A stretch of 33,261 nucleotides of DNA, from contig JAFGNB010000126.1 of assembly GCA_016927235.1 (NCBI GenBank), positions 1 through 33,261 on the forward strand, written 5' to 3'. The notes under the pieces are model-generated. The model had not been told where the DNA came from and searched no databases. It saw nothing but the letters and a program-made list of their open reading frames with translations. Numbering within the stretch: position 1 is the stretch's first letter; each line of letters opens with the position of its first letter. Made by a program: the position numbers and the translations under genes. This stretch comes from Chitinispirillaceae bacterium (GTDB lineage: Bacteria > Fibrobacterota > Chitinivibrionia > Chitinivibrionales > Chitinispirillaceae). Positions 1 to 33,261 of this stretch are shown here, piece by piece.

Positions 1-64
1 CCGACGGCGGACGGATGGTAAGGGGTTCGGGACGGACGGTCATCCGCCGCATCCGTTCTGCGGT

Positions 65-1147
65 TCAAACCGTGACCAGTTCATAGTTCCGTTTTCCCAG
101 ACTCATTCGCTCGGCGTAGTCGAGCTGGCGGAGGGGATCGCGCTCGGGGTGAGCTTTACGGAACGGATCGAAACCGCCCGCTTTCGTGCAGACTAAATCA
201 TAGCTTGCCTGGTCGATCGCCACCGGATCAGATGCGACAAGCAATCCCACATCGGGAGCGATCCGCGGATCATCCTTTGCGAGACAGTCGCATTCCGCCG
301 TTATACGGAGCGCAACATTGACAAATAGCTTTTTCCCCGGGGAACGCAGCACCGCCGCGGCGTACTCGACCATTTTTTCGGGCAATGATCCGGCGCCGCC
401 CCGCCAGTCGAGCTCCGCCGAATCGTTTCCGCAGGCGGCGATGCAGGAGGCGCACCCGATGCATTTCGCCGCGTCGAGGTGCGCCGTACCGTTGATGATC
501 GTAATCGCGTCCGCAGGGCAGACGTCGCGGCAGGCGCCGCACCCGATGCACTTTTTTTTAATGATAAACGGCGCTACGGCAGCGTGCTGAGCGAGTTTCC
601 CTCCGCGTGTCGCACAGCCCATGCCGATATTTTTAAGCGCGCCGCCGAAGCCGGTTACCATATGACCCTTGAAATGCGCCAACCCGACAAGCAGCGGCGC
701 ATCGATATAGCGGCGAAGCACCTTTGCGGAAGCGATGAACCGTCCTGAGACGGGGACGGATGCGGCCAAGGAGGCATTTTTATCATCGGGTATTTCGACG
801 ACGCCGCCGACCGACTCGTCGGTAAAACCGTGACGGCGGGCAAGACGTAAATGGTCGTTGCAGTTGGTACGGAGCCCGCGGTAAAGGGTATTGGTGTCCG
901 AGACGGCGGCCCGCCCCCCCCTTGACCGGATCGCATCGGTGATCGTCCGTACGAGTTCCGGGCGGACGTACCCCCTGTTGCCCCGCTCGCCGAAATGCAT
1001 TTTGACTTGTGCGACCGAACCCTCGGCAATCAGCCCGGAAAATCCGAACCGGCCGAGGAGGATGCGCAACTTCTCCGCAACGGACGCGGTGGAATCGGTT
1101 TCAGTCGCCGGAACGAACCATACGTTATTTGAAGAAGACATCGGCAT
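65..1147 (-). CDS. DUF362 domain protein with two [4Fe-4S] ferredoxin motifs
   Basis: 360 aa. An N-terminal DUF362 domain (about residues 10-195, with the family-like stretch GHMVTGFGGALKNIGMG near 161-177) is followed by two ferredoxin-type clusters: Cys 200/203/206/210 (CIGCGACRDVC) and Cys 229/232/235/239 (CIGCASCIAAC). The DUF362 fold resumes at the C-terminus (VASDPVAIDQASYDLV). Proteins of this architecture are predicted cytoplasmic iron-sulfur proteins; the substrate is unknown and I infer only an electron-transfer or redox role. No signal peptide or membrane segment is visible. The first ATG (1147) lies only 2-3 nt after an AGGA on the minus strand; the ATG two codons later (1141) has an 8-nt spacing and may be the real start. 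It lies 95 bp downstream of the histidine kinase on the same strand, so co-transcription is possible. Confidence 0.9.
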   Translation of the reverse strand: MPMSSSNNVWFVPATETDSTASVAEKLRILLGRFGFSGLIAEGSVAQVKMHFGERGNRGYVRPELVRTITDAIRSRGGRAAVSDTNTLYRGLRTNCNDHLRLARRHGFTDESVGGVVEIPDDKNASLAASVPVSGRFIASAKVLRRYIDAPLLVGLAHFKGHMVTGFGGALKNIGMGCATRGGKLAQHAAVAPFIIKKKCIGCGACRDVCPADAITIINGTAHLDAAKCIGCASCIAACGNDSAELDWRGGAGSLPEKMVEYAAAVLRSPGKKLFVNVALRITAECDCLAKDDPRIAPDVGLLVASDPVAIDQASYDLVCTKAGGFDPFRKAHPERDPLRQLDYAERMSLGKRNYELVTV

Positions 1148-1242
1148 GTTCCTATAAATGCCGTTGGATTGTATGCTCCCCCCTCGCGGGGAGCCGCCCC
1201 TCCACGTGCCTGCTGTTTCCTAAATGCCCGATAAAAAATATA

Positions 1243-3399
1243 TCAGGCGACCTGTTCCTGCCTGCGGAGAAGCGCTTTGTTGACAACATAGTAAATGTGG
1301 TGGGAATCGAACGGTTTCGGGATCATGTCGATAAAACCGTATGATTGATACTCTTTCATCAATATATTTTCGCGATACCCCGACATGACGATTGCCAGCA
1401 CGCCGGGATCGATCTCTCGAAGACGTCTGATGACTTCCTGGGCACCGTAACCCTTGCGGACGGTCACATCGAGGATGAGCAGATCGAAGGGGGCTCCTTC
1501 GGCGCGGTGCTTGAGAAACGCCTCGATCGCGGCGGCGCCGTGATCAACGTCCACCACCGTATGCCCCCTTTCAGCCAGTATCATGGTAATAGCTCGCTTG
1601 ACCCCCTCTTCGTCGTCCATGACAAGGATTTTTCCGGTTTTCGACGGCTGCGCCTCCTCGGTGATTTCGGGCACCTGCACGTCGGCCGCCCGGGCATCAT
1701 AAGCGGGCAGCCGCATGACAAACGTCGTCCCGACGCCTTTGCGTGTCGAGACGGATATGGCACCGCCATGCTTCTCCACCACCGACTTCACAACCGATAA
1801 TCCCAGACCGGTACCGTATTCCTTCGTGGTGTAGAACGGTTTGAAAATATCGTTGATATTCGGCGTCTGAATGCCGGACCCCTGATCGGAAATGACCGCT
1901 TCGATGCCGGGAGTTTCGTCGACGGAGATATTCCGGCACATGATGCCAACGATCCCGCCATGGTCCATGGCCTGTCGCGCATTGACAAGCAGGTTGAGGA
2001 ACACTTGATTGAGCTGTGTCGCGTCGGCTTCAATGGAATAGAGATCGTCGGGAATGACCGTATGGCATTCGATCGAACTGCCGCTGAGGGCTAGTTGGAT
2101 GGCGCTGTCAATGATTTCCTTGAGCGAACAGTGCTCCTTGTGTGGCTTCGATCCCTTCGAAATTGCGGCGAGCTGCCGGTTGAGATTGATAACCATATGT
2201 GCGGCGGCGTCGACTTTATCGAGCTTCTGGCGCATCGAATCCGAAATCTCCTCAGTTGTACGAGCAAGCGACAGATAGGCGACGATGGAGGTGAGGAGGT
2301 TGTTGAAATCGTGGGAGATGCCGCCTGCGAGAAACCCGAGCGCCTCAAGCTGTTCGGTTTTGCGGAATTCATCAAGCGCCATCTTTTCAAAGGAGCTGTC
2401 GTGGCAACTGATAACCATGGCGACGGGGATATTTTTCTTCGTTTTCCGGATGAGCGCGACATTGACGATTACCGGAATTTCCTTACCCCTTTTCGTGCGC
2501 AGCATCGACTCCTGGGTCCAGGTGCTGCGTTCAGAGCTTACCGCCTTGGCATAGACGTTTCTTGAAAAACCCGCTGAAAACAGGTGGTCGATATGCAGAT
2601 GCGCGACATCGGCGCGTTCATAGCCGGTAAGAGCTTCCGCTGTTGCATTGATTCGCTGCACATCGCCTTCGACGGTCGTAATGAGCAGTGCATCGGGAAT
2701 CACGGCAAGAATATCCTCGGCGGCGGTTATCGGTGAGATGGTAAGGAGATTTCGGCAGTGGATAAGATAAGTAAACACACTCATTACCGTCATTCCGTTT
2801 ATTGCGAAAAGACCGGGTATCCGAAGGGTGAGGGGATCAAGAACCCATGTCACTGTGCCGATGACAGCCAAAAGCGCCATCAATCCGGGGAAAAAAAGTA
2901 CCTTTCTTTCACCCGACCGATCGAATGTTATCGCCCTCAGCAGAATAAGCGCGCAAAGCGTCAGTACCCACCCTACTAAAAGACCGGTAATCGCCACGCT
3001 CTTTCGATCAATGATCCAACCGCCCGCATACCGCAGCGGTTCATACCAGGTGAGTATGCCGGTAACCTCGATTGAGGTAATTATAATAACGGGAAGATAG
3101 AGTGCAAGATGCAGGGGCTTCTTTTTCCCATTGACTCGTCCGGTATAAAGAAAAACGAAATGAAGCATAAGCGGAACGACCCCGACGCGGAGCGCGCCGA
3201 GAACAAACCATGCGACCGCCGTATCGAGACGCTCGCTGATATGCAGGCCGAACTCGATGAAGTGCCAGTAAGCCCAGAACAGAGCAAGGGTGAAAAAGAC
3301 CTTGTTAAGCTCATTCTTCTGGTTGGTAAAATAGGTGTAAAAGCCGACGGCGGTGATTATCAGGGAGAAAAAAAGAAGATACAGCGCTAGTAGCGACAC
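1243..3399 (-). CDS. Hybrid sensor histidine kinase (7TM-PAS-HisKA-HATPase-REC)
   Basis: 718 aa. Residues 1-215 form about seven hydrophobic segments, like the histidine-kinase 7TM sensor module. A PAS domain follows (about 225-345), then HisKA with phospho-accepting His363 in ISHDFNNLL. The ATPase domain has N-box Asn473, G1 DQGSGI (505-510) and G2 GTGLGLS (529-535). A C-terminal receiver (590-712) keeps the acidic pair Asp595/Asp596, phospho-acceptor Asp644, Ser673 and Lys695. All catalytic residues needed for autophosphorylation and intramolecular phosphotransfer are visible. It should sense a membrane or periplasmic signal. No DNA-binding response regulator is adjacent, so it is an orphan and its output is unknown. 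The start is GTG at 3399, about 9 nt after AGGAA. A good sigma-70-type promoter lies upstream at 3446-3474. Confidence 0.93.
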   Translation of the reverse strand: MSLLALYLLFFSLIITAVGFYTYFTNQKNELNKVFFTLALFWAYWHFIEFGLHISERLDTAVAWFVLGALRVGVVPLMLHFVFLYTGRVNGKKKPLHLALYLPVIIITSIEVTGILTWYEPLRYAGGWIIDRKSVAITGLLVGWVLTLCALILLRAITFDRSGERKVLFFPGLMALLAVIGTVTWVLDPLTLRIPGLFAINGMTVMSVFTYLIHCRNLLTISPITAAEDILAVIPDALLITTVEGDVQRINATAEALTGYERADVAHLHIDHLFSAGFSRNVYAKAVSSERSTWTQESMLRTKRGKEIPVIVNVALIRKTKKNIPVAMVISCHDSSFEKMALDEFRKTEQLEALGFLAGGISHDFNNLLTSIVAYLSLARTTEEISDSMRQKLDKVDAAAHMVINLNRQLAAISKGSKPHKEHCSLKEIIDSAIQLALSGSSIECHTVIPDDLYSIEADATQLNQVFLNLLVNARQAMDHGGIVGIMCRNISVDETPGIEAVISDQGSGIQTPNINDIFKPFYTTKEYGTGLGLSVVKSVVEKHGGAISVSTRKGVGTTFVMRLPAYDARAADVQVPEITEEAQPSKTGKILVMDDEEGVKRAITMILAERGHTVVDVDHGAAAIEAFLKHRAEGAPFDLLILDVTVRKGYGAQEVIRRLREIDPGVLAIVMSGYRENILMKEYQSYGFIDMIPKPFDSHHIYYVVNKALLRRQEQVA

Positions 3400-3445
3400 A
3401 GGAAACCGTTCCTGAAAAGAGGCCGATTAATAGATTAGCTTTATG

Positions 3446-3474
3446 ATTGTATCGTTAAGATGCGGTTTGGTCAA
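3446..3474 (-). promoter_or_regulatory. Sigma-70-type promoter of the hybrid kinase
   Basis: Read on the minus strand: -35 TTGACC (3469-3474), a 17-bp spacer, and -10 TACAAT (3446-3451). It sits about 47 bp upstream of the kinase GTG codon and points toward it. The rest of the 264-bp gap (3400-3663) holds no gene that I can see. Confidence 0.6.
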
Positions 3475-3663
3475 TAACGGTATTTACTCTTCCGGTGAGG
3501 GGTGGGGCTATAGGTCCGGAAAGATTCCGTTTCTTCAATCCACCTGCAGCGCGATGATGCAACGTTTTGCGGTTTACATCACCGGGTCACGTTGGCGATC
3601 GGGGTAAAAATCCCGAAACCTCGTTCTTAAAGCAGATATTATTTTTTATTCAAACAGCGTCCT

Positions 3664-3849
3664 ATGGAAGAGCATAGACCTTTGACCAAAGAAATTGAAG
3701 CACGTTCGCAGCCCAATCGTTACCTCATCCATAAATATTGGGGAAGAAAACCGGCACATCTCATTGCCGAATTTATTCACGCGTATACTTGTGCTCTAAT
3801 GGTTGCAAGCGCTTCAACAACGGAGGCTTGTGGTGAAGCGCACGAATAA
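3664..3849 (+). pseudogene. N-terminal fragment of a site-specific DNA methylase
   Basis: The first about 42 codons (3664-3789) read like the conserved N-terminus of a family of site-specific DNA methyltransferases, with the signature RYLIHKYWGRKPAHLIAEF. Complete members continue into the SAM-binding DPFxGSG motif and the catalytic motif over several hundred residues. Here the similarity stops after IHAYT, and about 18 unrelated codons lead to a stop at 3847-3849. These last codons overlap the start of the next gene, as a methylase tail overlapping a following endonuclease gene would. I infer a large internal deletion that kept only the two ends. No Shine-Dalgarno sequence precedes the ATG. 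The methylase identification comes from family knowledge and has not been searched. Confidence 0.6.
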
Positions 3850-5410
3850 GTGTAAACCAGCCGTACAATTACTACGAAAAAAAAGAAGTCATTACCGTGC
3901 CTTTAAACATCTCGCGTTCATTGGAATCAGATGTAAACTCGACGTGTGGATCGGGACCGTCTACTGGGAAAACGGCGACGGATCCGATACATTGAAAAAA
4001 CTGGTGACTATGCCCCACGAAGCGATCAGCCGAGTCATTAAGAATGCGGATCTGACAAAGCGCGTTGGTATGGTATGGCTTCATCGGCATATGCCGTTAT
4101 ACCACTTCGAAATCGTTGAGACGAACGATATTTCCCGGACTGCGGTAAAAAACGGCCGGGTAATGGCGAAATTGTTTCCGGAAATACGGAGTATCGTCGT
4201 GGGAAGCGACCGTTTATGTACCATGGTAAGAAAACAGTGCAGAACGGGACTTTGGGGTTACTGGGACACGATTACCTTCAGAGATCTTGAAGAATATTTC
4301 GATTCATTTGGTGCGAAAACAGTTACCCTCCAAAAAATGGACCTCCAACAGGAATCGCGTATTTTTCAGGAAAATGCCGTCGTCGCAAAAAGAGCGGTAG
4401 ATTTCCGGAAGGGTTTGTCACCGGAGAAGCCTCGGCACTGTACCCTGCAATTAATCGCCCCAAAAATCACTAAGGAAATCAGACCTGGACAATTTGTCGC
4501 TATTGTAGAAGAGTCCATACCGCCCATCAGATATAAGACGATGACGTATAACGGCACCGCGCTTCCTCCAATGAAAAATGTGGCAGGTTTTTCAAAGGTG
4601 TATCTGCTCAGGCGCCCTTTCGGAGTTCATAGAATTCACTCGATAGGGTCGAAAGTCAGTCGCTTCAAATACACTCATAACATACCCGCGTCGTTTCTTT
4701 CTCTAGTCAAGGGTGGATATCGAGACCGATTCGATATTCTGTTCAAGATTGTCGGGAGGGGAAGCGAAGCCCTTTCCAATTTGAAAGAAGGCGCAGTCAT
4801 CTCCGTTCTGGGACCTTTGGGAAACGGCATCAGCGATGTTCCTCTTACGGTAAAACTATGTTATTTGATAGCGGGGGGCATTGGAATCGCGCCGCTCTAT
4901 TCGATTGCCGAGCATTTGCGGTGGCTTGGAATCCGTGTGATATTGATCGCCGGCGCCGAGGAGAACCTCCCCTTCTCCTTTCAAGAGGAGGATGCTCAGC
5001 TGGAAGCCGCGTACGCTGACGCAGGAGTTAAATCCCTTGTGCGGGAATTCGAAGAGATCGGCTGCGACGTCAAAACGGTCACGGCATCAAAAGGGGAAGG
5101 CACTTCGGTTGATGAATTGGAGCGGGTGCTTGAGAAGGATAAAACAAGCAGCGATTTTCAAAAGGAACGCGTGCGCATGTATTCCTGCGGTCCGTGGAAC
5201 ATGATGAAGGCCGTCGCCGCAATAGCAAAAAGAGAAGGGATAGAATGTGAAGTGCTGTTGGAAAAGCGGATGGCGTGTTGCGTCGGTACCTGTCTGTCGT
5301 GCGTATGCGACGCGTACGAAAAGCGTGGTGAAGAGTATACGGATAGAGTGATTCATAAAAAAGTATGCTCGGACGGACCCGTCTTTAATTCGAAAGAAGT
5401 TGTATGGTAA
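3833..5410 (+). CDS. pyrK: PyrK-type electron transfer protein fused to a restriction-endonuclease-like N-terminus
   Basis: 525 aa from GTG 3833, chosen because GGAGG (3822-3826) lies 6 nt upstream; an in-frame TTG at 3803 would be longer. Residues about 169-525 are the iron-sulfur/FAD subunit of class 1B dihydroorotate dehydrogenase, which passes electrons from PyrD's FMN to NAD. Visible features are RPGQF (218-222), the flavin-site RRPF (260-263), LGPLGNG, the NAD-site GGIGIAP (348-354), and the [2Fe-2S] cysteines 482, 487, 490 and 512 in the MACCVGTCLSCVC region. pyrD follows 12 bp downstream. Residues 1 to about 165 are foreign to PyrK and resemble a methylase-associated restriction endonuclease (separate entry). 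An in-frame ATG at 4337 (Met169) could be the original pyrK start, but it lacks a Shine-Dalgarno. The PyrK part, about 355 aa, is longer than the usual 230-290 because of extra sequence around residues 227-300. Confidence 0.85.
   Translation: MKRTNKCKPAVQLLRKKRSHYRAFKHLAFIGIRCKLDVWIGTVYWENGDGSDTLKKLVTMPHEAISRVIKNADLTKRVGMVWLHRHMPLYHFEIVETNDISRTAVKNGRVMAKLFPEIRSIVVGSDRLCTMVRKQCRTGLWGYWDTITFRDLEEYFDSFGAKTVTLQKMDLQQESRIFQENAVVAKRAVDFRKGLSPEKPRHCTLQLIAPKITKEIRPGQFVAIVEESIPPIRYKTMTYNGTALPPMKNVAGFSKVYLLRRPFGVHRIHSIGSKVSRFKYTHNIPASFLSLVKGGYRDRFDILFKIVGRGSEALSNLKEGAVISVLGPLGNGISDVPLTVKLCYLIAGGIGIAPLYSIAEHLRWLGIRVILIAGAEENLPFSFQEEDAQLEAAYADAGVKSLVREFEEIGCDVKTVTASKGEGTSVDELERVLEKDKTSSDFQKERVRMYSCGPWNMMKAVAAIAKREGIECEVLLEKRMACCVGTCLSCVCDAYEKRGEEYTDRVIHKKVCSDGPVFNSKEVVW
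3884..4312 (+). pseudogene. Restriction-endonuclease-like domain remnant within the pyrK fusion
   Basis: Residues about 18-160 of the fused protein carry the pattern SHYRAFKHLAFIGIRCKLDV...WIG, then VGMVWLHRHMPLYHFEIVET, then a segment with LFPEIRSIVVGSDR, and finally ITFRDLEEYF. From memory, this order matches PD-(D/E)XK-like endonucleases encoded next to DNA methylases: an xDVWI segment, a catalytic IDVLWL strand, the FEVE strand, a P-N-I-x-x-x-IVA strand with an Arg pair, and an I-x-F-x-x-L-x-x-Y helix. Where those proteins have Asp before VLWL, this one has Gly (VGMVWL), which suggests loss of catalysis. The adjacent methylase stub supports a former restriction-modification pair. This is inference from pattern and context. 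Confidence 0.5.
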
Positions 5411-5422
5411 GGAATTGATACT

Positions 5423-6391
5423 ATGCTGAAGACCGATCTTGTAACAAATCTTGCCGGCTTAAAATTACGAACCCCGCTGTTACTGGCTTCGGGGGTGGTA
5501 GGGTATGCCGTTGAGTATGAAAAGATTGATGAAATCGATTTTAACAGTCTCGGCGGGATCGTGCTGAAAGGGGTTAATCTGCACGGAAAAAAAGGGAATC
5601 CCCAACCTCGAATTGTGGACTCGACGGTTGGAATTATTAATTCAATCGGCCTTGAAAACCCTGGAATTTATAAGATGATTGATGAAATATTACCTAAAAT
5701 ACCGAGAAAGACATCCATTATCGCGAATATATTCGGGGATACGGTGCAGGAATACGGCGAAGTTGCCGAAGTAGTAAATTCTATCAGTGAAATTCATGCG
5801 ATAGAAGTAAATATTTCATGCCCGAATGTTAAACGAGGCGGCAGACTGTTCGGCTCCGACCCTTCTATCACAAGGGAAGTTTTACATACTGTAAGGCAGG
5901 CATACCATAATCGACCGGTCATTGCGAAGCTTTCCCCCGGCGTCACCGACATCACTGAAATTGCCAAGGCGGCGGTCGACGGTGGGGCGGACGTCATCTC
6001 TCTTATCAATACCATGCCTGCACTGGCAGTGACCCTTCACACTAAGCCCCCCAAGCCTGTTCTCGGCAACATCGTCGGAGGCCTTTCGGGGCCCGCCATA
6101 AAACCGATCGGATTGGCAAAGGTCTATCAGGTCCATCAGTTTTTTAAGCATGCGGGAATAGCCGTTCCGATTATTGGAATCGGTGGAATCATGGATGCCA
6201 CGGATGTACTGGAATACATGGCTGTCGGTGCACGTGCCGTTCAATTAGGGACGGTAATGTTCACCAATTATCATGCACATACCCAAATTGCCAGAGGAAT
6301 AGAAGAATACTTCAAGAAGCACGGCTTTTCTTCAAAAAAAACAGATAAGTTTGTGGGCTCTGTTCTCCGTTCGGATCACCCGACTCCATAA
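5423..6391 (+). CDS. pyrD: Dihydroorotate dehydrogenase, catalytic subunit (class 1B)
   Basis: 322 aa, a complete FMN-dependent TIM barrel that oxidises dihydroorotate to orotate in pyrimidine synthesis. Visible family features are TPLLLASGVVG (17-27), the FMN-contacting Lys in VLKGV (Lys49), NSIGLENPG (73-81), the catalytic-loop Cys133 in NISCPNVKRGG, and the C-terminal phosphate-binding region IGIGGIMDATDVLEYMAVGA followed by RAVQLGT. A catalytic Cys rather than Ser marks class 1, and the adjacent pyrK points to the NAD-linked 1B heterotetramer. The Shine-Dalgarno AAGGAA precedes the ATG. No other pyr genes lie in the window. The pyrKD pair is lower in GC than most of the window and is probably transcribed from upstream of, or through, the restriction-modification remnant. 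Confidence 0.95.
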   Translation: MLKTDLVTNLAGLKLRTPLLLASGVVGYAVEYEKIDEIDFNSLGGIVLKGVNLHGKKGNPQPRIVDSTVGIINSIGLENPGIYKMIDEILPKIPRKTSIIANIFGDTVQEYGEVAEVVNSISEIHAIEVNISCPNVKRGGRLFGSDPSITREVLHTVRQAYHNRPVIAKLSPGVTDITEIAKAAVDGGADVISLINTMPALAVTLHTKPPKPVLGNIVGGLSGPAIKPIGLAKVYQVHQFFKHAGIAVPIIGIGGIMDATDVLEYMAVGARAVQLGTVMFTNYHAHTQIARGIEEYFKKHGFSSKKTDKFVGSVLRSDHPTP

Positions 6392-6455
6392 CGAGGTGAC
6401 CGATATGGACGATAATTCTTAACACGGGCCCATGTGGCCTGCGTTACCGGCATCT

Positions 6456-6518
6456 TTCCTGATTTTCGGAATAAAGTTCCCGAAATTAATAATCCGTTTC
6501 CCTCACTCAACGTAAATG
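6456..6518 (+). repeat. Dispersed intergenic repeat, copy 1
   Basis: A 63-bp segment beginning TTCCTGATTTTCGGAATA matches copy 2 at 9645-9707 at 55 of 63 positions without gaps. Both copies lie in non-coding DNA in the same orientation. Inside is an imperfect inverted repeat, TTTCGG-AA against TTCCCGAAA, that could form a small hairpin. This copy lies between pyrD and the small ORF at 6614. Confidence 0.7.
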
Positions 6519-6525
6519 TATCCTT

Positions 6526-6554
6526 TAATTAGTGGCTGTTTACCCCGGTATAAT
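6526..6554 (+). promoter_or_regulatory. Possible promoter of the small-ORF cluster
   Basis: A perfect -10 hexamer TATAAT lies at 6549-6554, about 59 bp upstream of the 62-codon ORF. The sequence at the -35 position (around 6526-6531, TAATTA) is poor, so the call rests on the -10 alone. Confidence 0.35.
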
Positions 6555-6613
6555 ATTTGCGAAAGTTGGATGAAGAGATTGAGGGAACACGCTTTCGTAA
6601 GGAGTGAACTGCC

Positions 6614-6802
6614 ATGGAAGTGAAAAATAGACTGGAACATTTCTTCGCAATGCACCCGATTGTCATTCCGGGTCAGGAACCGTTTCCTGACGAAGCACCG
6701 GACGATACTCCCGATACAGAACCGAGACTGCCGCCGGAAACACCTTCACCGGAACACAACCCTACCATTCCCGAACCGGATGAGAGTCCCGTTTTGAATT
6801 GA
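6614..6802 (+). CDS. Small Pro/Glu/Asp-rich hypothetical protein
   Basis: 62 aa. After about 18 ordinary residues (MEVKNRLEHFFAMHPIVI) the chain becomes almost entirely Pro, Glu, Asp and Thr, with recurring PDxxP, PETPSPE and PEPDESP motifs. This suggests a disordered acidic tail. I recognise no family. A strong Shine-Dalgarno (AAGGAG, 6599-6604) supports translation. It is followed by another small ORF 55 bp downstream on the same strand. Confidence 0.55.
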   Translation: MEVKNRLEHFFAMHPIVIPGQEPFPDEAPDDTPDTEPRLPPETPSPEHNPTIPEPDESPVLN

Positions 6803-6857
6803 ATGCCGCACGGAGATTTTTCATATAAAGCGATAAGCGACGAAGAAGGGAAACGTT

Positions 6858-7061
6858 ATGCCGAGAGATGTCGTACAGAAGGTTATGCAGTGGGTTGATA
6901 ATAACGATTTGTGCGTCAGGGAAAAAAATGAATATTTTGAAATGGCGAAACAGTATCAGCGGGGCGAAACGATGTCCCCCGTCGAGGAGAAAAAAATAGC
7001 ACAGGTTATCGCTGAAATGGAAATTTCGACCGGAAGTGAATATGATGCTCGACAAAGGTGA
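6858..7061 (+). CDS. Small hypothetical protein
   Basis: 67 aa, charged and probably helical, with a central stretch FEMAKQYQRGETMSPVEEKK. AAGGG lies 7 nt upstream of the ATG. The size and helical character recall small regulators such as anti-sigma factors, but I see no FlgM motif and assign no function. Its 3' end overlaps a possible 32-codon ORF by 20 nt. Confidence 0.5.
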   Translation: MPRDVVQKVMQWVDNNDLCVREKNEYFEMAKQYQRGETMSPVEEKKIAQVIAEMEISTGSEYDARQR

Positions 7062-7140
7062 TGATGGGTTCGTTGATCGGATGATCGAAGCGGTGAGAAA
7101 TCTTGTGCGTGCCGACGGTATTTCGCCTAAGACGAAATAA
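7042..7140 (+). CDS. Possible 32-codon ORF overlapping the previous gene
   Basis: It opens with two ATG codons and encodes MMLDKGDDGFVDRMIEAVRN followed by about 12 residues, ending in TAA at 7138-7140. GGAAG lies a few nt upstream inside the preceding gene, so it could be translationally coupled. It ends 2 bp before the stop of the convergent lipocalin-like gene. It is short and unrecognised, and could be chance. Confidence 0.3.
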   Translation: MMLDKGDDGFVDRMIEAVRNLVRADGISPKTK

Positions 7141-7142
7141 AA

Positions 7143-8177
7143 CTAGTCGGCAGCTCCCAGCGGGGAGATATAGGCCCATCCGTGCTGGGGTTCATCGTGT
7201 ATCGTACCGGTGACCGACCCGAAGCCGTACCAGTACTCTTTTCCGGATATTTTTTTTATCTGGTTCTTTTTGAATGCCGTTATTGCAAGCGTCATGGGAT
7301 AATGGGGGGCGACGACCGTGTAGGAGAGCGGATATTTATTATTAGATAATTCGCTTTTCCACCAGCGGTGCAGAGTGAGTTTGAACCGGGTAATTTTTTT
7401 TAACGATCCGTCGGGACGGCTGACCATGATATAGTTGCCGGGCAACCAGGAGAGATGCTGTTTTTCTTCCGGAAAATTGGCGATAATCATATCATACCCC
7501 GATTCAGTATGCGCTACAATCCAGTCGCAATTCGACTCACCTCCTTTCCCCCAGAATTGATGAAAATGACCGTTGCCGAAAAGAGTGTCGGGATTCGCGC
7601 CGGCTGTATACATTGTTACACCGCACCGTGGAAGAATATACCAGTCGAATCTTCTTTTATCATAGTCGCTCTTCAAGACATCTCTGAAGGTGACCTGCTG
7701 TTTTTTTTGTGAAAGGTAAAAGCTCCCTTTCAGTCGAGAAAAATCGGCGGTGATAGAGATACGCGACGAAGTTGTTTCGGCGGTAATAGCGTTTCCTCCG
7801 ATTTTTTCATTGAGAGCGGAGTAATCGTGCTCGATTGTACCAAACGGCGGAATTATCGTGCTGCTTTCATGGCAATACTCTTTTGACGGCAGCGTGAGAC
7901 GGCTATAGTGGATATAATTGCCGGAAAAAAGCATAAACTTGCCGCACAGAAAGAAGAGCGCGATATACTGTTCATTTCCGGACCGGCTTTTCACTTTTGT
8001 ATAGAGGGACCAGCTTTCCGTTGTCGTGGCATGCTTTCGTTGCAGTTCGGAGAGCGGAACGGCGGACGGGGAATCGACGGCAGCGATCATGAGGGCGATG
8101 GCTCCATATTGCACCGCAACTGCCGTTTTTAAAGCGATCATTGTACTCCTGTGTTTTAATACCGTCCCGGCCGTCAT
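7143..8177 (-). CDS. Exported CrtC/AttH-like lipocalin-fold protein
   Basis: 344 aa from the ATG at 8177; the Met at codon 13 (8141) would give a cleaner signal peptide (MIALKTAVAVQYGAIALMIA, cleavage near SPSA). The mature part has motifs I associate with the CrtC/AttH lipocalin-like superfamily, which includes hydroxyneurosporene synthase and secreted hydrolase-like proteins: GNGHFHQFWGKGG, WIVAHTESGYDMIIANF and, near the C-terminus, YWYGFGSVTG and GWAYISPLG. CrtC itself hydrates carotenoids, but this family has many uncharacterised members and the substrate here is unknown. Its start overlaps the stop of the upstream sulfotransferase (ATGA), so the two form an operon and may act on the same lipid or isoprenoid. 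A run of eight A's lies within the gene (7701-7708 on the plus strand as T's). Confidence 0.65.
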   Translation of the reverse strand: MTAGTVLKHRSTMIALKTAVAVQYGAIALMIAAVDSPSAVPLSELQRKHATTTESWSLYTKVKSRSGNEQYIALFFLCGKFMLFSGNYIHYSRLTLPSKEYCHESSTIIPPFGTIEHDYSALNEKIGGNAITAETTSSRISITADFSRLKGSFYLSQKKQQVTFRDVLKSDYDKRRFDWYILPRCGVTMYTAGANPDTLFGNGHFHQFWGKGGESNCDWIVAHTESGYDMIIANFPEEKQHLSWLPGNYIMVSRPDGSLKKITRFKLTLHRWWKSELSNNKYPLSYTVVAPHYPMTLAITAFKKNQIKKISGKEYWYGFGSVTGTIHDEPQHGWAYISPLGAAD

Positions 8178-9265
8178 GATACTGACGGTTGCTGTTTTCG
8201 GGGTATATGGTGTTTCAATCGGAAACGGATACGATCACGCTGCTCTTTCGAGAGGTGGTAGCTGTTTTTTTTGTAATGCTTCAGCGATGTGATAAAACGA
8301 TCGAGATGCCGCAAATGTTCTCCGGAAAGGGTGATGCCGATTGAATTCAAGGCATGACGGATCGTATCGACGGGTCTGTCTTCCAGGTCTTCAAAACGGA
8401 TGGTGCAGTAATCGTGAGCGGGCAGCCGCTGAAGGTCTCTTTTTATTGTGCTGAGAATAGTATCGTATATCGAAATTGCGCGATCGAGGGTCGGTGTAGT
8501 ACACCCTTTACGAAGAGCGTTGCGATCCCCTTCGATTTTCCACATTCTGATAGTTGATGGTATGACCTCTGTGGGGTTTCTATAAATATGAATGAATTTT
8601 GCTCTGGGAAAGAGTTGTTTGAGATAGACGATTCGTGTCGAGTGAAAGGGATTTTTCAGGACTACTCTGCCCTTGTTCTGCATTGACAGCTTTTTACAGA
8701 AAATGGTTAACGTTTTATTCCATTCATGCCTTAAAGCATCAGGCGGCATGAAATCACATCTACTGTTAAGAAAAAAATCACTTTTTTCAGGAAAAACGAG
8801 TCTTTCCACCGGTGAAAAGGTCGTTGCACGAAAAAGAGCGAATTCGTCCTCCTGTGGTTCGTCAAGGGTTAACGAGATATTATCGGTGCTGCGCTTCGGG
8901 GGGAGCATCATCCGCAGTATGGGTGAAAGGATTTTTTTTGAGATGAAAAAACTCCCCGGCATACCTGTTTCAATCATGGAGGGAGTCTTGAATGCAGGCA
9001 GCGAATTGAAAATCTGGTGAAGAAACGTGGTTCCGGAACGCCAGTGGCCGACGATGACAACCGGATCCCGCGGACAGAGAGCATTTTGAATTTTTTTACC
9101 GTAGAAAAGCCTTTCACAAAATTCAAGCACTGAAGTTCCGAACGAATAAAGAAGCAGTACTGCAAAACGATAGATATACTTTGGATGCCGCCCCACGCCG
9201 TTACGTTTGACCAGTTTTAAAAGATTGCCGGTGGTGATGCCGGTAACAAAATATCCGCTTGCCAT
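8174..9265 (-). CDS. PAPS-dependent sulfotransferase
   Basis: 363 aa. The 5'-phosphosulfate loop GHWRSGTTFL (73-82) and the 3'-phosphate motif FIHIYRNPTEVIPST (224-238) bind PAPS. The signature DEPQEDEFAL (135-144) and KNPFHS (204-209) place it in the Sulfotransfer_3-like group of bacterial and animal-like sulfotransferases. It should transfer sulfate from PAPS to a hydroxyl on a carbohydrate, lipid or other small acceptor. There is a hydrophobic patch near residues 31-46 but no clear signal peptide. The downstream lipocalin-like gene overlaps by 4 nt, which suggests a joint pathway. An A8 run lies about 30 codons before the stop (plus-strand T's 8265-8272); slippage there would change the C-terminus. 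Confidence 0.88.
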   Translation of the reverse strand: MASGYFVTGITTGNLLKLVKRNGVGRHPKYIYRFAVLLLYSFGTSVLEFCERLFYGKKIQNALCPRDPVVIVGHWRSGTTFLHQIFNSLPAFKTPSMIETGMPGSFFISKKILSPILRMMLPPKRSTDNISLTLDEPQEDEFALFRATTFSPVERLVFPEKSDFFLNSRCDFMPPDALRHEWNKTLTIFCKKLSMQNKGRVVLKNPFHSTRIVYLKQLFPRAKFIHIYRNPTEVIPSTIRMWKIEGDRNALRKGCTTPTLDRAISIYDTILSTIKRDLQRLPAHDYCTIRFEDLEDRPVDTIRHALNSIGITLSGEHLRHLDRFITSLKHYKKNSYHLSKEQRDRIRFRLKHHIPRKQQPSVS

Positions 9266-9644
9266 TATTGCCGCACCGCCTTTTTTGATGGGCAGATAAA
9301 AATTTCATTTCCCTTTAGAAGTACTTTGCGTATGTTCCGCTGTTCAAGGTGCCCCCTGATCCCCAAAGAGACAATTGTCGTCATCTTACTCTTAAAAAAA
9401 TATATCATTTAATTTCGGTATTTTATCGCTCTTGGAACGATAGGAATTTTCTCATCTTGAGTTTATGCAATATGTATGCCACTGAAGCCCTATTATTTGC
9501 ACTATCGGCGGTTTTCATATCCACATTGGCGGAAATAGTGGTCACTGCGGCCGAAGTGTAAAGTTGAAATAATGCAAAGTATAGAATCCCAACTATTTTA
9601 TCCATAAAATAAAACAGGCGGATCACCCAATGTGTTTCAAACCA

Positions 9645-9707
9645 TTCCTGATTTTCGGAATATAGTTCCCGAAATTAGTAATTCGTTTCCGTCGCTTCCC
9701 GTAAATG
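9645..9707 (+). repeat. Dispersed intergenic repeat, copy 2
   Basis: The second copy of the 63-bp element at 6456-6518 (55/63 identical), carrying the same internal imperfect hairpin around TTTCGGAA/TTCCCGAAA. The first 11 bases, TTCCTGATTTT, occur again at 9871, next to the right arm of a nearby inverted repeat. Confidence 0.7.
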
Positions 9708-9715
9708 CTTCGTTT

Positions 9716-9896
9716 GATTTAATTGGGAGATTAAAAAATCAGAGAGTTCCGTATTGCGCCAACGAAGCAACGACATCGTCAATCGGTTCCACTGAATACA
9801 ATTTACCGCGAAGGTCATCGCGTACCATCTTCCGGTGTCTGATAGGAACAAGGCCGGCGAACTACGATCCTTCCTGATTTTTCTCCCAATAAAATC
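9716..9896. repeat. Inverted repeat flanking a 151-bp segment
   Basis: Arms GATTTAATTGGGAGA (9716-9730) and TCTCCCAATAAAATC (9882-9896) are reverse complements at 14 of 15 positions. The interior has no complete gene. The layout recalls a miniature inverted-repeat element, but no target-site duplication was recognised. Confidence 0.4.
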
Positions 9897-10034
9897 ATCT
9901 TAAAAAGAGTATTCCGATAAAGGGGCGGATGGAATGAAAAACCGATCCGAATTCATCGGTTATCAAATGGGCAATCATCCGCAGAAGCGTTAAACTGCCC
10001 CGGAATGCAAAGTTTAAAAGGGGAGTGTTGCACA

Positions 10035-10748
10035 ATGAAGAAGATAGTCCATATAACTATAATGGCATGGGCAACAGCGGTAGTGATACAGTGTGCAAAT
10101 GATAAGAGTGGGGTTGTGTACAACTGGGGTACCAATGGTCCCGTTGATGTAACCACTATGGCGACTCCTGATGGCGGAAGGGTGAAAGCTGCGGAAGAGG
10201 GGCCCGTCCGCAGCGCATTTGATGAACCGGCTATCGATCTCTCCACGTTTTGCCTTGAAGTCACCGGACTGGTTGATTCCCCGTTTATTCTGACATGGGA
10301 GGAGATACTCGCGCATCCTGCAGCCTATTCAGATACAATACTCATGTACTGTGTCGAAGGATGGGAGGTATGGGGAAACTGGAAAGGTATTCTGATCAGA
10401 TCGTTACTTGAGAGAGCGCATGTTCAGACTGAAGGCAACCACATTCTGTTTGGATGTGCCGACGGCTATTCGACATCGCTGCCTATATCCTATCTTTTGA
10501 AATATGATATTATCCTGGCATACGAGGTAAACGGCTCTCCGCTTCAAGGATACGATGGTTTTCCGCTTCGGCTCATTGCTTTCGGCAAATACGGGTATAA
10601 GTGGGCGAAGTGGATCACCCGACTGGAAGTGACCGCTCAGTCCGAAACCGGCTTCTGGGAAGGCCGGGGGTATACCGATAAAGCCGATGTCCCCATTTCT
10701 CGACGACAGTATTACGAAGGAGAAGCGGCGGAACTGTTGGAGTATTAA
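10035..10748 (+). CDS. Exported molybdopterin-dependent oxidoreductase (sulfite oxidase/YedY-like fold)
   Basis: 237 aa. The start at 10035 is chosen over an in-frame ATG at 10005 because GGGGAG lies just upstream and the N-terminus then reads as a signal peptide (MKKIVHITIMAWATAVVIQC). Cys20 could be a lipidation site, although VIQC is a poor lipobox. The body is the Moco-binding oxidoreductase domain: VTGLVDSPFILTWEEILAHP, the metal-ligand Cys106 in MYCVEGWEVWGNWKG, DGYSTSLP, and the closing signature GFPLRLIAFGKYGYKWAKW. It lacks a Tat motif, unlike E. coli YedY/MsrP, and lacks the dimerisation domain of sulfite oxidases. The substrate is unknown. The next gene, 194 bp downstream, is Tat-exported, and an exported MsrA-MsrB lies within 4 kb. 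Confidence 0.85.
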   Translation: MKKIVHITIMAWATAVVIQCANDKSGVVYNWGTNGPVDVTTMATPDGGRVKAAEEGPVRSAFDEPAIDLSTFCLEVTGLVDSPFILTWEEILAHPAAYSDTILMYCVEGWEVWGNWKGILIRSLLERAHVQTEGNHILFGCADGYSTSLPISYLLKYDIILAYEVNGSPLQGYDGFPLRLIAFGKYGYKWAKWITRLEVTAQSETGFWEGRGYTDKADVPISRRQYYEGEAAELLEY

Positions 10749-10942
10749 ACAATGATAAATTAAGGAAAATAATCCTGAAATGGCAGGCTTCTGAAGATAT
10801 ATTTCCACTATACTTTTTGTAAGATCTCTCTTTAATCATCAGTATGTTTATCTGTTTAATTGTTTTATTTGCGATTAGCATTTTATTAATTACTAAATAC
10901 CGGTACGAATGACAGTATAACCTGCATAAAAGAAAGATATGT

Positions 10943-12370
10943 ATGTCTCTCTCCCGCAGAACATTCCTGAAAAAAAGCGTGCATTTTGCAGGCGCAGCTG
11001 CAATTGCGCCTCAGGTGATTATCGGAAAAGATAAAACCAGTCCCGGCACGTTTTCACCGAGTCCCTTGAATAAATGGCCCGGACGGTGCGTTCTCAACTT
11101 CAATAACCAGCATGAAAGCGTGCCCACGGGAGGCTCGGCCGAAGACGAAGCGGTTGTTAAGCGCATGGTCGATGATTCCATAAAGCTGCTGACCGGCGAG
11201 GTAACGGTCGGAAACGCCTGGAAGGCACTGTTCCCGTCGTCCCTTTCCCAATCGTCAATAATCGCGATAAAAGTCTGTTTTTTAAACAATCGTCTCCCCT
11301 CGCATCCGTTTGTGGTGATGGGAATCGTTGAGGGCCTGCAGCAGATGAGCATCGGCAACGGCAATTTTCCTGCATCCAATATCACCATTTATGACGGCAA
11401 CAATTCCAATTCCTTCAGCAGTGTCGGATTCACGCAACAGCGTTTTCCCGGTATTACCCTGCAGCACTATTCCGGCAGGGAGGTCTACCCGATCGGCGGG
11501 ACGAATTATACGGACGGTGCGCGCAATCTGCCCTACTCTCCAGTTCTGCATGACGCTGATTTTCTCATCAACGCGCCCAATTTACGCGGCCACTCGAGTC
11601 ATGGTGAGGGTTTTACCCTCGGTTTCAAGAGCCATTTCGGAACCTATAATCCCGAGCATACCCAGTACCCCGAATACTTGCGAGATTACAACTGTACCGG
11701 CCCGGTGTATCAGAAAACCGTGCTTACCGTTATCTCCGCGCTGTTTGGCAAAAAGGAAGGGAGCGGCCCCGGAGGCGCACCGGAGCAGTTTACGCGCTAT
11801 CCTTTGACAAAAGATCCCGCGGATGAGACCCGAACGCCTAACACCATAATCATGAGCACGGATCCGGTGACCGCTGAGTTTCAGGCGATTAAAATTCTGC
11901 GCATTGAGGGAAACAGATCGTATACAGTTAATAATCTGCCGCGCTATCTGCGTGCTTCAGCAGGCGTGACCGGCGCATTGGATCCAACCTATAACATCGG
12001 CATTATCAACGAAGAGCAGATGGACTGTCGGGAAATCATCAACAAAAAAGAAACAACTGAAGCCGGTTCGTTCCTCATGCACGACAGGAGCGCCGGCATG
12101 TCCCTGATGGTGCACCAAAATCCCGGTTATCCGGATGTTTTTATTGAGATGGTGCTTCCGCAGTTATCTGAAATCATACCGGGGAAGATTGTCGTTGTTA
12201 CGCCGCAGGGAAAGAGGGTCGCTGAAATATACGTACCCTTGCACGGCGTGCGCACCAGGATTGTATGGAACCGGAAAGACCGTTATGGGCGGAACGTAGG
12301 CCCGGGAACCTATGTTTTCAGACTCGCCGCCGGCAATATATCTCTTGTAAAGAAGGTGATACTCAGGTAA
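10943..12370 (+). CDS. Tat-exported DUF362 protein with FlgD-like C-terminal domain
   Basis: 475 aa. A twin-arginine signal (SRRTFLK at 4-10, then the hydrophobic segment HFAGAAAIAPQVIIG) predicts folded export. The body is DUF362-like: IAIKVCFLNNRLPSHPF, DADFLINAPNLRGHSSHG and GEGFTLGFKSHFGTY are recognisable. No ferredoxin cysteine motifs are present, unlike the DUF362 protein at the left end. Residues about 412-475 form a FlgD-Ig/sorting-like domain (KIVVVTPQGKRVAEI, WNRKDRYGRNVGPGTYVFRL, ending VKKVILR) typical of secreted proteins in FCB-group bacteria. Tat export usually implies a cofactor bound before export; none is evident here. The long AT-rich leader (10749-10942) carries only a weak purine-rich ribosome binding site. 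Catalytic function is unknown. Confidence 0.8.
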   Translation: MSLSRRTFLKKSVHFAGAAAIAPQVIIGKDKTSPGTFSPSPLNKWPGRCVLNFNNQHESVPTGGSAEDEAVVKRMVDDSIKLLTGEVTVGNAWKALFPSSLSQSSIIAIKVCFLNNRLPSHPFVVMGIVEGLQQMSIGNGNFPASNITIYDGNNSNSFSSVGFTQQRFPGITLQHYSGREVYPIGGTNYTDGARNLPYSPVLHDADFLINAPNLRGHSSHGEGFTLGFKSHFGTYNPEHTQYPEYLRDYNCTGPVYQKTVLTVISALFGKKEGSGPGGAPEQFTRYPLTKDPADETRTPNTIIMSTDPVTAEFQAIKILRIEGNRSYTVNNLPRYLRASAGVTGALDPTYNIGIINEEQMDCREIINKKETTEAGSFLMHDRSAGMSLMVHQNPGYPDVFIEMVLPQLSEIIPGKIVVVTPQGKRVAEIYVPLHGVRTRIVWNRKDRYGRNVGPGTYVFRLAAGNISLVKKVILR

Positions 12371-12431
12371 AGCAGCTACCCCGATACCCATGCCGATGCA
12401 TACTCCCTTCACCTCAGCATACTCACGAATG

Positions 12432-13946
12432 CTACCGGCCGAGATAATGATGCAGTACCTGTCCGGATCCTTTTTTTTCAACTACGATCGACAATCCTGA
12501 AGGAAAAAACGGGGGTTGTTGAGTGCCTTTATAAAAAAGACGACCCTGTATGCTGTAGATTTCGATAGCGCCTGTTTCATTCATACGGTATAAATTCACA
12601 CTCTTAAAAAACGGTTGCATTCCGTCGGCGGATACTTTCCCATCAGCAAAAACAACCGGGTCTCCGGCAAGTTCGTTGATATACATCTCGATATTCGTAT
12701 ATCCGTCCTTTGAGAGCTCTTTACCGTTGCAATCGTCGGCCCGGTCCGGATTCAATCCGTGCTTCTTTTCCCAGTCATCAGGCATCCCGTCCTTATCGGT
12801 ATCAACAGGGGGAGTGCCGTTCGCGACGGTACCCACATTGTTCGGGATTCCGTTTTCATCCTCGGTCGTGACGATTGCTCCTTTTTTGCCGTAGGAGCGC
12901 AGTTCATCGATAAGGAATTCGTCGACGGCATCGCGTACTTTCGACGGTCCCACATTCTCAATTACATGGTTCAGTGCATCCTGCGCGGAAAGCAGTTTGT
13001 CCACGCCCGGATAGTTGAAAGGTGAACTCATCACCGTTGCGGTTTTGTAACTCGTCATGAGGCTGCCGTCGACGGTGCCGTTTTTATTGTCATCTACCCA
13101 GTTATCCTTGCCGTACACGTGGAAGTACGAAGTGGTGCCGGTAATGTGCGTGTTCGAATTGCTCGATGGTCCGTAGATGAAGTAGTTGCCGATCAGGTTG
13201 CACTCCGAAACACCATTCTCGGTGTCACCCATGATGTAGCCGTGCTCGTGCCAGTTGTAGAGCACGCTATTGACGAACTCGTGTTTGCCGCGCGCCTTGG
13301 GGTTGCGCGTCTTGTTGTCGATGTACAGCGAGCGGATCATCGACCAGTGCCCCTCGACCCCCGAAGGTTGCATCAAACCTCCGGTTGAATGGTTGTCAAT
13401 ATTGATACCCTGCCCGATGATGCAGTTCTGAAAGGTAAGGTTGTCAATGCCGTCGCCGTTCACGTCAAGTGTACCGTCAATTCCCCATGAGATGGAAACA
13501 TGGTCCAGCATATAGTTCTGCCCCGCGGAAACGGCCAATGCATCTTTTTTATCATCGCCGTTTTTTCCCATTCTGATGCGAATGTAACGGATGATATTGT
13601 TTCCGGAATCTCCGTTAAGGGCGACACCGTTTCTATATATGGTAATGCCTCCTCCCGGAGCTGTCTGCCCGGCAATATAAACATTCTTTTTGATAACAAT
13701 ACGCTCTGTAATGTTAATAACACCGCCGACATCAAAGACCACGATCCGGTTCGAAGTACTTACCGCATCCCGTAAAGAACCCGGACCGGTATCGTTGAGA
13801 TTGGTAACATGGTACACCGCTCCGCCGCGTCCGCCGGTAGTATATTTTCCAAATCCCTCCGCACCAGGAAATGCCGGTAGACCGGAAGCGGCTCGACATG
13901 CCATTGCACAGGCAGCAGTGAAGCAAAGGGCTTTAATGGTGTCCAT
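12432..13946 (-). CDS. Secreted pectate lyase (PL1-type) with Ca-binding and sorting tail
   Basis: 504 aa. Signal peptide about 1-21. The right-handed beta-helix lyase domain spans about 22-360, with the family start FPGAEGFGKYTTGGRGG (26-42), GPGSLRDAV (54-62), VVFDVGGVI (69-77), IAGQTAPGGGI (91-101), LDHVSISWG (147-155) and RNPKARG (214-220; Arg219 is the likely catalytic base by family position). It would cleave polygalacturonate by beta-elimination outside the cell. Residues 381-425 form a type-3/EF-hand-like calcium motif (DTDKDGMPDDWEKKHGLNP). Residues about 445-504 resemble a C-terminal sorting domain (IEIYSIQGRLFY). A strong AAAGGAG lies 7 nt before the ATG. It is divergent from msrAB and convergent with the DUF362 gene. 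Confidence 0.9.
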   Translation of the reverse strand: MDTIKALCFTAACAMACRAASGLPAFPGAEGFGKYTTGGRGGAVYHVTNLNDTGPGSLRDAVSTSNRIVVFDVGGVINITERIVIKKNVYIAGQTAPGGGITIYRNGVALNGDSGNNIIRYIRIRMGKNGDDKKDALAVSAGQNYMLDHVSISWGIDGTLDVNGDGIDNLTFQNCIIGQGINIDNHSTGGLMQPSGVEGHWSMIRSLYIDNKTRNPKARGKHEFVNSVLYNWHEHGYIMGDTENGVSECNLIGNYFIYGPSSNSNTHITGTTSYFHVYGKDNWVDDNKNGTVDGSLMTSYKTATVMSSPFNYPGVDKLLSAQDALNHVIENVGPSKVRDAVDEFLIDELRSYGKKGAIVTTEDENGIPNNVGTVANGTPPVDTDKDGMPDDWEKKHGLNPDRADDCNGKELSKDGYTNIEMYINELAGDPVVFADGKVSADGMQPFFKSVNLYRMNETGAIEIYSIQGRLFYKGTQQPPFFPSGLSIVVEKKGSGQVLHHYLGR

Positions 13947-14007
13947 ATTTTTTCTCCTTTAAGAGTAACCTCCCGAAATAATATCCTCCCTTCGGCAGAT
14001 TAAACCC

Positions 14008-14037
14008 CCTATAAATAATATACATTAAAATTCTCAA
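14008..14037 (-). promoter_or_regulatory. Possible promoter of the pectate lyase gene
   Basis: On the minus strand, -35 TTGAGA (14032-14037) and -10 TATAGG (14008-14013) are separated by 18 bp, in an AT-rich stretch about 60 bp upstream of the lyase ATG. Confidence 0.4.
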
Positions 14038-14136
14038 CCGTTTTCCCTTTCTGTGGTCTGGTCATTTTCATCCGCCTGCCGCCAATTTAAACACCCTTAA
14101 ACTCGTAGTTCATTAGAATCCTTTAAGGAGTGAACT

Positions 14137-15234
14137 ATGAAGCCTGTTACAATTAAAACCGGAGCACTTATCATGGCACTATCAATAATGATTGAGCAAC
14201 AGCCTTGGGCGGCAGCGGAACGAACCGCCGCCGATGCGGTCGCCACCTTCGCCGGCGGCTGCTTCTGGTGTATGGTTCCGCCGTTTGAAACTATTCCGGG
14301 AGTTACGAAGGTAATATCCGGTTACACCGGCGGTACCAAGGAGAATCCGAGCTACGAGGAGGTATGCGGCGGAACAACCGGGCATGTTGAAGCGGTTGAA
14401 ATCCACTATGATTCGAAAAAGGTTGGATACAACGACCTGCTCGATGCATTCTGGAAAAACATCAACCCCACCGACCGCGGCGGCCAGTTCGCCGACCGGG
14501 GCAGACAGTATGGTACTGCAATATTTTACCATACGAAGCGCCAGAAACTGCTCGCCGAAGCCTCGCGCGAGGCACTGGAAAAATCCGGCGCCTTTGAAGA
14601 GGTAATCGTGACACCGATACTTCCGGCAACCCCCTTTTATCCTGCGGAGGAGTATCATCAGAAGTATCATGCAAAACACCCGATTTACTACAAACAGTAT
14701 CGGGAGGGTTCGGGAAGAGGGCCTTTTCTTAGACGGATATGGGGAGACGTCCGCCGCACTGCAGTGGAGAGCGAAAAACCACTCCCCGAGGCAGTGAAAA
14801 AAGGACGGCTGCCGGATAGCGCGCTCAAGGCACGGCTCACTGAAATGCAGTATGATGTTGCGGTCTGCAGCGCAACGGAACCGCCGTTTAACAATGAGTA
14901 TTGGAACAACAAATGTGAAGGTATCTATGTTGATATCATCTCCGGCGAACCGCTGTTCAGTTCAAAGGACAAGTTTGATTCAGGTACCGGTTGGCCGAGC
15001 TTCACCCGTCCGCTTGAAAAAAGTGCGGTCATTGAAAAAGGGGACAACAGTCATTCAATGCACCGCATTGAGGTGCGTGGTAAAACGGCTGATTCGCATC
15101 TCGGCCACCTTTTCCCCGACGGCCCGGCGCCGACCGGACTAAGATACTGTATTAATTCGGCTTCACTGCGGTTTGTTCCAAAGGACGACCTGGAAAAAGA
15201 GGGGTACGGGGAGTATCTGGAGCTTTTCAAATGA
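14137..15234 (+). CDS. msrAB: Exported peptide methionine sulfoxide reductase MsrA-MsrB fusion
   Basis: 365 aa. A signal peptide (about 1-27, ending QQPWAAAE) is followed by MsrA (about 35-205), with catalytic Cys42 in [18 protein letters not shown] and [10 protein letters not shown]. MsrB (about 235-350) has [25 protein letters not shown] and catalytic Cys338 in RYCINSASL. The zinc-binding CxxC pairs of some MsrB proteins are absent. MsrA reduces S- and MsrB reduces R-methionine sulfoxide in proteins, so the fusion repairs both epimers outside the cytoplasm; its electron donor is not encoded nearby. The Shine-Dalgarno AAGGAG precedes the ATG by 6-7 nt. Confidence 0.95.
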
Positions 15235-15511
15235 ATTTTTATGGCTTACTACTCCATTTGCCCTGGAATTGCAGCAGTTAAGAGCGGGGCGGTGGATTTT
15301 AGAAAAGCAGATAGATGAGAGCTGGCAGGTCATGAGGGAGGGGGCATGCTCCACCCGACCGCATGATTTTCTCAATCACCCTCCCGACTGACGGATATTG
15401 AGAGATGAGATTATATAAATTTTTCCTCTCTCCATTCGGCAGTGTTAACTGATCAAATTAATTTTAAATCAGAATCTGCAAAAACGATATTATTGTAAAA
15501 ACGAGGTGAAT
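15235..15511. other. Intergenic region after msrAB
   Basis: 277 bp without a recognised gene. A 7-bp inverted repeat (GGGAGGG ... CCCTCCC, around 15337-15385) has a loop of about 40 nt and no T run, so it is a poor terminator. The second half is AT-rich and may hold the promoter of the leader and lipoprotein that follow. Confidence 0.4.
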
Positions 15512-15574
15512 ATGAAATCGCTCCGAAGTCACCTTGATACACCGGTTTTCGGCTATTACACCGCGGTCCAATGA
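15512..15574 (+). CDS. 20-codon leader peptide coupled to the downstream lipoprotein gene
   Basis: The peptide is MKSLRSHLDTPVFGYYTAVQ. GAGGTG lies 5 nt before its ATG, and its TGA overlaps the ATG of the 772-aa lipoprotein (ATGA, 15571-15574). The big gene has no clear Shine-Dalgarno of its own, so coupling through this ORF is the simplest reading. No attenuation-type codon run is evident. Confidence 0.45.
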   Translation: MKSLRSHLDTPVFGYYTAVQ

Positions 15575-17889
15575 TATCATCAAAGAAACTTCCGGCTTTT
15601 ATTGTCTGCTTGATTGTCGCATTGGTCGTCATTTCATGCTCAACTCAAGAGACAGCAGAGGCCGATCTGGTCGGCCTCTGGCGGCAGCGAAGGGTGCCCG
15701 GCCAATTGAGTATCACCTATCCGTTCGACGGCGCGGTTTTTCCCATAACCTTGGGGCCTCCGAATATCAGGTGGCAAGACGGGAGTAACGGGGCGACCAG
15801 CTGGCTGGTGCATATCACTCAATCGAATAACGAGTCACTGGTTTCAACATTTGTCGGCAATACTGAATGGACCCCCTCGGCCGAGCAATGGCTGCGGATT
15901 CTGAATGCCGCATTAAAAGGACCCGTGACCATTATCGTGCTGGGTACTAAAAAAGAGATGGGCAAGCTGGTATCCGGCGCTCAAGTGACCGTCCATGTTT
16001 CGAGGGATCCGGTGGGGGCGCCGATATTCTTTCGGGAAGTGCCCCTGCCTTTTGATTTTGCCAACAAGTATCCGGAAAAGATCCGTTATCGTCTCGGGCA
16101 TGTCGATCCATCGAGGGAAAACCGTGTGCTCCTTGAAAACCTTCCCTTATGCGGGAACTGCCACTCTTTTTCCAAAGACGGAACAATTATGGGCATGGAC
16201 GTCGATTACGCTAATGATAAAGGTTCATACGTTGTTAGCCGGCTTGAGCGAACAACCCGCCTAACCCCTGAGAAGATCATCACCTGGAGCGACTATCAAC
16301 GGAATGATAAAACCCTGACGTTCGGACTTTTGTCGCAAGTTTCTCCGGACGGACGCTACGTGGTGAGTACCGTCAAGGATCGTTCCATCTTCGTCGGCAT
16401 TGAAGAGAACATCGAGTACTCTCAGCTTTTTTTCCCCATCAAGGGAATTCTCGTGGTGTATGACCGCATGCAAAGGAAATTTTCACCCCTCAACGGAGCA
16501 AGCGATCCCGACTTTGTACAGAGTAATCCGACGTGGAGTCCGGAAGGCGATTATCTTCTGTTTGCGCGGGCCGTTGCCTACCACTCAAAAAAGGCTGAGG
16601 CGTCAAAGCAGGCCGTGTTGCCGAGGGAAATGGCGTCGGAGTTTCTCGAGGGAAAAAGGGGATTTAAATATGATATCTACAAAGTACCGTTTAACAATGG
16701 TGCGGGCGGAACGGCCGTGCCCCTTGAAGGCGCATCGAGTAACGGCATGAGCAACTACTTTCCAAAGGTCTCCCCGGATGGTAAGTGGGTGGTGTTTACC
16801 CGATCAAAGAACTTCATGCTGCTGCAACCGGACAGCAGGCTCTACATTGTCCCGGCCGAGGGGGGCGAAGCACGTGAAATGCGCTGCAACACCGTCAACA
16901 TGAACTCCTGGCACTCATTTTCACCGAATGGACGTTGGATGGTTTTTTCATCAAAATCCCGTGGCGCATACACCCAGCTGTGGCTTACCCATATAGACGA
17001 AAAGGGTAATGACTCGCCTCCGGTTCTGCTGTCTCATCTGGTGAGCGATAAAAGAGCCGCCAATATTCCGGAGTTTTTGAATGCCGGACCCTGCTCCCCT
17101 GAAAAGCTCGTCGATCACTTTTCACAAAGGGGTAACTACCACTATCGCGTTGCCAAGAACCTGATTCGCTATGACGACCTCGACGCCGCCCTGGCGTCCC
17201 TCGATAGAGCGGCCGCAAATCAACCCGATAACCCGGAGGTGTTTATTGAAAGGGGTGCTCTTCGCTACCGTAAAGGAGATAAAAAAAACGCGTTGTCCGA
17301 TTTCGATAGGGCCGCCGGACTCGCCCCCGATGACTATCGCGCGCCGTTTAATCTAGCCGTTGCCAAAGAGGGAATGGGGGACACAACAGGTGCTCTTGCG
17401 GATTTTGAAAGGGCTATTGCCCTAAACCCGCTTGACTTCGATATATGGGGAAGGCGGGCGTCATTGAAAATAGAAATGAAGGATTACAACGGAGCGATGA
17501 TTGATCTGAATGAAGCGCTCGAACGAAACCCGCGCTCCGCCGCGCTTTTCAATCTGCGGGGGGATCTTAAAAGAAAGCTTGACGATTACAAAGGAGCGCA
17601 CGCCGATTTCGTTACGGCCATCGGCTTGAAACCGGCATTCCCGGAGGCGCTGTTGAACCGCAGCTATACGTATCTTAGCGAAGGGGATCTTGAAGAGGCG
17701 GAAAAAGCACTTACCGAAGCGCGAAAGCATCAACCCGACGCCCCGTTGGGATACCTCATCGAAACCCTCATCGCCATCAAGAGGGATGATCCGATAAGGG
17801 GCTGTCGTACCATCGATCGCGCGATAACGAAAGGTGCCACAAAAGGATATGAAAATGACTTCAGCATGCTGCAGCGCATGTGTCAATGA
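15571..17889 (+). CDS. Lipoprotein with CxxCH heme motif, PD40 propeller repeats and TPRs
   Basis: 772 aa. A lipoprotein signal ends at Cys23 (VVISCS). The region around 45-60 (ITYPFDGAVFPITLGPP) begins an exported beta-rich domain. A single CxxCH motif (LCGNCHSF; Cys194, Cys197, His198) is the classical covalent heme c attachment site. Several PD40/TolB-like repeats follow: VSPDGRYVVST, WSPEGDYLLFARA, VSPDGKWVVFTRS and FSPNGRWMVFSSKS. From about residue 515 to the end there are six or more TPR-like repeats (DAALASLDRAAANQPDNPEV, GALADFERAIALNPLD and similar). I infer a periplasm-facing scaffold anchored in the outer or inner membrane; function and redox partners are unknown. Translation is probably coupled to the upstream 20-codon ORF. 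Confidence 0.75.
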   Translation: MISSKKLPAFIVCLIVALVVISCSTQETAEADLVGLWRQRRVPGQLSITYPFDGAVFPITLGPPNIRWQDGSNGATSWLVHITQSNNESLVSTFVGNTEWTPSAEQWLRILNAALKGPVTIIVLGTKKEMGKLVSGAQVTVHVSRDPVGAPIFFREVPLPFDFANKYPEKIRYRLGHVDPSRENRVLLENLPLCGNCHSFSKDGTIMGMDVDYANDKGSYVVSRLERTTRLTPEKIITWSDYQRNDKTLTFGLLSQVSPDGRYVVSTVKDRSIFVGIEENIEYSQLFFPIKGILVVYDRMQRKFSPLNGASDPDFVQSNPTWSPEGDYLLFARAVAYHSKKAEASKQAVLPREMASEFLEGKRGFKYDIYKVPFNNGAGGTAVPLEGASSNGMSNYFPKVSPDGKWVVFTRSKNFMLLQPDSRLYIVPAEGGEAREMRCNTVNMNSWHSFSPNGRWMVFSSKSRGAYTQLWLTHIDEKGNDSPPVLLSHLVSDKRAANIPEFLNAGPCSPEKLVDHFSQRGNYHYRVAKNLIRYDDLDAALASLDRAAANQPDNPEVFIERGALRYRKGDKKNALSDFDRAAGLAPDDYRAPFNLAVAKEGMGDTTGALADFERAIALNPLDFDIWGRRASLKIEMKDYNGAMIDLNEALERNPRSAALFNLRGDLKRKLDDYKGAHADFVTAIGLKPAFPEALLNRSYTYLSEGDLEEAEKALTEARKHQPDAPLGYLIETLIAIKRDDPIRGCRTIDRAITKGATKGYENDFSMLQRMCQ

Positions 17890-17969
17890 GAAACCGCGTT
17901 GCCGTAAAAATATTTCAATCAAAATCGGGCGATTCTTTGTAATGCCGATGCATACCCTATCGAGGAATA

Positions 17970-18041
17970 ATGATAAAAGGGATTTCGCTGGCGTGTGCCG
18001 GGGCGGGCCTGATGGTATTTTTAGTGACATGCAGGAGCCGC
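17970..18041 (+). pseudogene. Orphan lipoprotein signal stub
   Basis: AGGA lies 5 nt before an ATG, followed by MIKGISLACAGAGLMVFLVT and Cys, a textbook lipoprotein signal peptide. Immediately afterwards the dehydrogenase gene begins in another frame, and the remaining reading frame over it is clearly non-coding. It may be the 5' end of a lipoprotein gene whose body has been lost, or a translated leader. Confidence 0.35.
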
Positions 18042-18042
18042 C

Positions 18043-19074
18043 ATGCTAGCAGCGCGTTTGACCGCGGTGCGGAAACTCGAGCTTGTCGACGCACCCATAC
18101 CGCAGCCCGGCGACGGGGAAGTACTCGTTGCCGTGAAGGTTACGGGTATCTGTGCATCGGACGTCCATTATTATGCGCACGGCGGCATCGGCGGCCAGCA
18201 CTGCGTCTATCCGCAGAGCCTGGGACACGAATGCTCCGGAGAAGTCGTGCAGGCGCCGGAGGGTTCTTCATTTACACAAGGCGACCGCGTGGCCGTTGAG
18301 CCCGGCCGGTACTGTGGTAAATGCGAACACTGTATCGAAGGCCGGTACAACCGCTGTCCCAATGTCAGATTTTTGGGCGGTCCCGGGCAGGCCGGCGCGT
18401 TTCAGGAGTATCTCGCCCTGCATGAGAGTCAGCTCGTGAAAATTCCGGACGGTATGCGATTCGACGAGGCGGCGCTGCTGGAGCCCCTGGGCGTCGGCTA
18501 TCATGCGGTGACGTTGAGCGCATTGAAACCCGGCGACGGCGTTGCGGTGTTCGGCGCTGGTGCGATCGGGTTGTGTACCCTGGCGCTTGCCAAGGCGTGC
18601 GGCGCGGGAGAAACGTTTTTATTCGACCGCGTACAACACCGGCTCGACTTTGCCGAAAAACACGTTGCACCGGATCACCTCATTAATGTTTCGTCAATCA
18701 ATCCGCTGGGGTACATTAAGGAAAAAACAGGCGGCAGACTCGTCGATATCGTCTACGAAGCCGCCGGATCGGCGCAGACGTTCGGCTGGGCGTTCGAGGC
18801 GAGCCGTATCGGCGGGAAGGTCATGCTCATCGGCATTCCTCCGGAAGATTTCGTCGGTTTCAACCCGCACACCCTGCGCCGCCGTGAAATTCTGGTGATC
18901 AACGTACGCCGCTCAAACAGGGCGCTGCACCCGTGCATCAGTCTCATCGAGCGTAAAACGGTAACCATTGCACCGATGGCGACGCACCATTTTCCGTTAC
19001 GCCAAATCGCCGGGGCGATGAGGGTTGCCGAGACGTATGAGGATGGAGCGGTCCGGGTGATGGTGAGTATTTGA
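18043..19074 (+). CDS. Zinc-dependent medium-chain dehydrogenase (sorbitol/xylitol dehydrogenase type)
   Basis: 343 aa. Catalytic zinc ligands are Cys37 (GICASDVHYY), His62 and Glu63 (GHECSG), plus a Glu in ALLEPLGVGYHAV. The structural zinc is bound by Cys91/94/97/105 (CGKCEHCIEGRYNRC). The Rossmann motif VFGAGAIGLCTLALAKACGA binds NAD(P). The HYYAHGGIGG region and the ALLEPL motif are typical of polyol dehydrogenases, so it probably oxidises a sugar alcohol to a ketose; the exact substrate cannot be read. AGGAG precedes the ATG by 7 nt. No sugar transporter or kinase is adjacent. The gene is GC-rich compared with the DNA immediately upstream. Confidence 0.88.
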   Translation: MLAARLTAVRKLELVDAPIPQPGDGEVLVAVKVTGICASDVHYYAHGGIGGQHCVYPQSLGHECSGEVVQAPEGSSFTQGDRVAVEPGRYCGKCEHCIEGRYNRCPNVRFLGGPGQAGAFQEYLALHESQLVKIPDGMRFDEAALLEPLGVGYHAVTLSALKPGDGVAVFGAGAIGLCTLALAKACGAGETFLFDRVQHRLDFAEKHVAPDHLINVSSINPLGYIKEKTGGRLVDIVYEAAGSAQTFGWAFEASRIGGKVMLIGIPPEDFVGFNPHTLRRREILVINVRRSNRALHPCISLIERKTVTIAPMATHHFPLRQIAGAMRVAETYEDGAVRVMVSI

Positions 19075-19203
19075 TTCGCCTTCGAATCCGGTTATCGGAA
19101 GAGATTTTCGGCTGCGGGATGCTCAGCACAGTTTTACGAGGGGCAAGCATTGTATTACAGCCGTCTCTTTCTTACCGACAAAAATAAAAAAGCGTTAAAA
19201 TGA

Positions 19204-21075
19204 TCATGTATCAGGTTGTCCACCCTTGATCCTTTTCGCCATATTCTCCGTAATACCAGGGACTTGTATTATTTCAGCAACAGCCGCTTCTTTGATCCTC
19301 TTCATTGATCCGAATTTCCGGAGGAGCAGTTCAGCACGTCGTTTCCCAATCCCTTCAATCTGTTCAAGTTGCGAAGAAGAGAACTGTTTCCCCCGGATCT
19401 TCTTATGATACGATATCGCATACCGGTGGACTTCGTCGCGAATTCGCTCGACCAGTTTGCGGGCCGGGTGAGTCGGGGGGAGCTTTATCGGTTTTGCGAG
19501 ATGGGCGGCATAGAGTATCTCTTCCTGTTTTGCAAGAGATACAATAAAGGGCTGATTTTCAAATAATTGGAATGCCTTCTTGGCGGCATGAAGCTGACCC
19601 GGCCCTCCATCAATAAGCAGAAGATCGGGGAATTGCTTATTTTCTTCATAAAGCCTTTTTAATCGACGAGTTACTACTTCCAGCATCATGGCAAAGTCAT
19701 TCTGGTCTTCAACAGATCTAATCCTGTATTTGCGATAGGCGGATTTATTCGGCCTTCCACCTTTGAATTGGACCATGCCTGCGACTGAGAATGATGCTCC
19801 AATATTTGAAATATCAAAGGCTTCGATGGTTTCAGGATAGACCGAAAGCTTCAGCGCCTGCTGTAAATCGGCCAACTCTTGTGCATGGTCAATGGTAACA
19901 TTTTGATTTAGATAGAGAAGCGCGTTTTTTTTCGCCATGTCGATCAGTAACTTACGGGTTCCTTTCTGCGGAACGATAATTTGAATATTCCTATTAAATT
20001 GCTGATTTACCCACTGTTGTAGTATGCAATGTGAAAAGCCGACATTCTCGGGAAGTAATATAAGGGGAGGCGGCTCATCCCCCCTCACAAGATAAAATTG
20101 CAGAAAAAGGTTATCATGATTCGGATTAGCCTGTGTCCAGGTTGTTTTGGCAAAGAGGAAATGGTGGCTGTTGACCAGAAGCCCCTCCCTGAACTGCAGC
20201 ACCGCAAGGCAGACGCCGCGTTCGCCATCCGCCAGACCGAAGACATCGCAGTCGGTATCGTCCAGTTTGAGATCGACCTGCTGCAGCCGGGAGGCGTCTT
20301 TAATGAGTTTGATCTGGTCCCTGAGACTTGCCGCCTCCTCGAACCGCAGTTCCGACGAGGCCTTTTCCATCCGGTACGAGAGCTTGCAGATGAGGTCAAT
20401 GCGCCTTCCGGATAAAAACCGCAGCAGATGTTCGACCTGCTCCCGGTAGGCGGTTTCCGAGATCGTTCCATTGCATGCTCCGCTGCACCGGTGCATCGAC
20501 AGGTTGATGCAGGGCCGCACCGGACGGGCGGCGGGGAGGATACGCTTGCAGTCGCGCAGCCGGAAGATATGCCTTGCAAAGGCGACCAGCCGCCGCATGG
20601 CGGTCGCATCAGTATAGGGGCCGAAATATTTCGCGCCGTCGCGCTCGATCCGCCGCACCACAAGCAGGCGCGGAAAAGGCTCTTGCACGGTCACCTTGAG
20701 GTAGGGGAAGTGCTTGTCGTCGCGTAAATCAACGTTGTACCGCGGCTGGTGTTTGCGGATCAGGTTCGCTTCGAGGATCAATGCTTCAGTTTCGTTGTTG
20801 GTGGCGATCCAGTCGATGGTGACGACGTTACGCAGCATAAACGGGATGTTCGGCCGGCCGTCGTGCGCCTCGAGAAAATAGGACCGCACCCGGCAGCGGA
20901 GATTGAGCGCCTTGCCGATGTAGATGGGCACGCCGGCGCTGTTTTTCATCAGGTAAACGCCGGGGCTTTCGGGAAAGCGGGAGATCAGGTCGGGGAGTGG
21001 CCGGGGGGAGGCCGGGAATTGCTGCCGTTGGAGGTCCATGGGAGAAAAATGGATTTTTTTTCGGGCGGATGCCAT
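19204..21075 (-). CDS. uvrC: UvrABC excinuclease subunit C
   Basis: 623 aa, full length for the family. The N-terminal GIY-YIG nuclease (PGVYLMKNSAGVPIYIGKAL, about 38-57, with Arg60) makes the 3' incision. A conserved cysteine cluster (CKRI ... CINLSMHRCSGAC), a UvrB-binding motif (about 220-255) and an RNase H-like 5' nuclease region (EAFDISNIG, LLIDGGPGQLHAA) follow. Two helix-hairpin-helix units end the protein (GIGKRRAELLLRKFGS, VPGITENMAKRI). It acts with UvrA and UvrB in nucleotide excision repair. The start at 21075 follows AAGAA; internal Met13 is an alternative. The C-terminal half (19204 to about 20100) is near 46% GC, whereas the N-terminal half is near 60%, an unusual shift inside one gene. 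Confidence 0.96.
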   Translation of the reverse strand: MASARKKIHFSPMDLQRQQFPASPRPLPDLISRFPESPGVYLMKNSAGVPIYIGKALNLRCRVRSYFLEAHDGRPNIPFMLRNVVTIDWIATNNETEALILEANLIRKHQPRYNVDLRDDKHFPYLKVTVQEPFPRLLVVRRIERDGAKYFGPYTDATAMRRLVAFARHIFRLRDCKRILPAARPVRPCINLSMHRCSGACNGTISETAYREQVEHLLRFLSGRRIDLICKLSYRMEKASSELRFEEAASLRDQIKLIKDASRLQQVDLKLDDTDCDVFGLADGERGVCLAVLQFREGLLVNSHHFLFAKTTWTQANPNHDNLFLQFYLVRGDEPPPLILLPENVGFSHCILQQWVNQQFNRNIQIIVPQKGTRKLLIDMAKKNALLYLNQNVTIDHAQELADLQQALKLSVYPETIEAFDISNIGASFSVAGMVQFKGGRPNKSAYRKYRIRSVEDQNDFAMMLEVVTRRLKRLYEENKQFPDLLLIDGGPGQLHAAKKAFQLFENQPFIVSLAKQEEILYAAHLAKPIKLPPTHPARKLVERIRDEVHRYAISYHKKIRGKQFSSSQLEQIEGIGKRRAELLLRKFGSMKRIKEAAVAEIIQVPGITENMAKRIKGGQPDT

Positions 21076-21191
21076 TTCTTGGGTGCCGGGGCGTAGTCGT
21101 TCATCCGGCTAAACGGAACAATCTACGGGAACAGCATCTGTATTGTCCGATATCACGCGCCTGACTGACACACCGAACGAGTGAGGTACGA

Positions 21192-23906
21192 ATGCGGCGA
21201 GGGCCGCGGTGTACTAACCCTTCAGCGACCGGGACGTTTACATTGACGAAGGTAGCATCTGCCTTCGCGGTCCTCGTTGTTCTTCTACCGGCGACTGCGC
21301 CGACAGCCGTATCGCGCCCTGATCGGATGGAGGCTTCGGAAGGCCGGAACCGCAGTGGTGCCGATGCGTCCGTTGTCGGGTTTTCGTCGGAACCGCACCT
21401 CGTTACCGAAGGAACGGTCGATCTGCCGCTGCAGCTTTTAATCAAAAAGGGAGTGGACGGAACCGTAGAGGTCGATGTGGATATCGACAAGAGGGGCACG
21501 GTGGAGCGGTGCGTGGTGCGAAAGAGCGTCGATCCGCTCCTCGACTCACTTGTGTGCGCATCGATGATGCGTTCGACCTTCTCACCTGCCTACAATGGCG
21601 GCAGGGCGGTCGGATCGACCGTCGCCATGAGTTTTACCTTCGATCCTGCCTCCGTCGCGCGCAACAGCGCCGAGGCGGCTCCTGAAATCAACGGCGTCGT
21701 CGTCGAGAAAGGGACATCCCTTCCGGTAAAGAGTGCGAAAATCAATCTGGAGGTCCTCGATTCGTTGCACGATCGGGATATTGCCGTGTCCATGAGCCGC
21801 TATCTGCGGATCATCGGCACTGTTCCCGGCCAATCGGAAAAAAACGGCATTCTCTCCACCGCGACCGACTCATCGGGCCGTTTCGCGTTCCGCTTGCTGC
21901 CCGCCTGCCCGGTGCGTATGGCGATCATCGCGCCTCGCTATGCAATCGCCCATGCGATGCTCGAAGTCGTGCAGGGAGTCACGAAAAAAGTATCCTGCCG
22001 CCTCGAACCGATCGAAAAAGACACAGCGCTCGAAATCGTGGTGTACGGCACCCCGTTGAATAAACGGCGTATCGACATCGAGGAGGAGCAGATTGCAGCC
22101 GGACTTACCCACTACCTCAGCGACATACTGCAGACAAAAGCGGAAATCCGCGCAATTCCCGAATCGAAATCGATGATGATGGTGCGGGCGGGAAGTCCTT
22201 TTGACAACCGGTATTATATCTGCGGCGTGCCGTTTCTCGCCCCGTTTCACTTCGGCGGGCATTCCTACGCCGACATCGACGGCATGATGATCTCCGCGCT
22301 CAGCGAAATCGATCTTACCGTCGACGGCATCGCCGGCAAACAGATCGACGCAAGCGGATTCCGTGTCGACGCTCAGCCGAGCATCTACCGGCCGGCGAAC
22401 CGTAAGCTTCTGAGCCGGCCTGAGCTGTCGGTCGATTTCAATACCATGGGGCAGGATTTTCTCTTATCGCTGGCAAGGAAAAAAACCGACGACTGCCTGC
22501 AGTTCGGATTTACCCGCGCCGAAAAAGGAACGCTGAGGTTTTTCAGCGTGTGGTATAAAATGCAGGAAAACCAGTTTGGAACCCCGATAGGCTACGGCAA
22601 TGTTACCTTGACCGGCGCGGGTACGTTGAAGTCGCTTCATTTCGATTCGTTTTCATGGTTTGCATGGGACAAATACGCCGGTCGCAACAATGAAACGATC
22701 CCCTGGGGAATGGCAAGTGTTACCATGCGGTCGGACAAAAAGGGGGTGCCGGTCATACGCGCCGGCGGTTCGCGGCAGTATTTCGCATCGGGGAAGAGGG
22801 CCGGCGATGATACGTACCGCAAGTTCACGGAGCAGTCGAACGGAACGGTAGCGGTAACGTTCGATTCGCTTCCGGGATCCGTTTTCGATTGGTCGCTCGA
22901 TCTGCAGGCTGAATATTCTCAATGGAACGGCTTTGTCAATGGAACTTTTCAGGCGGTCTTCGATTCGTCGAAAAATTTAACTACCGGAAGAAAGGAATAC
23001 ACCTATGTTGACACCGCAGAGAAACGGGTCGTCGATGTCGGCGGAGAGGAAATGTCACTACAGGTACACGGCTTTGCCGGAAAAACATTCGGCAGGGTGA
23101 CCGCCGGCATCGACCTGCTCTGCGCGGGACTTCTGTATGGAAATGAACCGGACCTGATCGGCGATGCGGGAGTTTCGGTCATCTGGAACGGGCATAATCT
23201 CCGGGCGGGTCTATACGGTGGGAGAGTCACCACGCGACCTGATATCAGGGGACAGCCCGATACACTCTTTCGCCGCAGGCATCTGAGCGCCTATCTCTTT
23301 GCATTACCAGTGTATTACCGCTTCGGTCCGCAGGTAAAAATAGGGGTTCAACCTTATCTTCGTATAAAGAGTATAGAGCCGAAACTCGATCCCCTGCTGC
23401 AGGTCTGGGTACCCGATTCATCCACGAAGCTTTTTGCCGCGGGAGCGGATCTTGACGCAGAGCTGCAGCTTTTCGACTGGCTGGCCCTCACCGGCATTGT
23501 CAACCTCTCCCGCGCGCGCCGATTGACGAATGATGAAGAAGCGCCGTACGAATGGGATGTCCCGTGGACCGGCAGGGGCGGCATCCATACCCAATTCGGA
23601 GATGAGGCGCAGATGCATTTTTATTTCAACGGGATTGCGGCAAAAGGCTTGCCGTTTTACGACTTCATCAAATACGGTTTCATTCGCGCACCAAACTATC
23701 TCCGGTTTGATCTGAGCATGCAGTACCGTTCGAGGTTCATCGATCATCGGTTTCTTACACGTTATGATGCATATTTCAATGTCTTCAACCTCACCGACCG
23801 ATACAATGCGACCGATTATTACTGGGACGACTCGATGCATATACGGGCAATTCCCCAGGGACAAGTGATGATCGAAATGGGGGTGCGGCTGGGATTTAGA
23901 TTGTGA
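21192..23906 (+). CDS. TonB-dependent outer membrane receptor with N-terminal TonB-C-like domain
   Basis: 904 aa. A signal peptide (hydrophobic core AFAVLVVLLPATAPTA, about 25-40) is followed by a domain at about 73-151 that reads like the C-terminal domain of energy-transducing TonB proteins (VEVDVDIDKRGTVERCVV, then SMMRSTFSPAYNGGRAVG). A carboxypeptidase-regulatory-like Ig domain spans about 165-265, a plug about 275-385 (MVRAGSPFDNRYYICGVPF), and a beta barrel continues to the C-terminus (ending VMIEMGVRLGFRL). Receptors of this kind import siderophores, glycans or cobamides; the ligand is unknown. It is divergent from uvrC. GAGG lies about 7 nt before the ATG. No ExbBD or inner-membrane transporter is adjacent. 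Confidence 0.82.
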   Translation: MRRGPRCTNPSATGTFTLTKVASAFAVLVVLLPATAPTAVSRPDRMEASEGRNRSGADASVVGFSSEPHLVTEGTVDLPLQLLIKKGVDGTVEVDVDIDKRGTVERCVVRKSVDPLLDSLVCASMMRSTFSPAYNGGRAVGSTVAMSFTFDPASVARNSAEAAPEINGVVVEKGTSLPVKSAKINLEVLDSLHDRDIAVSMSRYLRIIGTVPGQSEKNGILSTATDSSGRFAFRLLPACPVRMAIIAPRYAIAHAMLEVVQGVTKKVSCRLEPIEKDTALEIVVYGTPLNKRRIDIEEEQIAAGLTHYLSDILQTKAEIRAIPESKSMMMVRAGSPFDNRYYICGVPFLAPFHFGGHSYADIDGMMISALSEIDLTVDGIAGKQIDASGFRVDAQPSIYRPANRKLLSRPELSVDFNTMGQDFLLSLARKKTDDCLQFGFTRAEKGTLRFFSVWYKMQENQFGTPIGYGNVTLTGAGTLKSLHFDSFSWFAWDKYAGRNNETIPWGMASVTMRSDKKGVPVIRAGGSRQYFASGKRAGDDTYRKFTEQSNGTVAVTFDSLPGSVFDWSLDLQAEYSQWNGFVNGTFQAVFDSSKNLTTGRKEYTYVDTAEKRVVDVGGEEMSLQVHGFAGKTFGRVTAGIDLLCAGLLYGNEPDLIGDAGVSVIWNGHNLRAGLYGGRVTTRPDIRGQPDTLFRRRHLSAYLFALPVYYRFGPQVKIGVQPYLRIKSIEPKLDPLLQVWVPDSSTKLFAAGADLDAELQLFDWLALTGIVNLSRARRLTNDEEAPYEWDVPWTGRGGIHTQFGDEAQMHFYFNGIAAKGLPFYDFIKYGFIRAPNYLRFDLSMQYRSRFIDHRFLTRYDAYFNVFNLTDRYNATDYYWDDSMHIRAIPQGQVMIEMGVRLGFRL

Positions 23907-24052
23907 GTGCACGGAATCAAAATCACTTTTACCATTTTCCTTTTCCATGGATTCCAACAACACCCCCCTGGACAGTGAAGTATTTTTAGGAACAAACAGC
24001 AGCCGGCGAGATACCGGGCGATTATTATTTCCATAGAAATTGCCTTTTTTCA

Positions 24053-25318
24053 ATGCCTTACGTCTTTTTACAAACATTCGGTTGCCAGATGAATGTCGCC
24101 GATTCGAATGATGTCGCCGAGCGGCTCTTCACGCATGGTTTCCAGACAATCGGTGATCCGGGTAAGGCCGACCTTATAATAGTGAATACCTGCAGTGTGC
24201 GTGAGCATGCCGAACGGCGTGCGCGGGTGCGCATTGCAGAATTCTGCAGGATGAAGAAACCGGGAGCACAACTCTGGGTGATCGGGTGCATGGCGGAGCG
24301 GCTTGGGGAGAGGCTTATGAAGGATATTCCGGGAGTGGACCGGGTGATCGGTGCACGGTCACTGGGGAGGATCGATGAAATAACCGCAAGGGCTTTTCCC
24401 GGTCAACATGCTGATTTTACGGGTATTGAAACAACGGGTGAAGCAAGTGATTTTATATCGATTATGCGCGGCTGCAATAATTACTGCTCCTACTGTATCG
24501 TTCCATATGTCCGGGGTCCCGAGTCGTCGATTCCTGCGGCAACCATCATTGATGCTGTCCGGAAAAAAGCGGGACAGGGTGTCAGAGAGGTCACACTACT
24601 CGGCCAGAATGTCAATTCCTATTGCGATGCAGGGATCGATTTCCCCGATCTTATCCGTGAGGTTGCCGCCGTGGAGGGGATCAAACGAATCCGGTTCACC
24701 ACCTCCCACCCGAAAGATTGTTGTGAAAAGCTGATTCGTACTATCGCCGATGAACCGAAATGCTGCCGCCATATTCACCTTCCGGTCCAGTCGGGTTCCG
24801 ACAGGGTGTTGTCGCTCATGAACCGGCGATACAGTGCCGCCGACTACCGCGACCGCATCATGATGATTCGTTCGCTCCTTCCCAAGGCGGACATCACCAC
24901 CGATTTTCTCGTCGGCTTTCCGTCGGAGACCGATGCCGATTTCGAAGCGACGCTCGCACTTGTCGAGGAGGTCCGTTTTACCGGGGCGTTCATGTTCGCC
25001 TACAGCGTCCGCGAAGGGACCGTCGCAGCGAATTTCGTCGACACGGTTGCCGATGCGATCAAACGCCGAAGGCTCAAGATGCTGATCGACCGGCAAACGG
25101 CAATTACGAAAGAGAAGTATTCCGCCATGGTGGGCCGGAAGGTGCAGCTTATGATACGCGGGCGGCAGCTGAAGCGTGACCGGCTCTGGATGGCGCGTGA
25201 CTATGGATGTAAAAGAGCGCTCATCGCTTGCGACGACGTACAGGCAGGAACGATTTTACAGGCTGAGGTTGTTCGGACCAGCGGTATGACAATCATCTGC
25301 GAAAGGACCGCACCATGA
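24053..25318 (+). CDS. miaB: tRNA-2-methylthio-N6-dimethylallyladenosine synthase
   Basis: 421 aa. The UPF0004 domain carries the auxiliary-cluster cysteines Cys11 (TFGCQMN), Cys47 (VNTCSVR) and Cys79 (VIGCM). The radical SAM domain binds its cluster through Cys141/145/148 (GCNNYCSYCIVPYVRGPE). A C-terminal TRAM domain (about 355-421) binds RNA. The QMN and PYVRGPE signatures favour MiaB over RimO or MtaB. It methylthiolates A37 of tRNAs reading UNN codons. No Shine-Dalgarno is visible before the ATG, which is preceded by TTGCCTTTTTTCA. Its stop overlaps the next gene's start (ATGA), so it heads a four-gene run towards gatB. Confidence 0.93.
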   Translation: MPYVFLQTFGCQMNVADSNDVAERLFTHGFQTIGDPGKADLIIVNTCSVREHAERRARVRIAEFCRMKKPGAQLWVIGCMAERLGERLMKDIPGVDRVIGARSLGRIDEITARAFPGQHADFTGIETTGEASDFISIMRGCNNYCSYCIVPYVRGPESSIPAATIIDAVRKKAGQGVREVTLLGQNVNSYCDAGIDFPDLIREVAAVEGIKRIRFTTSHPKDCCEKLIRTIADEPKCCRHIHLPVQSGSDRVLSLMNRRYSAADYRDRIMMIRSLLPKADITTDFLVGFPSETDADFEATLALVEEVRFTGAFMFAYSVREGTVAANFVDTVADAIKRRRLKMLIDRQTAITKEKYSAMVGRKVQLMIRGRQLKRDRLWMARDYGCKRALIACDDVQAGTILQAEVVRTSGMTIICERTAP

Positions 25319-25728
25319 AAATTCTTAAATGGCTCGTTGTATTTGTCATTGCATTTCTCTTCGCATGGATCCTCATTTTTACTTTTACGCAGGAGCAGTT
25401 CAAGCAGGTCGCAGCGGCACGAATTTTAACCTACTGGACTCCTGCGATACCGATTTACTATTATGTTGCCGGGGCGTTCGGCGTGGGCCTGATTCTGGGA
25501 CTTTTTGCGGCATTTTATTATTATATCGTTCTTCAGTCGAAAGTACACCGCCGGACGAAAGAGCTCCGCGAACTTGAAGAGAAACTCGCCGATGCGCGCA
25601 GGATGCTTGAGCAGTCCGAAACGGCCCGTACGACGGACACGCCTCCGATTTCCGAAGCGCAATTCACCGAGAGTGAAGCGCCGCCGGAAATACCGGTTGA
25701 GGGTGCGACATCGGAGGAACCGTTATGA
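25315..25728 (+). CDS. LapA-like (DUF1049) inner membrane protein
   Basis: 137 aa. Two transmembrane helices (about 5-24 and 48-72) are separated by a short loop. A charged coiled coil (VHRRTKELRELEEKLADARR, about 77-96) and an acidic Pro/Glu-rich tail follow. This is the LapA/YciS layout; in E. coli LapA works with LapB in controlling lipopolysaccharide assembly. Here no lapB is directly adjacent, although the next gene encodes TPR-like repeats. Start and stop both overlap neighbours by 4 nt (ATGA), indicating tight translational coupling. Confidence 0.75.
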   Translation: MKILKWLVVFVIAFLFAWILIFTFTQEQFKQVAAARILTYWTPAIPIYYYVAGAFGVGLILGLFAAFYYYIVLQSKVHRRTKELRELEEKLADARRMLEQSETARTTDTPPISEAQFTESEAPPEIPVEGATSEEPL

Positions 25729-26744
25729 GGGGGTGGGTGAAAGCGTTTACCGTCGAAGGTGTTCTTCTCGGAGTTTTGTATACATGGGCCGCCGCCGCCG
25801 ATACAGACCACACTGCAGGGGTGAAATTGCTCGATGAAGGGCGTTATAAGGAAGCCGCACAACGGCTCGCGAAAGCCTACCGGTCACACCCTTCCGATTG
25901 CCGCATCGCTTTCGACTATGCCCGTGTAGCCCCATGCTCGCTTGCGGTTGCCATTTATACGAAATGCTCCGGAGATACGACCGTCCCCGACTCACTCCGC
26001 GCAGCATCCTACGGCATGCTGGGGGACTACTCGTTTGTCCACAGCGCCTTCAAAACCGCGGCGGAGCGATATCGCTTGGCGTCGACCATCCGTTCCGATC
26101 CGTATTACCGCCACCGGTGGGCGCTTGCGGCGGCGGCGTTGCATGACGTCACAACCGCCCGATCGCTCTGGCACACCATAACGCTTGATCACGGCACGCT
26201 TCTCGCACTCGAGGCGCACTACCGTATCGGGCTGCTCGATATGGATGCGGGGCATTACGATTCCGCCTTCCAACGGTTCTCGCGGACCGGTGAGCTTGAT
26301 GCGGCGCGACCGTGGACAATCGCGGCGACCGCCGCGAAACTGGAATGCGCGATCAAACTCGGTAGAGCGGATTCGGCAAAGGTGCTGGAGAAGCGACTGC
26401 AGCCGTTCGGTGATCGGCTCCTGGAAAAAGACCTGCTCACGTTGGCGGCACTGCGCACCGAAGAAAAGGCTCCGGCCGCCCCCGCACCGTCCGACGGCGA
26501 AACGTCCGACGGTGCGGCGTATACTTTGCAGGTGGGAGCGTTCGGCTCCCTTGATAATGCGACCAGTCTGCAGAAAAGGCTGGAGCAGCGCTTCGGGGAG
26601 GTGTCGATCCTGCCGGTCACCCTGTCGGACCAGGTGTTTTACCGCGTCCGGATCGGCACCTTTCAAAGTAAATCCGCAGCCGAGGCCTACGGCGGCGATT
26701 CGCTCACCCCGGCGGGGATCGCCTTCAAGGCCGTTGCCAAGTAA
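25725..26744 (+). CDS. Exported TPR protein with C-terminal SPOR domain
   Basis: 339 aa. A signal peptide of about 24 residues (VLLGVLYTWAAAADT) precedes TPR-like helical repeats (about 25-235, e.g. GVKLLDEGRYKEAAQRLAKA). A linker rich in Ala, Pro and Asp leads to a SPOR domain at about 259-337 (YTLQVGAFGSLDNATSLQKR, VFYRVRIGTFQSKSAAEAY). SPOR domains bind denuded septal peptidoglycan glycans, so a periplasmic role at the division site or cell wall is likely. It overlaps the LapA-like gene by 4 nt, and gatB starts 31 bp later. Confidence 0.85.
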   Translation: MRGWVKAFTVEGVLLGVLYTWAAAADTDHTAGVKLLDEGRYKEAAQRLAKAYRSHPSDCRIAFDYARVAPCSLAVAIYTKCSGDTTVPDSLRAASYGMLGDYSFVHSAFKTAAERYRLASTIRSDPYYRHRWALAAAALHDVTTARSLWHTITLDHGTLLALEAHYRIGLLDMDAGHYDSAFQRFSRTGELDAARPWTIAATAAKLECAIKLGRADSAKVLEKRLQPFGDRLLEKDLLTLAALRTEEKAPAAPAPSDGETSDGAAYTLQVGAFGSLDNATSLQKRLEQRFGEVSILPVTLSDQVFYRVRIGTFQSKSAAEAYGGDSLTPAGIAFKAVAK

Positions 26745-26775
26745 AAAGCTACTTAAGTGAATATGGAGTTTGTTG

Positions 26776-28200
26776 GTGGATTTTGAAACCGTCATCGGCC
26801 TGGAGATTCATGCGCGGTTATTGACGGAGACGAAACTCTTCTGCGGCTGCCGTTCGCGGTTCGGCGACCCGGCGAACACCAACGGCTGTCCGGTCTGCCT
26901 CGGCCTGCCGGGTGCGCTCCCGGTGCTCAACCGCAGGGCGGTCGCCATGGCAATCCGTATGGGGTGCGCGATCGGCTGCGCCATCGCCGAACGATCGTTG
27001 TTCGTCAGAAAACACTATTTCTACCCGGATCTTCCGAAGGGGTATCAGATTTCACAGCACGATACACCGCTCGGCCGTAACGGAAAAGTGCCGATGGTCG
27101 TCGATGGCGCGTTGAAAGCCGTCGGGGTGACCAGAATCCATCTGGAAGAGGATGCCGGGAAGCTTATTCACGACCGCGGGCCCGAATCTCTTTTCGACGT
27201 CAACCGGTGCGGCACGCCGCTTATCGAAATCGTCAGCGAGCCGGACCTGCGCAGTCCTCACGAAGCGTATGTATTTTTCTCCGGAATTAAAGCGATACTC
27301 GAGTATCTTGGCATCTGCGATTGCATTATGGAAGAGGGGAGTCTTCGCTGCGACGCCAATATATCCCTTCGGTTAAGGGGCGAAACGAACCTCGGAACAA
27401 AAACCGAAATCAAGAACATGAACAGTTTCCGCGGCGTGAAAAAGGCGCTTGAGTACGAGGCGCGGCGCCAGGAGGAGGTGCTTCGCGGCAACGGGAAGAT
27501 CCTTCAGGAGACGTTTCTCTGGGACCCGAATGCCGACAGAGTGATTTCCATGCGGTCCAAGGAAGAGGTTCATGACTATCGCTATTTTCCCGAACCCGAT
27601 CTTCCGCCGCTTACCGTGACTTTAGAGGAGATCGCCGCACTCCGAAAAACGCTTCCCGAATTGCCCGCACAGCGGTGTAAGCGGTTTGTTGGGCAAATGG
27701 GTTTGCAGGAATATCCGGCTGAAATACTCACTTCGAGTAAAAAACTCGCTGATTTTTTCGAGGCGACGCTTGCCGTATACCCCCATCCCCGGAAGGTTGC
27801 CAACCGGGTTATAGTTGATATTCTTCGCATTATCAATGAGTTGAATATATCCGTCGATCAATTGAAGGTTACTCCCAGCCGTCTAGGGTCCCTTTTGAAG
27901 CTTATTGACAACGGTACCATAAGTGCCGGGAGCGTGCGGAAAATACTCGACCTGATGCAGGAGCGCGACCAGGACCCCGAGTGTATCATCGATGATGAAG
28001 GATTGCGGCAACTTTCCGATTCGCATACGCTTGAAAGTGTTGTCCGATCGGTACTCGCTCAGAACCCCGATGAAGTTGAACGATTCAGGGCGGGCGAGAA
28101 AAAACTGCTCGGCTTTTTTGTCGGTGAGGCGATGAAAGCAACGAAGGGAAGCGGTAATCCGGAAAAAATCAATGCACTGTTAACGGCGCTGCTAGGATAG
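26776..28200 (+). CDS. gatB: Aspartyl/glutamyl-tRNA(Asn/Gln) amidotransferase subunit B
   Basis: 474 aa from GTG 26776, which sits 7 nt after GGAG; the in-frame TTG codons at 26770 and 26773 are too close to that site. Family motifs are VIGLEIHARL, CPVCLGLPGALPVLN, FYPDLPKGYQISQ, GTPLIEIVSEPDL and SLRCDANISLR. A C-terminal YqeY-type tail domain (about 330-474) follows. With GatA and GatC it converts Glu-tRNA(Gln) or Asp-tRNA(Asn) to the amidated form; gatA and gatC are not in the window. GC falls from about 62% in the first third to about 45% in the tail domain. Confidence 0.95.
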   Translation: MDFETVIGLEIHARLLTETKLFCGCRSRFGDPANTNGCPVCLGLPGALPVLNRRAVAMAIRMGCAIGCAIAERSLFVRKHYFYPDLPKGYQISQHDTPLGRNGKVPMVVDGALKAVGVTRIHLEEDAGKLIHDRGPESLFDVNRCGTPLIEIVSEPDLRSPHEAYVFFSGIKAILEYLGICDCIMEEGSLRCDANISLRLRGETNLGTKTEIKNMNSFRGVKKALEYEARRQEEVLRGNGKILQETFLWDPNADRVISMRSKEEVHDYRYFPEPDLPPLTVTLEEIAALRKTLPELPAQRCKRFVGQMGLQEYPAEILTSSKKLADFFEATLAVYPHPRKVANRVIVDILRIINELNISVDQLKVTPSRLGSLLKLIDNGTISAGSVRKILDLMQERDQDPECIIDDEGLRQLSDSHTLESVVRSVLAQNPDEVERFRAGEKKLLGFFVGEAMKATKGSGNPEKINALLTALLG

Positions 28201-28204
28201 ACCG

Positions 28205-28600
28205 ATGGGGAAAAAAGCTATACTGTTATTTCTTGCGGCACTCTATGTTTCAGGTGCCGGCATGGAAAGCAGCGAGGCTGTCAATGCTTCCACGGCTCTC
28301 GGGGAGGGGGAGAACGATTCGATCGCCGCAACCGCGAATATCGATACCGCCATGACGCCGGCAATTCGCGACTCTTTTCCCTCCGCCGGTCCGGCAGCAG
28401 GCGGCAATCCCGACCGATCGGCGGTTACAGAAAAAGGAGCCGTTCAATCCGAAACGGAGACTTCCAAACGCTCTTCCGCAAGGAAAATTTCTCTGATAAA
28501 ACGTCAGTATAATTACCGGCAACAAATAATTCTGGCAATAGGAATGATGGCGTTCGTGGCAATTATCATGACATCAGCCCAGTCATGGAATCCAAAGTAG
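28205..28600 (+). CDS. Small membrane-anchored hypothetical protein
   Basis: 131 aa. A signal-like N-terminus (KKAILLFLAALYVSGAGM) is followed by a low-complexity Ala/Ser/Thr/Glu linker and a C-terminal transmembrane helix (IILAIGMMAFVAIIMTSA, about 107-124). The basic stretch RKISLIKRQYNYRQQ before the helix suggests that end is cytoplasmic. It starts 4 bp after gatB, so it is very likely co-transcribed. I recognise no family. Confidence 0.6.
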   Translation: MGKKAILLFLAALYVSGAGMESSEAVNASTALGEGENDSIAATANIDTAMTPAIRDSFPSAGPAAGGNPDRSAVTEKGAVQSETETSKRSSARKISLIKRQYNYRQQIILAIGMMAFVAIIMTSAQSWNPK

Positions 28601-28689
28601 GGAGACACGGGAGGGAAGAGCCGGAAGTGAATGGTAAATTGATTTATTTATCTCATTATCTCAATAACCCCTGAATTACGAATAAAATA

Positions 28690-28718
28690 TTGACACCGCG
28701 GCCTCTATGGTTTATTTT
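28690..28718 (+). promoter_or_regulatory. Promoter of the tRNA-Gly gene
   Basis: A consensus -35 TTGACA (28690-28695), a 17-bp spacer and -10 TATTTT (28713-28718), ending 13 bp before the first base of tRNA-Gly. Confidence 0.7.
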
Positions 28719-28731
28719 TTATTCCCACCAC

Positions 28732-28806
28732 GCGAGAGTAGCTCAGTGGTAGAGCTCCACCTTGCCAAGGTGGCTGTCGCGGGTTCAAGTCCCGTCTCTC
28801 GCTCCA
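28732..28806 (+). tRNA. tRNA-Gly (anticodon GCC)
   Basis: A full cloverleaf is readable. The acceptor stem GCGAGAG/CTCTCGC closes it, and the D-arm contains AGCTCAGTGGTAGAGCT. The anticodon stem CCACC/GGTGG encloses TTGCCAA, giving anticodon GCC. The T-arm is GCGGGTTCAAGTCCCGT. The discriminator base is T, followed by an encoded CCA. Confidence 0.97.
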
Positions 28807-28812
28807 GTTCGC

Positions 28813-28841
28813 GGGCTTCCCCTTGAGGGCAGCCCTTTTTT
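28813..28841 (+). terminator. Intrinsic terminator between the two tRNA genes
   Basis: GGGCT-T-CCC and GGG-C-AGCCC pair around a short CTTGA loop (one internal mismatch) and are followed by six T's. It lies 7 nt after tRNA-Gly and 5 nt before tRNA-Cys. Confidence 0.75.
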
Positions 28842-28846
28842 ACAAC

Positions 28847-28917
<71 letters not shown>

Positions 28918-29142
28918 TAATTTTTTTACTCCAATTTTTTGAAAACAGTGGAGAGAGAAACACCCCGGAAACGCTTTTCCGAAATGATACGAATGGTGTA
29001 TGGGAAAAAGACCGTAGAACAAAAGCATGTTTTTCTGCGTATCAAGGCGAAAAAGGCTGTATATTTCAATTGAAGCGGTTTCTGCATCCACGAATCATTG
29101 TTGCCGCAATACAACGTAACGGCCAAATTCGAGGGCTAATGT

Positions 29143-30354
29143 ATGGGGATTATTCCAGACAAATGGTCCGTAATCGCATCTGTGGGACTGCCGTTACTTG
29201 TCTGCCTTTTTAACTCAAACAGTTTCGGGCAATTGAAATGGAGTAGTGGCGGCTTTCTTCCCGAAGCGGGAGAAGCTTATTTCTCAATCGCTTACGGTAA
29301 CGGCCGTTATGTCGCAACCGGGCAGTTCGGCACGATCGTCGCTTCACTTGATTCAATCGACTGGTTCGACAGGGCAGCTGATATCCCGGAGATGCTGCTC
29401 TGGACGGTGAGCTTCGGAAACGGAATTTTTCTTACTGCCGGCTCCGATAAAATCCTTACTTCGTCCGACGGCGTATCCTGGACGAGCCAGACGGTGGAAA
29501 CCGGCGACTACCTGCTTGCGACAGCCTTCGGCAACGGCGCTTACGTGGCGGTGGGAACGAGGGGGACGATCGTTACCTCGACAAACGGGAAAGAGTGGAT
29601 TGACCGGTCGCCGGAGAACGAGACGGCGGATTTTTACAGCATCTGCCACGGAAACAACATTTTTGTCGCGGTGAACATCGATGCGACCAATGGCTATAAA
29701 TCCTCTTTTTACTATTCGACCGACGGGTATTCATGGAGCGAGACCGAACCGTTTCCCTCAACACTCTGGCAGGTGAGCTTCGGAAACGGGTTTTTCGTTG
29801 CGGTCGGCGACTCCGGTACGGTGATGACGTCGACCGACGGCGTACAATGGAGCCTGCAATCGACCGGAACATCGAGCCGCCTCATGTCGGTTGCCTTCGG
29901 GAGCAGACGGTTCGTTGCGGCGGGAGAGGGCGGGTCGATACTCAGCTCCCCCGACGGGCACGCCTGGTTCGACTGCTCTCCCGGTGTAGACGTGGAATTT
30001 CAATCGGTGACTTTCGGCAGCGACCGGTTCGTCGCCATCGGTGAGAGCGGCGCCGTCTATTTCGCTTCCGTCACTCCCGCCTTTGTCGGCAGGCAGGCAG
30101 GGAACGTGTCAACCGATGCGAATACGGTCAAATTCAACTTCGGCGGTACGACGGTGCTTTTTCCCCCGGGGAACGGGTTTACCGAAGCTATTATTGACAT
30201 GGAGTTATTCTCAATTGCGGGAAAGCGGGTTTTCGCCGCCCATTGTCCACGGAGTGAAGGTGAAATGAACGTTTCTATCCCCACCGGTATGTATGTTCTG
30301 ACCCTTGCCTGCGGGGGAAAACGGATAAGCATGCCGGTAACCGTGACACGGTGA
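29143..30354 (+). CDS. Secreted seven-repeat beta-propeller protein with C-terminal sorting domain
   Basis: 403 aa. An N-terminal hydrophobic segment (about 8-29, ending NSFGQ) acts as a signal peptide. Seven repeats of about 40 residues follow, starting near 48, 88, 126, 166, 209, 249 and 288. Each has the pattern S/T-V-x-F-G-N-G-x-F-V-A-V-G ... G-T-I-x-T-S-x-D-G-x-x-W, an Asp-box-like sialidase/BNR blade. Seven copies would close one seven-bladed propeller. Residues about 325-403 form a sorting-type domain (MELFSIAGKRVF, PTGMYVLTLACGGKR). The function is probably binding or adhesion; no catalytic residues are recognised. GAGGG precedes the ATG by 7 nt. Confidence 0.75.
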   Translation: MGIIPDKWSVIASVGLPLLVCLFNSNSFGQLKWSSGGFLPEAGEAYFSIAYGNGRYVATGQFGTIVASLDSIDWFDRAADIPEMLLWTVSFGNGIFLTAGSDKILTSSDGVSWTSQTVETGDYLLATAFGNGAYVAVGTRGTIVTSTNGKEWIDRSPENETADFYSICHGNNIFVAVNIDATNGYKSSFYYSTDGYSWSETEPFPSTLWQVSFGNGFFVAVGDSGTVMTSTDGVQWSLQSTGTSSRLMSVAFGSRRFVAAGEGGSILSSPDGHAWFDCSPGVDVEFQSVTFGSDRFVAIGESGAVYFASVTPAFVGRQAGNVSTDANTVKFNFGGTTVLFPPGNGFTEAIIDMELFSIAGKRVFAAHCPRSEGEMNVSIPTGMYVLTLACGGKRISMPVTVTR

Positions 30355-30381
30355 TCAGGGGAGGCGGATGCCGGGCAGCCG

Positions 30382-30873
30382 CTACGGCAGTTCCTTAGAA
30401 AAAACCACCATATCGTCGTTGTCATTGTAAAAATTTTTTATCGTTGCCTCGACAGCGTATCCATGCCGCTGATAAAACCGCCGGGCGGCTCCATAGTCGG
30501 ATCGGGAGGAGGTTTCGATGTATACCCGTTTGCCGCCCATGGTGCGGATTTGATTTTCCGTTTCAACCATCAGAGCCGAGCCGATCTTAATTCCGTTATA
30601 CTGTTTGGCAACCACGATCCAAAAAAGGTCGTAACTGGCGACCGTGCAGGCGATCGGCCCGAAACAGGTATATCCGATGGGAGCGCCGTTTTCTTCGGCG
30701 AAGACGAAATGGTATCCGCTTGCAATACCCCGGCGAAGCCGTTCTTCGATAAGTTCAATTGCTATACCGATTTCATCGGGGCGGAAGACGCCGGGAGACG
30801 TGACGATTGAACGGACCGCTTCAATGTCGGCTTCACAGGGGACAGTGCGGAAAGAGATCTTTGGGAGCTGCAT
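30382..30873 (-). CDS. GNAT-family N-acetyltransferase
   Basis: 163 aa, a single GNAT domain. Visible are FVFAEENGAPIGYTCFGP (strands 2-4), YDLFWIVVAKQYNGIKIGSA (strand 4 and a degenerate acetyl-CoA loop) and RRFYQRHGYAVEA (the characteristic FY-x-x-x-G-F/Y motif). It would transfer an acetyl group from acetyl-CoA to an amine; the substrate cannot be predicted. GAGG is present but about 12 nt from the ATG. An extended -10 promoter lies upstream. It is convergent with the propeller gene and divergent from the TPR gene. Confidence 0.88.
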   Translation of the reverse strand: MQLPKISFRTVPCEADIEAVRSIVTSPGVFRPDEIGIAIELIEERLRRGIASGYHFVFAEENGAPIGYTCFGPIACTVASYDLFWIVVAKQYNGIKIGSALMVETENQIRTMGGKRVYIETSSRSDYGAARRFYQRHGYAVEATIKNFYNDNDDMVVFSKELP

Positions 30874-30929
30874 ACTAAAAGGGTGGCCTCATTTGTGAAC
30901 AGATACATTTTCCCCAAAACGGAGATAAA

Positions 30930-30938
30930 ATTATATCA
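30930..30938 (-). promoter_or_regulatory. Extended -10 promoter of the GNAT gene
   Basis: On the minus strand TGATATAAT gives an extended TGn plus a perfect TATAAT, about 57 bp before the GNAT start codon. No -35 hexamer is evident, which is common for extended -10 promoters. The remainder of 30874-31158 holds a small hairpin (GAGAAGG/CCTTCTC, 31042-31060) and no gene. Confidence 0.5.
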
Positions 30939-31158
30939 TGCAAAGGTGCCGTGGCGGCTTTATGGCTCTTTCCTGAAAACGGGGCTGAAGCGGCGTTGAT
31001 CGATCGGTCGACAACACAAGCGGGTAATATATGACAAAGTTGAGAAGGCCTCTCCTTCTCCCGGCAGTTCCACCCGATAACCCGTTTCTCCCGCGACATG
31101 AAATCAACTATTTTACCAATTTCCTTTAACTGATCTCCCCGATAGGGAGGAAACCCTT

Positions 31159-32154
31159 GTGGCCCCGTACGATGATTTCAAGCGCATGCTCCGCGAAAGG
31201 CGTTTCAAAGAGGCGGCGGCACTGGCCGAAACGCAGGCGTTTGGCGGCGGGGGCGACGGCGTCTTCTGGCTGAACCAGCAGGCGATCGCTCTGGTGCGGA
31301 TGGGGAGTTACCATGAGGCCGTTGCCGTTGCCGACCAGGCTTTATCACGCAACCCTTCCGGGTTCTATTCGCTCCTTATCCGCTCGGAGGCGCAGTTCAA
31401 GCAGGGGGATTTCGCCGCCGCACTGGTCGGCTTTCAGGAGGCGAGACGCTTCCCGGCGGTGGAGTGCAGGGCGCGCAAAGGAGCACTCGATTGCCTTATT
31501 GGAATGCGCCGTTTCGAGGAGGCGCTCGCCGCACTCGCCGGATGGAACGGCGATGTAAAGGAATCCTATCCCTTCAGGATCAAGGCGCTCCGCGGGCTTC
31601 ACCGGATCGATGAGGCGATTGCGGTTTGCCGGGAGTGGCTCGGCGGATCCGCCGACAACCGGCAGGCGCTCTGGCTGCTTTGCGATTTGGAAACGCGGCG
31701 GGACGGCATCGAGGCAACACTTGCCAAATACGAAAAAATGGCGAAGATTCCCTCCCTTCCTCCCATCTACGGCGAGCTCTGCGCCATGCTTTACCGCAAG
31801 GCGGGGAAGACCGACCGCGCTCTCGGACAGTACGACCGGCTGACGACACGGTCGAATGATCCTGCGATCCTCCGGCGCAAGGCTTTTGCTCTTGCAAAGT
31901 CGGGAAGGGAGAGGGAGGCGCTGCCGCTCCTCGAGGAGCTGCTGCGCGCACGGCCGTCCGACCAGTATGTGCACAGTGCCTACGGTGCGGCGGCGCGGAG
32001 GGGGGGGTATCTCGAAAAGGCATGGAAATTCTACCACGAGCTTCTGACGCTGTACCCCGAGGAAAAATCGCTTTACGGCAGGATAAAAAAGATCGGAAAA
32101 ACGATCGAGGCGTTGCCGGGGGGCGCTCCGCCGGAGAAGGGCGGGGAGCCGTGA
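31159..32154 (+). CDS. Cytoplasmic TPR protein upstream of a large ATPase
   Basis: 331 aa starting with GTG, 8 nt after a strong GGGAGG. No signal peptide. The whole chain consists of helical pairs of the TPR type (YHEAVAVADQALSRNPSGFY, GDFAAALVGFQEARRFP, GKTDRALGQYDRLTTRSNDP, GYLEKAWKFYHELLTLYPEE). Its stop overlaps the start of the following P-loop ATPase (GTGA), so the two are translated together and the TPR protein is likely a partner or adaptor of the ATPase. No enzymatic motif is visible. GC-rich (above 60%). Confidence 0.75.
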   Translation: MAPYDDFKRMLRERRFKEAAALAETQAFGGGGDGVFWLNQQAIALVRMGSYHEAVAVADQALSRNPSGFYSLLIRSEAQFKQGDFAAALVGFQEARRFPAVECRARKGALDCLIGMRRFEEALAALAGWNGDVKESYPFRIKALRGLHRIDEAIAVCREWLGGSADNRQALWLLCDLETRRDGIEATLAKYEKMAKIPSLPPIYGELCAMLYRKAGKTDRALGQYDRLTTRSNDPAILRRKAFALAKSGREREALPLLEELLRARPSDQYVHSAYGAAARRGGYLEKAWKFYHELLTLYPEEKSLYGRIKKIGKTIEALPGGAPPEKGGEP

Positions 32155-33261
32155 ACCTTGCAACGGTGAAAATCGGCGATCTGGTCCGCATCCCCGAGGT
32201 GCAGACCGTCATCCGGCTTGAAGCCGACGACAGCGCGGTCCGCAAGGCGGCCGCGACGTTCGTGGTGACCGCCGACGTAAGTACGCACCTGCACCTGCTG
32301 GCGGAATCGTTGAAGCGGCCCTGCGGACAGGGATTCTTCCTTCAGGGGGATTTCGGTTCGGGAAAGAGCCATTTCCTTTCGGCGCTGTTCGCCTTCTTCT
32401 CCCGCGCGGCCGGTTATGAGCAGCTCTCTGCACGGCATGAGGAGTTGCAACGGCTCGTGGAGCGGAAACGGCTCGTCCTCCCGGTAGCGATCTCGCTTGT
32501 TCATTTTCGGGGGAGCACGCCGCTCGAAACGATCGTCCTCGAAGCGATCGAAGCCGCTCTGCAGAGAGGCGGACATCGGATCGCGCTGACCACCCGGGGG
32601 GCGATCCTGCTTACGCTGCGGCAGTCGCTTGACGATACCGCCGTAGTCAAGGAAATCGCCGCGTATGCTGGAGTCGATACCCACGGACTTGCGGCGTGGA
32701 TCGATGGCCACCCGGCGGAGGCGGCGATTGCCGCGGAACCGCTTCTCAGAGCGCGCGGAAAAACGGTTCCATCGGTGCCGCTGCGCGAACGCAGGGAGCT
32801 TTTCGAGGCGGCTTTTACCGAAGTGCGTTCGGCCGGATATGACGGCTGCCTGCTCCTCATCGACGAGCTCTCCGAGTTCTTTCGCTCGAAACCCGACGCA
32901 CCGCAACTCAACGACGACGCTCGCACCCTTCAGCTGCTCGGCGAGCTGAGCGCTTCACATCCCCTCTGGATCATCGCTGCAGTGCAGGAGAGCGTCGAAC
33001 GTACGGGCGACATCGCACAGGCGACTTTCCGGAAAATCAAGGACCGCTTTCCGGTCAAGCTGCACCTCTCGACGCTGCATATCCGCGACCTCATCGCCAA
33101 ACGGCTCATCGAGGTGACCGATGAAGGGGAACGGACGATCTTTCACGTCTACGAAGAGTACCGCAGCCATTTTCCCCATTTGACGACGACGCCGGCGCTC
33201 TTTCGGTCGGTCTACCCGGTGCACCCCGTTACGCTCGATCTGCTCGAAGGACTGGGGGATC
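32151..33261 (+). CDS. Large P-loop ATPase, DUF6079/PglY/BrxC-like (5' part, runs off the window)
   Basis: 370 codons are visible with no stop before the right edge. The start is GTG 32151, overlapping the TPR gene's TGA. The N-terminus IGDLVRIPEVQTVIRLEADD resembles the opening of DUF6079-type proteins. Walker A GDFGSGKS spans 66-73 (Lys72), and Walker B LLLIDELSEFF has Asp238/Glu239. Near the visible end, SVYPVHPVTLDLLEGL recalls the P-hydrophobic-HP motif common in this class. Relatives are about 1,000-1,300 aa ATPases found in BREX/Pgl-type and related phage-defence loci. Assignment to one named system is not possible without the downstream genes; DUF499-like ATPases are an alternative. 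Confidence 0.7.
   Translation, partial: MNLATVKIGDLVRIPEVQTVIRLEADDSAVRKAAATFVVTADVSTHLHLLAESLKRPCGQGFFLQGDFGSGKSHFLSALFAFFSRAAGYEQLSARHEELQRLVERKRLVLPVAISLVHFRGSTPLETIVLEAIEAALQRGGHRIALTTRGAILLTLRQSLDDTAVVKEIAAYAGVDTHGLAAWIDGHPAEAAIAAEPLLRARGKTVPSVPLRERRELFEAAFTEVRSAGYDGCLLLIDELSEFFRSKPDAPQLNDDARTLQLLGELSASHPLWIIAAVQESVERTGDIAQATFRKIKDRFPVKLHLSTLHIRDLIAKRLIEVTDEGERTIFHVYEEYRSHFPHLTTTPALFRSVYPVHPVTLDLLEGLGD

Follow-up and report, generated by a model that had tools for sequence, protein, structure and literature searches.

A probable decayed restriction–modification unit fused in frame to an apparently imported PyrK in an uncultured relative of Fibrobacter

The only PyrK that we found in the genome of an uncultured relative of Fibrobacter is read in frame behind an N-terminal extension that very probably derives from a restriction nuclease, and the truncated N terminus of a DNA methyltransferase lies directly upstream. 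Taken together, the locus is likely to be a decayed restriction–modification (R–M) unit fused to an imported PyrK, the native pyrKD having been displaced. The window, by which we mean the whole 33,261-nt stretch of DNA analysed, is one contig (C229) of a metagenome-assembled genome of 4.15 Mb in 396 contigs that is 87% complete. The features on which the argument rests are as follows, with the basis of each in brackets where one applies.

3664–3789, forward strand: N-terminal remnant, 42 codons, of an HKYWxRKP-type N4/N6 DNA methyltransferase (PADLOC, tblastn, phmmer)
3790–3849, forward strand: non-homologous tail of the stub ORF (sequence)
3822–3826, forward strand: GGAGG Shine–Dalgarno-like site, 6 nt before GTG 3833 (sequence)
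3833–5410, forward strand: fused gene, nuclease-like extension plus PyrK, 525 aa from the GTG (sequence, domain matches)
3908–4318, forward strand: very probable remnant of a PDDEXK-like restriction nuclease domain, residues ~26–162, of the PADLOC REase_II PDLC03534-like family (profile, shuffles, alignment)
4067–4069, forward strand: codon of the catalytic Asp (98% of the family), here Gly (GGT) (family alignment)
4109–4117, forward strand: ExE motif, first Glu retained (4109–4111), second Glu (95% of the family) replaced by Val (4115–4117)
4337–5407, forward strand: PyrK, the electron-transfer subunit of DHOD-B, with unusual inserts in the FAD and NAD domains (profiles, alignment, PDB)
5276–5368, forward strand: [2Fe-2S] cysteine region, C482, C487, C490 and C512 of the fusion, all four conserved
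5423–6391, forward strand: pyrD, class 1B dihydroorotate dehydrogenase (domain match, relatives)

Results

The stub ORF (3664–3849) encodes 61 aa and opens with MEEHRPLTKEIEARSQPNRYLIHKYWGRKPAHLIAEFIHAYT. It carries the HKYWxRKP N-terminal motif of N4/N6 DNA methyltransferases and matches positions 6–40 of the PADLOC profile MTase_II PDLC03367 (E 2.9e-6), plasmid DNA methyltransferases by tblastn (48–49% identity over 41–42 aa; E 3e-7 and 6e-7) and, by phmmer, the viral-contig protein L216 (P ~1e-8); there was also a weak match to Pfam DUF1156 (E 0.013). Likeness to methyltransferases stops at ...EFIHAYT (3789), where homologues go on into the SAM-binding motif GD.VL.PF.GSG, and the frame terminates 20 codons later, at 3849, having neither a SAM motif (PFxGSG) nor a catalytic (D/N/S)PP(Y/F). 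Set against methyltransferases of this type (PDLC03367; Thiospirochaeta WP_246745129, L216), the stub is alike over the first ~42 residues and has lost everything from motif I onward, as the initial annotation had claimed in describing a methylase-like N terminus that ends after about 42 codons. Among relatives' PDLC03367 loci we found no adjoining nuclease of the extension's type. The neighbours of the Thiospirochaeta and Kurthia methylases include AAA and DUF2357 genes but not this nuclease.

The stop codon of the stub (3847–3849) overlaps the start of the fused gene, the two ORFs sharing 17 nt, and translation of the one may be coupled to that of the other. The fused frame is open from 3800, with GTG 3833 as its probable start. 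Over the extension it contains no stop in 168 codons, as against seven in each other forward frame, and third-position GC is similar in the extension (0.51), PyrK (0.54) and pyrD (0.48). The endonuclease-like part had been described as having its own GGAGG/GTG start about 100 bp after the methylase; the GGAGG and GTG are confirmed and nuclease-like residues appear some 100–120 bp on, but the GTG lies only 44 bp after methylase codon 42. The further claim of a stop-free reading from the extension into a PyrK with intact cysteines held in full, all four cysteines being kept.

Beyond the extension, the protein has the NAD-binding motif, four [2Fe-2S] cysteines and adjacent pyrD that identify a PyrK, and it matches DHODB_Fe-S_bind (E 2.8e-11), NAD_binding_1 (E 1.7e-6), the NCBIfam PyrK model (1.7e-31) and the PyrK of PDB 1ep1 (8e-20). 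It resembles PDB 1EP1/5KSW in its GG(I)GxxP NAD-binding motif, its cysteines and its pyrK–pyrD gene order, and differs from them in the ~165-residue N-terminal extension, ~50 residues of FAD-domain inserts and smaller inserts elsewhere. The inserts without counterpart in relatives comprise about 13, 12 and 25 residues in the FAD domain, with more in the NAD and FeS parts. The PyrKD of the window is presumed to be enzymatically active.

With the extension itself as query, no match was obtained in 40 relatives or in plasmids, phages, viral contigs, PDB, Pfam, NCBIfam or PHROGs. A weak match to PADLOC PDLC03223 (E 0.0047) was treated as chance: that profile describes a methyltransferase and scores mainly through its two conserved ends, whereas the extension matched the part in between. 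The initial annotation had named two alternatives, that the extension is a domain normally found in PyrK orthologues or that relatives carry it with no methylase close by. Neither was borne out: the extension is absent from the PyrKs of 41 relatives and from those found in 168 genomes of the phylum, and none of the protein families searched contains it.

Kinship with nucleases emerged at the level of the family. Our first family query was a consensus of a restriction-nuclease family, used only as a probe, and the hypothesis thus preceded the test. The probe matches real proteins, namely PADLOC REase_II PDLC03534 and 175 plasmid records, several of them annotated as type II restriction endonucleases, and a scan with two short family members from the phylum added 80 further loci. 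An ORF with methyltransferase-like motifs lies within 600 bp on the same strand at 29 of 81 family loci in genome and viral contigs. Against a profile built from 86 family domains, the extension scores 11.6–11.9 bits (single-sequence P 1.1e-5), a score reached by none of 20,000 shuffles, and it is the top scorer among ~2,600 ORFs outside the nuclease family. Its identity to the family is only ~18%, in the twilight zone, and hhalign gave a probability of only 14%. In the alignment, the active-site strands and the IT(F/Y)..L motif at the C terminus stay in register, and the extension retains H26, W82, P88, E93 (the first E of FEVE) and R127. We consider it very probable that the extension is the remnant of a winged-helix/PDDEXK-like restriction-nuclease family. 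The Asp-to-Gly change already proposed for the presumed catalytic strand was located at codon 4067–4069 and is accompanied by loss of a second acid, so the extension would be not an active nuclease but only a derivative of one.

Structure prediction, which had been suggested together with alignment to methylase-adjacent endonucleases, gave no independent confirmation of the fold. The model of one family member, built from that member's own alignment, reached pLDDT 91, and its weak structural matches were to winged helices over the first half and to the PDDEXK proteins BsoBI, YaeQ and EcoT38I over the second, none with E <0.001. Modelled with the family alignment, the extension has the same order of strands and helices as the family, but at pLDDT 66 and with no PDB match, and a fold search with this model gave nothing usable. 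Rows from plasmid records were left out of the model input. The N-terminal winged helix of the family (short subfamily) is missing, the extension starting at the nuclease core. In comparison with PDLC03534-like winged-helix plus PDDEXK type II endonucleases (e.g. L108, L110, L125 and the nuclease domain of L216), the extension shares the order of H, G, W strand, FE(V/I), R and C-terminal I-T-F/Y..L and the location beside a methyltransferase, whereas it has the catalytic Asp and second Glu replaced, no winged helix and no stop codon, and is fused to PyrK.

No DNA methylase is annotated next to the long plasmid members (~420 aa) of the family annotated as type II restriction endonucleases (L096, L097, L099, L100, L101, L102) within the retrieved regions, and genes for handling copper or other metals lie near about six of the eight loci retrieved; these members may not be ordinary restriction enzymes.

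Methylase and nuclease types like those of the window occur together in L216, a single-chain methylase–nuclease of 845 aa from a viral contig. It has an HKYWARKP methylase with PPIYMIHKYWARKPHNVVEEYI near its start and ends in a nuclease domain of the extension's family (P ~1e-12 to the profile). The extension aligns in register with this domain over ~105 residues (z 4.1 against shuffles; 21 of 5,000 shuffles were equally good). The joining of both types in one protein indicates that they travel together, and this raises the prior that the window holds one collapsed R–M unit.

The pyrKD operon lies in a stretch of unusual composition. GC is 0.42–0.53, mostly <0.50, from ~3 to 11 kb of the window and mostly 0.50–0.62 elsewhere. 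From 19.2 kb onward the contig is syntenic with same-genus contigs, which shows that it is not simply foreign; from 1 to ~19 kb there is no such synteny. PyrD is 62–75% identical among relatives, whereas the PyrD of the window is only 39–46% identical to all of them, including those of the same genus. In both same-genus genomes (L200, L201), a long TPR gene and alkD flank a canonical pyrKD. At the corresponding native site of the host (G000:C71, L238, 9662–9943), the TPR gene and alkD, which are 82% and 79% identical to those of the nearest relative, are separated by ~280 bp, and this gap contains no pyrKD. A canonical PyrD query of the assembly matched only the window copy, and no second PyrK was found in this assembly, from which, at 87% completeness, another pyrKD could be missing. 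A weak PyrK match on contig C63 was rejected as a second PyrK; this 443-codon frame has 28% identity and is probably an NqrF-like reductase. Its position in the low-GC stretch and the loss of the native genes from their former site make the pyrKD of the window look foreign, and it seems that the imported operon, with its dead-nuclease leader, displaced the native one. Our search of 168 genomes of the phylum for a donor of pyrKD found none, and no intact relative of this exact R–M unit was found.

Besides pyrKD, the low-GC stretch encodes a sulfotransferase (8177–9265), small ORFs and, at 10005–10748, an ORF that appears molybdopterin oxidoreductase-like. A 75-nt direct repeat, 84% identical between its intergenic copies at 6456–6530 and 9645–9719, flanks 3.2 kb just downstream of pyrD, and its 21-nt core was unmatched in shuffles. 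The two sites may mark the limits of a small element, mobile or intergenic, or be two copies of one.

Discussion

The initial reading, that an R–M pair upstream of pyrKD decayed to leave an N-terminal extension, is upheld by a clear methylase stub and a distant but significant nuclease kinship. We propose that a type II R–M unit, with an HKYWxRKP-type methyltransferase and a PDDEXK-like nuclease in one protein or in neighbouring genes, came to lie upstream of a pyrKD operon. A deletion would have removed the methylase beyond codon 42 together with the N-terminal part of the nuclease, and loss of the nuclease stop codon would have let translation run on in frame from the dead domain into PyrK. 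PyrK translation would now begin at the ribosome site of the nuclease (3822–3833), fixing the fused frame, and this dependence would prevent stops and frameshifts from accumulating in the ~165-residue extension despite the loss of its catalytic residues. Catalytic mutations are to be expected here, as the methylase that protects host DNA has been lost. The whole block lies in the low-GC, apparently imported stretch, and its pyrKD would have displaced the native genes. The R–M pair could have inserted either in the host or already in the donor, and we infer both the order of events and their assignment to donor or recipient.

The extension is most likely scar tissue, probably without function, that carries the start signal, and we favour this over a co-opted domain. 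It is unlikely that a dead nuclease fold was kept for nucleic-acid binding, for tethering or stabilising PyrKD, or for autoregulation. The frame has stayed open over 168 codons despite strong divergence, several structural positions of the family were kept while the catalytic ones changed, and no PyrK other than the fused one was found in the assembly, all of which would fit such a role; the downstream PyrK, however, enforces an open frame anyway, the extension lacks the family's winged helix and there is no second genome with the fusion to show selection. Recruitment of the domain into dihydroorotate dehydrogenase B as a functional component, perhaps one that binds nucleic acid in autoregulation or one that serves in assembly, is on our assessment improbable. 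A fusion protein might also not be made at all, with PyrK translated from the nearest internal start, ATG 4337, which lies near the beginning of relatives' PyrK proteins, and the upstream frame a silent scar. We give this little credence, as no Shine–Dalgarno site precedes 4337 whereas GTG 3833 has one, and a silent scar should gather stops of the kind found in the other forward frames.

Scar tissue of nuclease origin also has to be weighed against an extension unrelated to nucleases, that is, a lineage-specific N-terminal domain of the donor's PyrK beside which the methylase stub is a coincidence. The weak pairwise similarity, the lack of any database family covering the region and the other unusual inserts of this PyrK could all be read in this way, but the profile significance, an in-register alignment that takes in the active-site strands and the terminal IT(F/Y)..L motif, the stub directly upstream and the co-occurrence of both parts in L216 leave it only a small probability. 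An assembly or binning artefact joining unrelated sequences is very improbable: the genome is fragmented into many contigs and the first 19 kb of the window are not syntenic with the genus, yet the reading continues in frame, third-position GC is alike across extension, PyrK and pyrD, the contig backbone belongs to the genus and pyrKD is missing from its native site, as would be expected after displacement.

R–M units move and decay, and their usual remnants are solitary genes or pseudogenes. As mobile elements they insert into and rearrange genomes (PMC3874152); the window likewise holds what is probably a decayed R–M pair, next to host genes in a region that varies, with the difference that here the remnant has entered the reading frame of a core metabolic enzyme. 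The literature that we searched, in which few subscription journals are represented, held no account of PyrK or any other metabolic enzyme joined to the remains of a restriction nuclease.

In this organism, a third of the only PyrK found, together with its probable start signal, comes from the remnant, on an operon that apparently replaced the native one. If co-option were true, a selfish R–M element would have been domesticated by core metabolism. If instead the favoured account of a decayed, fused R–M unit is true, it describes a route by which selfish DNA may become locked into a core metabolic protein without prior usefulness.
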